Source of the DNA: Psychroflexus sediminis
Lineage (GTDB): Bacteria > Bacteroidota > Bacteroidia > Flavobacteriales > Flavobacteriaceae
Length of the DNA stretch: 64,000 nt
Assembly: GCF_900099815.1 (NCBI RefSeq)
Contig: NZ_FNCW01000001.1
Span: 191,933 to 255,932, forward strand
Direction of reading: 5' to 3'
Under the pieces are notes generated by a model that worked only from the letters and a program-made list of their open reading frames with translations, was not told the DNA's origin and did no database searches. Both the position numbers and the translations under genes were made by a program. Shown one piece after another: positions 1 through 64,000 of this stretch. The first letter of the stretch is position 1, and every line of letters starts with the position of its first letter.

Positions 1-197
1 CTCTAGGCTCAGATTTAGAATATAGTGCAGATGGCGGAACAACCTGGAAAACTGATCCAGAATTTGTTTTATCAGCAAATGCTATTTACCAAATTCAGGT
101 GAAGAATACGTTAAGTGGCTGTACTTCAAGAATTGTTGATGCAACGATTCAAGAAGCTCCAGAAGTGCCAGTAACATCCCCAATTCAGTTTAACTAA
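1..197 (+). CDS. C-terminal end of a surface/adhesin-like protein (partial)
   Basis: An open frame enters from the left edge and ends with TAA at 195-197, giving 64 visible residues. They contain a Gly/Thr/Trp turn (ADGGTTWKTDP) and a short repeat-like strand region with a Cys (NTLSGCTSR), resembling the Ig-like or gliding-motility repeat modules of large flavobacterial surface proteins. No T9SS C-terminal domain is visible before the stop. The next gene starts 67 bp downstream on the same strand, so the two may be co-transcribed. The protein family cannot be named from this fragment. Confidence 0.6.
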   Translation, partial: LGSDLEYSADGGTTWKTDPEFVLSANAIYQIQVKNTLSGCTSRIVDATIQEAPEVPVTSPIQFN

Positions 198-264
198 CTG
201 AAGCTGGATTGTGAACTGTTTTAAAAAACATAGCTGTAATTTTGAAGCAGGTGTGAAAAGGAAG

Positions 265-1557
265 ATGCCTTTTTACACCTGCTTAGCTGTGTTTTTTTGT
301 TTTTATTTCAGTTCAGCTCAAGACCAAATCAGTTGTGGTTCAGAATTAGATTTCTTTAGTGTCGATATGGATGAAAATAATGGCTCCGGTTCAACAAATT
401 CAACCTACGAATGGTATGTTCGTGAAGATGAATTTGAAGGGGAAATTCTACCTCAAACTTCATCTGGTAATCAAATTATTATTGACTGGCTAAACACGCC
501 GGAAGGTGAGTACACTGTTTTTGTTAAAGAAATTAATGGTGAGGCTTCTTGTTTGCCGGAGCCTCAACACATACAGGTTCTGTTTGAAAATGTCTTTCCA
601 GAACAAATTTTAGGCCCAAGTTATGTGTGCGAGGGGGAAACAATTCCCTTAAAACATCCTTTTTTAGAGAAGGGTGAATGGACAATAGAAAATGAAAACA
701 TCGGGCGAGTAGATCAAAATGGGAATTTTGAAGCTGTTCAAACAGGTGAGACCATTGTGAATTTCAGCTATATGACTAAAGCCTGTGAGTTTACGGTTTC
801 TAAAGTAATTCAAGTTCAGCCCAGACCAAAACCAAAACTCGAGAACCAAGAAATCTGTATAGATATTGAGGGAAAAGAAATGATTATATTAAATTCAGGT
901 TTGCCTCAAGAAAATCTCGAATTTAAATGGTATTATAATGATCAACCTATCCCTAACACACAGAACCATATTTCTGTATCAGATATCGGAGAGTATAAGC
1001 TTCAGGTTATAAACTTGGATACTGGATGTTCCTCAGATATAATTACTACAAAAGTGAAAGCACTTCCAAAACCTTCTATTTCTGCAAATGTTGACACAGA
1101 CTTTCATGATAACCAAAGAATCGTTGTCAATATAGATAATCCTCAGGCGTATCTTTTTAAACTGGAAGACGGCGAGTTTCAGGATAGCCCTGTTTTTAAT
1201 AATATTACTACAGAAGGGACGCACCATATTTCAATTAAAGCAAAGCAAGGCTGCTTTACAAAAGAAATTAAAGTTATAGTTATAAACTATCCAAAATTCT
1301 TCACACCCAATGATGACGGCTATAATGACACCTGGAATATCGATAGTTTAAAAGATGATCCGACAGCAGAAATCTTTATTTTTGACAGGTATGGCAAGTT
1401 GTTAAAAATGATTTCTCCCTCATCACAAAAAGGTTGGGATGGAATATATAATGGAAAAGCAATGCCTACGGATGACTATTGGTTTCGAGTGGATTATACT
1501 GACAGGAATGCTGCTGTACAGAAAAGTTATAAATCCAACTTTACTTTAAAACGCTAG
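265..1557 (+). CDS. T9SS type B sorting-domain (gliding-motility C-terminal) protein
   Basis: This 430-residue exported protein has a signal peptide at its N-terminus (MPFYTCLAVFFCFYFSSAQ), Ig-like beta modules in the middle, and a C-terminal sorting domain. The C-terminal block begins near YPKFFTPNDDGYNDTWNID, continues with IFIFDRYGKLL and GWDGIYNGKAMPTDDYWF, and ends SNFTLKR. This is the type B (CHU_C) signature, so export by the type IX system to the cell surface is expected. The frame is open back to a GTG at 211, but the signal peptide begins at the ATG at 265, which I take as the start. The binding target is unknown. Confidence 0.9.
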   Translation: MPFYTCLAVFFCFYFSSAQDQISCGSELDFFSVDMDENNGSGSTNSTYEWYVREDEFEGEILPQTSSGNQIIIDWLNTPEGEYTVFVKEINGEASCLPEPQHIQVLFENVFPEQILGPSYVCEGETIPLKHPFLEKGEWTIENENIGRVDQNGNFEAVQTGETIVNFSYMTKACEFTVSKVIQVQPRPKPKLENQEICIDIEGKEMIILNSGLPQENLEFKWYYNDQPIPNTQNHISVSDIGEYKLQVINLDTGCSSDIITTKVKALPKPSISANVDTDFHDNQRIVVNIDNPQAYLFKLEDGEFQDSPVFNNITTEGTHHISIKAKQGCFTKEIKVIVINYPKFFTPNDDGYNDTWNIDSLKDDPTAEIFIFDRYGKLLKMISPSSQKGWDGIYNGKAMPTDDYWFRVDYTDRNAAVQKSYKSNFTLKR

Positions 1558-1596
1558 CGTAAATATGTAAGTAAGCCCGAAACAACTAAGTATAAT

Positions 1597-2829
1597 TTAC
1601 AATACCAGTTCCGGTTCGCCTGTTTTTAGTTCTACACGCTTTTCTGCAAATCTCAGTTGGGCTTTAGCCTTTTTAATTATTTGCTTTTGGAAATAGTGTT
1701 TTCTTTTGTTCTGTGTATGGGTCATCACGATAACAACAAGATCACTTTTAGGATAATAAACCAGTCCATTTCTAAAACCGTCCCAAAGACCATTATGAAA
1801 AATAACAGGTTCATTTCCTTTGTTTTCAAGTCTAAATCCCATACCATAGCGTCTGTTTTCTCCCCCTTTATCTCTGCCAAACATCAGATCGACACTCTCT
1901 TCTCTCAGGATTTTACCATTTTTGAGATCGCGAAACCAGATGTGCAGGTCTTTAGCAGACGCATAAATACCTTTATCTCCTATGGCGTTGTTATGGTAGC
2001 CCGCAGGAAGTTCGATAAAAGAGCGACGGTAAGGCTGGTAGCCGTTTAAAATACTTTTTTTATTGAGTTCTGTTTTTTCTACAAAAGTTTCATCAAGGCA
2101 AAGCGGTAAAAGGAATTCTTCTCTAATGTACTCTTTGAGTGACAGTTGAGTCACCTGCTCAACAATTGCTCCTAAAACAACATAACCTGTATTGCTATAA
2201 CTAAAATACCTTCCTGAAGGAAAATTAAGTCTCGGGGCATGTGTGTTTAGCAAATCGACAACCTCTAAATTGTCCGGAGCAATATCCTGATCCCAGTACT
2301 GTTCAGTGAGATACATATAATTCCAAAGTCCAGACCTGTGTTTTAGTAAATCTCTTATGCTTACTTTTTCAAATTTGAAATTGGGCAAATAACGAGAAAC
2401 AGGATAATCAATATCAAGCAACTTATTTTCATGTAATTTTAGGACTGCTGCTGCTGTAAACTGCTTACTCACAGAGGCCAATTGATAGGATAAGGCAGGC
2501 TCCATCGGAGTCTTTTTCGTTGGATCCTTGTATCCAAAGTCATCTTCATATAAAATTTGGTCTTTATAAGCTATCAATACAGATCCGTTTATTCTGTAAC
2601 GTTTGGCTTTCTCCTGAATTTCCTCTTTCAAAACCTCAATCTCATCAGAAAATAAGGAGGTATAATCTGGAACTGAAGCCTTGGGCTTGAATTCCAAAAT
2701 TTCAGAAGTATCAGGAGCATAGGTTTCAAAATTGCTGAAAGCAAAATTTTGAAACATAGTGTAGGAGATGATGAGAGCCAGAGTGGCAAACAACATAAGT
2801 CTGAAAAAGAATTTCGAATTAAATTTCAT
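1597..2829 (-). CDS. Serine hydrolase, beta-lactamase/class C family
   Basis: This 410-residue protein has an N-terminal hydrophobic anchor or signal segment (about residues 9-27), then a penicillin-binding-protein-like fold. The catalytic SxxK motif is SVSK in LASVSKQFTAAAVLKL. The YxN motif is YSN in YFSYSNTGYVVLG, and a late HNGLWDG segment stands in place of the KTG motif. The family covers D-aminopeptidases, esterases and PBP4-like enzymes, so the substrate cannot be assigned. It is probably periplasmic or membrane-anchored. It converges with the preceding T9SS gene and is separated from phhA by 203 bp without coding signal. Confidence 0.88.
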   Translation of the reverse strand: MKFNSKFFFRLMLFATLALIISYTMFQNFAFSNFETYAPDTSEILEFKPKASVPDYTSLFSDEIEVLKEEIQEKAKRYRINGSVLIAYKDQILYEDDFGYKDPTKKTPMEPALSYQLASVSKQFTAAAVLKLHENKLLDIDYPVSRYLPNFKFEKVSIRDLLKHRSGLWNYMYLTEQYWDQDIAPDNLEVVDLLNTHAPRLNFPSGRYFSYSNTGYVVLGAIVEQVTQLSLKEYIREEFLLPLCLDETFVEKTELNKKSILNGYQPYRRSFIELPAGYHNNAIGDKGIYASAKDLHIWFRDLKNGKILREESVDLMFGRDKGGENRRYGMGFRLENKGNEPVIFHNGLWDGFRNGLVYYPKSDLVVIVMTHTQNKRKHYFQKQIIKKAKAQLRFAEKRVELKTGEPELVL

Positions 2830-3032
2830 CTAATATTTAAAAATTCATTTTAAATGCAATATATTATAAAATATTGCTGCAATTTTTACTAAAAACAATT
2901 TTAACTAAAAAATTTGTAAATGCCAGACTAAACGCGGCACAATAACTAGACTTTATCATTTGGTAAAAGTCAAAACCTGAAGCGATAAATTTTAGGCTTC
3001 ATTCCTTTTATAATCAGATTTTTGGAATGGAT

Positions 3033-3758
3033 TTAAACTTCGGTCAATTCTTTATTCCAGACCAGGGAGAGTTTCTTAAGAGACTCAAAAAGCATTTCAA
3101 AAGAAGAAATAACATAGTAGTCTTCTTGCATGATATCTGTTCTAAAGGCTTTTTGAATAATGGCTTCAATAGAATAGTCTAGAAAATTAGCTTTTTGCTC
3201 GTGAATTTGAATGGTCTCGCTATAGGAAGATAAAATACCAGCTCCGTAAGATTGGATTTTTCCTTGTTCCTGGATGACACCAAATTCTATGCTAAACCAA
3301 TACAAGCGCTGAAGTTGAAGAAGCTTTTCTGTATCATCCAGAAATTGACAGCCCAGTTTTCCAAATTCATGAACAAATTCAGAAAATATAGGATTACTCA
3401 ACAGCGGTACATGGCCAAAAATATCATGAAACATATCTGGTTCTTCCAGATAATCCAGGCTGTCTTTGGAGCGGAGCCAGATAGAAGAACAAAATTTACG
3501 CTGGGCTAAAAGTTGGAAAAAGTCCTGCACAGGGATAAGTCCGGGAACAACCTCCAGTTTCCACTTGGTTTCATTTTCAAACCAAGTATTGATTTTTTTG
3601 AAATTTGGTATCTCTTCAGCATTCAAAACCGGAGACATATGTTCTAAAGCATCGGTATAGGCCTGAGAGGATTTGCCGGGGATATTCTCTTTTTGCCTGG
3701 TAAACAACGTTCTCCAAACCCATAAATCTTCCTGAGTGTACTTTGACATGTCTTGCAT
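3033..3758 (-). CDS. phhA: Phenylalanine 4-monooxygenase (aromatic amino acid hydroxylase)
   Basis: The enzyme hydroxylates phenylalanine to tyrosine using a pterin cofactor and non-haem iron. The iron ligands are visible as HDIFGH (two His) and the Glu of YWFSIEFG, and the conserved EPDMFHDIFGHVP block is intact. At 241 residues it is a single catalytic domain without a regulatory ACT domain, as usual in bacteria. Translation may start at the ATG at 3758 (MQDMSKY) or at the next one at 3749 (MSKYTQ). The 5' leader at 3759-3932 holds a Tyr-rich mini-ORF, an alternative pairing and a terminator hairpin, so control by transcription attenuation is predicted. Confidence 0.93.
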   Translation of the reverse strand: MQDMSKYTQEDLWVWRTLFTRQKENIPGKSSQAYTDALEHMSPVLNAEEIPNFKKINTWFENETKWKLEVVPGLIPVQDFFQLLAQRKFCSSIWLRSKDSLDYLEEPDMFHDIFGHVPLLSNPIFSEFVHEFGKLGCQFLDDTEKLLQLQRLYWFSIEFGVIQEQGKIQSYGAGILSSYSETIQIHEQKANFLDYSIEAIIQKAFRTDIMQEDYYVISSFEMLFESLKKLSLVWNKELTEV

Positions 3759-3770
3759 GAGAATATTTTT

Positions 3771-3808
3771 TGTAAATAAAAATCCCGATTCAGCTATGAA
3801 TCGGGATT
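3771..3808 (-). terminator. Intrinsic terminator in the phhA leader (attenuator)
   Basis: Read on the minus strand, perfect 11-bp arms AATCCCGATTC and GAATCGGGATT enclose a 6-nt loop and are followed by TTTTTATTT. It ends about 12 nt before the phhA start. No minus-strand gene lies upstream (the neighbour at 4034 is divergent), so a terminator here makes sense only as a regulated one. Confidence 0.85.
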
Positions 3809-3837
3809 GATTTAGGTTTATTAAATTAATTACACCA

Positions 3838-3897
3838 TTAACCGATTCTAGAATTTAGAAGTGGATAATAGTAATAATATGAGTTTATATTTTTCAC
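3838..3897 (-). CDS. Tyrosine-rich leader peptide of phhA
   Basis: This 19-codon frame opens at GTG (3895-3897; another in-frame GTG is at 3901-3903) and ends with TAA at 3838-3840. It encodes VKNINSYYYYYPLLNSRIG, with five consecutive Tyr codons at 3865-3879. The gene downstream makes tyrosine. The last codons (3842-3851) form a strand, CTAGAATCGG, that can pair with CCGATTC-A-TAG at 3795-3804, the 5' side of the terminator stem. A ribosome stalled on the Tyr codons leaves this strand free, forming an antiterminator, whereas one reaching the stop would cover it. This is the classic attenuation layout. The non-ATG start is the weakest point. Confidence 0.75.
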   Translation of the reverse strand: MKNINSYYYYYPLLNSRIG

Positions 3898-3902
3898 TAA
3901 CA

Positions 3903-3932
3903 CAAAATTAGATAATATCTCAAAGTACACAA
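3903..3932 (-). promoter_or_regulatory. Predicted phhA promoter
   Basis: On the minus strand TTG (3930-3932), a 19-nt spacer and TAATTTTG (3903-3910) match the Bacteroidota consensus TTG-N17-23-TAnnTTTG exactly. A second possibility slightly upstream is TTG at 3949-3951 with TACTTTG at 3921-3927, one base shorter than consensus. The upstream one would leave a short 5' leader before the leader-peptide GTG. Confidence 0.55.
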
Positions 3933-4033
3933 ATCAACAAGTGTTAAACAAAAAAATAAATCGCGAAGCTAATTCCCTAAAATTATTGGTAATATCAATT
4001 GAGTTATTTTAATTTTCCGGAAAATCAATAGGT

Positions 4034-5026
4034 ATGAATAAAACTCACAACTGGGGAATTATAGGTCTGGGTGGTATCGCGCAAAAATTTGCTTCAGACT
4101 TACAGGATATTAAAACGGCCCGTCTCTATGCCGTTGCCTCAAGAACTCTGGAAAAAGCTCAGGAGTTCTCGTCAAAATTCAAGGTCGAAAATGCCTACGG
4201 ATCCTATGAAGACTTAGCAAAGGATCCGGAAGTTGATATCATTTATGTCGCTACACCCCATGTTTTTCATTATGAAAATACGCTCATGTGTCTCGAACAT
4301 GGTAAAGCCGTTTTGTGTGAAAAACCCATGGCAATGAATGCCAGACAGCTGAAAGCCATGATAGAACTTTCAAAGAAAAAGTCTTTGTTTTTGATGGAAG
4401 GGTTATGGACCAATTTTATGCCTCATCTTCAAAAAGTTCATCAACTTGCTCAGAATGAAACCTACGGAAAATGTCTTAAAGTGGAAGCAGACTTCTCCTT
4501 TAAGGCTGAATTTGACACAGGAAAGCGTTTATTTAATAAAGACTTAGGGGGTGGAGCTTTACTCGATATCGGGATTTACCCGGTGTATTTAGCTCTTAAG
4601 CTTTTAGGTGTTCCTCAACTTATGGAGGCTGCCAGTGAATTTTCTTCAACAGGGGTTGATGTTTCCAATCAAATAAAATTTAATTACAGTTCTGGAGCAA
4701 CCGCTCATTTGTCTTCTAGTTTTGCCAAAACCACAGCCTCCAGAGCCAGGGTTCATTTTGAAAATGCAACTGTAGAATTTGGTTCCCGATTTCATGAAAC
4801 AGATCAACTTGAGATCAGAACCAATTCAGGCGTCGATAAACTGGACTTCAATTATCCGACACACGGCTATCAATTTGAAATTGAACACGTGCAGGACTGT
4901 CTGGAAAAAGGCTTGACACAAAGCCCGGAGTGGTCGCTTCAGGCCTCTTTAGAACTGGCAGAAACCTTAGATAAAATTCGGGAAATAATGGGACTGGTTT
5001 ATAAAGAGGATAAAAGTCTGGGCTAG
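4034..5026 (+). CDS. Gfo/Idh/MocA family NAD(P)-dependent oxidoreductase
   Basis: This 330-residue protein begins with an N-terminal Rossmann fold (GIIGLGGIAQKFASDL) and has the family signature EKPMAMN near residue 97, where the Lys is the catalytic/binding residue. A C-terminal alpha/beta substrate domain follows (GGGALLDIGIYPVYLAL). Members oxidise or reduce sugars, inositols or dihydrodiols, and the substrate here is not deducible. It is divergent from phhA. A perfect 14-bp palindrome ATTTTCCGGAAAAT (4012-4025) lies 8 bp upstream of the ATG and might be an operator. Confidence 0.9.
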   Translation: MNKTHNWGIIGLGGIAQKFASDLQDIKTARLYAVASRTLEKAQEFSSKFKVENAYGSYEDLAKDPEVDIIYVATPHVFHYENTLMCLEHGKAVLCEKPMAMNARQLKAMIELSKKKSLFLMEGLWTNFMPHLQKVHQLAQNETYGKCLKVEADFSFKAEFDTGKRLFNKDLGGGALLDIGIYPVYLALKLLGVPQLMEAASEFSSTGVDVSNQIKFNYSSGATAHLSSSFAKTTASRARVHFENATVEFGSRFHETDQLEIRTNSGVDKLDFNYPTHGYQFEIEHVQDCLEKGLTQSPEWSLQASLELAETLDKIREIMGLVYKEDKSLG

Positions 5027-5096
5027 TTTGTAGTGCTAAATAAAACTTGACTCAATTCCATAATTGTTTTCAGCCGTATTTTATTTGATTTTAAAA

Positions 5097-5126
5097 TTGC
5101 GCATGCCTTGCGATTTGCTAAATTTG
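5097..5126 (+). promoter_or_regulatory. Predicted serS promoter
   Basis: TTG (5097-5099), a 19-nt spacer and TAAATTTG (5119-5126) match the Bacteroidota housekeeping promoter exactly. The start codon of serS is 66 bp further on, which leaves a leader of about 60 nt. Confidence 0.7.
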
Positions 5127-5191
5127 TCTCAAATTAGAATTTTAGAAAAATTGACTAACAATCTTTCTTCAATTTGCAATGACAAAGTACT

Positions 5192-6463
5192 ATGTTGGAA
5201 GTTAAGCACATTCGAGCTCATCAGGAAGAATATACCCAAGCCCTCAAAAAAAGGAATTTTGAAGCTGAAGCTGTTTTTGACTCTATTTTAAAATTAGATG
5301 AAAAACGCAGATCAACTCAAAAACAGCTGGATGAAATTCTTTCAGAATCCAATAAGCTTTCCAAAGAAATCGGAATGCTTTTCAAGTCAGGCGAAAAAGA
5401 AAAAGCCAACGCGCTTAAAGAAAAAACAGCAGGACTAAAAGAGGATTCCAGGCGGCTTGGTGAATCCATGAGTCAGGTCGGAACAGAATTACAAGCCTTG
5501 TTATATCAGGTGCCTAATATTCCGCATCCATCGGTTCCAGCCGGAAAAAGTGAAGAAGACAATGAAGAAATTTTTAAGGAAGGCGACATTCCTGTATTAG
5601 CAGAAAATGCGCTTCCACACTGGGAGCTGGCCAAGAAATACGACATCATAGATTTTGAGCTGGGCAATAAAATTACAGGGGCCGGCTTTCCTGTTTATAA
5701 AGGCAAAGGGGCCAGGTTACAAAGAGCTTTAATCTCTTATTTTCTGGATAAAAATGTTGAAGCAGGTTACAACGAAGTGCAGGTTCCGCTATTGGTCAAC
5801 GAAGCTTCCGGCTACGGTACAGGCCAGTTGCCGGATAAAGAAGGCCAGATGTATCACGTAGGCAATGATGATTTGTACTTGATCCCAACTGCTGAGGTGC
5901 CGATCACAAATATTTACAGAGACGACTTACTTACTGAAAGTCAGTTGCCAATTCAGTTGACGGGTTATACGCCATGTTTCAGACGAGAAGCGGGGAGTTA
6001 TGGGGCTCATGTACGCGGTCTTAACCGCCTGCATCAGTTTGATAAGGTCGAATTGGTAAACCTAGTCAAGCCCGAAGAGTCTTACCGAGTTTTAGATGAC
6101 ATGGTGGAACACGTGAAATCGATTTTAAGAGATTTGAAATTGCCTTATAGGGTATTGAGGTTATGTGGTGGGGACCTCGGGTTTACATCAGCCCTTACCT
6201 ATGATTTTGAATTATTTTCCACCGCACAGGATCGCTGGCTAGAGATTTCTTCAGTATCCAATTTTGAAACTTTTCAAGCCAATCGCCTAAAAATTCGTTA
6301 TAAAGATGCTGGCAAAAACAAAGCACTGGTGCATACCCTGAATGGAAGTTCACTGGCTTTGCCAAGAGTTTTGGCTGGTATACTTGAAAATTATCAGACC
6401 GAAGACGGGATTGTGATTCCTGAAGTCTTAAAGCCTTATACAGGATTTGATAAGATTTCTTAA
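5192..6463 (+). CDS. serS: Seryl-tRNA synthetase
   Basis: This cytoplasmic class II synthetase charges tRNA-Ser (and tRNA-Sec where present). The 423 residues match the usual length. Residues 1-105 form the antiparallel coiled-coil arm that binds the long variable arm of tRNA-Ser. The catalytic core shows TAEVPITNIYRDDLL and the motif 2 region GYTPCFRREAGSYG, with motif 3 near the C-terminus (LNGSSLALPRVLAGILENYQ). The ATG at 5192 is the first in frame after the predicted promoter. It opens the long plus-strand run that continues to 12.3 kb. Confidence 0.97.
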   Translation: MLEVKHIRAHQEEYTQALKKRNFEAEAVFDSILKLDEKRRSTQKQLDEILSESNKLSKEIGMLFKSGEKEKANALKEKTAGLKEDSRRLGESMSQVGTELQALLYQVPNIPHPSVPAGKSEEDNEEIFKEGDIPVLAENALPHWELAKKYDIIDFELGNKITGAGFPVYKGKGARLQRALISYFLDKNVEAGYNEVQVPLLVNEASGYGTGQLPDKEGQMYHVGNDDLYLIPTAEVPITNIYRDDLLTESQLPIQLTGYTPCFRREAGSYGAHVRGLNRLHQFDKVELVNLVKPEESYRVLDDMVEHVKSILRDLKLPYRVLRLCGGDLGFTSALTYDFELFSTAQDRWLEISSVSNFETFQANRLKIRYKDAGKNKALVHTLNGSSLALPRVLAGILENYQTEDGIVIPEVLKPYTGFDKIS

Positions 6464-6551
6464 GAGCTTATAAATCAGTTATTAGCAGGGTGTGTTCTAC
6501 AATTCTTTCTCAAAAATGTCAAGACCGAAAAATATTTAGGTAAATTTGAAC

Positions 6552-8366
6552 ATGCGTTTAGAATTACCTGGATCTTTTACACTGAAATTTGTTCTGGTTC
6601 TTATGTCAATGCTTGCCTTGACTTTGAGTTTTGGACAAAGCGAAGACTTAGCTCAGAATTATTTCGATCAGGGCGAATATGAAAAAGCTGAAGCCATATA
6701 CGCCAAACTTCACAGAAACAATCCCGGGCATCAAAATTGGTTACTGGGTTATGTAGAAACTTTGGAAGCTTTGGAAAAGGTCGAAAAAGCAGAATCCGTT
6801 TTGAAACAATACCTGGCCCAGGTCGGAGAGTATCCTAACATTCAGGTTGAACTCGGCTATCTTTATCAGAAGCAGAAGGATAGCATTGCTGCATATCGGT
6901 ATTACCAGGAAGCGATTTCTCAAGTGGAAGCCAGGCCTGGTTTTGTGTATGCCGTAGGAAATACATTTCAAAAATATGGCTTACTGGATCTTGCAGTAAA
7001 AGCTTATGAGACAGCTCAGCGCATTGAGCCCAGAAATAACAATGCTCTTGAGCTTGCTAAAATTTATGGCGAACAAAGTCGCTACCAGGAAATGTTCGAT
7101 AATTACATGAATTTGATTATGGATAACCCGAGTTACTTTGGAATACTCAATAGAAATTTTTCACAATACATTACTGAAAATTCCGATGATGAGGCCAACC
7201 AGGCCCTGAGGCGAGTACTGCTTCAGCGCAACCAGAAACAGCCCAGTATCATCTATAACCAAATGCTGAGCTGGTTATTTGTCCAGCAGGAAGATTATTC
7301 CAAAGCCTTTGCTCAGGAGAAAGCTATTTTTCAACGTTCAGAATCCAGATCTTTAAATAGGTTGATAGATTTAGCCTTGATCGCCAAGGAAAACGACCAC
7401 TTATCCAGCGCCAAGGAGATCCTTGAATTTGCTGTCTCAAATGCAGCAAGCCAACGTGAATTACGTTCAGCAGAAAGAGAGCTTTTACTTATTAAACGAA
7501 GGCTGGCACAAGCTGAAGATTATGATAAGATTGAAGTCGCTTATGCCAATTTTCTTGCTAAAATAGGGAGGGATAGAGATAGCTTTTTAATTCAAAAAGA
7601 CTTTGCCGAATTTCTGGCTTTTCAGAAAAAAGAAATCGGAAAAGCACAGGAACAGATTGATATCATCAAGGCTCAAGACCTTTATCAGCAGCAGGTGGCT
7701 GAGCTAAAGCTATTGGAGGCCGATTTGAATGTGCAGCAGTCCAGGTTTAATCAGGCTTTACTGCTTTATACGCAGGTAGAAAAACTGATTCCAAATAGTG
7801 ACTTAGCTCGTGAAGCAAAGTTTAAAGTGGCCAAAACAAGCTATTTTACCGGAGATTTTGACTGGGCGCTCACGCAGCTTAAAGTCTTGAAAACCTCGGC
7901 TGCGCAATTGACTTCCAACAACGCCTTAGAACTCTCTTTGCTTATTAAAGACAATAGCCAGGAAGATACCACAAGAACCGATTTGAAGCTGGTAGCTCAA
8001 GCCGACCTGCTTCAATTTCAGAATAAACCTGAGCAGGCTTTAGACATTCTTGAAAAAGTCCTTGAGGATTACAAATCACCTTCGATTGTGGATGAAGTCT
8101 TGCTGAGAATTGCCAATTTGCATTTAGCTAAGGCTGAAATTGACAAGGCACTTCCATTTTTACAGCGCATCGTAGAGGATTATAATGACAAAATTTTGGC
8201 AGATGATGCTAAATTCCTCTTAGGTAAGCTGTATATGGACCAGCTTGATGAGCCCGAAAAGGCTAAACTTTATTTTGAAACTTTAATTTTTAATCATCCC
8301 GATAGCATTTATTTTGTAGAAGCCAGAAATCGTTTCCGAAAGCTTAGAGGAGATCAAATCCAATAA
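6552..8366 (+). CDS. Tetratricopeptide repeat protein, exported
   Basis: This 604-residue protein has an N-terminal signal peptide (MRLELPGSFTLKFVLVLMSMLALTLSFGQ) and TPR-like helical repeats almost to the end, for example YFDQGEYEKAEAIYAKLHRNNP and a final DDAKFLLGKLYMDQLDEPEKAKLYF. It is likely a periplasmic scaffold. I place the start at the ATG at 6552, because the upstream TTG at 6546 lies inside a promoter-like TAAATTTG. Only 1 bp separates it from the DUF4286 gene, so the two are probably co-transcribed. Its partners cannot be read from the sequence. Confidence 0.88.
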   Translation: MRLELPGSFTLKFVLVLMSMLALTLSFGQSEDLAQNYFDQGEYEKAEAIYAKLHRNNPGHQNWLLGYVETLEALEKVEKAESVLKQYLAQVGEYPNIQVELGYLYQKQKDSIAAYRYYQEAISQVEARPGFVYAVGNTFQKYGLLDLAVKAYETAQRIEPRNNNALELAKIYGEQSRYQEMFDNYMNLIMDNPSYFGILNRNFSQYITENSDDEANQALRRVLLQRNQKQPSIIYNQMLSWLFVQQEDYSKAFAQEKAIFQRSESRSLNRLIDLALIAKENDHLSSAKEILEFAVSNAASQRELRSAERELLLIKRRLAQAEDYDKIEVAYANFLAKIGRDRDSFLIQKDFAEFLAFQKKEIGKAQEQIDIIKAQDLYQQQVAELKLLEADLNVQQSRFNQALLLYTQVEKLIPNSDLAREAKFKVAKTSYFTGDFDWALTQLKVLKTSAAQLTSNNALELSLLIKDNSQEDTTRTDLKLVAQADLLQFQNKPEQALDILEKVLEDYKSPSIVDEVLLRIANLHLAKAEIDKALPFLQRIVEDYNDKILADDAKFLLGKLYMDQLDEPEKAKLYFETLIFNHPDSIYFVEARNRFRKLRGDQIQ

Positions 8367-8367
8367 C

Positions 8368-8676
8368 ATGTTAATTTATAATGTAACGACCAACGTAGAA
8401 GAAGACGTCCACGATGAGTGGGTAGAATGGATGAAAAATATCCATATTCCCGCTATGTCACAAACCGGAAAATTCAAGAAAGCGACTATGAGTCGAGTGG
8501 ATGTGGTAGAATCTATGGGAGGCATCACCTATTCTGTGCAATACAGAGTTGAAGATAAAGCCACTTTGGAACGCTATTTTGAAGAAGATTTTGAACAAAT
8601 GAAGAAGCAAACTAAACTTTTTGAAGGTAAGTTTGTGAGTTTTAGAACCGAGATGGAAATCGTACACGAGCAGTAA
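8368..8676 (+). CDS. DUF4286 family protein
   Basis: This is a small 102-residue cytoplasmic protein with a ferredoxin-like alpha/beta pattern. It begins [20 protein letters not shown], and a conserved region reads [19 protein letters not shown]. The family is common in Bacteroidota and has no known function. Its stop overlaps the start of rsmA (TAATG), so translational coupling with rsmA is likely and a role near ribosome assembly is conceivable, but this is inferred from position only. Confidence 0.85.
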
Positions 8677-9542
8677 TGAGCAACAAGGAAAAAACATCTA
8701 TAGACGACGAAGTTTTCAAAGCCAACTTTGAGCAAGGCGTCCGTGAGGTTAAAGCTAAAAAGCATCTGGGTCAGCATTTTTTGACCGATGAGGACGTGTC
8801 AAAGCGTATTGCTAATACCTTGCAAAAAGACAATTACAGCAACCTGCTGGAAATTGGTCCGGGGATGGGTGTGCTTACCAAATATTTGCTCAGGACTTAC
8901 GACAGATTTGTCGCGATGGACCTCGACAGAGAATCCATTGCTTATCTCAATTCTACCTTCAAAGCAGAACATGAGATCCAGGATAAGCCCAAAGCACTTC
9001 AGGTGGTTGAAGCAGATTTCTTAAAAGCGGATTTGAGCGAGTATTTTGGTCAGGAGCAGTTTGCTATCATCGGAAATTTCCCCTACAACATTTCAACCCA
9101 GATCGTTTTTAAAACCCTGGAATACAAACAGCAAATTCCAGAGTTTTCCGGCATGTTTCAAAAGGAAGTGGCCGAACGCATTTGCGCCAAGGAAGGCAGT
9201 AAAACCTACGGTATCTTATCGGTGTTGACTCAGGCCTTTTATACGGCTGAGTATTTGTTTAGCGTTCCGCCCGAAGCTTTCGACCCGCCTCCCAAAATCA
9301 ATAGTGGCGTGCTGAGATTGCAGCGCAAAGAAAATTACGATTTGCCCTGCGAAGAAAAAAAACTTAGAGATGTGGTGAAAACCGCTTTTCAGCAGCGGAG
9401 AAAAACCCTGCGCAATAGCTTAAAAAAATTCAACTTATCCCCAGAATTACGAGAAGATCCTATATTTGCGCAGCGCCCGGAACAACTGAGTGTGGAGCAG
9501 TTTATCGAGTTGACTTTAAAAATAAGTAAAGATGGCATTTGA
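8676..9542 (+). CDS. rsmA: 16S rRNA (adenine1518/1519-N6)-dimethyltransferase
   Basis: RsmA (KsgA) dimethylates two adjacent adenines in helix 45 of 16S rRNA, a late step of 30S maturation. The 288-residue sequence shows the family start [13 protein letters not shown], the SAM-binding motif [11 protein letters not shown], and the catalytic motif [11 protein letters not shown]. The C-terminal part ([14 protein letters not shown]) is also typical. The ATG overlaps the upstream stop by 1 bp, and its 3' end overlaps mgtE by 11 bp, so it sits in a tightly packed operon. Confidence 0.96.
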
Positions 9543-10881
9543 ACTCACCCAGGAATTAATTGACAAGATAGAGTCTCTCATCGAGGAGAACAGGGATCAG
9601 CAGTTGCAAACGCACCTGGAGGAATATCACCATGCCGATATCGCTGAGGTTCTTGACGAATTGAGTCTGGATGATGCCACCTACATCATCAGGTTATTAG
9701 GCAGTGATCAGACGTCTGAAGTCCTGATGGAAATGGATGATGATGACCGGGAGAAAATCTTAGGAAACCTGAACGCCAAAGAAATTGCAGAGGAAATCGA
9801 AGAGATGGACACCGATGATGCGGCAGATATCATTTCAGAATTATCTGAGGATATCAAAACCCAGGTCATTTCCAACATCAGGGATAAGGAACACGCCGAA
9901 AATATTGTGGAACTTCTCAAGTATGATGAAAATTCAGCCGGAGGTCTGATGGCGAAGGAATTAATAAAAGTCAATGAGAACTGGAGTGTCACCGGCTGCA
10001 TGACCGAGATGCGAAACCAGGCCGAAAACGTGACCCGGGTGCATTCCATCTATGTAGTCGATAACAAAGGCAAACTCAAAGGGAGACTCTCCCTTAAAGA
10101 TCTCATCACCGCTCCCAGTAAAGCGGAAATCGGTGATGTGTACATTCGAAATGTAGATTATGTCGATGTGCATACCCCGGGAGAGGAAGTGGCCAGAGTG
10201 ATGCAAAAATACGATTTGGAAGCTATCCCTGTAGTGGATGAGTTCGGAAGACTGGTCGGTAGAATTACGGTCGATGATATTTTGGATTTTATAAAAGAAG
10301 AAGCCGAAAAGGATTACCAGATGGCCGCAGGTATTTCTGAAGATGTGGAAGCCGATTCTACCATCTGGGAGCTTACCAGAGCGCGATTGCCCTGGCTTAT
10401 CCTGGGACTATTCGGAGGCCTGGGAGCTGTGTATGTGATGCAGGGTTTCGATTCGGCCCTGGAGAAATATGAAATTCTTTTCTTTTTCACTCCGCTTATC
10501 GCTGCGATGGCTGGTAATGTAGGTGTGCAGTCTTCTGCGATTATCGTGCAGGGTCTGGCCAACGATTCGGTAAAAGACAGTTTGGTAAAACGTTTGCTTA
10601 AAGAAGTCTCCCTCAGCATCATCAATGGCACTGCTCTTGGTTTGCTGGTTATTGGATTTGGGGTAATCACTTCCATGGCGTTTTTGGTGAGCATTACCAT
10701 TGCCATTTCCATACTGTCGGTGATTATTATGGCCGCCTTAATTGGTACGTTTGTGCCTATTATTTTAAATAAACGCGGCATAGATCCGGCCATTGCGACC
10801 GGTCCATTCATCACGACCAGCAATGATATCCTGGGGATTTTAGCCTACTTCTACATCGCCAAATTAATTTTGAATTTTTAG
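9532..10881 (+). CDS. mgtE: Magnesium transporter MgtE
   Basis: This inner-membrane Mg2+ channel/transporter has 449 residues. The N-terminal superhelical domain is rich in acidic residues (about 1-125, for example [16 protein letters not shown]). A CBS-domain pair follows (about 130-260, ending [19 protein letters not shown]), which senses cytoplasmic Mg2+. The five-helix pore domain occupies 280-449 and carries the conserved [16 protein letters not shown] segment. The start overlaps the end of rsmA. Nothing like an Mg2+ riboswitch is seen, since the gene lies inside an operon. Confidence 0.96.
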
Positions 10882-10883
10882 AG

Positions 10884-11294
10884 ATGACCCCGATTCCATT
10901 TCAGCGTGACCTGACCGTAACCAGCAAACATCTGGATGAACAGAATCACGTGAATAATCTGGAATACATGAAGTGGGTGCTAGAGATTTCAGAAGCGCAC
11001 TGGGTAGCTGAAACCTCCATAGACATCAGGAAAAAATACGCCTGGTTTGTCCTGGATCACTACATTCAATACAGGCAGCAGGCTTTTCTAGGTGAAGAAC
11101 TGGTGTTGACCACCTGGTTAGAAAATTATTCCAAAATCAGGTCGGAACGCCGAGTGCACATCACTCGAAAAAGCGACGACAAAACGATTATCGAAGCCAG
11201 AACCAACTGGTGTTTTATAGATCAGCAAACCAAAAAACCAGCACGTATTACTGCAGAGATTGTAAACCCTTTTTTTGAATTTGAATCTGCTTAG
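10884..11294 (+). CDS. Acyl-CoA thioesterase, hotdog fold (4HBT type)
   Basis: This 136-residue single hotdog-fold domain has the characteristic motif LDEQNHVNNLEYMKWVLE, in which the Asp/Glu and His-Val-Asn-Asn region marks the YbgC/FadM-like thioesterases. Such enzymes hydrolyse acyl-CoA or acyl-ACP thioesters in the cytoplasm. The chain-length preference cannot be read from the sequence. It begins 2 bp after mgtE and is part of the same operon. Confidence 0.85.
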   Translation: MTPIPFQRDLTVTSKHLDEQNHVNNLEYMKWVLEISEAHWVAETSIDIRKKYAWFVLDHYIQYRQQAFLGEELVLTTWLENYSKIRSERRVHITRKSDDKTIIEARTNWCFIDQQTKKPARITAEIVNPFFEFESA

Positions 11295-11333
11295 CTCTAT
11301 GCCTTAGCGAGATACAGCTTAAAACTTTGTCCT

Positions 11334-12281
11334 ATGAAGATATTACATCTGGATAGCAATCATCCCCTGATGATTCAGGAATTGACCAAACTGGGTTTCG
11401 ATAACACTGAAGATTTTACGAGTCCCAAAGCCGAGGTGGAGACTTATATCCATGCGTTTGATGGCCTCATCATTCGCAGCCGATTCACGATTGATAAAGC
11501 ATTTTTGGATAAAGCGACCAACTTAAAGTTTATAGGACGCGTAGGGGCTGGGCTGGAAAATATCGATGTGGACTATGCCGAGCAGAAAGGCGTAAAATTA
11601 TACAATGCTCCGGAAGGCAATCGCAATGCAGTGTCTGAGCATGCCTTAGGAATGCTTTTGAGTTTGTTCAATAAATTAAGAACGGCGCATAACGAAGTAG
11701 TGAACGGACAATGGAGACGCGAAGCCAATCGCGGTTATGAGATAGAAGGCAAAACTATAGGCTTGATTGGTTATGGCAACACAGGAAAAGCCATGGCCAG
11801 GAAGCTGAGTGGCTTTGACTGTGAAGTGCTTTGCTATGATATTTTAGAGAAGGTTGGGGATGAAAATGCCAGACAAGTAGGACTGAAAGAACTAAAATCC
11901 AGGGCCGACGTCATTAGCTTGCATACGCCGCAAACGCCCGAAACACTTGGCATGATCAATCAAGAATTTATCGATTCTGTTGCCAGGCCCTTTTGGTTCA
12001 TCAATACGGCCCGAGGCAAAAGTGTGGTCACAAACGATCTAGTCAACGGATTAAAATCGGGTAAAATTATGGGTGCAGGTTTGGATGTGTTGGAATATGA
12101 AAAAACCTCCTTTGAAGATTTATTCTCTGCCGATCATCAATTGCCAGAAGCTTTCCAGTATTTAATGAAAGCCGACAATGTGCTCTTGAGTCCGCATGTC
12201 GCCGGCTGGACGTTTGAAAGCCATATTAAACTTGCGCAGACGCTAGTGGATAAGATAAGCGGTGATTTTAAGGTGAGTTAG
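11334..12281 (+). CDS. D-2-hydroxyacid dehydrogenase (phosphoglycerate dehydrogenase-like)
   Basis: This 315-residue NAD-dependent dehydrogenase has the nucleotide-binding motif GLIGYGNTGKAMA. The catalytic Arg lies in FINTARGKSVV, the Glu in GLDVLEYE, and the His in LLSPHVAGWTFES. It resembles SerA, which converts 3-phosphoglycerate to phosphohydroxypyruvate at the start of serine synthesis, but lacks the C-terminal ACT regulatory domain. Other 2-hydroxyacids are equally possible. It is the last gene of the plus-strand housekeeping block, and no clear terminator hairpin follows it. Confidence 0.88.
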   Translation: MKILHLDSNHPLMIQELTKLGFDNTEDFTSPKAEVETYIHAFDGLIIRSRFTIDKAFLDKATNLKFIGRVGAGLENIDVDYAEQKGVKLYNAPEGNRNAVSEHALGMLLSLFNKLRTAHNEVVNGQWRREANRGYEIEGKTIGLIGYGNTGKAMARKLSGFDCEVLCYDILEKVGDENARQVGLKELKSRADVISLHTPQTPETLGMINQEFIDSVARPFWFINTARGKSVVTNDLVNGLKSGKIMGAGLDVLEYEKTSFEDLFSADHQLPEAFQYLMKADNVLLSPHVAGWTFESHIKLAQTLVDKISGDFKVS

Positions 12282-12394
12282 TTTGCAAATAAGTCTTCTC
12301 AATTTAAGTTATTGCGATCAAGTCTTTCTTTTATTGAAAACATGACGGGTGAAACTCTTTATTCATAATCTTTAGCAATACTTACGTAGAGATT

Positions 12395-12461
12395 TACGGT
12401 TTTCCCGTATAAAAAGTACGGTCAAACCGTAATCATGAAATCAATGATAACTATAGATTTA
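12395..12461 (+). promoter_or_regulatory. Twin-palindrome operator and promoter upstream of the bacteriocin-like lipoprotein
   Basis: Two 15-bp palindromes, TACGGTTTTCCCGTA (12395-12409, one arm mismatch) and TACGGTCAAACCGTA (12417-12431), are set 22 bp start to start. Exactly 22 bp after the second lies a -7-like box TAGATTTA (12454-12461). No good TTG -33 box is present, which suggests an activator-dependent promoter. The same layout recurs at 14578-14644. The leader from here to 12683 also holds a hairpin at 12511-12540, with inner arms CTGCC and GGCAG. Confidence 0.72.
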
Positions 12462-12550
12462 AGATCATAAAACCACTGCCTATGAAATAGTTAGCTGTGA
12501 TCTAAAAAAAGAGAAAGCTCCTGCCAGGCAGAAGCTTCTCCTGTAAAGGT

Positions 12551-12646
12551 ATGAAAACATACACTTCACTGTGCGCTGCAAATGTATTGGTTTTCATGAG
12601 ATGTGCAACTTCTGAACTAAGGAGTATGGAAAATCCGGTAAGATGA
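12551..12646 (+). CDS. Possible 31-codon small ORF in the leader
   Basis: An ATG at 12551, preceded by AAAGG, opens a 31-residue frame starting MKTYTSLCAANVLVFMRC and ending at TGA 12644-12646. It lies between the twin-palindrome promoter and the lipoprotein gene at 12683, directly after a leader hairpin. It has two Cys residues and a short hydrophobic stretch. I recognise no family, and a chance ORF is quite possible. Confidence 0.25.
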   Translation: MKTYTSLCAANVLVFMRCATSELRSMENPVR

Positions 12647-12682
12647 TAAACTGCCATAGACAATTATTAAAAAATTATCAAA

Positions 12683-13549
12683 ATGAAAACATTCAAGAAA
12701 ATTAATGACATAACTATGAAAATAGCAAGAGGAATGATTTTAATTTTTGCTATGAAATTAACTTTAATTTTAACGGTATTTACTTTTCAGGCTTGTTCTA
12801 CAGACGACATATCAACATCTGATATTTACAATATTGAGTTTAATAATGCCTTGGAAATCAGTAAAACTAAACTAAGTGATATAAAAACTTTTAATACTAA
12901 TGGAATCAATTCAAAATTAGATTACAATAATAAAACCATTTATCTTTTGAAAGACTCAGAGCAAGATTTAACTAATACTAGCTTTTTGAACACAATTAAT
13001 AATCTAGAAAGTCTGGTTCAAGAAACTAATAATAATAATCTTGAATTGAGCGAAACATATACTCTAAAAGAAGATGAAGTAGTAGGAACTTTTGCAATTC
13101 AGGAGGAATCTATTCACGATGCATTAGAGCCTGCAATTAAAGAAGCCAGAAGATATTTGCATGGAAAAGGTTTTACAGACCAAACTATTAATCAGATGAT
13201 TATTGATGAAGAGGGGAAAGAGGAAGATTTAGTAGCATTTGTAATGTCTTTGAGTGAATTAGAGAATTCGCAAAATAGTAACTCTTTTTCTTTTAATGAC
13301 TATTCTAGTTTTTTATTTAATTCAGCATATGCACAAGAACTTACTCTTGCCGAAGCTGGTACTTGTGCTGCTATAGCAATAGGAGCTGATGTATTATGGG
13401 CTTTAGGAGGATCTAGCGCATCTTCATGGACTTTGCCTGCTATGAAAAAGGCTTTTGGAGCGGTTGCAAAAAGAATGTTAGGTCCTATTGGTGTCGCTAT
13501 CGCTGTAGTCTCATTTGGTATTTGTGTTTTGAATGAATCTCAAGATTAA
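12683..13549 (+). CDS. Predicted lipoprotein with bacteriocin-like hydrophobic C-terminal domain
   Basis: This 288-residue protein of unknown family has a lipoprotein-type N-terminus ending FTFQACST, with Cys38 as the likely lipidated residue. A polar, Asn/Glu-rich middle (40-205) follows, then SAYAQ (214-218), which looks like a second signal-peptidase-type site. The last 60 residues are Gly/Ala-rich and hydrophobic (LPAMKKAFGAVAKRMLGP, then IGVAIAVVSFGICV), with Cys228 and Cys281 at the two ends. Such a tail resembles pore-forming bacteriocin peptides, but this is a resemblance only. The gene is more AT-rich than the housekeeping genes on the left, is preceded by a twin-palindrome promoter and is followed 11 bp later by a small two-helix membrane protein. 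Confidence 0.7.
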   Translation: MKTFKKINDITMKIARGMILIFAMKLTLILTVFTFQACSTDDISTSDIYNIEFNNALEISKTKLSDIKTFNTNGINSKLDYNNKTIYLLKDSEQDLTNTSFLNTINNLESLVQETNNNNLELSETYTLKEDEVVGTFAIQEESIHDALEPAIKEARRYLHGKGFTDQTINQMIIDEEGKEEDLVAFVMSLSELENSQNSNSFSFNDYSSFLFNSAYAQELTLAEAGTCAAIAIGADVLWALGGSSASSWTLPAMKKAFGAVAKRMLGPIGVAIAVVSFGICVLNESQD

Positions 13550-13560
13550 GATATGAAACT

Positions 13561-13746
13561 ATGTCTATAACAACAATTGCACTGTTGCCTCTAATGGCAT
13601 ATATTTTAAGTCTAAGATTAAAGAGTGTTTATTTAATTTTAAAGAAGAATGAGGTTGGAAAAAAAAAGTCTGAAATCTTATATTTAGCTTTGTCTGTGAT
13701 ATTAATTGTGTTTCTTCTTGTTCTCTCAGAACTAATAATGCCCTAA
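13561..13746 (+). CDS. Small two-helix membrane protein (possible immunity partner)
   Basis: This 61-residue protein has two predicted transmembrane helices, about residues 4-22 (TTIALLPLMAYILSL) and 38-58 (ILYLALSVILIVFLLVLSEL), joined by a Lys-rich loop (LKKNEVGKKKSE). It starts 11 bp after the bacteriocin-like lipoprotein gene and ends before a terminator, so the two form one transcription unit. Size, topology and position fit immunity proteins of small bacteriocins. No homology is recognised, so this role is a guess from context. Confidence 0.6.
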   Translation: MSITTIALLPLMAYILSLRLKSVYLILKKNEVGKKKSEILYLALSVILIVFLLVLSELIMP

Positions 13747-13759
13747 ATCTTTAGATAGC

Positions 13760-13798
13760 AAACCCCTGCTCGTTACCAAAACAAGCAGGGGTTTTAAA
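13760..13798 (+). terminator. Intrinsic terminator after the 12.7-13.7 kb pair
   Basis: Arms AAACCCCTGCT (13760-13770) and AGCAGGGGTTT (13784-13794) form an 11-bp stem with a 13-nt loop and a short T run. It lies between the membrane-protein gene and the convergent ssb gene and could serve both. Confidence 0.75.
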
Positions 13799-13813
13799 TT
13801 GGATCAATTCGAA

Positions 13814-14152
13814 TTAAGCCTTCTGAGACCTTGGTGCTATCTCAGAACAATTGATTTCTGTGATGTAGCGCTTTTCGCCGTCTTTGGTTTCATAAGACCG
13901 GGGAACCAGTTTGCCTTTTACTAAGACTTCCTGACCTTTCTTGATATAGGTTTCAATAAAACTGGCGGTTTTGCCCCAGGCCACGATATTGTGCCAGTAG
14001 GTACTGCTTACCTTCTCTCCGCTGCTATCGTAATAGAACTCGTTGGTAGCGATGGAGAATTTAACTAATTTCTTTCCAGACTCTAGATTAACTACTTCCG
14101 GATCCTGGCCCAAGTGGCCCATTAACTGAACTGAATTTTTTAAAGTACTCAT
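13814..14152 (-). CDS. ssb: Single-stranded DNA-binding protein, short form
   Basis: This 112-residue single OB-fold SSB begins MSTLKNSVQLMGHLGQDPEV, with WHNIVAWGKTASF and the GQEVLVKGKLVPRSYETKDG strand block typical of the family. The usual acidic C-terminal tip (DDDIPF) that recruits repair proteins is absent, and the protein ends APRSQKA. Short tail-less SSBs are common on accessory elements of Bacteroidota. The frame extends upstream to 14230, but MSTLKNS is the family start. It lies between two twin-palindrome units, on the opposite strand, with an inverted-repeat cluster 136 bp upstream. Confidence 0.9.
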   Translation of the reverse strand: MSTLKNSVQLMGHLGQDPEVVNLESGKKLVKFSIATNEFYYDSSGEKVSSTYWHNIVAWGKTASFIETYIKKGQEVLVKGKLVPRSYETKDGEKRYITEINCSEIAPRSQKA

Positions 14153-14287
14153 AACAATAAAAATTAAATTATTTAAAACTGACTCAGACTCTCCAAGCCA
14201 GATCGATGGGATTTCCGATCGACAAGGCAAAGATGCAGTGCTACTTAAGATCTAGTCGTCTGTTATCCAGTTACTTCCTTTTACTTA

Positions 14288-14319
14288 CGTTTACAACCGT
14301 TTGTAGTCGTTTGTAAACG
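14288..14319. repeat. Inverted-repeat cluster upstream of ssb
   Basis: CGTTTACAA (14288-14296) and TTGTAAACG (14311-14319) are perfect 9-bp inverted arms. Two direct copies of CGTTTGTA (14298-14305 and 14309-14316) lie between and across them. The cluster lies upstream of ssb, about 55 bp before a near-consensus minus-strand -7 box (CATCTTTG, 14226-14233). It may be an operator or a set of binding sites for a replication or integration protein. The rest of 14153-14577 shows no gene. Confidence 0.55.
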
Positions 14320-14577
14320 ATTCGTGTGTTTTATATCAGACTTTGAATTAAAGGGTTTTTATCATTTTAGGCCAGGGAGAAGAGGAGCCGGTGAAAAAAA
14401 TCACTGACATTTCAATTCAATGATTTTTTTTTGTGGTTTTCTATTGACTCATCCTAAAAAGAGTACATAGGGCCTTCTTGAGCTTTATAAAGTGACTAAA
14501 CTCAGATATAATAAGGGTTTTGAGAGGCAAATCAAACTTTAACACTCCTGAACTACTAAAAGCTTAAAACAAAAATG

Positions 14578-14644
14578 TACGGTTTTACCGTAACAAATGT
14601 ACGGTTAAACCGTAATTGAGTTGTATTTAATTGATTTACATTTG
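14578..14644 (+). promoter_or_regulatory. Twin-palindrome operator and promoter upstream of the lipoprotein array
   Basis: Two perfect 15-bp palindromes, TACGGTTTTACCGTA (14578-14592) and TACGGTTAAACCGTA (14600-14614), are set 22 bp start to start. TTG (14616-14618), an 18-nt spacer and TACATTTG (14637-14644) form a consensus Bacteroidota promoter whose -33 element starts 2 bp after the second palindrome. The distance from palindrome to -7 box is 22 bp, identical to the copy at 12395. A protein bound here would touch RNA polymerase, as expected for a class II activator. Confidence 0.82.
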
Positions 14645-15122
14645 TTTAGAGAAGTGTGTTATCATCAATTTAAGACCTCATGTTAGGGACAGTATTGATG
14701 CAATTATCGCATTATTCCGGGTATTATATTTTGGGTTCTTGTTAAAATCGTTTAGAAATAATAGAAGATGAAAAGCAAGCTCCAAAAGAAAATTTTAAAT
14801 TAAAGATGGAATAGAATTCAATACATAGGACTGCAGATGAAAGCGATTTGAAAATATTAAGCACAGTAAACACAAGTGTGGTTTCAAACTCAAATTCAGG
14901 ACAACTGGAACTGGGGCTTTTATGAGACTGTTTTTGTCAGTTTTTCCAAGATCTTAACCAGGGTCATTTGGGGAAGATCTGTGAGAAAGATAAGTTCCGG
15001 AATAACTGGGACAGGAGAGGAAATATAGCACCTAAGGCAAGGCATACCTTCAGGTGGATGTAAATTAAAAATAATAATACAACTATTGATATTAAAACTC
15101 AAAACCCAGGAAAACTACGGAT
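14645..15122. other. Leader region of the array, no convincing gene
   Basis: This AT-rich stretch follows the twin-palindrome promoter. It contains only very short frames, such as a 21-codon one at 14680 (MLGTVLMQLSHYSGYYILGS) and an 11-codon one at 14768. One patch near 14834-14849 translates as ADESDL, reminiscent of the PPDDSDL end of the array lipoproteins. The patch near 15070 resembles the spacer before each array gene. It may hold decayed copies of the repeat unit, or a long regulatory leader. Confidence 0.4.
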
Positions 15123-15318
15123 GAAACATTCACAACCTCATGTTTATACAGTTTCAAAGTTGGATTCTCAGACTGATTTAGCGATGAAGAGTGCGATGCT
15201 TAATCTCGAAAAAAAGGTTTTGAAACCGGAAAACAAAATAAAACAGCAATCATACCACCAGATGAGGGTGGTTTATACCTATTATTCATTATACACAACT
15301 ATTAATTTTAAAACCTAA
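15121..15318 (+). CDS. Possible 65-codon ORF before the lipoprotein array
   Basis: An ATG at 15121 opens a 65-residue frame starting MKHSQPHVYTVSKLDSQTD, with no signal peptide or recognised family. The sequence upstream of its ATG resembles the spacer preceding each array gene. In another frame, near 15252-15269, the DNA translates as IPPDEGGL, close to the TPPDDSDL end of the array lipoproteins. The stretch may therefore be a degenerate, frameshifted array member rather than a real gene. Confidence 0.3.
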   Translation: MKHSQPHVYTVSKLDSQTDLAMKSAMLNLEKKVLKPENKIKQQSYHQMRVVYTYYSLYTTINFKT

Positions 15319-15322
15319 AATC

Positions 15323-15502
15323 ATGAAATCAATTATCGGAATTTTTACCATGCTATGTTTATTATTTTTCGCGGGATGCTCACCAGAATCCTTTAGCGAT
15401 GATCAGTACGAAGGACAGACTCCGGAAGAAGTATTTGGGAATGGCGGAGAAAACAGAGTTTATAAAGCAACAAATACGCCACCAGACGACAGTGATTTAT
15501 AA
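15323..15502 (+). CDS. Small lipoprotein, array copy 1 of 4
   Basis: This 59-residue lipoprotein precursor has the signal segment MKSIIGIFTMLCLLFFAGC, with Cys19 as the lipidated residue. The predicted mature chain is a 40-residue acidic tail that starts SPESFSDDQYEGQTPEEVFG after the Cys, has a mid part GGENRVYKATN and ends TPPDDSDL. It is too short for the earlier gene callers' cut-offs and I know no family for it. It is the first of four tandem genes that encode exactly the same protein, upstream of a TPR histidine kinase. A role as a secreted surface or signal lipopeptide is inferred from this context. Confidence 0.85.
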   Translation: MKSIIGIFTMLCLLFFAGCSPESFSDDQYEGQTPEEVFGNGGENRVYKATNTPPDDSDL

Positions 15503-15547
15503 CCATTAATTCATTACAAACACCTATCAATTTTAAAACCTAAAGTC

Positions 15548-15727
15548 ATGAAATCAATTATCGGAATTTTTACCATGTTATGTTTATTATTTTTCGCGGG
15601 ATGCTCACCAGAATCCTTTAGCGATGATCAGTACGAAGGACAGACTCCTGAAGAAGTATTTGGGAATGGCGGAGAGAACAGAGTTTATAAAGCAACAAAT
15701 ACGCCACCAGACGACAGTGATTTATAA
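15548..15727 (+). CDS. Small lipoprotein, array copy 2 of 4
   Basis: This gene encodes the same 59 residues as copy 1, lipobox FFAGC included. It differs from copy 1 by three synonymous changes (Leu11 CTA/TTA, Pro34 CCG/CCT, Glu43 GAA/GAG). The 45-bp spacer before the ATG, ending AAAACCTAAAGTC, is also repeated before copies 3 and 4. The repeat period to the next copy is 225 bp. Confidence 0.85.
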   Translation: MKSIIGIFTMLCLLFFAGCSPESFSDDQYEGQTPEEVFGNGGENRVYKATNTPPDDSDL

Positions 15728-15772
15728 CCATTAATTCATAATACACCTATTTAATTTTTAAAACCTAAAGTC

Positions 15773-15952
15773 ATGAAATCAATTATCGGAATTTTTACCA
15801 TGTTATGTTTATTATTTTTCGCAGGATGCTCACCAGAATCTTTTAGCGATGATCAGTACGAAGGACAGACTCCGGAAGAAGTATTTGGCAATGGCGGAGA
15901 AAACAGAGTTTATAAAGCGACAAATACGCCACCAGACGACAGTGATTTATAA
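15773..15952 (+). CDS. Small lipoprotein, array copy 3 of 4
   Basis: This gene encodes the identical 59-residue protein. Relative to copy 1 it carries synonymous changes at Leu11, Ala17 (GCA), Ser23 (TCT), Gly39 (GGC) and Ala49 (GCG). None alters the amino acid sequence. The period to copy 4 is 223 bp, two bases shorter because of a spacer change. Confidence 0.85.
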   Translation: MKSIIGIFTMLCLLFFAGCSPESFSDDQYEGQTPEEVFGNGGENRVYKATNTPPDDSDL

Positions 15953-15995
15953 CCATTAATTATTAAACACCTATTAATTTCTAAAACCTAAAGTC

Positions 15996-16175
15996 ATGAA
16001 ATCAATTATCGGAATTTTCACCATGCTATGTTTATTATTTTTTGCGGGATGCTCACCGGAATCCTTTAGCGATGATCAGTACGAAGGACAGACTCCGGAA
16101 GAAGTATTTGGAAATGGCGGAGAAAACAGAGTTTATAAAGCGACAAATACACCACCAGACGATAGTGATTTATAA
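15996..16175 (+). CDS. Small lipoprotein, array copy 4 of 4
   Basis: This gene again encodes the identical 59-residue protein, with synonymous changes at Phe8, Phe16, Pro21, Gly39, Ala49, Thr52 and Asp56 relative to copy 1. It is the most diverged copy at DNA level and the last one. Its stop is 43 bp before the histidine kinase start, so array and kinase are probably one transcript. Confidence 0.85.
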   Translation: MKSIIGIFTMLCLLFFAGCSPESFSDDQYEGQTPEEVFGNGGENRVYKATNTPPDDSDL

Positions 16176-16218
16176 ATTTAAATTTTAGTACATTAGACAA
16201 GATTTAAGGATAGATTTA

Positions 16219-18225
16219 ATGAAGCAATGTATATATCATCTTGTCGTATTTATTTTTATTTACGGCTGTCAATCGCCTTCAGAAAGTAATTTAAACGTAG
16301 AAGTTGATCCAGAACTTAGAGATTCAATTTTAACTAATCTTAAGAAATTTGATGAAAATCGAGATAAAAAAAGGAGTTTAAAAAGGGCATTTGAATTTAT
16401 ACAGCAGATTAAAAATGATAGCTTGCAAATCAAATATTTAAAAACTTTAGATTATCGTGCTTTAAATTCGAATTCAGAAATTTATTTAAATATTAATTCA
16501 CTTGGAAAAGAAAAAGCTGAAAAATATAATGATAACTTATCACTTGCCAATTTCTATTGGAATCTAGGGGATTATTATTTAACAAAAAACAGGTCAGATC
16601 AAGCCTATTATGCTTATAATGAAGCCCAACACCTTTATAATCTTGTAGGCGATTATGAAAATTATGCGCAGATGCTGTATAATTTAGCTTTGATACAGGG
16701 ACAAGCCAAGGATTTTACAGGGGCCGAAGTTAATCTGGTTAAAGTAGCTGAAATTTCACAAGACACTAGAAATTACGAACTTTTATACAAAGCTTTTAGC
16801 CTGCTTGGAGTCACCAACTATAACCTCCAGAATTTTGAAGTGGCCATCAATTATTACAACAACGGTCTACAGGCTTCCGGGAAAATTGAAGATGCAGAAC
16901 TATATCAGGCAGCAACCTATAACAATCTCGGCAACGTCTACGAAAAAATGGAGAACTATCAGTTAGCCATCAAAAACTACCGCAAGGCGCTTTCCACGAA
17001 AAACTTATATGACAGAGATCCCTATCTCTACGCGATGGCTCTGGACAATCTGGCTTATAACCGTCTAGAAACCGGAGAACTGCAGAATGTCTTACCCGAT
17101 ATGGAAAAGGCTTTAGACATCAGAAAACGCATTGAGCACCTGGCAGGCATTTCCATAAGTCAGCTCCATATTGCAGAGTTTTACGAATTTATTGGAGACA
17201 CTTCTCAAGCTCTCGAGTACGCCAAAGCGGCTAATACTACAGCTCAAGAAAATAACAACAACCGGGATATTTTGAAATCCTGGAAGCTGCTGGCAGATCT
17301 CCAGCCAGACACCAGTTATGCTTATACCACCTCCTATATAGACCTTAGTGATAGTTTACAGGTAGAAGAACGAAAAGTTCGCAATAAGTTTGAACGCATT
17401 CGTTTTGAAACTGACGAAGTCATGGAACGCGCAGAAATGCTGGAGGAAGAGCGTACCGTCATCTTTCTTATCTCTTCCTTAATCATCATTATTGGGGGTT
17501 CTTTTTTCGTTCTTTATATTCAGCGCTCCAAAAATAGAGCCCTGGAACTGGAGCGTGATCAAAAGATTGCCGACGAAAAAATATATGAACTTCTTCTTAT
17601 GCAGAGTGCAAGAAAAGATGAAGGGAAGCGAGAAGAGCGCGATCGTATCGCCAGGGAACTTCATGATAACATTCTTACAGAGCTATATGCCAACCGTATG
17701 AACCTGATGTTTTACAAGTATAAAACAGGCATTAAAGGCGATGAGAAATTCGGAAAACTTACCGATAACCTCATGGATGTCGAAAAGCAAATAAGAAATT
17801 TATCCCATGAACTGTCCAATACCTATTTTGATGAGCACAAAGAATTTGGTGATCTCATTCAGGGTTTGATCTACAAGCTTCAGCTGGAGCGTACGCATCA
17901 GTTAACGGTAGATGATTCGGTCAACTGGTCTACAATCGCTTCCAATATCAAGATGCATACTTATCGCATTCTTCAGGAAGCAATCATGAATATACAGAAA
18001 CACGCTAATGCCAGCTTTGTTTTTATTAAATTTAGCATCAATGAAGAGGCGAATAAAATCGAATTTATAATAGAAGATGACGGAAAGGGCTTTAGCAGTA
18101 GTCAAAAGGCTGGAATTGGACTTAAAAATATAAAATCACGAGTTCAGGATATACATGGAAAAATAAGTATAGAGTCCAGACCAGGAAATGGAACAAAAAT
18201 CAGTATTTTTATACCAATTAATTAA
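16219..18225 (+). CDS. TPR-containing sensor histidine kinase (HisKA_3 type)
   Basis: This 668-residue sensor has an N-terminal signal or lipoprotein-like segment (MKQCIYHLVVFIFIYGCQS). About six tetratricopeptide repeats follow (residues 90-345), such as AATYNNLGNVYEKMENYQLA. One transmembrane helix lies at about 413-434 (TVIFLISSLIIIIGGSFFVLYI). The kinase has the NarL-partner H-box RDRIARELHDNILTELYANR with His near 481, the N-box QEAIMNIQKHAN, and the G-boxes DDGKGF and GIGLKNIKSRV. The TPRs would lie outside the cytoplasmic membrane and bind a peptide or protein. It lies 43 bp after the lipoprotein array and 5 bp before its response regulator. Confidence 0.93.
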   Translation: MKQCIYHLVVFIFIYGCQSPSESNLNVEVDPELRDSILTNLKKFDENRDKKRSLKRAFEFIQQIKNDSLQIKYLKTLDYRALNSNSEIYLNINSLGKEKAEKYNDNLSLANFYWNLGDYYLTKNRSDQAYYAYNEAQHLYNLVGDYENYAQMLYNLALIQGQAKDFTGAEVNLVKVAEISQDTRNYELLYKAFSLLGVTNYNLQNFEVAINYYNNGLQASGKIEDAELYQAATYNNLGNVYEKMENYQLAIKNYRKALSTKNLYDRDPYLYAMALDNLAYNRLETGELQNVLPDMEKALDIRKRIEHLAGISISQLHIAEFYEFIGDTSQALEYAKAANTTAQENNNNRDILKSWKLLADLQPDTSYAYTTSYIDLSDSLQVEERKVRNKFERIRFETDEVMERAEMLEEERTVIFLISSLIIIIGGSFFVLYIQRSKNRALELERDQKIADEKIYELLLMQSARKDEGKREERDRIARELHDNILTELYANRMNLMFYKYKTGIKGDEKFGKLTDNLMDVEKQIRNLSHELSNTYFDEHKEFGDLIQGLIYKLQLERTHQLTVDDSVNWSTIASNIKMHTYRILQEAIMNIQKHANASFVFIKFSINEEANKIEFIIEDDGKGFSSSQKAGIGLKNIKSRVQDIHGKISIESRPGNGTKISIFIPIN

Positions 18226-18230
18226 ACATC

Positions 18231-18899
18231 ATGCCTAACTACAACGTATTACTTGTCGATGATCACCCCATGATAATTGCTGGCTTCGAACAGGCTTTGG
18301 ATATCATAAGTGAGAATAACGAAGAAATAAAATTCAAGAGAGATTCTGCGCAAAATTGCACTGATGCCGCAGATTATATCATGGATTCAAATCAGGCATA
18401 CGATCTTATTTGCCTGGATCTTTCACTTCCGGGGAGTAAAGACGGGAAATATAATTCTGGAGAAGATTTGGCTAAGCTGGCTAGAAAATGCCAGTCTGAA
18501 GCTAAACTATTGATTTGCACCATGCTGGAAAACAACTATAAGGTGTTAAACGTCATGAGGAGAATTGATCCGGATGGTTTTCTGGTCAAGTCAGACACCA
18601 ATCCAGACATCTTAATTTCAGCCATAGAAAACTTGCTTAACGGCAAGACCTACCAAAGCGCCACGGTTCACCAAATGTTGAAGCGAACGGTCGAATTTTC
18701 CCATAATATAGATGAAGATAATTTAAAAATACTCTATTTGTTATCTCAGGGAATTTTGACCAAAAACCTTCCAGAACATATGGGTCTTTCTCTCAGCGCT
18801 ATAGAAAAGCGAAAAAAACAGATGAAGCAGTTTTTTGATATTTCTAATACCAATGACAAGATTCTTTTAGAAAAAGCAAAAGAGAAAGGCTTTCTCTAA
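18231..18899 (+). CDS. LuxR/NarL-family response regulator
   Basis: This 222-residue regulator has a receiver domain (about 1-130) with VLLVDDHPMIIAGF, the phospho-acceptor Asp near 62 in CLDLSLPG, and LVKSDT. It has a C-terminal helix-turn-helix (about 160-215, ILTKNLPEHMGLSLSAIEKRKKQMKQFF). NarL-type regulators bind palindromic sites as dimers. The twin 15-bp palindromes at 12395 and 14578 are therefore natural candidates for its targets, although no direct evidence exists. It starts 5 bp after the kinase gene and its end forms part of a terminator hairpin. Confidence 0.92.
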   Translation: MPNYNVLLVDDHPMIIAGFEQALDIISENNEEIKFKRDSAQNCTDAADYIMDSNQAYDLICLDLSLPGSKDGKYNSGEDLAKLARKCQSEAKLLICTMLENNYKVLNVMRRIDPDGFLVKSDTNPDILISAIENLLNGKTYQSATVHQMLKRTVEFSHNIDEDNLKILYLLSQGILTKNLPEHMGLSLSAIEKRKKQMKQFFDISNTNDKILLEKAKEKGFL

Positions 18900-18914
18900 A
18901 ATCCTTTCTCTTTT
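18878..18914 (+). terminator. Terminator overlapping the response-regulator stop
   Basis: Perfect 12-bp arms AAAAGAGAAAGG (18878-18889) and CCTTTCTCTTTT (18903-18914) include the last codons of the regulator and end in a T run. The hairpin separates the island operon from the convergent OmpA-like gene. Confidence 0.65.
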
Positions 18915-18937
18915 GAATGTATAATAGCCATCACGAG

Positions 18938-19897
18938 TCACTCGTTCAGCAACTTTGAAATCTCATCGAGTTTAGGGGTTAAAACGACTTCAATTCGCCT
19001 GTTTTTAGCTCTGCCTTCTTCAGTAGTATTTGGAGCCAGGGGTACATACTCACCTTTTCCAGCCGCCGTTAAGTTTTGAGGATTTATAGTATCATTTTTC
19101 AAGAGTAGTTTTAATACTTCAGTGGCTCGTTTGGTAGATAAATCCCAGTTGTCGTTAATGGCGCCAGTTCCTCCATATGGGACATTATCGGTATGCCCTT
19201 CTATCAGCACGGCTATGTCTGGATTTTGAGCCAGGACCTTGGCGAGTTCCTGTACAGCTTTTTTTCCTTCGCTACCCACATTCCAGCTTCCAGAGGCAAA
19301 TAAGAGTTTGTTTTCCATGGAAACATACACCTTACCATTTCTCATCTCCACACTAAGGCCCTGGCCTTCAAAATTAGTTAAGGCTCGAGACAGATTGTCT
19401 TTCAGATTTTTCATTTTCTGCTCCTTTTGAGCTATTAAGCCTTCTAATTCCTGGATACGCTGTAACCTGGCCTGCAGGTCTTTTTGAAGCTGCTCCAATC
19501 GATTTTGCTCTTTAGCGAGAGCAATTTCCTTGTCTTCCAGTTTTTGAAGCAATTCCCGGTTTTGTTTTGAATTTTCAGAAAGAGCCTGAGAGCTATTTTG
19601 CTCCAAAGCATCATAGGATGCTCTCAATTTCTCCAGAGTACTTTTGCTGGCTGTATAATCGGCTAAAAGATCGTCGCGCTGTGCTTTTAAAATTTCTATA
19701 CGGTCTTTGGAATAATTCAATTCGTCTTGAAGTGCTATTTTTTCTGACTTACATTCCTCCAGCTTTCTGCTGAGTTCTTCATTGACGCCTCGAAGCGCAT
19801 AATAATCCTCTTCAAGTTCTAAAAATTTCTTCTGACTGACACAGCCTATTAGGTTTAGGCTTAAGAATCCGATTAATAAATATCTTAATAGTTTCAT
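18938..19897 (-). CDS. OmpA family lipoprotein with coiled coil
   Basis: This 319-residue protein has a lipoprotein signal MKLLRYLLIGFLSLNLIGC. A long coiled coil spans residues 25-185, rich in Leu/Glu/Lys (for example LEDKEIALAKEQNRLEQL). A C-terminal OmpA domain binds peptidoglycan (IEGHTDNVPYGG, then GRAKNRRIEVVL). It would tether the outer membrane to the wall. The frame extends upstream to 19969, overlapping xth, but the signal peptide fixes the start at 19897. It follows xth by 44 bp on the same strand. Confidence 0.92.
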   Translation of the reverse strand: MKLLRYLLIGFLSLNLIGCVSQKKFLELEEDYYALRGVNEELSRKLEECKSEKIALQDELNYSKDRIEILKAQRDDLLADYTASKSTLEKLRASYDALEQNSSQALSENSKQNRELLQKLEDKEIALAKEQNRLEQLQKDLQARLQRIQELEGLIAQKEQKMKNLKDNLSRALTNFEGQGLSVEMRNGKVYVSMENKLLFASGSWNVGSEGKKAVQELAKVLAQNPDIAVLIEGHTDNVPYGGTGAINDNWDLSTKRATEVLKLLLKNDTINPQNLTAAGKGEYVPLAPNTTEEGRAKNRRIEVVLTPKLDEISKLLNE

Positions 19898-19941
19898 TTG
19901 ACTTTGGTTATAGGAAGTTTTAAAACGATGATTTTTAAATT

Positions 19942-20706
19942 TTATTTCAATTCTAAGAGGACAGGACAATGATCACTATGCTTTGCCTCAGGCAAAATCA
20001 CAGATCTTGAAATTCTGTCTTCTATTTCATCCGACACCAAAAGGTAATCCAGTCTCCAGCCCTTGTTATTCTGTCTGGCATTGGCTCTGTAACTCCACCA
20101 GGAATACTGCACTACATCTTCGTTCATCTTTCTAAAGGAATCTACAAAACCAGATTCGCTGAGAAAAAGGGACAGCCATTCCCGTTCTGCAGGAAGAAAA
20201 CCAGACACGGTTTTTAACCTCACGGGATCGTGAATATCTATAGCTTCATGGCAAATATTATAATCGCCGCAAACAACCAGGTTGGGCAGGTTTCTCTTTA
20301 AGTCCTCAATATAGATTTTGAAATCATCCATATAGGTGAATTTATAACTCAGTCGGTGATCATTAGTTCCCGAGGGGAGGTATAAACTCATCACGGAGAG
20401 CTCTTCAAAATCCAGTCTTAAGTTTCTGCCTTCATGGTCCATATAATCTATTCCTGTTCCATATTCCACGTGCTGAGGTTCGATTTTAGAAATAATACCC
20501 ACACTGCTATAGCCTTTTTTCTCTGCGGAGTACCAGTAGCAATACCTGTAGCCGAGGTTTTCAAAAATAGAATCGTCTATTTGTTCCGGCTGAGCCTTGG
20601 TTTCCTGGAAACAAACCACATCTGCATCTGTTGCTTTCAGCCAATCTACAAGTCCTTTCTTAAGGGCGGCACGAATGCCGTTCACATTATATGATATAAT
20701 CTTCAT
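19942..20706 (-). CDS. xth: Exodeoxyribonuclease III
   Basis: This 254-residue AP endonuclease/3'-5' exonuclease of the base-excision repair pathway has the DNase I-like fold. Visible motifs are MKIISYNVNGIRAALKKG, the metal-binding Glu in CFQETKAQPEQID, the GDYNICHEAID catalytic Asp/Asn, and the terminal SDHCPVLLEL with Asp-His. The length is normal. It is divergent from the small-RNA candidate at 20.9 kb and is followed by the OmpA-like gene. Confidence 0.95.
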   Translation of the reverse strand: MKIISYNVNGIRAALKKGLVDWLKATDADVVCFQETKAQPEQIDDSIFENLGYRYCYWYSAEKKGYSSVGIISKIEPQHVEYGTGIDYMDHEGRNLRLDFEELSVMSLYLPSGTNDHRLSYKFTYMDDFKIYIEDLKRNLPNLVVCGDYNICHEAIDIHDPVRLKTVSGFLPAEREWLSLFLSESGFVDSFRKMNEDVVQYSWWSYRANARQNNKGWRLDYLLVSDEIEDRISRSVILPEAKHSDHCPVLLELK

Positions 20707-20908
20707 GTTTTCTTTTGTCTCAAAAATAAGGAATCCTGTTCAACATCATTCTTGCTGCAGCCTATATTTTACAGCCAAATTATTTTCAGCCGACAGACTT
20801 TTTAAATTGCTGAAAAATGAAATATTTTTGAGTTTTGGTGTGTTAATTATTTACAAATACTTTGTTTTTGCTTTTCAGAAAAGAATATGTGTCTTACATT
20901 TGTACCAG

Positions 20909-20982
20909 GATGAAGTTTTTTCATAATAGATTGGTTAGTTAAGAAAAGCCTTGAACGCTAGTTCAAGGCTTTTCTGTTTTTA
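20909..20982 (+). ncRNA. Candidate small RNA or mini-ORF transcript with its own terminator
   Basis: TACATTTG (20895-20902), with TTG at 20868-20870 (spacer 24, one over the usual range), predicts a start near 20909. A 10-codon frame MKFFHNRLVS lies at 20910-20942, and its stop runs into a perfect 15-bp stem AGAAAAGCCTTGAAC/GTTCAAGGCTTTTCT (20942-20975) with a GCTA loop and a T run. The next gene downstream (tyrS) is on the other strand, so this is a stand-alone transcript of about 75 nt. Whether the RNA or the peptide matters is open. Confidence 0.5.
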
Positions 20983-20997
20983 GCCATTTTAGGAACT

Positions 20998-21022
20998 AAA
21001 AAAAGACTTTCCTTAGAAAGCC
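20998..21022 (-). terminator. tyrS terminator
   Basis: On the minus strand GGCTTTC and GAAAGTC form a 7-bp stem with one G-T wobble and a 4-nt loop. Seven T residues follow. It lies 23 bp after the tyrS stop. Confidence 0.7.
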
Positions 21023-21044
21023 TTTTTAAAAATCCTGTCCCCTT

Positions 21045-22340
21045 CTAATCAAATTTAATCAGATAAGTGTTCTTCTTTCCTTTGTTTATCAACACATATT
21101 TTCCGTTGATCAGGTCAGATTCCGTAAGAACATAGTCCAGTCCTACCTTGGTTTTATTCACAGAAATGGAGTTTTCTTTAAGAGCTCGCCTTGCTTCTCC
21201 ATTGGATTTTAGAAAATTGGTTTCAGCAGAAAGGGCAGCGATCATATCCAGTCCGTTTTCTAATAAGTCTTTATTCAGTTCTTTAAGAGGAACCCCTTCA
21301 AACACATCAAGAAAAGTGGCTTCGTCCAATTTGGCTAGATCTTCTTCAGTGCTTTTTCCAAATAAAACCTGAGAGGCTTCTTTGGCTTTTTCCAGGGCTT
21401 CCTTAGAATGAACAGTGGCTGTGATTTCATCAGCCAGCTTGCTTTGTAAGGCTCTTAAATGCGGCTCTTCTTTATGAGACCTGACAAGAGCTTCAATGTC
21501 TTCTTTTGTGAGGAAAGTGAATATTTTAATGAATTTTTCCGCGTCTTCATCACTGGTATTGATCCAATACTGATAGAATTTGTAAGGCGAAGTTTTATCG
21601 GGATCCAGCCAGATGTTTCCTGTTGCTGTTTTTCCAAATTTGGTGCCGTCAGCTTTAGTGATTAGAGGGCAAGTCAACGCAAAACCTTTGCCCTGATCGA
21701 TGCGTCTTATCAGTTCTGTTCCTGTGGTGATATTTCCCCACTGGTCACTTCCTCCCATTTGCAGGGTGCAGTCCTGTGTACGGTATAAATGTAAGAAATC
21801 ATAACCTTGAACTAACTGGTAGGTGAATTCCGTAAAACTCATCCCGTCCTTAGACTCTGATGATAAACGCTTTTTTACTGAATCCTTGGACATCATGTAA
21901 TTGACGGTAATGTGTTTGCCCACATCTCTGATGAAATCCAGGAAGGAAAAGTCTTTCATCCAGTCGTAATTATTAACCAGTTGAGCTGAATTCTCGTCTT
22001 CAGTTTTAAAATCTAAAAATTTGGAAAGCTGATGCTTTAAGGCATTTTGATTATGCCTCAAGGTTTCTTCATCCAAGAGATTTCGCTCTTGAGATTTTCC
22101 AGAAGGATCGCCTATCATGCCTGTGGCACCACCTAGCAAAGCGACCGGCTTGTGCCCGGCAAGTTGGAAATGCCTCAGCATCATTACACCTACCAGGTGA
22201 CCAATGTGCAGTGAGTCTGCGGTAGGATCTATACCCACGTAAGCTACTCTCGGTCCTTCATTTAGATGTTCCTGTGTGCCAGGCATTAGGTCATGCACCA
22301 TGCCTCTCCAGGTCACTTCGTCTATAAAATCTCTTTTCAT
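21045..22340 (-). CDS. tyrS: Tyrosyl-tRNA synthetase
   Basis: This 431-residue class I synthetase charges tRNA-Tyr. The HIGH motif is in [20 protein letters not shown]. The KMSKS counterpart is KFGKT in [18 protein letters not shown], as in the TyrRS type. The C-terminal 70 residues form an S4 RNA-binding domain ending [11 protein letters not shown]. The upstream gap to the divergent epimerase gene is only 73 bp and holds no T-box. A terminator follows the stop. Confidence 0.96.
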
Positions 22341-22413
22341 GCGTTGTTTTGATTTGCCACAAAGATATTATAATGAAAAAATTATCAACTTTCGAAATTC
22401 GTATATTTACCAA

Positions 22414-23409
22414 ATGAATTTACTCACTGGAGCAACCGGACTTGTAGGAGCACACGTATTGGCTCAACTTATCCTGAATAAAGAGCATACAAGAGCTTTA
22501 TTCAGGACCGAGCACAAAAGGCAACAGGCTTTAGCCGTAATTTTTAAATATGATATTTCTAAAGATGATCTCTCTAAGCATGTCGAGTGGATGGCCTGTG
22601 ACATACTCAACATTCCAAAACTTGAAATCGCTTTTAAAGACATCACACAGGTTTATCATTGTGCGGGCTTTATAAGCAATAGTCCTTCAGATTATAAACA
22701 AATGCGTAAAGTCAATATTGAAGGCACCGCCAATATGGTAAATTTGTCTATTGATCATAAGATTGATAAATTTTGCCACGTGAGTTCAATTGCTGCCATG
22801 GGTAAACCGCTTATGGGGGATGAGGTAACTGAAGAAACGCCAATGGCTGAAGATCAGAAACCCTCAGCCTACGAAATAAGTAAATACGGAGCTGAGATGG
22901 AAGTTTGGAGAGCTTCACAAGAAGGATTAAAGGTGGTAATTGTCAACCCTGGCATTATTCTCGGTGATGGATTTTACGAATCGGGGAGTGGGGTGCTGCT
23001 TGATAAACTCAAAAAAGGATTAAAATTCTACCCGCCTAAAACCACTGGTTTTGTCGGTGTTTATGATGTGTCTAAAATCATGATTCAGTTGATGAATAGC
23101 CCCATTGTAAACCAAAGGTATCTTGTTGTTTCCGAAAACCTGTCCTTCAAAAAAGTGGCTGGTCGCTTCGCAGATCTATATGATAAGCCAGGTCCTAAGA
23201 CAAAACTTAGACCTTGGATGCTTTACCTGGCCTGGTGTGTTGAAGTGCTGAGGTCTTTTTTTACTTCGTATAAAAGACAACTCACGCTTGAAGTTATCCC
23301 AAGTTTATTTGAGGATTCCTTATATTCTTCGGAAAAGATAAAAGGGGCATTGCATTTTAAATTTGAGACTTTAGAAGAATTTTCCAAAACGATTTATGAG
23401 CGTTCTTAG
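22414..23409 (+). CDS. NAD-dependent epimerase/dehydratase family protein (extended SDR)
   Basis: This 331-residue extended short-chain dehydrogenase has the N-terminal motif MNLLTGATGLVGAHVLAQL. The catalytic YxxxK is YEISKYG in AYEISKYGAEMEVWRA. The frame is open upstream to 22276 inside tyrS, but MNLLTGATG is the obvious start and is preceded by TATATTTA, close to a -7 box. The substrate is unknown. In flavobacteria this type of gene often neighbours the DUF4296 and dihydroorotase genes, as it does here, facing them. Confidence 0.88.
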   Translation: MNLLTGATGLVGAHVLAQLILNKEHTRALFRTEHKRQQALAVIFKYDISKDDLSKHVEWMACDILNIPKLEIAFKDITQVYHCAGFISNSPSDYKQMRKVNIEGTANMVNLSIDHKIDKFCHVSSIAAMGKPLMGDEVTEETPMAEDQKPSAYEISKYGAEMEVWRASQEGLKVVIVNPGIILGDGFYESGSGVLLDKLKKGLKFYPPKTTGFVGVYDVSKIMIQLMNSPIVNQRYLVVSENLSFKKVAGRFADLYDKPGPKTKLRPWMLYLAWCVEVLRSFFTSYKRQLTLEVIPSLFEDSLYSSEKIKGALHFKFETLEEFSKTIYERS

Positions 23410-23430
23410 TCTTTAACTTTACTAATCTAT

Positions 23431-23533
23431 TGCTTTCAGGAATGGCTTCTATTTTTATATGGAGTCTTTTACTTTATATTTTAATACTCTTTTGCTTTCA
23501 GGAATAGCTTCTATTTTTATGATGGAGTCTTTT
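23431..23533. repeat. Imperfect 62-bp tandem duplication at the end of the DUF4296 gene
   Basis: TGCTTTCAGGAATGGCTTCT at 23431 recurs as TGCTTTCAGGAATAGCTTCT at 23493, and the similarity continues through ATTTTTAT-ATGGAGTCTTTT in both. The period is 62 bp. The upstream copy in the gene encodes KDSIIKIEAIPESK. In the second copy one base is lost, which creates the present stop right after KDSI. Confidence 0.75.
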
Positions 23534-23916
23534 CTTTTCTTTTCCAATCTTCTAAGACTGTCCCTTATTTTTGAAATGGAATCGTAAACCTTGTCAAGTC
23601 TTTTGATGCTATCCTTAGCCTGTTCAAAAATCTCAGAATTTTCATCGAATCTCAAATTATAGTAAAGAATGTTTTGTTTGAGATCTGTGCTGTCAATACC
23701 GTATTTTTGAGATAAGAATTGAAGAATTTCAATATTGAGTTCGTTTAATTTTTCTTCGTTGACAACAGCAGCAGCATCCAGCAGCACCATGTCGTAAACA
23801 AGATCTTTCATTTCAGATTTACTCAAGAGATTCTCGGGCTCTTCAATCTCTTCGACATTCTGGCAACTTGTAACTAAGACAAAAACAAGTAAACTTAAAC
23901 ACTTGATTGCTTTCAT
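23455..23916 (-). CDS. DUF4296 domain lipoprotein
   Basis: This 153-residue lipoprotein has the signal MKAIKCLSLLVFVLVTSC with lipidated Cys18. The DUF4296 domain follows (SEMKDLVYDMVLLDAAAVV...LSQKYGIDSTDLKQNILYYN), then a charged Lys/Arg/Asp C-terminal helix. The function is unknown. The frame is open back to 24036, inside pyrC, but the lipobox decides the start. Its ATG lies 1 bp after the pyrC stop, so the two are co-transcribed. The C-terminus was changed by a tandem duplication that introduced the stop. Confidence 0.87.
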   Translation of the reverse strand: MKAIKCLSLLVFVLVTSCQNVEEIEEPENLLSKSEMKDLVYDMVLLDAAAVVNEEKLNELNIEILQFLSQKYGIDSTDLKQNILYYNLRFDENSEIFEQAKDSIKRLDKVYDSISKIRDSLRRLEKKRKDSIIKIEAIPESKRVLKYKVKDSI

Positions 23917-23917
23917 A

Positions 23918-25258
23918 TTATCTGTTAAATTCAAGGCGTTCTCCAAAAAGGCCTTCATTAAATTTGAAATTTTCAAAAACCAGATGTCCATTGACGAAGG
24001 TATGGGATACTCTGGATTTGAAACTACTTCCTTCAAAGGGAGACCAGCCGCATTTGTAAAAAATATTTCTGGAATTTACCGTCCAGGGCGTCTGCATATC
24101 TATAAGAACTAAATCTGCCTTATAACCCTCTCTAATAAACCCTCGCTTATCGACATCAAACAGGATGGCGGGGTTATGGCACATCTTTTCCACAATTTTT
24201 TCAAGAGATAATTTTCCCTGATGATAAAATTCCAGCATGGCGGGTAACGCATGTTGAACAAGTGGTCCCCCGCTTGGAGCTTTTGTGTAAACGTTGTTTT
24301 TTTCTTCTTTAGTATGCGGAGCGTGGTCTGTGGCAACCACATCCAAAAGATTTTTATCCAGGGCCTTGAGCAGTTCGGTTCTGTCTTTTTTAGTTTTTAC
24401 AGCCGGGTTCCACTTGATATAGGTTCCTTTCTCCTTATAGTCCGATTCATCAAACCACAGGTGATGAATACAGACCTCTGCAGTGATCTTTTTCTTTGCT
24501 AAAGGAAGTTTATTCGAAAACAACTTCAATTCTTTAGCTGTAGAAAGATGAAAAACATGCAGTCTGGCGCCTGTTTTTTTAGCAAGGGCAACAGCTTTGG
24601 AAGAAGATAAATAACAAGCTTCTTCACTTCTGATTTTTGGATGAAGATGAATTGGAATATCTTCCCCGTACTTTTTGAGGTAAGTTTCTAAATTTTTTTG
24701 AACCGTGTCTTCATCTTCGCAGTGGGTAGCGATAATTAAGGGTGAATGTTTAAATATTTCTTCTAAAACCTTTTCATTATCGACCAGCATATTACCTGTT
24801 GAGGAACCCAGAAACAGCTTAAGAGCTGCTGTGGTTTTTGGGTTTATTTTTTTGATTTCTTCCAGGTTATCATTGGTTCCGCCAAACATAAAAGAATAAT
24901 TGGCGTACGAATTATCTTTAGCCAGAGCGAATTTTTCTTCCAGTTTTTCTATGCTGGTTGTCTGTGGATTGGTGTTTGGCATTTCAAAATAAGAAGTGAT
25001 ACCTCCGGCAACAGCAGCGCGTGATCCTGTAAGAGTCGTCTCTTTGTGAGTTAAGCCTGGTTCTCTAAAGTGGACCTGATCATCTATAATCCCAGGAATG
25101 AGATATTTCCCATCCGCATCAATAATTTTAATATGACTAGATTTGGCACTGATTGAGTTAGACACTTCTACGATGAAATTGTCTTTAATATGAACGTCGC
25201 CTTCGAAAATCTTGTTTTCGTTAACGATTTTAGCATTTTTGATTAGATATTCTCCCAT
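23918..25258 (-). CDS. pyrC: Dihydroorotase
   Basis: This 446-residue amidohydrolase interconverts carbamoyl-aspartate and dihydroorotate in pyrimidine synthesis. Visible motifs are IDDQVHFREPGLTHKE, the Lys of ALKLFLGSSTG, ATHCED, LHVFHLST, and the catalytic Asp in VATDHAPHTKEEK. The first metal site reads QVH where many family members have HVH, so one metal ligand is Gln. I believe this variant occurs in other Bacteroidota, but it should be checked. It is downstream of the glycosyltransferase by 3 bp, in one operon with DUF4296. Confidence 0.9.
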   Translation of the reverse strand: MGEYLIKNAKIVNENKIFEGDVHIKDNFIVEVSNSISAKSSHIKIIDADGKYLIPGIIDDQVHFREPGLTHKETTLTGSRAAVAGGITSYFEMPNTNPQTTSIEKLEEKFALAKDNSYANYSFMFGGTNDNLEEIKKINPKTTAALKLFLGSSTGNMLVDNEKVLEEIFKHSPLIIATHCEDEDTVQKNLETYLKKYGEDIPIHLHPKIRSEEACYLSSSKAVALAKKTGARLHVFHLSTAKELKLFSNKLPLAKKKITAEVCIHHLWFDESDYKEKGTYIKWNPAVKTKKDRTELLKALDKNLLDVVATDHAPHTKEEKNNVYTKAPSGGPLVQHALPAMLEFYHQGKLSLEKIVEKMCHNPAILFDVDKRGFIREGYKADLVLIDMQTPWTVNSRNIFYKCGWSPFEGSSFKSRVSHTFVNGHLVFENFKFNEGLFGERLEFNR

Positions 25259-25261
25259 AAT

Positions 25262-25987
25262 TCAAATTTTTCCCCAAAGGCTTTTTAGCTTTAAGGTGAT
25301 AACACCAAAAACGGCTTCTTTTATGATTCCACCGCTCATTTTGGATTTGCCTTTGGTTCGATCTGTAAAGATAACAGGTATTTCCTTGAGTCGAAATCCT
25401 TTTCTGTAGGCTTTAAATTTCATTTCTATTTGAAAAGCATAGCCAACAAATCTGATTTTATCCAAGTCTATGCTTTCAAGGACTTTACGGCGATAACAAA
25501 TGAATCCTGCTGTAGTGTCTTCAATTGGTATTCTTGTGATTATTTTGACATACTTGGAAGCTAGCCAGGATAATAATACCCGTTTCATAGGCCAGTTGAT
25601 GACATTTACCCCTGTGATGTATCGCGAACCGATAGACATGTCATAATTGTCTTTTAGGCAGGAGTTATAAAGCCTGATGAGATCATTGGGGTTGTGTGAA
25701 AAATCTGCATCCATTTCAAAAATGTAATCGTAAGACCTTTCCAGGGCCCATTTGAAACCGTGAAGATAAGCTTTGCCCAAGCCACTTTTATCAGCTCTGA
25801 TTTCCAAATGTAATTTACCTTCGAAATCCTGCTGGAGTTTTTGAACTAGAGCCCAGGTTCTGTCGGGTGAGGAATCATCTACTACCAAAATTTCGAAATC
25901 CACAGGTTGGGAGAAAATATTTTTGATAATCTTCTCAATATTTTCAATTTCGTTATAGGTTGGTATGATGACTAATTTTTGAGGCAT
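25262..25987 (-). CDS. Polyprenyl-phosphate mannosyltransferase-like family 2 glycosyltransferase
   Basis: This 241-residue GT2 enzyme is of the dolichol-phosphate-mannose synthase (Dpm1) type. Motifs are LVIIPTYNEIENIEKII at the N-terminus, ILVVDDSSPDRTW, and the metal-binding EMDADFSHNPNDL. It probably transfers a sugar from a nucleotide donor to a polyprenyl phosphate on the inner face of the cytoplasmic membrane. There is no C-terminal transmembrane domain. I take MPQKLVII as the start, although the frame opens 27 bp earlier. It leads the operon with pyrC and DUF4296. Confidence 0.9.
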   Translation of the reverse strand: MPQKLVIIPTYNEIENIEKIIKNIFSQPVDFEILVVDDSSPDRTWALVQKLQQDFEGKLHLEIRADKSGLGKAYLHGFKWALERSYDYIFEMDADFSHNPNDLIRLYNSCLKDNYDMSIGSRYITGVNVINWPMKRVLLSWLASKYVKIITRIPIEDTTAGFICYRRKVLESIDLDKIRFVGYAFQIEMKFKAYRKGFRLKEIPVIFTDRTKGKSKMSGGIIKEAVFGVITLKLKSLWGKI

Positions 25988-26067
25988 CAAATCTGCTTGA
26001 AAGTTGGGTAACAAATATATATTTTACAAGCTAATAGTCGTCTATAAAAGTTCATTTTAATTTACAT

Positions 26068-26736
26068 TTGCTACAAACTTCACATTTGTTTTTAGCTTTA
26101 AGACCAGTACAGAATCACCATTGGGTAATAGGAATAACTTTGTTTATTCTTATACTTCTCGTTGTTTTGAAATGGAATAAAGACAATTATATCGTTTCTT
26201 TTGGGAGTTCCCTGTTTAATTCGAGTTTTTATTCTAGAAAATTTATTGAAAAAAGAAGAATTGACTTATCTGAAGTTTTAGTGTTTATAGCCAGCTTATT
26301 TGGAATTTCATTTTTCGTTTTTGTCATCTTAAGCGAAGGTGCTTTTTCAAGTGTAGTTTATTTACAGATTCTGTTTTTAGCAACTTTTATTTTGCTAAGT
26401 AAATATTTAATCGAAAAAATCATTGGAGACCTTTTTGAATTAGACCAACTGGTAGGCCGTTATTTGTTTTATAAACAAGGTGTTTTAAGCTGGCTCAGTT
26501 TATTTTTCCTTTTTCCTGCGGGCCTGCTCCTTTATTTTCAAAATATAGATAACAGTTCAGTGGTGTACGCTATTGCCGGTGTTTTAATTTCGATTTATGT
26601 ATATAAGCTCTTCTCCTTTATAAGATTGTATCAAAAGCATATTTTATCTTATTGGTTTTATTTTATTTTATACCTTTGCGCTTTTGAAATTGCACCTTAC
26701 TTAATAATTTTAAAATTTTTAAAATCAATCAATTAG
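26068..26736 (+). CDS. DUF4271 integral membrane protein
   Basis: This protein of about 220 residues has five or six hydrophobic helices (for example WVIGITLFILILLVVL and LSLFFLFPAGLLLYF) and the DUF4271 pattern SSLFNSSFYSRKF. The role is unknown, although the gene often sits next to hemD in flavobacteria, as here (26-bp gap). No ATG is available. The TTG at 26068 lies inside a TACATTTG promoter-like box (26063-26070), so the TTG at 26086 may be the true start. Confidence 0.8.
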   Translation: MLQTSHLFLALRPVQNHHWVIGITLFILILLVVLKWNKDNYIVSFGSSLFNSSFYSRKFIEKRRIDLSEVLVFIASLFGISFFVFVILSEGAFSSVVYLQILFLATFILLSKYLIEKIIGDLFELDQLVGRYLFYKQGVLSWLSLFFLFPAGLLLYFQNIDNSSVVYAIAGVLISIYVYKLFSFIRLYQKHILSYWFYFILYLCAFEIAPYLIILKFLKSIN

Positions 26737-26762
26737 GTAAGTGTAAGAAAAAACTAAGCTAT

Positions 26763-27500
26763 ATGAAAGTGAAAAATATTCTGATTTCACAACCAAAACC
26801 TAACGTTGATCACTCTCCTTATTCTGAACTCGAAGATAAGCTCAAAATCAAAATTGATTTTATCCCTTTTATTCATGTAGAGCCTGTAGATTCCAAACAG
26901 GTGAGGCAGCAGAAAATCGATATTACCAAGTTTTCTGCTATTATACTGACAAGTAGAAATGCGGTAGATCACTTTTTCAGGATTGCGGAAGAAATGAGGT
27001 ATAAGATACCGGATAGTCTTAAATATTTTTGTTTGAGTGAAGCTGTGGCCTATTATCTTCAAAAGTATGTGGTCTATAGAAAGCGTAAGATTTATGTTGG
27101 AAAAAGAACCTTTCAGGAGCTTGAAGCCAGTATAAAAAAACATAAGGATGAAAAGTTTTTGCTCCCTTCATCCGATATGCTGAAACCGATTGTACCTCAA
27201 CAGCTAGATAAGCTTGGTGTAGATTGGACAAGGGGTATTTTTTATAAAACCGTTGTAAGCGATTTATCACACTTAAGAGAAGTTTCTTACGATGTCGTGG
27301 TCTTCTTCAGTCCAAGTGGTATCAAATCTTTATACGAGAACTTCCCGGATTTCGAGCAAAAGAATACAAGAATAGCCGCCTTTGGCAATTCAACTATAAA
27401 AGCTGCCGAGGAAAAAGGATTGAAAGTTCAAATACAAGCGCCAACCCCTCAAAACCCATCCATGACGATGGCTTTAGAAAATTATATAAAGGAAAATTAA
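26763..27500 (+). CDS. hemD: Uroporphyrinogen-III synthase
   Basis: HemD cyclises hydroxymethylbilane to uroporphyrinogen III in haem and sirohaem synthesis. The family has low sequence conservation, but the pattern is clear over 245 residues. It includes ILISQPKPNVDHSPYSELE at the start, AIILTSRNAVDHFF, YVGKRTFQEL, and the late VVFFSPSGIKSLYENF and TRIAAFGNSTIKAAEEKGL. It follows the DUF4271 gene by 26 bp and ends before a strong bidirectional terminator. Confidence 0.92.
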   Translation: MKVKNILISQPKPNVDHSPYSELEDKLKIKIDFIPFIHVEPVDSKQVRQQKIDITKFSAIILTSRNAVDHFFRIAEEMRYKIPDSLKYFCLSEAVAYYLQKYVVYRKRKIYVGKRTFQELEASIKKHKDEKFLLPSSDMLKPIVPQQLDKLGVDWTRGIFYKTVVSDLSHLREVSYDVVVFFSPSGIKSLYENFPDFEQKNTRIAAFGNSTIKAAEEKGLKVQIQAPTPQNPSMTMALENYIKEN

Positions 27501-27521
27501 TCTTATTTTTTAATACAAAAT

Positions 27522-27562
27522 ACAAAGCCGAAACATCACTGTTTCGGCTTTGTTGTGTTTTT
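27522..27562 (+). terminator. Bidirectional terminator between hemD and pckA
   Basis: Arms ACAAAGCCGAAAC (27522-27534) and GTTTCGGCTTTGT (27541-27553) form a perfect 13-bp stem with a 6-nt loop, followed by TGTGTTTTT. The gene on the right is convergent, so the hairpin probably serves both. Confidence 0.85.
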
Positions 27563-27570
27563 ATAAAGCA

Positions 27571-29166
27571 TCAGGCCTTAGGAGCGCCTTCTATGATTTC
27601 TGAATCTGCATAAGCTTCAAATTTTTTGAAATTATCCTTAAAGGATTTAGCAAGCGTTTTGGCTTTTGCATCATAGGCTTCCTGGTCCGCCCAGGTATCC
27701 CGGGGATTCAATACCTCAGTTGGAACGCCGGGGCAGGTCTTTGGTGTAGCTATATTGAAGATTTCATGGGTAGTGTACTCCACGCTATCCAATTGTCCTT
27801 CCAAGGCCGCTGTAATCATGGCTCTTGTATATTTAAGCTTCATTCTGCTTCCTGTCCCGTAAGGGCCTCCTGTCCAGCCCGTATTGATTAACCAAACGTT
27901 TACTCCGGCATCTTTCATTTTTTTACTTAGCATTTCACCATACCTTGCTGGGTGAAGTGGCATAAACGGAGCGCCAAAACAGGCCGAAAAGCTTGGTATA
28001 GGTTCTGTTACCCCTGCTTCTGTTCCCGCTACTTTGGCGGTATAACCACTTATAAAATGAAATGCAGCTTGTCCCGGTGTAAGTTTACTGATAGGAGGCA
28101 GGACCCCAAACGCATCTGCGGTCAAGAAAAATATATTTTTTGGGTTTTTACCTACTGAGTTGGGTTGTAAATTATCGATATGGTGAATGGGGTAACTCAC
28201 CCGTGTATTTTGAGTGATACTGCTATTGGTGAAATCCACTTTGCCGTTTTTTAAGATCACATTTTCCAGGAGTGCTCCCGGTTTTATGGCATCATAAATT
28301 TCTTGTTCGTTTTCTCTCGAGAGATTTATCACTTTAGCATAACAACCTCCTTCAAAATTGAATACCGTATTTTCATTGGTCCAGCCATGCTCATCATCGC
28401 CTATGAGCTTTCTGTGGGGGTCTGCAGAGAGGGTGGTTTTCCCTGTTCCTGAAAGACCGAAAAATATTGCCGTATCACCTTCTTTACCCACATTGGCAGA
28501 GCAATGCATGGGTAAGGTGTTCTTCATGACAGGAAGTATAAAGTTGAGGGCCGAAAAAATACCTTTTTTAATTTCACCTGTATAGCCAGTCCCTCCAATC
28601 AAAGCTATTTTACGTGTGAAATTGAGTATGGCAAAATTATGAGCTCGTGTACCGTCAACCTCAGGATCTGCCATAAAGCCTGGAGCATTAACGACAGTCC
28701 ATTCTGGTGTAAAGTTTTCTAACTCTTCTTCAGTAGGGCGCAAAAACATATTATACGCAAACATATTACTCCAGGGCAATTCATTGATATGTCTTATGTT
28801 CAGGCGGTAGTTATCATCGGCACAGGCATATGCATCTCTTACATAAAGCTCTTTACCGCTCAAATAATTCACTACTTTATCGTAGAGTTTATCAAATTTG
28901 CTTGGTTTAAAAGCAAGGTTGATTTCACTCCACCACACTTCGTCTTTGGTGATGTCGTCTTTTACAATAAATCGATCCTTGGGAGAACGTCCCGTAAATT
29001 CACCGGTGTTTATGGCTAAGGCACCAGAATCTGCTTCAACACCCTGTTCTTTCTCAAGAGTGATTTTGTGTAATTCTTTAGGGGAGAGCTGATAGTTAAC
29101 GGATTTGGAATGGATGCCATACTTTTCTAACTCAATCGTTTTCGTAATTTCATTTAAATTACTCAT
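27571..29166 (-). CDS. pckA: Phosphoenolpyruvate carboxykinase (ATP)
   Basis: This 531-residue enzyme converts oxaloacetate and ATP to PEP and CO2, the entry step of gluconeogenesis. The kinase-1a motif FFGLSGTGKTTLSADPHRKLIGDDEHGW with its P-loop and metal-binding Asp pair is intact, and so is INTGWTGGPYGTGSRMKLKYTRAMI near the C-terminus. The length is typical of the ATP-dependent family. It is transcribed alone, divergently from nothing on its left and 68 bp downstream of the DUF423 gene. Confidence 0.97.
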   Translation of the reverse strand: MSNLNEITKTIELEKYGIHSKSVNYQLSPKELHKITLEKEQGVEADSGALAINTGEFTGRSPKDRFIVKDDITKDEVWWSEINLAFKPSKFDKLYDKVVNYLSGKELYVRDAYACADDNYRLNIRHINELPWSNMFAYNMFLRPTEEELENFTPEWTVVNAPGFMADPEVDGTRAHNFAILNFTRKIALIGGTGYTGEIKKGIFSALNFILPVMKNTLPMHCSANVGKEGDTAIFFGLSGTGKTTLSADPHRKLIGDDEHGWTNENTVFNFEGGCYAKVINLSRENEQEIYDAIKPGALLENVILKNGKVDFTNSSITQNTRVSYPIHHIDNLQPNSVGKNPKNIFFLTADAFGVLPPISKLTPGQAAFHFISGYTAKVAGTEAGVTEPIPSFSACFGAPFMPLHPARYGEMLSKKMKDAGVNVWLINTGWTGGPYGTGSRMKLKYTRAMITAALEGQLDSVEYTTHEIFNIATPKTCPGVPTEVLNPRDTWADQEAYDAKAKTLAKSFKDNFKKFEAYADSEIIEGAPKA

Positions 29167-29234
29167 AATATTGTTGTGTTGTTGTTATGGCATACAAATC
29201 TAATGAGTTTAAATTTAAATGGAGAAGCTAATTC

Positions 29235-29633
29235 TTATAAATTATCAGGTTTTTTTAAAAGATTAAAAAAGACTAAGGCCCAGCTCAAAATAAGCAGAGT
29301 TCCCCCTACAGGCGTGATCCATGCTATGTTTTTAAAATCAAAGCCTGTAAGTTCATTGGTTGCTAAACCATAAATAGAGCCAGAAAAAAAAAGGACACCT
29401 AAAAGAATTAACCAAAAAATGGTTTTGTTTAACCTTGGAGTTGTAAATTTTTGAGAAGACAGAAACATCAAAAACAGGGAATGATAAATTTGATATTTTA
29501 CGCCGGTCTCAAATGTAGCTATGGCATCTTCAGAAATGAGATTTTCCAGACCATGTGCAGCAAAAGCACCCAAAATAATTCCGATAAAACCTAAACTGCT
29601 CCCCAGTAAAATCAACTTTTTTTGAGTCTCCAT
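29235..29633 (-). CDS. DUF423 family membrane protein
   Basis: This 132-residue protein has four hydrophobic helices. The family hallmark near the N-terminus is LGSSLGFIGIILGAFAAHGLE, with GSIYGLA and ITPVGGTLLILSWALV later. The molecular role of DUF423 (YgdD-like) is unknown. The frame opens at 29663, but METQKKLIL at 29633 is the likely start. It may be co-transcribed with pckA across a 68-bp gap. Confidence 0.88.
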   Translation of the reverse strand: METQKKLILLGSSLGFIGIILGAFAAHGLENLISEDAIATFETGVKYQIYHSLFLMFLSSQKFTTPRLNKTIFWLILLGVLFFSGSIYGLATNELTGFDFKNIAWITPVGGTLLILSWALVFFNLLKKPDNL

Positions 29634-29702
29634 TTCTATGTGCTTTATATTATGTAATTTCAAATTTTACTCAAAATTAATCATTAAAATTCATATTAGA
29701 TC

Positions 29703-31070
29703 ATGAGATCCATCTTAATCATAGGCGCTGGCAAGTCTACTTCTTCACTTATAAGATTTTTGCTAAGCAAATCCGAAACTCAAGAATTCAAACTCATTAT
29801 TGCAGATAAATCTATCGAATCCGCTCAAAGCTTGGCAAATGATCATGCTCATGCGACGGCACTAGCCTTAGATATTTTTGATGCCTCAGCAAGAGAGCAG
29901 GCTATACAAAACGCAGATATCGTGATCTCTATGCTTCCTGCAAGATTTCATATAGAAGTAGCGCAGGATTGTCTGAAATTCAATAAAAATATGGTGACGG
30001 CTTCATACGTCTCCAAAGAGATGCAGGCTCTTGACGATGAGGTGAGGGAAAAAGGACTGACGTTTATGAACGAGATTGGTGTGGACCCCGGGGTGGACCA
30101 TATGAGTGCCATGCAGGTGATTGACCGAATTAGATCGCAAGGCGGGAAGATGCTGCTTTTTGAATCTTTTACAGGTGGCCTGGTGGCTCCCGAAAGCGAT
30201 GATAATCTTTGGAATTATAAATTTACCTGGAATCCAAGAAATGTGGTGGTAGCTGGACAAGGCGGCGCAGCTGAGTTTATACAGGAAGGTCAATATAAAT
30301 ATATTCCCTATCAGCGACTTTTTCGTAGAACCGAATTTTTACAGATTCCTAAATACGGACGATTTGAAGGCCTGGCCAATAGAAATTCTCTGGCTTATAG
30401 AAGTATCTATGGCCTGGAAGATATTCCGACTTTGTACAGAGGGACTTTACGCCGGGTTGGTTTCAGCAAGGCCTGGAATGTCTTCGTGCAACTGGGAATG
30501 ACAGATGACACCTATTCTATGCAGGATACCGAAGAGATGACTTACAGATCCTTTGTCAATTCTTTTTTGCCTTATTCACCTACAGATTCAGTTGAACTTA
30601 AATTGAGATTGAGCTTAAAAATCGATCAGGACGATTTGATCTGGGATAAACTCCTTGAGCTGGACCTTTTCAATTCGGATAAAAAAATTGGTATTAAGAA
30701 CGCTACTCCAGCTCAGGCTTTACAGAAAATCTTGGAAGAAAAGTGGACTTTGAAAGCGGAGGATAAAGACATGATAGTGATGTATCATAAATTCGGTTTT
30801 GAACTCGAGGGCAAACAGAAGCAAATCGATTCTACCATGGTGAGCATTGGCGAAGATCAGACGTATACAGCGATGGCCAAAACCGTAGGTTTACCCTTAG
30901 GAATTGCTGCCTTGAAGATCTTAAACGGTGAAATTCAAAAACCCGGTGTTCTGAGGCCGATTCATCCGGAAATTTATAATCCCATTTTAAAAACTCTAGA
31001 GGATTATGATATCAAGTTTGAAGAAACAGAAAAAGAATATATGGGCTATAATCCAGACCAGCTTTTATAG
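29703..31070 (+). CDS. Saccharopine dehydrogenase family protein
   Basis: This 455-residue NAD(P)-dependent enzyme has an N-terminal Rossmann motif (ILIIGAGKSTSSLIRFLL) and the saccharopine dehydrogenase C-terminal domain, with NEIGVDPGVDHMSAMQVID and SFTGGLVAPES. It is probably involved in lysine metabolism as a saccharopine-forming or -splitting enzyme, but related enzymes make carboxynorspermidine, so the substrate is uncertain. It is divergent from DUF423 and converges with the GGGP-synthase gene. Confidence 0.88.
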   Translation: MRSILIIGAGKSTSSLIRFLLSKSETQEFKLIIADKSIESAQSLANDHAHATALALDIFDASAREQAIQNADIVISMLPARFHIEVAQDCLKFNKNMVTASYVSKEMQALDDEVREKGLTFMNEIGVDPGVDHMSAMQVIDRIRSQGGKMLLFESFTGGLVAPESDDNLWNYKFTWNPRNVVVAGQGGAAEFIQEGQYKYIPYQRLFRRTEFLQIPKYGRFEGLANRNSLAYRSIYGLEDIPTLYRGTLRRVGFSKAWNVFVQLGMTDDTYSMQDTEEMTYRSFVNSFLPYSPTDSVELKLRLSLKIDQDDLIWDKLLELDLFNSDKKIGIKNATPAQALQKILEEKWTLKAEDKDMIVMYHKFGFELEGKQKQIDSTMVSIGEDQTYTAMAKTVGLPLGIAALKILNGEIQKPGVLRPIHPEIYNPILKTLEDYDIKFEETEKEYMGYNPDQLL

Positions 31071-31073
31071 GCG

Positions 31074-31781
31074 CTAGATTTCAAAAGCATTGCCCATCAC
31101 TACCATATCTGCGCCAGCCTGGTAAGCGGTTTCTTTTTGAAGCTCGGTCCTGATGCCGCCTCCAACAACAAGGGGGACGGAGGTGTTTTTTTTAACTTCT
31201 GAAATGATTTCTGCTGAAACCGGCCAGGCGGCTCCGCTTCCAGCTTCAAGATAAATAAGCTGTTTCCCGGAAAATTGTCCGGCTAAAGCAGTGTGAACGA
31301 TAGTGTCAATTTGGTCTGGTGGAATGGCTTTAGTCTGGCTCACTTCCAGTACTGACGTGGGAACGCCACCGTCTATCAAAATGTAGCCTGTTGGTATAAT
31401 TTCTAAAGAAGAATGCTGAAGTTTCGAAATACTTTTGACTTGCTGGGTGATCAGATATTCGGGATTACGACCCGACAGTAAGCTTAAAAATAAAATGGCA
31501 TCCGCCTGATCTGTGATCTGGCTGACATCCCCTGGAAATAAGATAAGGGGAAGTTCGGTGTTTTTTTTCAGTTGATTAACGACTAATTCAGTCTGTCCAT
31601 TTCTGACCTGACTTCCTCCAACAAATAAATAAGAGGTGGAACCGGGAATCCGATTCAAAAAATCTTTAGTTGCAGACAGGTCAAATTTATCAGGATCTAT
31701 CAAAATACTCAATAGCCTTTGTTTGTTTTGAACAGCTTGTGTTATAGATTCAAAAATAGAACTGGAGCTTCCTTTATTCAT
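31074..31781 (-). CDS. Geranylgeranylglyceryl/heptaprenylglyceryl phosphate synthase
   Basis: This 235-residue TIM-barrel prenyltransferase of the PcrB/GGGPS family joins sn-glycerol 1-phosphate to a polyprenyl diphosphate. Family blocks are LLSILIDPDKFDLSAT, SYLFVGGSQVRNGQTE, LILFPGDVSQI, YLEAGSGAAWPV and VPLVVGGGIRTE. The family is best known from archaeal lipid synthesis, but Bacteroidota carry it widely. The prenyl length cannot be told from sequence by eye. Its start overlaps the phosphopantetheinyl transferase gene by 8 bp. Confidence 0.92.
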   Translation of the reverse strand: MNKGSSSSIFESITQAVQNKQRLLSILIDPDKFDLSATKDFLNRIPGSTSYLFVGGSQVRNGQTELVVNQLKKNTELPLILFPGDVSQITDQADAILFLSLLSGRNPEYLITQQVKSISKLQHSSLEIIPTGYILIDGGVPTSVLEVSQTKAIPPDQIDTIVHTALAGQFSGKQLIYLEAGSGAAWPVSAEIISEVKKNTSVPLVVGGGIRTELQKETAYQAGADMVVMGNAFEI

Positions 31782-32406
31782 GAGCTAAAGCATAAACACA
31801 GGTGAAATTTTCAAACTCCATAAAATTTAAGGTGTAGTTAGTTACTTTTTGGTCGTGGGTGACCCTGGCCGTCGTTTTCTGATCTGAAATATTGAAATCT
31901 TCTACGAAGATGTCATGCAGAAATAAAAGCCCTTTTTTACCATATAATTTGTAAAGCGATTCTTTAGCACCCCAGACAATGGTTAGTTTTCGGACTAAAT
32001 CTTCGCCAGTGCCCAGTGCCTTGTATTCTTCAATAGGAGTGAATTTCGGGGCGATGAGTTTGATTTTATCGCGTTGTTTTTCAATATCAATCCCCACTTT
32101 TTTATCAGAAACGATGACGGCTGTAAATTCGTAAGAATGCGTGATTGAAATATGCCTTCCGTCTTTAAGATGAGGTTTGCCTTTTTCGTCATAGCTCAGG
32201 TCAAAATCAGAATAGCCAAAAACCTGAAGCAAATGCCGAATACTCATAAAGCCTTTTTTATGGATTTCAGACTTCATTCCATCGTAGCGGCTTCGGCAGT
32301 AATCGGTTAATTGAATTCCGTCTTCAAGATCCTCCAAAGTTTCTTCAATTTTCCAAATAAGTGCGCTTGTTGCTTCATCTACTGTTATTCTTTTGTAAAT
32401 CGACAT
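31774..32406 (-). CDS. 4'-phosphopantetheinyl transferase superfamily protein
   Basis: This 210-residue Sfp/AcpT-like enzyme transfers the phosphopantetheine arm of CoA to carrier proteins. The metal-binding motifs are [12 protein letters not shown] and [22 protein letters not shown] (WxxKESxYK). It is either the cell's holo-ACP synthase or an enzyme for secondary-metabolite carriers, and the sequence does not decide. It is divergent from ahcY, with 54 bp between starts, and heads an operon with the GGGP-synthase gene. Confidence 0.9.
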
Positions 32407-32460
32407 AAAGTTAGTATGGGTTTCCTTAATTTTGTTTTCAAAAATATAATAAAATTAATT

Positions 32461-33777
32461 ATGAGTACAGAAACACTACCTTATACTCCTTACAAAGTCA
32501 AAGATATTACATTGGCAGAATGGGGAAGACGCGAAATAGAACTGGCGGAGTCAGAAATGCCGGGATTGATGGCACTGAGAGAAGAATTTGGCAATGAAAA
32601 ACCACTTAAAGGCGCTCGTATTGCCGGATGTTTACACATGACTATTCAAACCGCTGTTCTTATCGAAACCCTGGTCGAACTTGGAGCTGAGGTAACGTGG
32701 AGTTCTTGTAATATATTTTCAACTCAAGACCATGCGGCTGCAGCTATTGCAGAAGCAGGTGTCGCGGTTTACGCCTGGAAAGGAATGACCGAGGAAGAAT
32801 TTAACTGGTGTATTGAGCAGACTTTATTTTTCGGTGAGGATAAAAAACCCCTAAATATGATTCTGGATGATGGTGGAGATCTTACCAATATGGTGCTTGA
32901 CGATTATCCGCAGTTAGCAGAGGGTATCAAAGGTCTTTCTGAAGAAACCACAACCGGTGTTCACAGACTTTACGAAAGAATGAAAAAAGGAACACTGCCT
33001 ATGCCGGCTATCAATGTAAATGATTCTGTGACCAAATCTAAGTTTGATAACAAATACGGCTGTAGAGAAAGTGCAGTGGATGCCATAAGAAGAGCAACTG
33101 ACTTAATGCTAGCTGGAAAACGAGTCATCGTTTGTGGTTATGGAGATGTGGGGAAAGGAACTGCTGCTTCTTTTAAAGGTGCCGGTTCTATAGTTACCAT
33201 TACTGAAATTGATCCCATTTGTGCATTGCAGGCGGCCATGGACGGATTTGAAGTGAAAAAGCTTGAAACTGTAGCGCCAACCGCAGATATCGTTATCACA
33301 ACTACGGGGAATAAAGACATCATAAGAGGTGAGCATTTTGAGTCCTTTAAAGATAAAACCATCGTCTGTAACATCGGTCATTTTGATAACGAAATCGACG
33401 TAGCCTGGCTAAAGAAAAACCATGGTGATACACGTGTGGAGATCAAACCACAGGTCGATAAATATACCATTAACGGGAAAGATATTATACTTCTTGCCGA
33501 GGGTAGACTGGTCAATCTGGGTTGTGCCACGGGTCACCCAAGTTTTGTGATGAGTAATTCATTTACAAACCAGACTTTAGCCCAGTTAGAGCTTTGGAGA
33601 AATACAGACCAGTACAAAAATGAAGTGTATATGTTGCCAAAACATCTGGATGAAAAAGTAGCCAAACTTCACTTAGAGCGTATCGGTGTTGAATTGACGG
33701 AGTTAAAATCTGATCAGGCTGACTATATCGGCGTAAATGTTGGAGGTCCTTTCAAACCGGAATACTACAGATATTAA
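32461..33777 (+). CDS. ahcY: Adenosylhomocysteinase
   Basis: This 438-residue enzyme splits S-adenosylhomocysteine to adenosine and homocysteine, clearing the product of methylations. Hallmarks are [30 protein letters not shown], the NAD-binding [41 protein letters not shown] and the terminal FKPEYYRY. The frame opens upstream at 32311, inside the divergent neighbour, but ATG 32461 gives the family start. No SAH or SAM riboswitch fits in the 54-bp upstream gap. Confidence 0.97.
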
Positions 33778-33804
33778 TTGATTTAAATGAAAGTCAATCT
33801 TAGA

Positions 33805-33837
33805 AAAACCAAGTCTTAAGGCTTGGTTTTTTGTTTT
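33805..33837 (+). terminator. ahcY terminator
   Basis: Arms AAAACCAAG (33805-33813) and CTTGGTTTT (33822-33830) form a 9-bp stem with an 8-nt loop and are followed by TTGTTTTT. Confidence 0.85.
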
Positions 33838-33864
33838 TAATCTAAATTTACTGCTTTAGGTCTC

Positions 33865-33904
33865 GGTCCTTTTTTATCGACTGATCAGCCGATAAAAAAC
33901 GACC
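33865..33904. repeat. Long inverted repeat in the ahcY-TPR gap
   Basis: GGTCCTTTTTTATCG and CGATAAAAAACGACC are 15-nt arms with one mismatch around a centre holding the perfect palindrome CTGATCAG. It lies beyond the ahcY terminator in a gap (33838-34120) that has no gene. Further on are Tyr/Ser-free AT-rich stretches and GTCGAAGTGCTCGA near 33952 with AGCTCGACTT near 34013, which look like an eroded REP-type element. Confidence 0.6.
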
Positions 33905-34120
33905 TACGACTTTTATGTTAATTTTACTGATATTTATACTGAGCTAAGTCGAAGTGCTCGATGCTAAAACATATAAAAACATAACATTTTACGGAATTTA
34001 AATTTTCAGAAGCTCGACTTGACACGCTAGAGTTTTAAAAGTGATTTGAATAAATAAAAATAGGCGTCATCAAAATTTTATAAAATTGTCAATGCTAATC
34101 AACTGTTGTATCTCCAAACC

Positions 34121-34987
34121 ATGAGAACATTCTTATTTATCATCGCATTTCCATTAGTTGTTTTTTCTCAGTCTTCGTTTGAAAAAGGAAAGAAAGCATT
34201 TGAAGGCGGAAACTTTAAACAAGCCATTCCCTTATTTACTCGTGCATTGGAAAATGAACCTTCCGATAAAATGACCAGAGACTACTTAGGTCAATCTTAT
34301 GCCAGAGTGCAGCGGTGGGAGAAAAGTTCGGAAGTCAATAAAACTCTGGTAGAAGATTATCCTGAAAATGCAGAGTATCACTTTAGATACGGTGGTGCGC
34401 TTGGGCTTGTGGCTAAAGAAGCCAATAGTTTTCAAGCCCTGAGTTTGCTCAGAGACGTCAAATTTCATTTAAAAAAAGCCATAGAACTAGACCCGAAGCA
34501 CATTGAAGCGCGGTGGGCCCTGCTCCAGATATATCTGGAATTACCGGGCATTGTCGGGGGCAGCGAAAGCACTTCACGCGAATACGCCGCGCAACTGCAA
34601 TCTATAAGTCCTGTGGACGGAGCCCTGGCTTACGGGTATATTGAAAGAGAACTGGAGAACCACGACAAAGCCGAAGTTTTTTATAAAAAGGCAGTAGACT
34701 TAGGGCAATCTGTAACGACTTATAAAGAATTAGCAGAACTGTACAAACGTACTGGAAATGAAGCTGACTACTTTGAGACTTTAGAGATTGGGATTAAAAA
34801 ATTAAATTCCATCGCATTGGCTTCAGCCTATGTTGAAAGTGCCCTTAGGCTGAATAGAAATAAACAAAAGGCTTTAGAAATTCTAAACACACTGACTCCT
34901 GCTGAATTAAATCCTGGCAGCGAGCCAAGGTCAGGCAGCTCAGAAGAAATAGAAAAACTCAACCAGCTGAAATCCAAACTGAATTAG
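34121..34987 (+). CDS. Tetratricopeptide repeat protein, exported
   Basis: This 288-residue protein has a signal peptide MRTFLFIIAFPLVVFSQ. TPR units start with SSFEKGKKAFEGGNFKQAIPLFTRALENEP and continue to about residue 265. A short low-complexity Ser/Gly/Glu linker (NPGSEPRSGSSEE) precedes the end. It is probably periplasmic. The ATG at 34121 is chosen over the TTG at 34106 because it opens the signal peptide. It precedes the Mpl-like ligase on the same strand. No specific role is recognised. Confidence 0.85.
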   Translation: MRTFLFIIAFPLVVFSQSSFEKGKKAFEGGNFKQAIPLFTRALENEPSDKMTRDYLGQSYARVQRWEKSSEVNKTLVEDYPENAEYHFRYGGALGLVAKEANSFQALSLLRDVKFHLKKAIELDPKHIEARWALLQIYLELPGIVGGSESTSREYAAQLQSISPVDGALAYGYIERELENHDKAEVFYKKAVDLGQSVTTYKELAELYKRTGNEADYFETLEIGIKKLNSIALASAYVESALRLNRNKQKALEILNTLTPAELNPGSEPRSGSSEEIEKLNQLKSKLN

Positions 34988-35067
34988 ATAAATTTTAAAG
35001 AGGATTACTGCCGGAAAATTCTCATCTAGAATGGAAACCTTTATCTTTGAATCAAATTAAAACATTC

Positions 35068-36423
35068 ATGCATTTACATTTTATAGCGATAGGAGGCAGC
35101 GCCATGCATAATCTTGCGCTGGCTCTTCATGAAAAAGGCGATCATATCACGGGTAGTGATGATGAAATCTTTGAACCATCAAAATCAAGATTAAAAGCTA
35201 AAGGCCTACTGCCGGAGGAATTTGGCTGGTTTCCGGAAAAAATCACTTCTGAAATTGATGCCGTTATACTGGGAATGCATGCCAAAGCTGACAATCCGGA
35301 ATTGCTGAAAGCTAAGGAACTTGGCCTCAAAATTTATTCTTATCCTGAATATCTCTACGAACATTCCAGGCATAAAACACGAGTTGTTATCGGTGGCTCC
35401 CATGGGAAAACAAGCATCACCGCCATGATTCTGCACGTGATGCATTACAACGATAAAGAAGTTGATTTCATGGTGGGTGCCCAGCTGGATGGTTTTGATA
35501 CGATGGTTCACTTAACCGATGAAAACGATTTTATCTTGCTGGAAGGTGACGAGTACTTGAGTTCTGCTCTGGACCGCAGGCCAAAATTTCATCTCTATGA
35601 ACCTAATATTGCACTCTTGAGCGGTATTGCCTGGGATCACATCAATGTATTTCCAACTTTCAAAAAGTATGTAGAGCAGTTTGAGATCTTCCTGGATACG
35701 ATGACCAACGGCAGTACTCTGGTGTATAATGAAGAAGACGATATTTTGACTCAGCTGGCTCAAAAAGCCACAAAACCCACGCGTAAACACGCCTATTCTA
35801 CTCCGGAACACAGTATAGAAGATGGGCAGACTTATCTCGAAACTGCTGAGGGACCCATGCCCGTAGAAGTCTTTGGGAAACACAACCTGCAGAATATTGC
35901 CGGAGCCAAGTGGATTTGCCAGCACATGGGCGTAGACGAAGATGATTTCTACGAAGCCATTACTAGTTTTACTGGGGCTTCCAAGCGTTTAGAGAAAATT
36001 GCTAAGTCAGAAAAGGCTATAGTTTTTAAAGATTACGCCCATTCACCTTCTAAAGTTTTAGCGACTACTCAAGCGGTGAAAGCTCAGTTTTCTTCTAAAA
36101 TTGTTTTGGCCTGCCTGGAGCTTCATACCTACAGCAGCCTGAATGCAGAATTTCTGGAAGAATACAAAGAAGCCCTGAACGCAGCCGATGAAGCGGTAGT
36201 GTTTTATTCACCAAAGGCTCTTGAGATCAAACAGCTGGATGCGATTACTGAAGAGCAAATTTTTAAAGCCTTTGGGAGAACCGATTTAAAAGTTTTTACA
36301 GACCCTAAAGCTTTCCAAAACTTTTTGAAATCAAAAACCTATATGGATCATGTTTTATTACTTATGAGTTCAGGAGATTATGGGGGTCTCGACTTCGATG
36401 AGGTTAAACACTGGATTCAATAA
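35068..36423 (+). CDS. Mur ligase family protein (Mpl-like, murein peptide ligase)
   Basis: This 451-residue ATP-dependent ligase of the Mur family resembles Mpl, which reattaches the recycled tripeptide Ala-Glu-DAP to UDP-MurNAc. Visible are the N-terminal UDP-binding GxGGxxM-like motif FIAIGGSAMHNLALAL, the ATP loop VVIGGSHGKTSITAMI, EGDEYLSSALDRRPKF, and the C-terminal domain FKDYAHSPSKVLATTQAVK. The ATG at 35068 is the start, since the TTG at 35047 is part of a TATCTTTG promoter-like box (35042-35049). Confidence 0.87.
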   Translation: MHLHFIAIGGSAMHNLALALHEKGDHITGSDDEIFEPSKSRLKAKGLLPEEFGWFPEKITSEIDAVILGMHAKADNPELLKAKELGLKIYSYPEYLYEHSRHKTRVVIGGSHGKTSITAMILHVMHYNDKEVDFMVGAQLDGFDTMVHLTDENDFILLEGDEYLSSALDRRPKFHLYEPNIALLSGIAWDHINVFPTFKKYVEQFEIFLDTMTNGSTLVYNEEDDILTQLAQKATKPTRKHAYSTPEHSIEDGQTYLETAEGPMPVEVFGKHNLQNIAGAKWICQHMGVDEDDFYEAITSFTGASKRLEKIAKSEKAIVFKDYAHSPSKVLATTQAVKAQFSSKIVLACLELHTYSSLNAEFLEEYKEALNAADEAVVFYSPKALEIKQLDAITEEQIFKAFGRTDLKVFTDPKAFQNFLKSKTYMDHVLLLMSSGDYGGLDFDEVKHWIQ

Positions 36424-36467
36424 GGATGAATCTTATGTAATGTTTACATTTTCAACGTATAAATTTC

Positions 36468-36507
36468 AGACCTCACAGTCCCCAAGGCTTTTGGGACTGT
36501 GAGGTCT
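36468..36507. repeat. Palindromic repeat, copy 1 (before the 3D-domain gene)
   Basis: Arms AGACCTCACAGTCCC (36468-36482) and GGGACTGTGAGGTCT (36493-36507) form a 15-bp stem. No T run follows, so it is not a standard terminator. An almost identical hairpin occurs at 37021 on the other side of the 3D-domain gene. Confidence 0.85.
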
Positions 36508-36561
36508 CATCACGATGATAAAACATATTAAAAACGTCACTAATTTTAAAATTTAATCTTT

Positions 36562-37002
36562 ATGACATATAATTATTTAACGAACAAATTATTAACTGGG
36601 CTTTCAATAGTCGTTTTACTTCTGTTTTCAAGTTGTAAAAACAACGACAATGCTGAAGAAATTACTATGACCGTAACAGCTTCTGCTTACAACTCTGTGG
36701 AAGCACAGACCAAAAAGGGGAATCCAAACCTCACCGCCTGGGGAGATATCCTGGAACCTGGTGAAAAATCCATTGCCGTTTCTCGAGATTTGATTGATAT
36801 GGGTCTGGACCATAACCAGGAAGTCAAAATCAAAGGGCTTCCGGGCACCTATATCGTCAAAGACAAAATGAACAGGCGCTGGACCAATAAAATCGACATC
36901 TATATGGGAATAGATGAAGAAGCCGCCAAAGAATGGGGTAAAAAAGAAGTTGAAATCACTTACGTTCTTGAGGAAGAGGAAACAGATCAGGTCTCAAAAT
37001 AA
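36562..37002 (+). CDS. 3D-domain (double-psi beta-barrel) lipoprotein
   Basis: This 146-residue lipoprotein has a signal ending VVLLLFSSC with lipidated Cys25. The 3D (Asp-Asp-Asp) domain follows: MTVTASAYNSVEAQT, AWGDILEPGEKSIAVSRDL, then IVKDKMNRRWTNKIDIYMG with the conserved Asp residues. The fold is shared with RlpA and MltA, which act on peptidoglycan glycan strands, so a wall-related role is likely. It is bracketed by two copies of a 38-40-bp palindromic repeat at 36468 and 37021. Confidence 0.87.
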   Translation: MTYNYLTNKLLTGLSIVVLLLFSSCKNNDNAEEITMTVTASAYNSVEAQTKKGNPNLTAWGDILEPGEKSIAVSRDLIDMGLDHNQEVKIKGLPGTYIVKDKMNRRWTNKIDIYMGIDEEAAKEWGKKEVEITYVLEEEETDQVSK

Positions 37003-37020
37003 GTCAAGCCGTTGAGTTTA

Positions 37021-37060
37021 AGACCTCACAGTCCCCAAAGCCTTGGGGACTGTGAGGTCT
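37021..37060. repeat. Palindromic repeat, copy 2 (after the 3D-domain gene)
   Basis: AGACCTCACAGTCCCCAA and TTGGGGACTGTGAGGTCT (37021-37038, 37043-37060) form a perfect 18-bp stem with a 4-nt loop. It matches copy 1 at 36468 in arm sequence and orientation. There is no T run. Confidence 0.88.
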
Positions 37061-37096
37061 CTTATTACAGTCTTTATTTTAATCTCATTTCAAAAC

Positions 37097-37684
37097 TTAA
37101 CCGGTATAATACTGCAAGTGATTTAAAAAATACTTCAGCCGTTGAGTTTGACTCTCCTTTAGCAGGGATTTCGCTTTGTCGAAGTGAGCTTTAGATTTGT
37201 CCTGGCTCATTTTGAACCTGCCGTGGAAGCTGTCAATTGACACCTCAAAACCCTGAATAAAATGCTTGAGCCTATCAATTTTAGGATGGGTATAGGCTAA
37301 TTTGAAGTCCTCATCCATTTGATCGGTCATCTCCATCAGACTTTTAATCAGCCCTTGCTCATCGCCGTAAGAAACCTTGCCTTTGACGTGTACTTTTGCA
37401 AAGTTAAAGGTGGGAAGTTCTTCGGTAGTGAAGGCTGCAGGAGAAATATAAGCATCACCTCCATGAAATACGAGTTCTACTCTGGAGTTATTCAGATGCT
37501 GAAACTGCGGATTTTCCTTATTGATATGCCCCAAAAGTTTGTTTCCCGAAATAATAAACGGAATGTGAGACGTGAAAATTTCATCTTCAAAGTGACTGAT
37601 AAGCGTGGCAAGCGGGAACAGTTCAATAAAACTTTGGATGCGGGTCCAGTCGCTGGCTGTAAAATGATCTGGTAAATAGCTCAT
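37097..37684 (-). CDS. FMN-binding negative transcriptional regulator, PaiB family
   Basis: This 195-residue PaiB-like protein begins MSYLPDHFTASDWTRIQSFI, with LLGHINKENPQ, VFHGGDAYISPAAF and FEVSIDSFHGRFKMSQDKS. The split-barrel fold binds FMN. In Bacillus, PaiB lowers expression of sporulation and protease genes, but the Bacteroidota homologues are not characterised, so the regulator label is by family only. It stands alone, facing the 3D-domain gene and divergent from radC. Confidence 0.9.
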   Translation of the reverse strand: MSYLPDHFTASDWTRIQSFIELFPLATLISHFEDEIFTSHIPFIISGNKLLGHINKENPQFQHLNNSRVELVFHGGDAYISPAAFTTEELPTFNFAKVHVKGKVSYGDEQGLIKSLMEMTDQMDEDFKLAYTHPKIDRLKHFIQGFEVSIDSFHGRFKMSQDKSKAHFDKAKSLLKESQTQRLKYFLNHLQYYTG

Positions 37685-37824
37685 AAGTATTGAAGTAGAT
37701 TAAGATCTCAAAAATACATCCTTCTTTTATTTTTTGGAGCTTCATAAGTTAATTTCAGCGGTCATGTATTGAGAAACCGCTCAGATTTAAGGTATTGATT
37801 ATATTTATATAAATATTGGAAATC

Positions 37825-38523
37825 ATGACCTCTTCTTCCAACTCCTTCAGCATTAAAAACTGGTCCGAAGATGACCGGCCCAGAGAGAAATTGATAAACA
37901 AAGGAAAATCCAGCCTGAGCGACGCAGAACTTCTAGCCATCCTGATCGGTTCTGGCAATCGGGAAGAGAGCGCTGTAGAACTGTGTAAAAAAATACTTCA
38001 CTCTTCCGAAAACAGCTTGCATAAACTCGCTAAACTCAATTTGAAACAGCTTCAGGAATTTAAAGGAATTGGCGAGGCCAAGGCCATTGGTATCATGGCT
38101 GCTTTAGAACTTGGGAAGAGAAGAGGAGCAGAGCCTCTGGAGGAATTCGATAAGATTACATCAAGCAAAGATGTCTTCAGGATAATGCATCCCTTTCTCG
38201 GAGACTTAGACCACGAGCAATTTTGGGTCCTGATGCTCAACAATTCCAACCGAGTCATTTTTAAATTTTCTTTGAGCAAGGGGGGTATTACCGCAACTAT
38301 GGTAGATACGCGTTTGATTTTTAAACACGCCTTAGCTCAGGGAGCCACGGCATTGATCCTAACACATAACCATCCCTCGGGAACTCTAAAGCCAAGTGAA
38401 GCCGATAAGGCAATCACTCAAAAAATCAAAAATGCAGGAGAACTTCTGGACATAAAGGTGCTAGATCATATCATTGTGACAGAAAAAACTTATTTTAGCT
38501 TCGCTGACGAAAGCCTGCTTTAA
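37825..38523 (+). CDS. radC: RadC family JAMM/MPN+ protein
   Basis: This 232-residue protein has an N-terminal helix-hairpin-helix region (about 1-90, LQEFKGIGEAKAIGIMAALELGKR). The C-terminal metal-dependent JAMM domain carries the motif LILTHNHPSGTLKPSEAD (His-x-His, Ser, Asp). The DNA-repair label is historical and the biochemical role is uncertain. The ATG at 37825 is preferred over a TTG at 37816. It is followed 3 bp later by the deacetylase-like gene, so an operon to 41.2 kb is likely. Confidence 0.93.
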   Translation: MTSSSNSFSIKNWSEDDRPREKLINKGKSSLSDAELLAILIGSGNREESAVELCKKILHSSENSLHKLAKLNLKQLQEFKGIGEAKAIGIMAALELGKRRGAEPLEEFDKITSSKDVFRIMHPFLGDLDHEQFWVLMLNNSNRVIFKFSLSKGGITATMVDTRLIFKHALAQGATALILTHNHPSGTLKPSEADKAITQKIKNAGELLDIKVLDHIIVTEKTYFSFADESLL

Positions 38524-38526
38524 TTT

Positions 38527-39810
38527 ATGGAAATACTGGTTTATATTCCCAAACAAACACCGAGAATCAACTATATCTTTAGACATATTTGTGGAAGAAT
38601 CTTAGGCTTTAAAGTTAAGCTTAGTTCCAAAGTAGAGGATTTTATCGCCTTTGAAGGCGTTAAGTTTTCTTATGCTAAAAAAAGGCTGGGTAACGAAGTT
38701 TTTATTCAGCAATATGGGTTGCTGGAGGAACTGGGCATCGACGATCTCAATTTTAGTATGGATATTTGGCAGGATGTCCCCTGTTTTTTTAGAGTCTCTT
38801 CAGAAAGCGATATTCCTTTTGATATTTTTTCGGCGTCGTTTTATTTGGTGACCCGCTATGAAGAATATCAACCGCACGTTAAAAACGAAGTTGATTCCTA
38901 TCCCATAGAAGAAAGCTTAGCTTATCAGCATGATTTTTTAAAAAAACCTGTTGTGGATATGTGGGCTTATAAGTTGAAAGCCATACTGCAAGAAAAATTC
39001 CCGGAGCTTCCATTTCCGGAAAAGAGATTTAAAAGCAAATTCTTAATTTCAGTCTCCAAAGCTTTCAAACACAGGCATAATGGTTTGGTAAGGTTTGCAG
39101 GGGCTTCGCTTAGGGATTTTTTTCAGTTACAATTGAAATCCATGTTCGACAGGTTTAAAACGATGTTGAGGTTACAGCAGGATCCCTATGATGTTTACGA
39201 TGAACTTATCGATTTTGCTAAGGAAAATAAAATGCAACTCGACTTTTACTTTCAACTTAGTAATTATTCCAGGTATACCAAAAGCATCAGTTATAATAAA
39301 AGAATCTATCATAAATTGATAAAATCTATGGGAGATTACGGGCATCTGGGATTGCTTCCCGGATTTGAAGCTCTGTATAGCATTGATATTTTGAAAAAAG
39401 AAAAAAAACGCTGGGAAAATATAGTCAACAGGAGTCTGTCCAAAGCCCTCATTAAAAATTACCATCTTAATTTTCCCGATGCTTATCTCAATTTCAATAA
39501 GCTGGAAATTGAGAAAGACTATTCTATGGGGTACCAGAAAAACATTGGCTTTAGAGCAGGAACCTGCACCTCATTTCAGTTTTATGACTTGAACATGGAG
39601 CAGGTATCAGGCTTATTGATTAACCCCTATGTTTTGAACTCAAACGCACTTAAAGAATTAAACCTCTACGAGCAAATCGACGAACTGAACAATTTAAAAT
39701 CTTCCGTAAAAGCGGTGAATGGACAAATGAACTTCATCTTTGAGAATTCAGATTTTGCCGAGGATAGTTCTAAAAGCGCCATTTTTACACTCATGAAAGA
39801 AATGTTATAA
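38527..39810 (+). CDS. Polysaccharide-deacetylase-like protein, probably without catalytic residues
   Basis: This 427-residue protein looks like the flavobacterial polysaccharide-deacetylase (NodB-homology) proteins with a DUF7033-type N-terminal part (FSASFYLVTRYEEYQPH). Active relatives have an Asp-rich start of the barrel and a His-containing GLHPSY-like block. The corresponding stretches here read KFLISVSKAFKHRHNG and GHLGLLPGFEALYS, so the metal-binding residues I would expect are missing. If this alignment by eye is right, it is a non-catalytic member. There are 3 bp to radC and no gap to the HAD gene. Confidence 0.7.
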   Translation: MEILVYIPKQTPRINYIFRHICGRILGFKVKLSSKVEDFIAFEGVKFSYAKKRLGNEVFIQQYGLLEELGIDDLNFSMDIWQDVPCFFRVSSESDIPFDIFSASFYLVTRYEEYQPHVKNEVDSYPIEESLAYQHDFLKKPVVDMWAYKLKAILQEKFPELPFPEKRFKSKFLISVSKAFKHRHNGLVRFAGASLRDFFQLQLKSMFDRFKTMLRLQQDPYDVYDELIDFAKENKMQLDFYFQLSNYSRYTKSISYNKRIYHKLIKSMGDYGHLGLLPGFEALYSIDILKKEKKRWENIVNRSLSKALIKNYHLNFPDAYLNFNKLEIEKDYSMGYQKNIGFRAGTCTSFQFYDLNMEQVSGLLINPYVLNSNALKELNLYEQIDELNNLKSSVKAVNGQMNFIFENSDFAEDSSKSAIFTLMKEML

Positions 39811-40485
39811 ATGAAACAAATTACCGATGTATTTTTCGATTTAGACCATACCCTCTGGGATTTTGATAAAAACTCAGAACTCACTTTTGAAACTATTTTC
39901 AAAACCCACAAGGTGGATTTACCCCTTAAAGAATTTTTGGAGGTCTATCTGCCGGTCAATAATAAATACTGGAAGCTCTTTAGAGAAGGTAAAATCGAGC
40001 AGGAAAATTTAAGATTTCAAAGGCTGAATGAAGTTTTTGAAATTCTGAAGTATAAATCCTCAGAGCAGCTGGTCAACGATTTATCTCAGGCCTATATCGA
40101 TCACTTACCAAATCACAACCATCTGTTTCCAGATACTTTCGAGGTTTTGACCTATCTGCAAAACAAGTATAGGCTTCATATCATAACCAACGGATTCTAT
40201 GATGTACAGCATAAGAAACTGGGTAATTCAAAATTGACTCCTTATTTCCAGACCATTACAACCTCGGAAGATGCCGGTGTTAAGAAGCCGAATAAATTGA
40301 TTTTTGAGTTTGCTCTGGACCTGGCAAAAACCAAAAACACCACGAGTCTTATGATAGGGGACAACCTTGAAGCCGATATTGAAGGGGCCAGGGCTTCAGG
40401 GATGGAAGCTATCTTTTTTGGGAAAGAACCCACTTATAAAGGGCTGAAAATTCAGCGTTTAAACGAACTTAAAACAATTTTATAA
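39811..40485 (+). CDS. YjjG-family HAD nucleotidase
   Basis: This 224-residue haloacid-dehalogenase-type phosphatase has motif I VFFDLDHTLWDF with the nucleophile Asp, motif II HIITNGFYDVQ, motif III Lys in GVKKPNKLIF, and motif IV MIGDNLEADIEGARASG. YjjG relatives dephosphorylate (house-clean) non-canonical pyrimidine nucleotides. It begins directly after the stop of the preceding gene and is followed 1 bp later by a small exported protein gene. Confidence 0.92.
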   Translation: MKQITDVFFDLDHTLWDFDKNSELTFETIFKTHKVDLPLKEFLEVYLPVNNKYWKLFREGKIEQENLRFQRLNEVFEILKYKSSEQLVNDLSQAYIDHLPNHNHLFPDTFEVLTYLQNKYRLHIITNGFYDVQHKKLGNSKLTPYFQTITTSEDAGVKKPNKLIFEFALDLAKTKNTTSLMIGDNLEADIEGARASGMEAIFFGKEPTYKGLKIQRLNELKTIL

Positions 40486-40486
40486 T

Positions 40487-41248
40487 ATGAGAGCAGGTTT
40501 AATTTTAATACTTACGTTTTGTATACAAGTGGGATGGAGCCAGCCCGCTACTATCAATGCCTACGAGCATGTCATTGTTCCCATGCAGTTTAACTTTCAG
40601 GATGAGCCCAATGAGTATCAGCTCAATATTTTAGCCCGTGTATTGCTGCAGGAGCAGGGCTTTAAAGTCTTTATGGATACCGAAGAACGACCACTTCAAT
40701 TTATGGGAAATACTTGTGAAGCCTTGTTTCTGGATGTAGAGGATACCAGTGGATTTCTAAATATCAGTGTCATTTTTAGGCTAAAAGACTGTTATGGCAA
40801 TGTCCTTTATGAGTCCGAAAAGGGTCAGACCAATATAAAAGATTTTAAAGATGGATATCAGGATGCTTTGCGTCGTTCGTTTTCTTCCATGTCCAATCAA
40901 AACTACAGCTATGATGCCAGTTTAGACAAGGGGGGTAATAGCTTTTCTTCAGATGATGTTTCGGCAGCTTCAGAGGTGAAGAAAATGGCTCCCGATAAAA
41001 AAATATACAAATTCGGAGGTCAAACCTACTGGCTCATCGAAAAAGGGGAGGGGGCTTACACGCTTCTATTCAATGAAGGCAAAGAAATTTACGCAGAGCT
41101 TCAGAGCGCTGATAAGGGAAGCTTTATTTTTAATTCTGAAGCTATTAATGGTGCCGCCTTTTTTGATGCAGAGGGAAACATAAACGTGGAGTATATGGAT
41201 CAGGATTTAGGAGAAGTTCAAAAAATCAGATTTAAAAAAATAAACTAG
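40487..41248 (+). CDS. Conserved exported protein of unknown function
   Basis: This 253-residue protein has a signal peptide MRAGLILILTFCIQVGWSQ and no family I recognise. The first half is alpha/beta (NAYEHVIVPMQFNFQDEPNEYQ), a Ser/Asp-rich linker lies near 145-170, and the C-terminal half has short strand repeats (KEIYAELQSADKGSFIF). It is probably periplasmic. The start overlaps nothing, and the end overlaps the convergent rarA stop by 4 bp. Confidence 0.8.
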   Translation: MRAGLILILTFCIQVGWSQPATINAYEHVIVPMQFNFQDEPNEYQLNILARVLLQEQGFKVFMDTEERPLQFMGNTCEALFLDVEDTSGFLNISVIFRLKDCYGNVLYESEKGQTNIKDFKDGYQDALRRSFSSMSNQNYSYDASLDKGGNSFSSDDVSAASEVKKMAPDKKIYKFGGQTYWLIEKGEGAYTLLFNEGKEIYAELQSADKGSFIFNSEAINGAAFFDAEGNINVEYMDQDLGEVQKIRFKKIN

Positions 41249-42522
41249 TACTTATATTTCCCGGCCCATTTTTGCTTTAGGAATTGCCTTAACTGCTCTT
41301 CTCTTTTGTTATTTCCCGGCTCGTAAATCATTTTATTTTTAACTTCATCTGGTAAGAATTCAGCCTGGACGAAATTGTTTTCATAACTATGGGCGTATTT
41401 ATAATTTTCTCCATACCCCAGGTCCTTCATCAGTTTTGTAGGCGCATTCCTTATGGACAGGGGAACCGACAAGTCCCCGGTTTCTTTGACCAGGGCCTGG
41501 GCTTTGTTGATAGCCTGGTAAGAGGCATTGCTTTTGGCAGAGGTGGCCAAGTATATCACGCACTGACTCAAAATAATCCTGGCTTCCGGAAACCCGATGG
41601 TATTGACCGCCTGAAAGGTGTTATTGGCCATGATTAAGGCTGTGGGGTTGGCATTTCCAATATCTTCACTGGCCAGGATAATCAGTCTTCTGGCGATAAA
41701 TTTCACGTCTTCGCCACCTTCAATCATTCTGGCCAGCCAATAGACGGCTGCATTTGGATCGCTTCCGCGGATGGATTTAATAAAAGCCGAAATGATATCG
41801 TAATGCTGCTCTCCGGTCTTATCGTATCTGGCTGTTTTTTGCTGAATTTTCTCTTCGACCAGTTCATCTGTGATGATGATTTTATCTTCATCCACCGAAT
41901 TGATAACCAGTTCAAACATGTTCAGCAGTTTCCTGGCATCACCACCGCTCAGGCGGAGCAGGGAAGTGGTTTCCTTAAGTTCGATGTGTTTTTTGGCCAG
42001 ATCCTCGTCTTCTTTTAAGGCTCTGTGTAGAAGCTGAATCAAATCGGCTTTTGAGAACTCATTTAGAACATACACCTGACATCTGGATAGCAAAGCAGGG
42101 ATGACTTCAAAACTCGGATTTTCCGTGGTTGCCCCTATGAGGGTAATCCATCCTTTTTCGACCGCTCCTAGTAGCGAATCTTGTTGAGATTTGCTGAATC
42201 TGTGGATTTCATCAATAAACAAAATCGGGTTTTTCTGTTCAAATAAACCCTGGTCCTGTTTCGCTTTTTGAATGACTTCTCGCACATCTTTTACACCACT
42301 GCTGATGGCAGAAAGTGTGAAAAAGCTGCGTTTGGTTTCCTTTGAAATCAAATTGGCCAGTGTGGTTTTACCGATACCTGGAGGTCCCCATAAGATGATG
42401 GAAGGCACCAGATCCCGTTTGATCATTTGAGAAATGGTTCCCGTTTCTCCTACAAGATGGGTTTGACTCAAATAATCCGATAATTGTTTCGGCCGAAGAC
42501 GTTCTGCTAAAGGTGCTTTCAT
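41245..42522 (-). CDS. rarA: Replication-associated recombination protein A (AAA+ ATPase)
   Basis: This 425-residue RarA/MgsA, related to the clamp loader and eukaryotic WRNIP1, acts at stalled replication forks. The Walker A is ILWGPPGIGKTTLANLIS, the Walker B is ILFIDEIHRFSKSQQD, and the sensor region is LIGATTENPSFEVIPALLSR. The C-terminal MgsA domain includes GSDPNAAVYWLARMIEGGED. The length is standard. It converges with the operon to the left and is divergent from the rhomboid gene. Confidence 0.95.
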   Translation of the reverse strand: MKAPLAERLRPKQLSDYLSQTHLVGETGTISQMIKRDLVPSIILWGPPGIGKTTLANLISKETKRSFFTLSAISSGVKDVREVIQKAKQDQGLFEQKNPILFIDEIHRFSKSQQDSLLGAVEKGWITLIGATTENPSFEVIPALLSRCQVYVLNEFSKADLIQLLHRALKEDEDLAKKHIELKETTSLLRLSGGDARKLLNMFELVINSVDEDKIIITDELVEEKIQQKTARYDKTGEQHYDIISAFIKSIRGSDPNAAVYWLARMIEGGEDVKFIARRLIILASEDIGNANPTALIMANNTFQAVNTIGFPEARIILSQCVIYLATSAKSNASYQAINKAQALVKETGDLSVPLSIRNAPTKLMKDLGYGENYKYAHSYENNFVQAEFLPDEVKNKMIYEPGNNKREEQLRQFLKQKWAGKYKY

Positions 42523-42619
42523 AGTTCAAAATTAGGAATTAATTTGCGACCTGAATAAATTCCACCATATCTTCTGCTTTGAATATTCAATTGCTTTCTT
42601 TTTTCGATACTTTTGAGGG

Positions 42620-43381
42620 ATGAATCAAAAAGACTTTATCGTTAAGCATCACCGGCAATCTGTCGTAGCTGCTGTTTTATGGCCTCTTCTAATTGTGCTT
42701 TCCCTCTGGATTGTCTATTGGGTTGAAATCAAATTCAGGTTTAATTTCACAAGCTTTGGAGTCTACCCAAGAGAAGTAAAAGGCTTATTTGGAATTATGG
42801 CCTCCCCATTCTTACATAGCGGCATAAATCACCTCTATAAAAACTCTATTCCTGTCCTGGTGCTTACAGCCAGTTTGTTTTACTTCTACAAAGACATTGC
42901 CTGGAAGACGCTTGTGTACGGGCTGATTTTTTCCGGTTTGCTGACCTGGCTGATAGGGAGGTCCTCCTATCATATCGGTGCCAGCGGCATGGTTTACTTT
43001 TTGGCTTCTTTTTTATTCTTTAAGGGGCTAAGGTCTAAGAACTACAGGTTGATTGCTTTATCGCTTATTGTCGTTTTTCTCTATGGGAGTTTAGTCTGGG
43101 GGACCATGCCGGGCAAGCCCGGGATTTCCTGGGAAGGACATCTTTCAGGTTTTATCACGGGTCTGGTCTTTAGCTTTATTTTAAAATCACAGCATTTCAG
43201 CAGTCTGCCCTCTCCTGATAAACCCAAACCTACTCCTGAAAAAGAAGATGAATTTTTGAGGCAATTTGATGAACAGGGCAATTTCAGACCTTTGGACCCG
43301 GAGGCTGAAGACTCTTCCGGCTACAGTCAAAACTCGACTGCGGAGGATGAAGATCAGGTGACGTATAAATCTGATTCCTGA
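42620..43381 (+). CDS. Rhomboid family intramembrane serine protease
   Basis: This 253-residue membrane protein has about six hydrophobic helices. The catalytic Ser lies in YHIGASGMVYFLAS and the catalytic His in WEGHLSGFITGLV, and the HSGINHLYKNSIPVLVLTA segment also matches the family. The last 60 residues are a cytosolic or periplasmic hydrophilic tail rich in Pro, Glu and Asp. Substrates are unknown. It is divergent from rarA and converges with rlmB. Confidence 0.92.
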   Translation: MNQKDFIVKHHRQSVVAAVLWPLLIVLSLWIVYWVEIKFRFNFTSFGVYPREVKGLFGIMASPFLHSGINHLYKNSIPVLVLTASLFYFYKDIAWKTLVYGLIFSGLLTWLIGRSSYHIGASGMVYFLASFLFFKGLRSKNYRLIALSLIVVFLYGSLVWGTMPGKPGISWEGHLSGFITGLVFSFILKSQHFSSLPSPDKPKPTPEKEDEFLRQFDEQGNFRPLDPEAEDSSGYSQNSTAEDEDQVTYKSDS

Positions 43382-43386
43382 ATTCG

Positions 43387-44130
43387 TTAGGCCTTGGAAA
43401 GGCGTTGCCTTAGGGTTTCATATAAAATGACACCACAGGCTACAGAGACGTTAAGCGATTCAATTTCTCCCAGTAAGGGCAGTTTCCCTCTCTGATCTGC
43501 CATTTTTAAAATGCTCGGCTGTATGCCTTCACCTTCACCACCCATGATGATGGCTAGAGGTTTATTTAACTCTAAATCATAGATGGAATGCTCTGTTTTC
43601 TCGGTAGCAGCCACGAGTTCAACACCCGAAGACTTCAGGTAAAAAATAGCATCCTTCAGATGGTCTACCTTACAAATCGAAATATTAAAGGCCGCTCCTG
43701 CAGAGGTTTTTATGGTTTCATTATTGACCTGAGCGCTTCCGCTTTTAGGCAAAATGACAGCATCTACTCCCGTACATTCCGCGGTTCTGAGAATAGCTCC
43801 CAGATTTCTGACATCGGTTATTCCGTCTAAAAGCAAAAATAGGGGAGAGGATTTGGCCTCTAAAACCGCTTCAACCGTAGATTCAAATTCCTTGTACTCA
43901 ATTTGAGACGTATAGGCGATAACACCCTGATGATTCAAGTTTTCAAACTTCTTGAACTTTTGGATTGGGACATAGGAAACTTTTACGGTGTGTTGTTTGG
44001 CTAAGCCTTCAATTTCCTTGAGCTTAGGATTGTCTGAATCTTTGAGCAGGTTGATTTTTTCAATGTCCTTGTTCTGCTTCAGCGCTTCAACAACGCTATG
44101 AATTCCGAAAATGATATGTGAGTCTTCCAT
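43387..44130 (-). CDS. rlmB: 23S rRNA (guanosine-2'-O)-methyltransferase, TrmH/RlmB family
   Basis: This 247-residue SPOUT methyltransferase is expected to methylate the 2'-O of G2251 in 23S rRNA. Visible are the N-terminal substrate-binding domain MEDSHIIFGIHSVVEALKQ and the trefoil-knot motifs LDGITDVRNLGAILRTAE, AIIMGGEGEGIQPSIL and LNVSVACGVILYETLR. The frame opens at 44148, but MEDSHIIFG is the family start. A terminator region and a 178-bp gap separate it from the SusCD region. Confidence 0.94.
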   Translation of the reverse strand: MEDSHIIFGIHSVVEALKQNKDIEKINLLKDSDNPKLKEIEGLAKQHTVKVSYVPIQKFKKFENLNHQGVIAYTSQIEYKEFESTVEAVLEAKSSPLFLLLDGITDVRNLGAILRTAECTGVDAVILPKSGSAQVNNETIKTSAGAAFNISICKVDHLKDAIFYLKSSGVELVAATEKTEHSIYDLELNKPLAIIMGGEGEGIQPSILKMADQRGKLPLLGEIESLNVSVACGVILYETLRQRLSKA

Positions 44131-44252
44131 GGTATCTAACTTATACAAATCTTAATGATCAATACTTTTAGTAATTTCCTAATCGTATAATGCCGGTATA
44201 TATTTTAAGGATCCCGAAGTTACGGGAGACATTCAAAATAATAATTGGCATT

Positions 44253-44286
44253 AAAAAGGGATTGACAAAATTATGTCAATCCCTTT
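44253..44286 (-). terminator. Terminator after the subtilase gene
   Basis: On the minus strand AAAGGGATTGACA and TGTCAATCCCTTT form a perfect 13-bp stem with a 6-nt loop and a following T run (complement of 44253-44257). It lies 23 bp after the S8 peptidase stop. Confidence 0.85.
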
Positions 44287-44308
44287 AGTAATCCTATGAT
44301 TAAGTGCT

Positions 44309-46213
44309 TTATTCTTTAATGATTCTTTTTTGAATGCTGCGATTAGCATCGACCAGTTTCAAAATATAGAGGCCTTTGGAAAGTGAGCTCATATCGATAC
44401 TTAGGTTGGTCGTTGAATTAAAACCTTTGACATTCATCACTTCACGTCCCAGCATGTCATAAACTGATACCTGGGCATCATTGCTGAAACTGATTTCAGA
44501 GGATGAGATGTTGAGCCTGTTTTTTACCGGGTTTGGCCAAAAGGTAATGGATTTAGTATTGAAAGATTGATTAGATAGTGTTAATATGTCGCTAGATTGA
44601 ATTATTAAACTGAATTCCTGCACATCATTTTTTAATATATCTTTAAAGCTTATTTCAATTTTGTAATTACCTGCAGACAAACTTTTCACATTTATTATCT
44701 CCACGTTATCTCTATTATTTTCACCTTTGATGGCAGAACCCAATAAGTCGTTCTCATTAAGCATCCAAGGATAATATTCCTCCGTTCCATTAGTATTGGA
44801 TATCTTTATGTCAAGATTATTCACGAGCTTACTCGTAGTATCGTTCAATTCACCGCTGCCTGACTGTCCAGCCGGATCATTCCAGACTAATCCAACGGTT
44901 ATTTCTTGATTTTGTGAAGTAGTAAAATTTATCTCAAATCTTGAATTTTGTGTTGTTAGTTGACTTTCATAAATTGATTTGGTACTACTATTATTTATTA
45001 TTAGTTCTGCTGCTTTTTTAGCGTTAACTAAACCCCAACCGTTTTCAATATCTGGTCCATTAATTCCAACATCAGAAGCTGTTGAACATAGTAATGCTTT
45101 TACTGTTGAAGCTTTCATGTGCTTGTTATTCAAATTGTAATATAGTTCTTGTAGAAGTATAATAGTTCCAGACACGTTAGGTGCTGACATTGATGTACCT
45201 TGTAGTCTTGCGTAACTATCTGTAAATTCATTTGTAAGGGTGTCTTTTATTACAGAGGCTGAGTATAGTGATTCTCCTACTCCTAAAAGGTCAGGTTTTA
45301 TCCTTAAATCATCTGTTGGACCTTGACTACTAAAACCGCTTACTATATTTGCATTGCCAAACAAAGAAGGAATTATATTTCCCTCACTATCTAAATTAAT
45401 TTTCTCAATATTTCCACTCCCGACGACTAATGTATTTTTAGAATTTTTTGCACCAATTAATTTTCCATAATTAGGAATTATCCCATCTTCAAATTCTTCA
45501 TTCCCATCGTTTCCAGCAGAAAACACAGGTAAATAGTATGGTAAACTATTTGCTATAACATCCCATTCTTCAGCACCTACATTATACTTGCCTGGTAACC
45601 AGGTATTACTGCCAATATTCCTTAATGGAACACCATAAGAGTGATTTGATACTAAGATTGCAGTAGTTAGACCTAAATTCAAAGCTTCATCACTATCATT
45701 GTCTGCATTATATACATAGGCTCTTGATTTTGGTGCCATGCCTTTAGCATCTCCAATAATACCTGACGCTAATATTGTTCCAGTTACATGTGTTGCATGT
45801 ACACTGGGTGTGTCTTCCTCATCTGATAATATAATCTTATTATCAATGTTTAAGAATTCAACATGATCAGGTTTTGCAATGCCACCAACCTCCCATATTC
45901 CAATAAACTTATTCTCACCCTCCAGATTTAAGTTTAGACTTCCATTTGGTTGTAGATAATTTGTTCTTGAGCCTTTAGCAGCTTCTGTATTAAAGTTTTC
46001 CTCATAAATCACCTCTCCGTTTATGACGTCATATATCTTTTTTGAGTTGTTCTTACTTTGAAATCTTTTGATCCTGGATTTTCTTGCATCTGATATTTCT
46101 TTTTGTCTTTTCAACAAACTCTCCAATCTATTTTTGTCAATAGTTTTGGTATAATTAGTTTGAGCATAGCCACTACAAGAAAAAATTAGAAAGCTTAAAA
46201 TTAAAATTTTCAT
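44309..46213 (-). CDS. T9SS-exported S8 subtilisin-like peptidase
   Basis: This 634-residue secreted protease has a signal peptide MKILILSFLIFSCSGYAQ, then a subtilase domain, then a type A T9SS sorting domain (SITFWPNPVKNRLNISSSEI, ending RSIQKRIIKE). The catalytic His is in VHATHVTGTILASG and the Ser in LQGTSMSAPNVSG. The Asp position reads IGIWEVGG, so the expected catalytic Asp (as in DTG/DGG) appears to be Glu. The signal peptide puts the start at 46213, though the frame is open to 46264. It follows the SusCD-lipoprotein set, after a terminator, suggesting peptide uptake as the locus function. Confidence 0.9.
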   Translation of the reverse strand: MKILILSFLIFSCSGYAQTNYTKTIDKNRLESLLKRQKEISDARKSRIKRFQSKNNSKKIYDVINGEVIYEENFNTEAAKGSRTNYLQPNGSLNLNLEGENKFIGIWEVGGIAKPDHVEFLNIDNKIILSDEEDTPSVHATHVTGTILASGIIGDAKGMAPKSRAYVYNADNDSDEALNLGLTTAILVSNHSYGVPLRNIGSNTWLPGKYNVGAEEWDVIANSLPYYLPVFSAGNDGNEEFEDGIIPNYGKLIGAKNSKNTLVVGSGNIEKINLDSEGNIIPSLFGNANIVSGFSSQGPTDDLRIKPDLLGVGESLYSASVIKDTLTNEFTDSYARLQGTSMSAPNVSGTIILLQELYYNLNNKHMKASTVKALLCSTASDVGINGPDIENGWGLVNAKKAAELIINNSSTKSIYESQLTTQNSRFEINFTTSQNQEITVGLVWNDPAGQSGSGELNDTTSKLVNNLDIKISNTNGTEEYYPWMLNENDLLGSAIKGENNRDNVEIINVKSLSAGNYKIEISFKDILKNDVQEFSLIIQSSDILTLSNQSFNTKSITFWPNPVKNRLNISSSEISFSNDAQVSVYDMLGREVMNVKGFNSTTNLSIDMSSLSKGLYILKLVDANRSIQKRIIKE

Positions 46214-46228
46214 ATTTTTCAAATTAAA

Positions 46229-46252
46229 AAAGCCCGGCATAAACCGGGCTTT
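46229..46252 (-). terminator. Terminator between the lipoprotein and subtilase genes
   Basis: On the minus strand AAAGCCCGG and CCGGGCTTT form a 9-bp stem with a 6-nt loop followed by TTTTTT. It sits directly upstream of the subtilase start, so the protease needs read-through or its own promoter. Confidence 0.8.
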
Positions 46253-46272
46253 AAAATTAAGCAAATAATAGA

Positions 46273-47064
46273 TTAGTTCTTAGTCAAAACTTCATTATAT
46301 TCTCCAAATGTTCCTGCCGCGACAGTAAATTCTAAGATCATATTCATTTCTCCGCAAGTATCCAGAGTTCCTCCGCCTTCAATACTTAATAAGCCGTAAT
46401 TTACTGCAAATGTAGCATTAAACGCGCCTTGCTTTTCAACGTTTAACTCAAAGGTTGTATCATCAATTTGTACAACATTTATGATTATATCTTGAGTATT
46501 TGGAAAGCCTGTTGGTCCATACAAATCTTGGGCTATATAAGTGAATTCATCCTCTCCTGCAACAATATTTACTGTATACGATGTATCCCAGAATTCACTG
46601 TTTAAAGTCCATTCACCAACCAAGCTAGCTTGACTATATTCGCAAAACCTGAAAAATGTTAATTCAAATTGATTGTCAAAATCTGCAATTGAAGATCCAT
46701 TGATTTCAACAAGATCTATAACAATTGACTCGCCGTCAACAACATTATCAAAATTTCCATTGACCACTACTTCGCCTATATATTCTCCAGCTTCAATAGT
46801 AAATGTGTTTTCAAGTGAGTAAGCATTAGGAGAAGCAGTTGTTTCTTCTTCATTTACACTAACCGTAAACTCTCTATCAACATCAGATGCATCTGTTACG
46901 CCAACTTGTATTCTGTATTCACTTTGTCCCGGTGCAACAAAATAATTTGCTGAAGTGGATTCTGTAAAATAAGTAAGGCTTTCAGACTGATAAATATCTG
47001 GGTCTGCATTTTGCTCACAGGATATTAATCCTATAAAACCTAAAATTATTAGTATTTTTTTCAT
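46273..47064 (-). CDS. Surface lipoprotein of SusCD locus 1 (SusE/F position)
   Basis: This 263-residue lipoprotein has signal MKKILIILGFIGLISC with Cys16 lipidated. The body looks like two or three beta-sandwich modules, the first with Calx-beta-like strands (TFTIEAGEYIGEVVVNGNFDNVVDG) and the second with WTLNSEFWDTSYTVNI. No catalytic residues stand out. Its position right after susD, 11 bp away, matches the SusE/SusF-like surface glycan- or protein-binding lipoproteins. A terminator follows it. Confidence 0.8.
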   Translation of the reverse strand: MKKILIILGFIGLISCEQNADPDIYQSESLTYFTESTSANYFVAPGQSEYRIQVGVTDASDVDREFTVSVNEEETTASPNAYSLENTFTIEAGEYIGEVVVNGNFDNVVDGESIVIDLVEINGSSIADFDNQFELTFFRFCEYSQASLVGEWTLNSEFWDTSYTVNIVAGEDEFTYIAQDLYGPTGFPNTQDIIINVVQIDDTTFELNVEKQGAFNATFAVNYGLLSIEGGGTLDTCGEMNMILEFTVAAGTFGEYNEVLTKN

Positions 47065-47075
47065 TTCTATTGAGT

Positions 47076-48473
47076 TTAATAGTTTCTATTTTGTTCTATG
47101 TTTTCGTTGGCGAAAATCTCTTGCTGTGGTATAGGAAGTGCAAATAAATGACTGTCGCTTTCTAGATCACATGCTCCTGCGGCATTATCACAATCTTCAT
47201 CCAATCTACTAACGCCTAAATCATATCTTTTTAAATCAAACATTCTATGTCCTTCATAAGCTAACTCAAATCTTCTTTCGTTAAGAATGTCATTTAAACC
47301 ATCTGCCACATCTGCGTAATCTTCTCTAGGAATGACATTATCATTTCTTGCATTCTTAAGCGTTTCCATATCGATAGCAGCTGCTTCCAAATCTGGATTC
47401 TGTTTTCTTAAGTTAGCTTCAGCTCTTATTAAATATTGCTCAGAGGTTCTTAACAATTTAATATCATTAAGTCCAGGATTAGCATCGGTACCTAAATATT
47501 TTCCAACTATTAGATTATCTAATGATTCTGAATTATCAAAATCTACAATTACGCCATTTCTGTAATCTCCAGCGTTTAATTCACCATATAACTCAAGCGA
47601 TACATTGAAGAAAATATCCCCATTGGTATCAGTAAATAATGTACCTATTCTTCCTTCTCCAGCATTTCTAGATAATTTGAAAAGAACTTCTTCATTATAG
47701 GTATCATTCCAGATTCCCAGATAATCTGTTCTAGTAGTTGCAATTGTGCTATTGTTGATTACCTGAGTAGATAAAGCCACAGCCTGCTCATAATTACCAG
47801 CGTATAAGGCTAGTCTAGCTCTTAAAGCTTTTGCAGCAAGTCCAGACATAAATTCATTAGAATCTGGCATTAAGTCTAGTCTAGATTCAGCTTCAATTAA
47901 ATCTGCTTCGATAAAATTCAGAACCTCTTCAACAGTATTTCTAGACGGTTGATCAAAAACAAATACTCTGTCAACTATTGGGATAGATAATGCATTGAGC
48001 TCATAGCTTTGAGAAAACATTCTATAAAGGTCAAAATGAGATAAAGCTCTTAGAGCATAACACTCTCCCAATATTCTGTTTTTTCTTGCTATATCAGCGT
48101 CATTTTCTGTTACAATTCTATCAGAGGCCTCAATTAATCTATTTACCCGATTAATAACTCTGTAGATATTATTCCATATTCCAGCAGGTTCATTAGTACT
48201 GGCTACTATTGACCAAGTGAAAACTTGAATTCCTTGACCTCTATTGGAAGCGGCTATTTTAAGATCATCTGTAAATCGAGAAGAATAGCCTATCACATTT
48301 GATCCTGAAACTGCCGAATATGCTCCAATTAAACCACGCTCCAAATCATTAATTGTATTCAAAGCATTTTCTTCCAAGACTTCGTCGTCTGGTTCTACTT
48401 CATATGCATCACTGCAAGAAGTCATTACAAATCCTGTTAAAATTAGGATGTATAAAAATTTTATATTTTTCAT
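47076..48473 (-). CDS. SusD/RagB family outer-membrane lipoprotein, locus 1
   Basis: This 465-residue protein has the lipoprotein signal MKNIKFLYILILTGFVMTSC, TPR-like helices, and the SusD pattern. The pattern includes AYSAVSGSNVIGYSSRFTDD near the N-terminus and NERRFELAYEGHRMFDLKRY with IPQQEIFANENIEQN at the C-terminus. SusD proteins lie on the cell surface as a lid over the SusC barrel and capture the substrate. It starts 10 bp after susC. The presence of the T9SS subtilase nearby suggests peptides as cargo. Confidence 0.94.
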   Translation of the reverse strand: MKNIKFLYILILTGFVMTSCSDAYEVEPDDEVLEENALNTINDLERGLIGAYSAVSGSNVIGYSSRFTDDLKIAASNRGQGIQVFTWSIVASTNEPAGIWNNIYRVINRVNRLIEASDRIVTENDADIARKNRILGECYALRALSHFDLYRMFSQSYELNALSIPIVDRVFVFDQPSRNTVEEVLNFIEADLIEAESRLDLMPDSNEFMSGLAAKALRARLALYAGNYEQAVALSTQVINNSTIATTRTDYLGIWNDTYNEEVLFKLSRNAGEGRIGTLFTDTNGDIFFNVSLELYGELNAGDYRNGVIVDFDNSESLDNLIVGKYLGTDANPGLNDIKLLRTSEQYLIRAEANLRKQNPDLEAAAIDMETLKNARNDNVIPREDYADVADGLNDILNERRFELAYEGHRMFDLKRYDLGVSRLDEDCDNAAGACDLESDSHLFALPIPQQEIFANENIEQNRNY

Positions 48474-48483
48474 TTTTTTTTAT

Positions 48484-51426
48484 TTAAAAAGTTAAATCAA
48501 CTCCAAAAGTGAATACTCTAGGTGTAGGATATTCAAACTGTGCAATATTGTTATCATCCTCTGGGTCAAAACCTGTAAACTTTGTCCAAGTGTAAAGATT
48601 TTGAGCCTGACCATAAACTCTCAAGTTTGAAATACCTATATTTTCTAAACTTTCTTGAGAGAAGTTATATGCTAGTGTTACATTTCTCCATCTTATAAAA
48701 GAAGCATCCTCGATATCTTTTGATGAAAACTCTCTATTATATCTAAAATTTTGTATTTCAGTTATATCTCCAGGCTGTTGCCACATAGTCAACATTTTAT
48801 TAGACAAATTGAAATTAGCAAAATTTGGGTTTTCCTGGAAAAAACTTTGATTGTTAAATCTGAAATATTCTGCCTGATATGTAAATAGAGTGTTTAAAGT
48901 CCAATTTTTATATTTTATATTTCCACCAAATCCACCAACATATTCTGGATTAAATGAACCAAAGTCTGCTCTTGCTTCATTTGGTAAAAATTGGTTAGTC
49001 ACATTTCCTTGCGCATCTGTGTAAAGGGGTTCCCCATTAGCAGGATTTACTCCCGACCAGCCTACGACGTAATGCGTTCCTAGAGGTAATCCAACTCTTA
49101 TAATTGAGGTACCAGATTCAAATTCATTAACTTGACCTAAGTCAGTAATCTCATTTTTATTAAAGTTCAGGTTACCATTTAAAGTTATTAATAGATCCTC
49201 TGTTCTTACCAAAACACCTGATAGTTGTAAATCAATTCCTTTATTTACCATTTCTCCATCGTTACTCTGTATCGAGTTACTACCTGAAGTTGCGCTAAGC
49301 GTTCTGGTTATAAAAAGATCAGTAGTAAGGTTATTGTAATATTCTAGATTACCACTTATTCTATTTTCCAGTAAACTGAAATCCAGACCTATATTGAACT
49401 GATTAGATTGTTCCCATGTTAAATCTGGATTACCTAAACCTCCTGGTGCTAGACCAGAAGTGCCATCATAAGTTACTTGTCCGTATCTTGTCGCGTAAGC
49501 ATAGTCTGGTATGGCATCCTGGTTACCAGCTGTTCCATAACTAGCTCTTAATTTTAAATTGTCTATAAAATCAATATCATCCATGAAATCTTCATTCGAT
49601 ATATTCCATCTTGCCGCTACTGAAAAGAATGTTCCCCATCTGTTAGCTTCTGCAAATTTTGATGATGCATCCCTTCTTATAGATCCACTAAAACCATACT
49701 TTGAGTCAAAATCATAATCAGCAAGTCCAAAATATGAAAATAAACCTCTTTCAACAACGCTACCACTAACTGTAGGAATTAATTCATTACCGACTGTCCC
49801 TGGTGAAATCCCTGCAGGATAACCTACAAGTAATGGGTTTATACCAAAACCTGTAAATCCGCTGGATCTAAAGTGAGTTTTCAGGTATTCGCTGTATGCA
49901 CCAGCACTTAATGTGTGTTTGCCCCAAGTATTGGTGTAATTTAAACTTGTAGTTGCTGTTATATTTGCAAAATAGTTATTACCCTCACTATATAAACCTT
50001 GTTCTCCTGGCTGCGTAGTGCTACCTATTCGTGTATTAGGGTCACGAGAGGTAATTGTGTTTCGCTGTCTGAAGTCAGCTCCTAAGTTGATTTTGGCAGT
50101 TAAATTCTTGACAATTTCTCTTTCAACAAATGCAGAACCCACAAATTTAAAATCATTTCTTTCTCTAATGTTTACCAACAAATTTTCAAGTGTATTAGCA
50201 CCAGTTCTTCCACCTCCAGTTAAAAAATTACCATCATCATCATAAGGTCTATTGTAAGGAGATCCTAAATATGCTGCAGCAAAAGGATTATATAAGGCAA
50301 CAGCAGCTTCTGAGCCTATTCTATTAGATTTCGAATAACTAGTTGTGGTATTAATACCAACTTTAGTTTTATCATTTGGTCTATGCTCAAGGTTCATTCT
50401 TAAACTAAATCTTTGAAGATTTGAATTTGGACTGATACCTTCTTGATCAAAGTATTGAATACTATTAAAAAACCTTGTTTTTTCAGAACCACCGCTCATA
50501 CTCAATTCCTGACTTTGAGTAACTCCAGTTCTGAAAAAGACTTCACTCCAGTCTGTATCTACCTGAGACAATTCAGTGATTTCTTCATCACTTAATCCTG
50601 CACCTCTATTTCTGTTGATTGTTCTTTGAAATTCTAACAATTCACGTGAATTCATCATTTCAAATCTAGCATCACCAACCTCAGTAACTCCATATTGAGA
50701 CCTTAACGTAACATTCGTTTTAGTGTTAAATGTTCCTTTTTTTGACGTAATTACTATTACACCGTTTGCGCCTCTAGATCCATAAGGTGCAGTTGCTGCT
50801 GCATCCTTTAATACAGATACGTCATCAAAATCATTTGGGTTTAAATTCGCGAAATCACCAGCTGTTATTTGAATTCCGTCCAAAATATATAATGGTTCAT
50901 TGCTTCCATTAATAGAGCCATTACCTCTAATTCTTACTCTTGAAGGAGCACCTGGCTGTCCTGAACCACTTGTGACCTGAAGTCCGGCAGCTTGCCCTTG
51001 GAGAATTTGATCAAAAGATGCAAATGGAACTGATTCAATTTCTTCTGACGTTACGGAAGATATAGATCCAGTATATTTCTCTTTATCAACATTTGAATAA
51101 CCAGTAATTACAACTTCATCCAATTCACCGGATTTAAGTTCCAAGGAAACATTAATCCTATCTTTATTCCCAACAATCACTTCCTCAGTTGCAAATCCAA
51201 TGTATCTAAATACTAAAGTCTGCTCTGGAGTTGCTCTGATTGAATAATTTCCATCAAAATCAGATTGAGTACCTGTGCCTTCACCTTTTACTAAGATGTT
51301 GACACCGGGTAGTGGTAAGCCTTCTTGATCCGTCACATTACCTGTGACAATTTTGGTTTGTGCAAATCCTATTTGCACCACTAACGCCAAGAATAGCGTT
51401 AAAATTCCATTAATTTTAAATTTCAT
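48484..51426 (-). CDS. SusC/RagA family TonB-dependent transporter, locus 1
   Basis: This 980-residue outer-membrane receptor has a signal peptide (MKFKINGILTLFLALVVQIGFAQ) and a carboxypeptidase-D-like domain (about 25-105, VTDQEGLPLPGVNILVKG). A TonB box-like region (GELDEVVITGYS), a plug (YILDGIQITAGDFANLNPND, YGSRGANGVIVITSKKG) and a beta-barrel ending PTPRVFTFGVDLTF follow. The frame is open to 51573, but the signal peptide fixes the start at 51426. A motif shared with the other two susC leaders lies 14 bp upstream. Confidence 0.95.
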   Translation of the reverse strand: MKFKINGILTLFLALVVQIGFAQTKIVTGNVTDQEGLPLPGVNILVKGEGTGTQSDFDGNYSIRATPEQTLVFRYIGFATEEVIVGNKDRINVSLELKSGELDEVVITGYSNVDKEKYTGSISSVTSEEIESVPFASFDQILQGQAAGLQVTSGSGQPGAPSRVRIRGNGSINGSNEPLYILDGIQITAGDFANLNPNDFDDVSVLKDAAATAPYGSRGANGVIVITSKKGTFNTKTNVTLRSQYGVTEVGDARFEMMNSRELLEFQRTINRNRGAGLSDEEITELSQVDTDWSEVFFRTGVTQSQELSMSGGSEKTRFFNSIQYFDQEGISPNSNLQRFSLRMNLEHRPNDKTKVGINTTTSYSKSNRIGSEAAVALYNPFAAAYLGSPYNRPYDDDGNFLTGGGRTGANTLENLLVNIRERNDFKFVGSAFVEREIVKNLTAKINLGADFRQRNTITSRDPNTRIGSTTQPGEQGLYSEGNNYFANITATTSLNYTNTWGKHTLSAGAYSEYLKTHFRSSGFTGFGINPLLVGYPAGISPGTVGNELIPTVSGSVVERGLFSYFGLADYDFDSKYGFSGSIRRDASSKFAEANRWGTFFSVAARWNISNEDFMDDIDFIDNLKLRASYGTAGNQDAIPDYAYATRYGQVTYDGTSGLAPGGLGNPDLTWEQSNQFNIGLDFSLLENRISGNLEYYNNLTTDLFITRTLSATSGSNSIQSNDGEMVNKGIDLQLSGVLVRTEDLLITLNGNLNFNKNEITDLGQVNEFESGTSIIRVGLPLGTHYVVGWSGVNPANGEPLYTDAQGNVTNQFLPNEARADFGSFNPEYVGGFGGNIKYKNWTLNTLFTYQAEYFRFNNQSFFQENPNFANFNLSNKMLTMWQQPGDITEIQNFRYNREFSSKDIEDASFIRWRNVTLAYNFSQESLENIGISNLRVYGQAQNLYTWTKFTGFDPEDDNNIAQFEYPTPRVFTFGVDLTF

Positions 51427-51440
51427 GTTTTTATTTATTT

Positions 51441-51457
51441 GAATTAGCCAGTGCCAA
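51441..51457 (-). promoter_or_regulatory. Conserved susC leader motif, locus 1
   Basis: On the minus strand TTGGCACTGGCTAATTC lies 14 bp before the susC ATG. The same 17 bases stand 13 bp before the susC of locus 3 (62147-62163), and a variant GTTTAGCCTCGGCTAATTC stands 16 bp before that of locus 2. The rest of 51458-51863 shows no gene. Confidence 0.6.
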
Positions 51458-51862
51458 AAATGAAAATATAAAGTTAATCTCACAAGAACTATTGGGTTTA
51501 TTTTAATATAACAGCTGTTAAAACTTAACATGCAGGTAACATTTAATTTTAAAAGCATTGAATCGAGTCTCACATTTAATACTACAGAGTCTCTGGATTC
51601 TGGTGAGTTATTTTTTTAGGCTTTTATTATTTCTATTTGTTTTGCTTTCAGTTTATCAAATCTCCCCCTCAACCTTCAGCATATTTGAAACGTTTTAAGT
51701 CTATCTTACATTTTTTACCTCTCTTTTTGAAATATGATTGTATTAATCAAAGAGGTTTATCTTTCTAATTTAATTGTTCAGGACGGCATCCTCATCATAA
51801 AATTTCGCATGAGTTGTATGCCTTTGTGAGTTTCACCACGAATTATACCTTGTGTTTTGAAC

Positions 51863-51895
51863 AAAAAAAAGCTGCTGGATTTATCCAGCAGCTTT
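51863..51895 (-). terminator. Terminator after susD of locus 2
   Basis: On the minus strand AAAGCTGCTGGAT and ATCCAGCAGCTTT form a 13-bp stem with a 2-nt loop and a following T run. It lies 23 bp after the susD stop at 51919. Confidence 0.88.
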
Positions 51896-51918
51896 GATTA
51901 TTTTAAAATAATTTAAAT

Positions 51919-53358
51919 TTAATTCACATCCCAGAACAAGGCGGTTTGTTGAGTATCTCCACCTATGGCTTGAGAAGCAGCTTGATAATTTGCTTCGTTC
52001 AAGTTTTGTTCATTGATGGGATAGGTATATCTTAAAGGCACTGGATTTCCGGTGGATCCAGGCAGGTTTAGGCTCGGTTCATCATATTTTCTCCATACAG
52101 ACCAGCCTTCCAATGGATTATCAAACATAGCTATCCAAAACTGTGTTCCTATCAATGCATTAGAGTTTACAGAATTATAAACGACATCTGGTTTTGTCAG
52201 ATAAGCACTTATTACAGTCGGATCCTCAATACCAGCGTAGTTCATAGAGGCTGTAATTCCATTGTTATAATGCGTCATAGCATCACCAAAGACATTGTAA
52301 TTGAGTTCTGATGCCGTTGCTAAATGGAATGACACCTCAGCAAAATCCAATAGTATGCCGGGATGCGTTGGATTTTTAAAGCTTTCACCAATATGTGTGG
52401 ATCCTGAAAATGGATTTTGAGCTCCATAAATACCACCTTCATAAACACCTGCGCCTAGATTTTCATCAAAATAATACATGCGTCGTGGGTCTTCCAAATC
52501 GTTCATGATATCCACGATTGTATTGGCAGCCACATAATCTGAACGTCCACTCTGTACCAGGTCCTCCCATAATGGATTAGTATTAGGGGGTGAGCTTTGG
52601 TAATTGAGAAGAGCGTTGTCTTCGTTTCCTGTTAAAACGCCTTTGCTGGCAGCATCCTCTGCTGCACTTTGAGACAGGCCAGGATTACTGTCAGAAATTC
52701 TCATGGCTAATCTTAGTTGCAATGAATTATTGAACTTCATCCATTTATTCATATCACCGCCATAGATGACGTCAGCACCAGAAAAACCCTGTCCGGAACT
52801 TAACAATCCACTTGCAGTTTGCAGTCTTTTGATAAGATCTTCATAGATTAATTCTTCTGCACTATCATAAGCGGGTAAGAAATTGCCATCATTGGCTTCC
52901 AGTGCTTCTGTATAAGGGATGTTACCAAAAGTATCAGCCAATACTTGATAAGTATAGACTTGTAATACTTCGATTTGACCTATTCTAGCGTCTTTCTCAC
53001 CTTGAGTAAGCAATTCATTAGTGTTAACATTAGATTTGGCATCTTCTAAGTCTAATAATACATCGCGATATAGTTCAGACCATTGGGACTGAGGAATATT
53101 ACGATTTGTTAAATCGTAGTTAGGTTCATCAACATAGGTTGTCGCCGTTAAATACTGACTGATAAATCTAAAGATGTTAATATTGACATTAGGGCTTGCC
53201 ATAAAATCACTTAAACTGACAGTTGCCGATGTAAATAAAAAGTCTTCAGAAACTTCAACTGGATTTTTTGGATCGATATTAAGTCTTTCATATTTTTCGT
53301 CGCTTGCGCAGGAAAATAAAAGACTAAGCGTTAAAAAGCTTATTATATATTTTTTCAT
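51919..53358 (-). CDS. SusD-like lipoprotein (SusD/RagB, SusD-like_2 type), locus 2
   Basis: This 479-residue lipoprotein has signal MKKYIISFLTLSLLFSC with Cys17 lipidated. It is of the divergent SusD-like_2 sort: YERLNIDPKNPVEVSEDFLFTSA near the start, then NPLWEDLVQSGRSDYVAANTIVD, LDFAEVSFHLATASEL and GWSVWRKYDEPSLNLPG. It pairs with the SusC upstream (12-bp gap). No enzyme gene accompanies this pair, so its substrate is open. Confidence 0.92.
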   Translation of the reverse strand: MKKYIISFLTLSLLFSCASDEKYERLNIDPKNPVEVSEDFLFTSATVSLSDFMASPNVNINIFRFISQYLTATTYVDEPNYDLTNRNIPQSQWSELYRDVLLDLEDAKSNVNTNELLTQGEKDARIGQIEVLQVYTYQVLADTFGNIPYTEALEANDGNFLPAYDSAEELIYEDLIKRLQTASGLLSSGQGFSGADVIYGGDMNKWMKFNNSLQLRLAMRISDSNPGLSQSAAEDAASKGVLTGNEDNALLNYQSSPPNTNPLWEDLVQSGRSDYVAANTIVDIMNDLEDPRRMYYFDENLGAGVYEGGIYGAQNPFSGSTHIGESFKNPTHPGILLDFAEVSFHLATASELNYNVFGDAMTHYNNGITASMNYAGIEDPTVISAYLTKPDVVYNSVNSNALIGTQFWIAMFDNPLEGWSVWRKYDEPSLNLPGSTGNPVPLRYTYPINEQNLNEANYQAASQAIGGDTQQTALFWDVN

Positions 53359-53370
53359 TTCTATTTATGT

Positions 53371-56300
53371 TTAAAAATTAAACTTAAGGTTTACTCCATA
53401 TTGTTTCATAGCCGGGTAAGCTCCAGACTGGTAGCCTTGAATATTACCGGAACTTAATCCAGCTTCTGGGTCAGAATATGGTAGATTCTTATCTATAATC
53501 CACAGGTTTCTACCTATCAATGAAAGAGATGCATTGGTGAATGGTAATTTATCTAAAGCTTCAGGACCAAAATCATAGGTTAAGCTCATTTCTCTTAACT
53601 TGATAAATGATGCATCATACACATGGCCTTTGTTGGCATCGCGAGCATATCCATACGGATTGGCATAGGTGTCAAAAGGGACTCTAGTTTCATTTTGTGC
53701 ACCATCCGCATTGACTCCGGGAAGAATAATACCACCACTATCAGGACCATTGGTTAAGGGTGCTCTCATTTCGTTTCCTAAGTCATTGATACCAGCGGTT
53801 ACGTCATAAACTCCTGTTGCCATACCGTACCAGGTGTCAAGTGAAAATATATCTCCACCTTGCTGAATATCCAGTAAAAAGCTGAATCTGAAATTTTTAT
53901 AGGTCAATGTGTTCGTTATACCTGCATTCCAGTCGGGCTGGATGTTACCAATAATATTATTGTTGGACGATGTGGTCTCATAATACCCACTGCTATTCAC
54001 AATTTTATTACCGGATTCATCATAGACATAATCCGAACCTCTTATCGCACCATAAGGTTCTCCTGGAGCTGCATTAATAGATACACCACCTTGAAGACTT
54101 GCTAGCTGAAGGTTTTCTATACCCTTTGTTAGGCTTATGACCTCGTTGCGATTTCTAGACCAGTTCATAGATACATTCCAGCTGAAATCATCCAATTTGA
54201 CAGGAGTACCACTTAATAGGACTTCAATACCTTTATTTTCAATTTCTCCAGCGTTTAGGAGTTTTCTCAAATATCCTGAAGCATTGGAAATGGGCACTGG
54301 AGTAATTTGATCTTCTGTTCTGGTTCTATAGTAAGAGAAGTCTAAATTAAGTCTGTTGTCCAAAAAGCTTCCTTCAAGACCAACTTCATAGGACTTTGAG
54401 GTTTCAGATTTTAAATTCAAGTTGTTTAATGTGCTAGGGTTACTTGCAATACCTTGACCATCAAATGGAGTGGTCATATTATAGGTGTTGAATACATTAT
54501 AAGGTTCTGTAGCACTACCTACCTGGGCATAATTAGCTCTGAATTTGGCAAAGTTTAACCAGTCCTGATCTATGATATTTGAAAGTAATACACTTGTTGA
54601 AACGGATGGGTATATATAGGTATTATCTGATTGGGGTAAAGTTGAAGAGCGGTCTCTTCGAACAGTGGCCTCCAGAAAATACGTGTTTAGGTAGCCCAAA
54701 CTTGCACGGGCAAATAAGCCGTCCACCATTTGGTCTGCTTCATATTCAATAGGTGGGTTTATCGGATTTCTACTGTTGCTTAAAGCATATAAACCAGTTT
54801 CAAATAGTCCGCCATTAGTTGCTGCTCTGATAAAGGTTTGCTCATTTCGTCTTAAGTTGAAACCAAGATTACCGTCAAGATTAAGATCATCAGTTAAATT
54901 TTTATTGAAATTCAAAATCAGATCATAATTATATTCAGCAACTCTGTTATTAAATCTAGAGTAACCTGATACACCCACAGATCCAACATTTTTACGCTCT
55001 TCCTGTAATTCGCTGTAAGTATCAAATGTAAAACGTCCTAACAAGCTAAACACATCATTGATTTGGTAAGTCAGATTGATGTTACCAAAATAACGATTAC
55101 GCGTATCGGTTTGATAATTTTCATATCTCGTAAAATAAGGATTATCGGTGTATATTGGGCTCAAGTTATCAGGTCCATTTGGGTTCCAGGTAATGTTTCT
55201 TCCTGTGGCAAAATAGGCGTCCCGTTGTTTATAGAGGTCAACATTGGCTTGATTCCACTGTCTGAACGACTGCATAATATTCAATGCATCGTAGCCTGTT
55301 CCGTATCTACCTTTACCATCTGTTTTAATAAAGTTGAAATTGGAAGCTACTTTAAACTTATCAGTAAAGTCATGAGTTGCTGAAAGATTTATATTATTTC
55401 TTGTAATACTACTATTTGGGAGACTTCCTTCTTGATCTAAATTTGTAAACCCGATTCTATAGGTGCTTTTATCAGTCCCTCCATCTAAAGCAACAGAGTT
55501 GATCATGGTGTAACCGGTTTCCCAAATGTCATTTGGAGTATGCTCTGCAGCATCCCATGGTGAAGCCTGCTGATACGTATCCAATCCAGGATAGATAGAG
55601 TTCCACTGATAAATCATTCTGTCTGGATCAAAAGCTGCTCCAAAAGAGGCATCTTCCGTAAACGGGGTAGTCTCATCTAAAGTACCATCACCATTCACGT
55701 CATAAAGATTAAAATAGCCGTCATCCGATTGATAATAAGGTCCGTAACCAGCACCATATTTCTGCTGGTAATTTGGTAAGGTTTTTTCATCAGCGTTCGA
55801 AAACATCACAGAGGATCTTATACTCACCCCTATTCCTTTGTTTTTTTGACCTCTTTTGGTTTCAATAATGATAACTCCATTTGCAGCTCGTTCTCCATAG
55901 AGTGCAGAAGCTGCAGCACCACGAAGGACGTTGATGGATTTGATGTCGTCTGGGTTGATATCCGCTGCGGCATTACCATAATCGTATCCGCCACGACCGG
56001 CTCTTTGTCCTGCTGTATTCGTATTTTGATTAATAATCGGTGTTCCATCCACTACAAATAAAGCCTGGTTGCTACCGGTTAAAGAAGCATTACCTCTAAT
56101 GACTACGTTGGTAGAACCACCCATGGTACCAGAGGATTTTACTTTAAGTCCAGCTACCTTACCAGATAAAGCATTGGTGAAATTCTGAGTTGCAACATCA
56201 GAAACTTCATTACCATCCACCTGTTGTGTGGCATATCCAAGAGATTTCTTTTCTCTTTTAATGCCCAGTGCAGTTACAACCACTTCGTCAAGCTGTCCTG

Positions 56301-56595
56301 TTGCCGGTTTAAGCGTCACATCAATGGATGCCCGATTGTTCACAGGAATGCGTTGCTCTTTCATCCCTAAATAAGAAAACACTAAAACAGCAGCTTCACC
56401 AACTTGAATAGAGTATTCTCCATCAAAATTAGTTTGTGTGCCGTTAGCCGTTCCTTCTTCGATTACATTGACACCCGGTAAGGGTAAACCAGTGTTGTCA
56501 ACTACGGTTCCTGTTACTTCTTGATTCTGCGCAAACCCCACCTGGGAGATGATTGCGAAAATGAATAAGAAGATCCAATTTGCATTTTGTTTCAT
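53371..56595 (-). CDS. SusC/RagA family TonB-dependent transporter, locus 2
   Basis: This 1074-residue outer-membrane receptor begins MKQNANWIFLFIFAIISQVGFAQ. A carboxypeptidase-D-like domain (TVVDNTGLPLPGVNVIEEG) and a plug with VVTALGIKREKKSLGYATQ and LYGERAANGVIIIETKRG follow. The barrel has long extracellular loops with calcium-like DVNGDGTLDE and ends QYGVNLKFNF. It is the larger SusC class that pairs with SusD-like_2 proteins. The conserved susC leader motif stands 16 bp upstream, and an IS remnant lies further upstream. Confidence 0.95.
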   Translation of the reverse strand: MKQNANWIFLFIFAIISQVGFAQNQEVTGTVVDNTGLPLPGVNVIEEGTANGTQTNFDGEYSIQVGEAAVLVFSYLGMKEQRIPVNNRASIDVTLKPATGQLDEVVVTALGIKREKKSLGYATQQVDGNEVSDVATQNFTNALSGKVAGLKVKSSGTMGGSTNVVIRGNASLTGSNQALFVVDGTPIINQNTNTAGQRAGRGGYDYGNAAADINPDDIKSINVLRGAAASALYGERAANGVIIIETKRGQKNKGIGVSIRSSVMFSNADEKTLPNYQQKYGAGYGPYYQSDDGYFNLYDVNGDGTLDETTPFTEDASFGAAFDPDRMIYQWNSIYPGLDTYQQASPWDAAEHTPNDIWETGYTMINSVALDGGTDKSTYRIGFTNLDQEGSLPNSSITRNNINLSATHDFTDKFKVASNFNFIKTDGKGRYGTGYDALNIMQSFRQWNQANVDLYKQRDAYFATGRNITWNPNGPDNLSPIYTDNPYFTRYENYQTDTRNRYFGNINLTYQINDVFSLLGRFTFDTYSELQEERKNVGSVGVSGYSRFNNRVAEYNYDLILNFNKNLTDDLNLDGNLGFNLRRNEQTFIRAATNGGLFETGLYALSNSRNPINPPIEYEADQMVDGLFARASLGYLNTYFLEATVRRDRSSTLPQSDNTYIYPSVSTSVLLSNIIDQDWLNFAKFRANYAQVGSATEPYNVFNTYNMTTPFDGQGIASNPSTLNNLNLKSETSKSYEVGLEGSFLDNRLNLDFSYYRTRTEDQITPVPISNASGYLRKLLNAGEIENKGIEVLLSGTPVKLDDFSWNVSMNWSRNRNEVISLTKGIENLQLASLQGGVSINAAPGEPYGAIRGSDYVYDESGNKIVNSSGYYETTSSNNNIIGNIQPDWNAGITNTLTYKNFRFSFLLDIQQGGDIFSLDTWYGMATGVYDVTAGINDLGNEMRAPLTNGPDSGGIILPGVNADGAQNETRVPFDTYANPYGYARDANKGHVYDASFIKLREMSLTYDFGPEALDKLPFTNASLSLIGRNLWIIDKNLPYSDPEAGLSSGNIQGYQSGAYPAMKQYGVNLKFNF

Positions 56596-56611
56596 TTGTT
56601 ATTTGTTTTTA

Positions 56612-56628
56612 GAATTAGCCGAGGCTAA
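56612..56628 (-). promoter_or_regulatory. Conserved susC leader motif, locus 2
   Basis: On the minus strand TTAGCCTCGGCTAATTC lies 16 bp before the susC ATG. TTAGCC and GGCTAA form a 6-bp hairpin here. It is a variant of the motif before the other two susC genes, with GGCTAATTC identical. Confidence 0.55.
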
Positions 56629-56795
56629 ACTAATGCCCCAGAAAGGGCTTGAAGATTGCCTGACGTTAAAACCTGCATACCCCCTAAACATTTACACAAT
56701 CTCACCTTTATCGGCTTGGTTCTGTTTTTATACATCTAGACTTCAGAGCTATGAAGAAGCCATTATATTTTGAGTATTTAACACGGAATTGTGAT

Positions 56796-57290
56796 ATCCC
56801 CGTCAAAACCTTCTTTCTTGCCAATAATCAATAAGGTTTTGAATCTTGTATAGGATTTTTAAAAGAAAATCAGTCAGGCAGGAGCAGGGATAGCTTAATC
56901 ATTTTCTTTTAACTTTAATTATGAGAACTTCCATAAATAAAGTCTGATCTATTAAGAAAAACTTCGTTTTGAATTCAGGTCAAAATGATAATCGGCCCGT
57001 TTAGCCCTTAAAATAAGGTTTACAGAAATCCGGATTTTTTAGGATTGACCTTTTGGTTTAATCAGATTTCAAGCGGAGATTTTAGTGGTGTGTTGCCTAG
57101 AAATCCTCTCAGTTCTTTCTTGATTATATCCTGTCTAAGAGAAATATCTCAGTTGAGATATTCGGTTTCTTCGACTACCTGAAGCTTAAAAGAAAGCGAG
57201 TAATCTTTTTGGGATCGTTTTGTATACCCCGTCTCTGTTGGCTTTTTCATTACTCTAAGTTTTAGTATATCGCTATTTTAGGACGGGACA
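56796..57290 (-). mobile_element. Internally deleted IS3-family-like remnant
   Basis: On the minus strand the element seems to begin with TGTCCCGTCCTAAAATAG (left end at 57290) and to end at CCCCGTCAAAACC (plus strand, 56799), a similar inverted sequence. A truncated orfA lies next to the left end, and the remaining 370 bp (56799-57168) recur at 63273-63643 with four differences. The target duplication is not clear. The rest of 56629-57352 holds no gene. The family assignment rests on the orfA fragment. Confidence 0.6.
57167..57250 (-). pseudogene. Truncated IS3-type transposase orfA N-terminus
   Basis: ATG at 57248-57250 opens a frame whose 28 residues (MKKPTETGYTKRSQKDYSLS, then FKLQVVEE) look like the N-terminus of an IS3/IS150-type OrfA. 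This is the helix-turn-helix protein that usually reads KRSQKDYSLxFKLxVV. The frame then runs into the 370-bp repeat and stops after a few codons (TEYLN), so the rest of the transposase has been deleted. Confidence 0.6.
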
Positions 57291-57303
57291 TTATTTAAAA
57301 CAA

Positions 57304-57330
57304 AAAAGGCTGCCTGAAAGGCAGCCTTTA
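57304..57330 (-). terminator. Terminator after susD of locus 3
   Basis: On the minus strand AAAGGCTGCCT and AGGCAGCCTTT form an 11-bp stem with a 3-nt loop followed by TTTGTTT. It lies 22 bp after the susD stop. Confidence 0.85.
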
Positions 57331-57352
57331 TACTTAGTAATTTTTAAGTGTT

Positions 57353-58990
57353 TTAATTTTGATCGCTAGGACTAATCTCTGGATTAGCATTAATTTCATC
57401 AAATGGAATTTTAAAAATCCAGTCATCGTTAATTGATGGTCTTTCTTGGAAGTAACCATCTTGATAAAGGACTTGAGAAGCACCAGAACCCCCATCTGCA
57501 GCATGGTCAATACCTTCATCCCAGCGGATGTGGTCTGTGTAACCAAAACCTTCTCCCCAAAGTTCCAAGCGTCTCTGGAATTTGATTTCTTCCATCAATT
57601 GTTCTCTGCTTGTAAAATTTGTAGCATCAAACGCGGAATCGCGAGTACCAACAATAGCTTGAAGCGCATTTTGTGCTGGGACAATGTTCTCTAACATCGC
57701 TTCAGCTTCGGCTTCAATTAAATACATTTCAGCAGTACGCATGTAGATAATATCATCTGGATCAATACTACCAGGATTCTGTTGTTTTAACTTAAAGGCC
57801 TGATATGGGTGTGTGTTATGACCAGATACTAAGCCGTACTCTGCTTTTATACTAGCTATAGCGTTTTCAAATTCTTCTTCAGTTTGGTAAAGGGGATTGG
57901 TGTTATTCTCCCAACCTCCTTCGCCATTGGCTGCAGATGTATTTGAGTTTGGTGCATCTGGTAAAAATACGTCCCCTCTGTAATCTGTAGCTGGTATAGC
58001 GTCAACTAATCGTCTGTCGGCAATTTTTGGATTATTTCTAATATGGCTACCATTAAAGGTATTGCTGGCAATATAAAAATAAGAACGGAAAAAGGTTGTT
58101 TCTGTAGAAATCACATTACTACCCCAAATTACCTCAGATAAATCGTTGGTATTGAATCCGGACTTCCATTCGGCTTCACTCATTAATGGAAACCCATCAC
58201 GAGCTAAGGCTGCATTATCTGCAGCTGCTCTCCAGTCGCCTTTAGATAAAGCCCATCTTGCTTTTAAGCCATAAGCCACATTGATGTTTAATTGTGATTT
58301 ACCTTTGGTACTATTTTCTCTTGGTGCAGCATTTTGAAAAGCAGCAATGGCATCATTTAAATCTATTTCAATTTGATCGTAGACTTGTTGAACAGTTCCT
58401 CTAGGTCCGGATTCATAAGGTACTGTAATTACAGGAACTCCAGGGTCTGTTGCAGGATCGCCAATTAGATATCCTTTGCTGTAATGTTGTACTAAGGATA
58501 GCAAAGCATAGGCTCTGTAAGCATAAGCCTGACCCTTTATAGCAAGTAGCTCAGGTGTTTCCACTAAATCGCCTTCGGCTATACGTTCTAATATCAAATT
58601 AGCATGTAAGATGATATTATATCTATGATACCAAAGAAGTTCAGTGGTTATGTCATCAGGGAGTGTATGGTTATTCCATTGTACCTCATCTCTTAAACCA
58701 AGGTTGTTTGCATTTGCTGAATGGATGATACCTCCTGTTAAAAGATCACCCATTGGTACCCAGTAATGATTGTTTGCTCTAGCTGTATTTCCTCCAGGGA
58801 ATACAGTTTGTGACTGTGAAAAAAGGCCACGATGGATACCGTTTATCACTTTTTGCATTTCGTCCTGATTTTGTAAAGCAACCGCAGGAGTTACCGCATC
58901 AGTCGGGACTGTTTCTAAAAATTCTTCTTCACATGATGTTAAGGTAAAGAATAATATTAACAGTGGCAGTTTTAATATTTTATAATTCAT
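57353..58990 (-). CDS. SusD/RagB family outer-membrane lipoprotein, locus 3
   Basis: This 545-residue SusD protein has signal MNYKILKLPLLILFFTLTSC with Cys20 lipidated. Family pattern includes VALQNQDEMQKVINGIHRGLF, GQAYAYRAYALLSLVQHYSKGY, and the C-terminal IIYMRTAEMYLIEAEAEAML with EIKFQRRLELWGEGFGYTDH. It is 17 bp downstream of its susC partner. No glycosidase, protease or sensor lies beside this pair inside the window, so the substrate is unknown. Confidence 0.94.
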   Translation of the reverse strand: MNYKILKLPLLILFFTLTSCEEEFLETVPTDAVTPAVALQNQDEMQKVINGIHRGLFSQSQTVFPGGNTARANNHYWVPMGDLLTGGIIHSANANNLGLRDEVQWNNHTLPDDITTELLWYHRYNIILHANLILERIAEGDLVETPELLAIKGQAYAYRAYALLSLVQHYSKGYLIGDPATDPGVPVITVPYESGPRGTVQQVYDQIEIDLNDAIAAFQNAAPRENSTKGKSQLNINVAYGLKARWALSKGDWRAAADNAALARDGFPLMSEAEWKSGFNTNDLSEVIWGSNVISTETTFFRSYFYIASNTFNGSHIRNNPKIADRRLVDAIPATDYRGDVFLPDAPNSNTSAANGEGGWENNTNPLYQTEEEFENAIASIKAEYGLVSGHNTHPYQAFKLKQQNPGSIDPDDIIYMRTAEMYLIEAEAEAMLENIVPAQNALQAIVGTRDSAFDATNFTSREQLMEEIKFQRRLELWGEGFGYTDHIRWDEGIDHAADGGSGASQVLYQDGYFQERPSINDDWIFKIPFDEINANPEISPSDQN

Positions 58991-59007
58991 AATTAATTTG
59001 TTATTTG

Positions 59008-62000
59008 TTAAAATCCAATATTAAGTCCAAATGAAATTATTCTAGAGGGATTAAAATCATTTCCAGATTGTGTACCGGCTAAATTATACTGCGGGTCAAG
59101 ACCGTCTCTCTTGGTTAGCAATAATAAGTTTTCACCTGTAATAGAAAGGCTTAAATTACCAACACCTATTGCATCAGTAACGCTATCATCAAAAGTATAA
59201 CCAAAGCTTACGTTTCTTAAAGATAAGTATGAAGCATCTGTTAAAAATCTATCTGATAAACTTATAACTAAGTCTTGGTTACCGTTTTCTAGTCTTGGTA
59301 CGTCAGTAATATCACCAGGTTGTCTCCAGGCATTTAAAATATCTGGATGTTGCGAGCGTCCAAAGTCACTGCTACTCATCATTGCAGCATAGGCGTAATC
59401 TATAATTTTACCTCCAAGCTGGTAAGTCACTAAAAAGTCTAATGTAAAGCCTTTATATCTCAAACTATTTTGAAAAGATCCAATTAAGTCAGGTATAGAA
59501 GAGTCCCCGGTGTAGGCACGTTCAGTTTCTGTCCAGTCGTTAGTGACTTCATGATTACCATCAGCGTCTAATACAGGTATGCTTTCATTGTTTTCGTCGA
59601 ATTCATACAAAAAGAAGAGTTGATCTCCCGTATCAGGATCTACGCCGGCTGTTCTTCTCAAAAAGTAATCAAATCTAGAAACACCTTCAGCCCATCGTTT
59701 GGAACCAGTAATTACTGGATCTGGTATGGATGTAATTTCATTTTTTAGTGTAGATGCCAAGGCTGTAAAATCCCAACTGAAGTCATCTGTGTCAATCGCA
59801 TGTGTTGTTAAACTGAATTCAAACCCAGAGTTATACATGTCTGCAATATTATTAGGTTGTACATTAATACCAATACTTGGTTGTAATGGTAAATCAAATA
59901 ATAAGTCTGTAGAATTTCTTCTGTAATATTCTATAGATCCATCAAATAGATTATCAAAAAGACCAAACTCTAATGCGATATCGAAGTTTTCAATGGTTTC
60001 CCATTGTAGTAAAGGGTTTCCTAAATCATCCAACTGGTAAGCTGGATCTGTAGCGTTAGAGGTAATTCCAAATCTGGCTTGGTATAAATAAAAATCACCC
60101 CCAATTTGATCATTACCAACTTCACCCCATGATGTTCTTAATTTTAATCGATCTATGAAGGATACATCTTCCATAAAACTTTCTTTATGAACGTTCCAGG
60201 AGGCACCTACAGAATAAAAAGTACCCCATCTGGATTCTGTATCAAATAAAGAACTACCATCTCTTCTTACAGAAGCACTTAAGTAATACTTAGCGTCAAA
60301 ATTATAGTTAATTCTAGAAAAATAACTTTCAATACGCTTATCGGTTATAAAACCCCCAAGAGACACGGGATTAGAAAAATTTTCAAATACTGTTAAACCT
60401 GGAACGGTTTCTATAGTTCCAAGGGCATCAAAATTTGAAAAATTTCTGTCAAAAGATTCATGACCCAAGGTAACATCAATATTATGAAGGTCGAAATTGT
60501 TATTGTAGGTTAATATTTGATTAAAGTTTTCAACAGTTCTTCTGAAACGGTTTTCATTAAATCTACCATCAGGTTGAGCATCTCCTATTATAGCATTCTC
60601 ATAATCTTTTGAGATGCCATCATTGATGTCTCTACCATAGGTAACTTTCAGATTAAGACCATCGATGATTTCTACGTCCGTATACATCCTCAAACCGTAG
60701 GTATTATTCAGGTCTCTTTCATTGTTTAGAAGTAATTCCTGCAATGCGTGACGACCCTGATTTCTTGGTCTTGTTCCAACATTAAAGTCCGGGTAACCTT
60801 CTCCATTATCAAAAATAGGGTTTCCGAATGCATCCAGGACGAGGTTACCTTGTCTGTCATTAAGATAGACCGGGTAGATTGGACCCATGCCCTGTGCAAA
60901 ACCAAATGGGTTAACAATGCTTCCGGTACCTGCAGATGTAGGTCCGCCGGATTCTGTAAGTGTTAAGTTAGCGCTACCACCAACTTTAATCTTATCGCTC
61001 ACATCAAAATCTGCATTCAATCTTGTTGTTAGACGGTCAAAATAAGAAGTAACAATATATCCTTCTTCCTCTAGGTAAGAAGCAGAGAAGAATACTTTGT
61101 GATTATCACCTCCACCCGCTACATTAACATTATAATTTTGCCTAAATCCTGTTTGTTCCATGAACTCAAACCAATCTAGTTTTTGATAAACTACATCTGC
61201 ATTAGGGTTTAATAGTCCATCAGTACCAACTATTTGATCATTAGGAACATTAAAAGGATTATATCCTAATTGGTTGTAAATATTAGCTGATGAATAAGAA
61301 GGGTCTCCCCCGGCTGCATCTGTATTTCTAAGGGCTTCCCACATAGTTTCATAATAATCTCCAGGACCTATCCTGTCGTGAAAAGGAACAGCACGGTCAA
61401 CAAAACCAGTTTGAGCGGTAATGTTAACTTTTATTTTACCAGCTGTTCCACTTTTTGTGGTTATCATTATAACCCCGTTTGCTGCACGAGATCCATAAAG
61501 TGAGGTGGATGCCGCATCCTTAAGAACAGTAAAAGAAGCAATATCTTCCTGGTTTATTGTGTTCAGTGCACCTTCATATTGAATTCCATCCACAATGATA
61601 AGTGGGTCTGAACTACCGTTAAGCGTTCCAACGCCACGTATGACAATATTTGGAGATGAGCCTGGTTGTCCGTTAGTTGAGGTAAACTGCACCCCGGTTG
61701 CTTTACCTTCTATGGCGGAAATTGGAGATGTTACGTTTCTGTTTTGTAACTCTTCAGAACCTATCACACTAGCAGAACCTGTAAAAGACTCCTTAGTTGC
61801 AGTACCATAGGCAACAACAAATACTTCGTCTAAAGCCTCACCTTTTTCCAACTGAACATTGATTTCAGATTTATCACCTACACGAATGCTTTGATCAGCA
61901 AAACCAACATAGGTAAATACAAGTGATTGATTTGATGCAGCTTCAATAGTATAGTTCCCATCAAAATCTGTTTGGGTTCCTTGTGAAGTTCCCTTAACTA

Positions 62001-62133
62001 CTACATTTACTCCCGGGAGTGGCATCCCAAGATCATCAGTCACAGTACCTGTGACAGTTTTCGTTTGTGCAAAAATTACCTGCACAACTAACACCATAAC
62101 TAGTGTTAAAATTCCATTTAACTTTGTTTTCAT
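59008..62133 (-). CDS. SusC/RagA family TonB-dependent transporter, locus 3
   Basis: This 1041-residue receptor has signal MKTKLNGILTLVMVLVVQVIFAQ. A carboxypeptidase-D-like domain (VTDDLGMPLPGVNVVVKG), plug (IVDGIQYEGALNTINQEDIA, LYGSRAANGVIMITTKSG) and a barrel ending NPSRIISFGLNIGF follow. The frame is open to 62163, but the signal peptide fixes 62133. It has the locus 1 type leader motif 13 bp upstream. The pair with susD is bracketed by the two copies of a 370-bp repeat. Confidence 0.95.
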   Translation of the reverse strand: MKTKLNGILTLVMVLVVQVIFAQTKTVTGTVTDDLGMPLPGVNVVVKGTSQGTQTDFDGNYTIEAASNQSLVFTYVGFADQSIRVGDKSEINVQLEKGEALDEVFVVAYGTATKESFTGSASVIGSEELQNRNVTSPISAIEGKATGVQFTSTNGQPGSSPNIVIRGVGTLNGSSDPLIIVDGIQYEGALNTINQEDIASFTVLKDAASTSLYGSRAANGVIMITTKSGTAGKIKVNITAQTGFVDRAVPFHDRIGPGDYYETMWEALRNTDAAGGDPSYSSANIYNQLGYNPFNVPNDQIVGTDGLLNPNADVVYQKLDWFEFMEQTGFRQNYNVNVAGGGDNHKVFFSASYLEEEGYIVTSYFDRLTTRLNADFDVSDKIKVGGSANLTLTESGGPTSAGTGSIVNPFGFAQGMGPIYPVYLNDRQGNLVLDAFGNPIFDNGEGYPDFNVGTRPRNQGRHALQELLLNNERDLNNTYGLRMYTDVEIIDGLNLKVTYGRDINDGISKDYENAIIGDAQPDGRFNENRFRRTVENFNQILTYNNNFDLHNIDVTLGHESFDRNFSNFDALGTIETVPGLTVFENFSNPVSLGGFITDKRIESYFSRINYNFDAKYYLSASVRRDGSSLFDTESRWGTFYSVGASWNVHKESFMEDVSFIDRLKLRTSWGEVGNDQIGGDFYLYQARFGITSNATDPAYQLDDLGNPLLQWETIENFDIALEFGLFDNLFDGSIEYYRRNSTDLLFDLPLQPSIGINVQPNNIADMYNSGFEFSLTTHAIDTDDFSWDFTALASTLKNEITSIPDPVITGSKRWAEGVSRFDYFLRRTAGVDPDTGDQLFFLYEFDENNESIPVLDADGNHEVTNDWTETERAYTGDSSIPDLIGSFQNSLRYKGFTLDFLVTYQLGGKIIDYAYAAMMSSSDFGRSQHPDILNAWRQPGDITDVPRLENGNQDLVISLSDRFLTDASYLSLRNVSFGYTFDDSVTDAIGVGNLSLSITGENLLLLTKRDGLDPQYNLAGTQSGNDFNPSRIISFGLNIGF

Positions 62134-62146
62134 TTTAATTTTGTTA

Positions 62147-62163
62147 GAATTAGCCAGTGCCAA
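62147..62163 (-). promoter_or_regulatory. Conserved susC leader motif, locus 3
   Basis: On the minus strand TTGGCACTGGCTAATTC lies 13 bp before the susC ATG and is identical to the motif of locus 1. Upstream to 62619 the sequence is very AT-rich without a gene, and the promoter of this pair should lie there. Confidence 0.6.
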
Positions 62164-62619
62164 TTTAATGGAATTTTATTTTTTAACAAGTTAACAGGGT
62201 TAAATTAACATAATAAAGCCTGTTTAAAGTTAATTTTTAGTCAAATATAGATATGATAATAATTAAAAAATTAATGAATATCTTTTAATTTTTATTTTAT
62301 TTAATATGTTTAATTAAAAAAATACTACTAATATCATAAATATTCGAATATCTGTAAAATCTCATAATTAAACCTTTTGTAAAGATTTTTGTTAAGAAGT
62401 TAATATGTTGATAAGTTTCTGGATATTGAAAGTAACCAAGGAAATATTTTAAAAAATACTAGGATAGTAAGCCTTTGAGTCGCAATTTAACATAATAATT
62501 GGCTTTTTGATTTGCTTCTGATGTATCATTTGTTTAGAAAATGAGAGTAAGATTTGTGGTGGTTTCATTACTGAAATGAACCTAAGAAGAGAAAATTTAA
62601 AAATTGATTTAATTGAAAT
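62164..62619. other. AT-rich intergenic region upstream of SusCD locus 3
   Basis: No open frame, hairpin or repeat of note is visible. Long runs of A/T and several TTAATT-type patches fit a regulatory region for the minus-strand susC gene. No clear TTG-N19-TAnnTTTG match was picked out by eye. Confidence 0.5.
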
Positions 62620-63272
62620 TTACTGGTAACTTCTGCCACAATAGTCTACAAGTTCATTATCAACAGCAGAGTTAACATTTTCGTTAACAACATTACCATT
62701 AGCTGCCGTTATTTGGAAAGTAACTTCCGAATCCCAGGATCCAACTGTGTACTATAGAAATTGTTTCAGTAGAGGATAGTACTTCAAAGGTTTCTGTTTT
62801 TTCAGCCCCGTCTAAAAACTCAATTTCAATTTCGGTCTCAACATCTAATGTAACAAGATGGGTTCCGCCGTTACAAACGTCACCAAAGGAATCTTGCATA
62901 TCGACTGTCCAGGTTCCGGAAGCTGGAACATCCCGGATGGCATCCAAAACTCACATTGATCTGGAAATGCGATCGGTAGAAGGCACCTCCAGAAACTATG
63001 CTATTTAAGTTGGTGCTGGTAAAGACTCTGCCGTCATTCATTATTAACTCTATCCTTAAGTTGATACGATCTTCACCTTTACAGCCACCTTCTGTAAGGT
63101 TGAAAAAGTCTTCAAATTCTTGAAGAGTCAGTTCGAAATCTAAAACGGGATATTCTCTGTCTGTATTTAAATTTCCTTTAGGAAAAGATCTTAAGAATTT
63201 TTCATCTTTAGAGTTGTTATCTGGATCATCGCTTTCTATTTAAATGTCAAAGTAAGACACAAGTATATCCAT
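62620..63272 (-). pseudogene. Broken SusCD-locus lipoprotein gene
   Basis: Read on the minus strand, three frames together give one protein. The first part has SFPKGNLNTDREYPVLDFEL and FEDFFNLTEGGCKGEDRINL. The second reads VPASGTWTVDMQDSFGDVCN. The third part is GSWDSEVTFQITAANGN, ending YCGRSYQ at a TAA (62620-62622). There is an in-frame TAA at 63240-63242, a frameshift near 62925-62955 and an extra T near 62741-62746. The 5' end is cut off at the 370-bp repeat. Its end closely matches the intact gene at the window end, so it is a decayed paralogue. Confidence 0.75.
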
Positions 63273-63643
63273 CCCGTCAAAACCTTCTTTTCTTGCCAAT
63301 AATCAATAAGGTTTTGAATCTTGTATAGGATTTTTAAAAGAAAATCAGTCAGGCAGGAGCAGGGATAGCTTAATCATTTTCTTTTAACTTTAATTATGAG
63401 AACTTTCATAAATAAAGTCTGATCTATTAAGAAAGACTTCGTTTTGAATTCAGGTCAAAATGATAATCGGCCCGTTTAGCCCTTAAAATAAGGTTTACAG
63501 AAATCCGGATTTTTTAGGATTGACCTTTTGGTTTAATCAGATTTCAAGCGGAGATTTTAGTGGTGTGTTGCCTAGAAATCCTCTCAGTTCTTTCTTGATT
63601 ATATCCTGTCTAAGAGAAATGTCTCAGTTGAGATATTCGGTTT
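63273..63643 (-). mobile_element. Second copy of the 370-bp IS-derived repeat
   Basis: This stretch matches 56799-57168 in the same orientation over about 370 bp with roughly four differences, one of them a single-T indel. It lacks the orfA fragment and left end that flank the first copy. It joins directly to the truncated 5' end of the lipoprotein pseudogene. On the minus strand one frame near its left edge reads LRGFLGNTPLKSPLEI before a stop, perhaps the end of a transposase or passenger gene. Confidence 0.7.
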
Positions 63644-63707
63644 TGACCCCCGAAGGTTTTTGGGTGGCTAGATATTCTATGTATGTACTCTACTTTTTAA
63701 TCATAAA

Positions 63708-63733
63708 AAAACCGCCTCGTATCGAGGCGGTTT
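63708..63733 (-). terminator. Terminator of the gene at the window end
   Basis: On the minus strand AAACCGCCTCG and CGAGGCGGTTT form an 11-bp stem with a 3- to 4-nt loop followed by a T run. It lies 29 bp after the stop at 63762. Confidence 0.88.
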
Positions 63734-63761
63734 CTTACTTGTTAATTTGGTATAACGACTT

Positions 63762-64000
63762 CTATTGATAATTTCGGTTACAATAGTTGATAAGTTCAAT
63801 ACCAGCTGGTGGATTAGGACCGGCTTCTATAATTGCATTACCGTTTGAAGCGAAGACCTGAAAGGTTACTTCACTATCCCAGCTTCCTGAAGCGTACACG
63901 ATCGAAATTGTGCCGGCCGAAGATGGGACATCGAAATTAATTGTTTTGGAAGTACCGTCGTCCATCGTGTAAGAGGTTTCATTGCCATCTATGGATACAA
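63762..64000 (-). CDS. C-terminal part of a SusCD-associated surface lipoprotein (partial)
   Basis: The frame enters from the right edge, and 79 codons are visible. It includes VPSSAGTISIVYASGSWDSE and ends ELINYCNRNYQ. The GSWDSEVTFQ block and the Tyr-Cys-x-Arg-x-Tyr-Gln end are shared with the pseudogene at 62620-63272. It should be the third gene of a further SusCD locus outside the window. The beta-rich module with a conserved Cys suggests a surface-binding lipoprotein, but the family cannot be named. An internal ATG at 63963-63965 is not the start. Confidence 0.75.
   Translation of the reverse strand, partial: VSIDGNETSYTMDDGTSKTINFDVPSSAGTISIVYASGSWDSEVTFQVFASNGNAIIEAGPNPPAGIELINYCNRNYQ

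Follow-up and report, generated by a model that had tools for sequence, protein, structure and literature searches.

The phenylalanine hydroxylase gene (phhA) of Psychroflexus sediminis is very probably controlled by a ribosome-mediated leader-peptide transcription attenuator, which would sense charged Tyr-tRNA and regulate phhA as a tyrosine-making gene. The element lies on the minus strand of the 64-kb stretch of DNA analysed here (hereafter, the window), and its parts are listed in Table 1. We infer that transcription begins just ahead of a short leader open reading frame (ORF), which would be translated. When Tyr-tRNA is ample, the ribosome would reach the stop codon and cover segment 2, the 3:4 terminator would form, and phhA would be off. 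When Tyr-tRNA is scarce, the ribosome would stall in the Tyr run and leave segment 2 free, so that 2:3 pairing blocks the terminator, and readthrough into phhA would allow tyrosine to be made from phenylalanine. On RNA without a ribosome, a 1:2 hairpin, in which the Tyr codons pair with sequence just past segment 2, would favour termination. It is further fairly likely that this is the first ribosome-mediated attenuator to read tyrosine alone, that it occurs across the class Bacteroidia, and that it marks PhhA as biosynthetic.

Table 1. Features of the phhA leader and of a related leader in the same genome (window positions unless stated)
Feature	Position	Strand	Basis
phhA, biopterin-dependent phenylalanine hydroxylase, 241 aa, proposed controlled gene	3033..3758	minus	PF00351, E 1.2e-42
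Promoter-like site: TTG (3932-3930), 22 nt, TAATTTTG (3910-3903)	3903..3932	minus	pattern match
Leader ORF, 19 codons, GTG start (3897), MKNINSYYYYYPLLNSRIG, stop TAA (3840-3838)	3838..3897	minus	ORF reading
Five consecutive Tyr codons TAT TAT TAC TAT TAT, proposed sensing codons	3865..3879	minus	sequence
Segment 1: Tyr codons and CC, 5' half of 1:2 hairpin	3863..3878	minus	fold, covariation in 19 sequences
Segment 2, antiterminator arm CTAGAATCGG (core GAATCGG, 3848-3842)	3842..3851	minus	complementarity and arm-swap tests
3' half of 1:2 hairpin (GG, U, UAAUGGUGUAAU)	3829..3843	minus	fold, covariation
Segment 3 core CCGATTC: terminator 5' arm and segment 2 partner	3798..3804	minus	folds
Intrinsic terminator stem-loop (3:4), 12 bp, loop of 4	3781..3808	minus	terminator call, pairing and covariation
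Terminator T-rich tail	3774..3780	minus	sequence
Phe+Tyr leader and terminator before pheA operon	L151 4842-4961, contig C18, same genome	minus	

Most of the parts had been described in an original prediction made from the window alone. The 19-codon frame with its five consecutive Tyr codons is present as described, as is CTAGAATCGG with its pairing to the terminator arm. Two details need correction: the partner CCGATTC-A-TAG spans 3804-3794, one nucleotide beyond the lower end given originally (3795), and the T-tailed terminator before phhA has a stem of 12 rather than 11 bp. The terminator stem lies 22 nt before the phhA ATG, and since the gene upstream of the leader (4034-5026) is divergent, it cannot serve an upstream message. 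The motif (TAY)5 is unique to the leader on both strands of the window and occurs twice in the 2.97 Mb genome, in the phhA leader and opposite an 829-aa frame. The 138-nt leader region folds with z = -4.9, a value owed mostly to the terminator; the part before the terminator, folded alone, reaches z = -1.8, and 11 of 200 shuffles fold equally well. It is conservation, rather than the fold score, that decides that the leader is real. The closest named relatives of the window PhhA, among the matches listed, are from Psychroflexus, with up to 88% identity.

Bacteroidota promoters follow the consensus TTG-N17-23-TAnnTTTG. The predicted promoter does fit this pattern, which is loose, with 17 matches over the two strands of the window, so that the match alone proves little; a scan for E. 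coli-type promoters lists none on the minus strand at the leader. Among homologous leaders, TAnnTTTG lies 3–23 nt before the start codon in 59/75 (mean 2.75 and maximum 6 in shuffles that preserved base composition only, not dinucleotides), which lends indirect support to a transcript start upstream of 3897; the leader ORF should therefore open the transcript at its very 5' end. Just upstream of the promoter-like site, and overlapping its edge, GTTTAACACTTGTTGATTTG (3930-3949, minus strand) is nearly unchanged in the closest Psychroflexus genomes and was not seen in more distant relatives. It contains the inverted repeat AACA-CT-TGTT and is possibly a regulator site.

Tyr leaders recur widely upstream of phhA. 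We collected phhA loci from relatives, from a named genome collection (best 80 of 583 relatives, a part of the sample biased to close relatives), and from even samples of the order (phhA match in 11/395 genomes) and of the class (59/395). Dropping 22 redundant entries from these 162 loci, which did not include the window's own phhA upstream region, left 140, and dropping two under 200 nt left 138 upstream regions. A Tyr-rich short ORF (8–45 codons, at least three Tyr in five codons) is found in 78/138, vs six on the antisense strand and two to five in each of five dinucleotide shuffles; under a stricter rule (at least four Tyr in five) the counts are 40/138 and 0. Control genes from the window and the named loci carry such an ORF at 1/228. 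Chance occurrence of the Tyr ORF was rejected, as the antisense, shuffle and other-gene controls all lie far below 78/138. The 78 leaders start with ATG (76) or GTG (two), and a T-tailed terminator follows 18–41 nt past the stop in 75 of them, as against 0–3 in five shuffles that kept mononucleotide composition only. In one of the others (L158), the hairpin fails the T-tail rule.

Leader and terminator together occur in 20/57 class-sample genomes outside the home genus, and Tyr leaders reach as far as records named Crocinitomicaceae, Fluviicola and Saprospiraceae. The peptide beyond the Tyr run is not conserved among them. Counted against the attenuator model, 60/138 regions lack a Tyr-rich ORF by the rule used, including that of a genus member (G018, L010); some of these 'leaderless' regions (L048, L069 and L076) show weaker Tyr leaders by eye. 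Two of the loci carry labels that look wrong: CP034120.1 (L090), titled Glaciecola amylolytica, has a Flavobacteriales-type phhA with leader, and CALPVI020000127.1 (L069), titled Actinomyces viscosus, also has a Flavobacteriales-type phhA.

A codon-rich leader ORF and an intrinsic terminator between leader and gene are thus both present; comparison and folding add an antiterminator that excludes the terminator and that a stalled ribosome would free. With the window leader masked through its Tyr codons, segment 2 folds onto the terminator arm by seven base pairs (GAATCGG:CCGATTC) and a further CTA:TAG across a bulged A. Taken sequence by sequence, segment 2 is complementary to the terminator 5' arm at p ≤ 0.05 in 44/75. 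When terminator arms are swapped between leaders, the own arm fits segment 2 better than in all 10,000 permutations, and the result holds in 44 representatives under 70% PhhA identity (15.9 vs 13.5, sd 0.34; 0/10,000). The pairing arms of the leaders co-vary with each other instead of staying fixed. Among 19 close relatives, the 2:3 pairing is 94% paired, and two-sided changes are absent from this nearly invariant segment, which we count against the model.

The placement of segment 2 argues for a stalled ribosome. It starts 12–19 nt past the last Tyr codon in 63/75 sequences and 33/44 representatives, and among the latter its position varies with an sd of 4.8 nt from the last Tyr codon vs 9.5 nt from the stop codon, while its reading frame differs between lineages. 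A fixed spacing from the Tyr codons with a varying frame is what a stalled-ribosome device demands, and peptide conservation does not explain it. A ribosome halted in the Tyr run would leave the antiterminator segment just ahead of it, whereas in the window leader one that has reached the stop codon would cover the segment; these positions support the stalling logic originally proposed. That proposal had named leaders without Tyr codons and alternative stems as the outcome that would speak against it, and the homologues show the opposite in their Tyr-rich ORFs (78/138), terminators (75/78) and, by arm swap, alternative stems.

Our analysis goes beyond the original prediction in its fourth segment, in the spread of the leader through the class, in the sibling leaders and in the link to missing tyrA. 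When the leader before the terminator is folded, the Tyr codons and CC pair with GG-U-UAAUGGUGUAAU just past segment 2; this 3' half overlaps the end of segment 2 and the leader stop codon, and segment 2 is partly held in the 1:2 hairpin as well. In 19 related sequences 87.3% of cells in this hairpin are paired, compared with 82.5% in shuffles (0/500 reach it), which kinship can lift the pairing above, and with 33–54% in slid versions used as a further control; two-sided changes number 22 vs 10.1. Outside these close relatives the signal is weak (12/75 at p ≤ 0.05), which counts against the model.

Masked folding is consistent with the proposed switch. We folded the transcript as it stands before segment 4 is made, masking the ribosome footprint, in 75 sequences (L074, with fewer than five pairs in 2:3, was left out of the counts). 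The median 2:3 probability is 0.04 without a ribosome and rises to 0.97–0.98 when one occupies the Tyr codons; values of 0.5 or more are reached by 68/75 sequences for a ribosome at the first Tyr codon and by 67/75 for one at the last. With the ribosome at the stop codon the median is 0.00, a value that follows from the mask wherever the mask covers segment 2. Three results count against the model. Placing the ribosome at the last Tyr codon fails to yield 2:3 in 8/75; ribosome-free RNA reaches a 2:3 probability of at least 0.5 in 22/75; and in the window leader, folded without a ribosome before segment 4, the 2:3 probability is 0.41 and 2:3 is in the minimum-energy fold, so that termination is no more than a possible default for ribosome-free RNA.

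Leaders of the same design precede other amino-acid operons. Within the window's own genome, the operon pheA-aminotransferase-tyrA-DAHP synthase opens with a Phe+Tyr leader, MTTRFYFYFNFYFADPAKRG, followed by a terminator, one arm of which pairs with GAAACGAGG in that leader. Among relatives, a Phe/Tyr-rich ORF is found in 28/30 pheA upstream regions (31 loci given, one not located) and in 1–5 shuffled ones. A covariance model built from 19 phhA leaders ranks the phhA leader first in 16/16 leader-bearing genomes of the genus, largely by construction, as most of these are in the model. Ten further matches, comprising the next nine best in 60 relatives and one more in this genome, include five His-codon leaders (THMHHHF, NHHHHF, etc.) laid out like the phhA leader before hisG (L214, L215, L216, L220 and L221; HisG was identified by Pfam for one locus and by reading for the rest). 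The other five look like chance matches to ordinary terminators. One attenuator layout carries three kinds of codon run, each matching the product of its own operon. Phe-only pheA leaders had been expected in tyrA-less genomes; they are clear in G059 alone (F7 Y0). In the other tyrA-less genomes, Phe predominates over some Tyr in the pheA leaders, one leader has the two in equal measure, and several regions gave none or were not located, so that the expectation was dropped.

In the class sample, the leader also goes with a missing tyrA. Among the 57 class-sample genomes outside the genus, which are not phylogenetically independent, a strong tyrA (PF02153) match is absent in 20/20 with leader and terminator vs 23/37 others (present in 0/20 vs 14/37; Fisher p 0.001), and at ≥90% completeness it is present in 0/16 vs 14/25 (p 0.0001), under a rule for a strong match that was chosen after the results had been seen. 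Counted at the curated cut-off, tyrA is present in 1/20 vs 14/37 (p 0.01), and at E ≤ 0.001 in 7/20 vs 16/37 (p 0.58). The weak matches, from seven leader-bearing class genomes and one of G818, carry a pyrroline-5-carboxylate reductase dimerisation domain in 8/8 cases and are thus not tyrA. Of the named leader-bearing genomes checked, 15/16 lack a strong match. The link fails in Flavobacterium gelidilacus (L057) and in the home genus, where 11/16 leader-bearing genomes, that of the window included, keep tyrA and 5/16 lack both tyrA and pheA. The prephenate dehydratase domain of pheA (PF00800) has no match in 13/20 leader-bearing class genomes (9/16 of the complete ones), although a diverged dehydratase could be missed; it is matched in 10/10 tyrA-bearing genomes tested (10 of 14 given).

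Six near-complete genomes of the genus (G003, G017, G019, G020, G021 and G023) match neither PF00800 nor PF02153 and are predicted from their gene content to be phenylalanine auxotrophs; five have phhA with the leader, and G019 has none. At three loci (L081, L085 and L101), phhA lacks its own leader and stands last in an aromatic operon, (trpB)-trpA-DAHP synthase-phhA, in which trpA and DAHP synthase were confirmed by Pfam in L081 and trpB by reading. The pterin dehydratase that PhhA requires is present in the window genome, which keeps both tyrA and HPPD. PhhA is therefore not its sole tyrosine route and, with HPPD present, may have a second, catabolic role there. Genetic support for PhhA as a tyrosine-making enzyme comes from Echinicola vietnamensis, according to the accessible part of one study (PMC7311316).

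These observations bear on the alternatives to attenuation by Tyr-tRNA. Nascent peptides can sense free amino acids, as TnaC does tryptophan, and the Tyr-rich peptide could likewise sense plentiful free phenylalanine or tyrosine, stall, and turn phhA on for degradation. We give this account a slim chance. The window genome does have HPPD, and PhhA is catabolic in other bacteria as far as the part seen of PMC1173090 describes, but the leader peptide is not conserved beyond the Tyr run, a single fixed arrest site has no need of three to six Tyr codons, sibling leaders carry codons of amino acids that their operons make, and in the class sample the leader sits in tyrA-less genomes (20/20). Slimmer still is the chance that the main role lies away from phhA, with the short terminated RNA or the leader peptide working on other targets as a small RNA or small protein and phhA control secondary. 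Its support is precedent only, a Sinorhizobium leader peptide acting in trans (PMC7298713, seen in part), whereas what is conserved here is the Tyr run plus the pairing arms, and these arms change in step with each other instead of remaining fixed. Least credible of all is chance, by which an ordinary terminator and a Tyr-like repeat would simply have fallen together in AT-rich intergenic DNA: TAT-rich runs are likelier in such DNA, and the promoter pattern turns up often (17 matches in 64 kb), but the antisense, shuffle and other-gene controls and the arm-swap test contradict it.

If control by Tyr-tRNA attenuation is true, cells without tyrA, some of them also without prephenate dehydratase, would import phenylalanine and make tyrosine as animals do, with the tyrosine-from-phenylalanine route under codon-level feedback. 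The leader would then let the genome sequence alone tell biosynthetic PhhA from catabolic, tyrosine-making enzymes from phenylalanine-degrading ones, where each gene otherwise has to be examined individually. Leader-peptide attenuators would gain tyrosine as a sensed amino acid and a hydroxylase as a target, and a single layout would serve his, phe/tyr and tyr genes in Bacteroidota.

RNA families in Rfam do not account for the leader. None of 4227 Rfam families matches the window at gathering score, and permissive thresholds give nothing credible; Trp_leader (RF00513) was rejected at 19 bits (E 0.18, gathering threshold 41 bits) as a likeness of shape only. Tyr T-boxes are known from Firmicutes, and a T-box riboswitch was rejected, as no Rfam T-box matches the window at gathering score or among the permissive matches. 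One Rfam family, RF01692, is a candidate Bacteroidetes leader RNA associated with an aromatic amino-acid operon; neither it nor any other Rfam family scores above threshold on the window or on 15 leader-bearing loci. RF01692 is listed as the Bacteroid-trp RNA motif in the part consulted of PMC2864571. Our search of the full-text literature, with supplements and most subscription journals outside its reach, found no leader before phhA and no Tyr-codon attenuator, in keeping with the original view that leader-peptide control of phhA is not known to be described in Bacteroidota.

Some published systems come close. According to the accessible part of PMC7311316, Dyella, Legionella and Echinicola vietnamensis form tyrosine by way of phenylalanine hydroxylase; PhhA makes tyrosine there as proposed here, one of the three is a member of the Bacteroidota, and regulation is not mentioned in that part. 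For Flavobacterium psychrophilum, of the same phylum, clues to leader-peptide attenuation of amino-acid operons have been reported, along with conserved 5' elements ahead of pheA and hisG, and the main text searched contains neither phhA nor tyrosine in this connection (PMC9723704, seen in part). Going by the pheA and hisG leaders described above, those candidates share the layout of the phhA leader.

The classical leader-peptide attenuators are those of the enterobacterial trp, his, pheA, ilv, leu and thr operons. Leader-peptide attenuation itself is therefore classical; what would be new is the sensed amino acid, the target gene and the spread through Bacteroidia. Like the enterobacterial attenuators, the phhA leader combines a short ORF in which the product's codon is repeated with an antiterminator and a terminator that cannot form together. 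A hairpin engaging the codon region, as in those attenuators, is a candidate further element. Unlike them, its codons are those of tyrosine alone, its ORF begins 3–23 nt past the promoter element in 59/75 sequences, and its target would be a one-step hydroxylase rather than a chorismate-branch operon.
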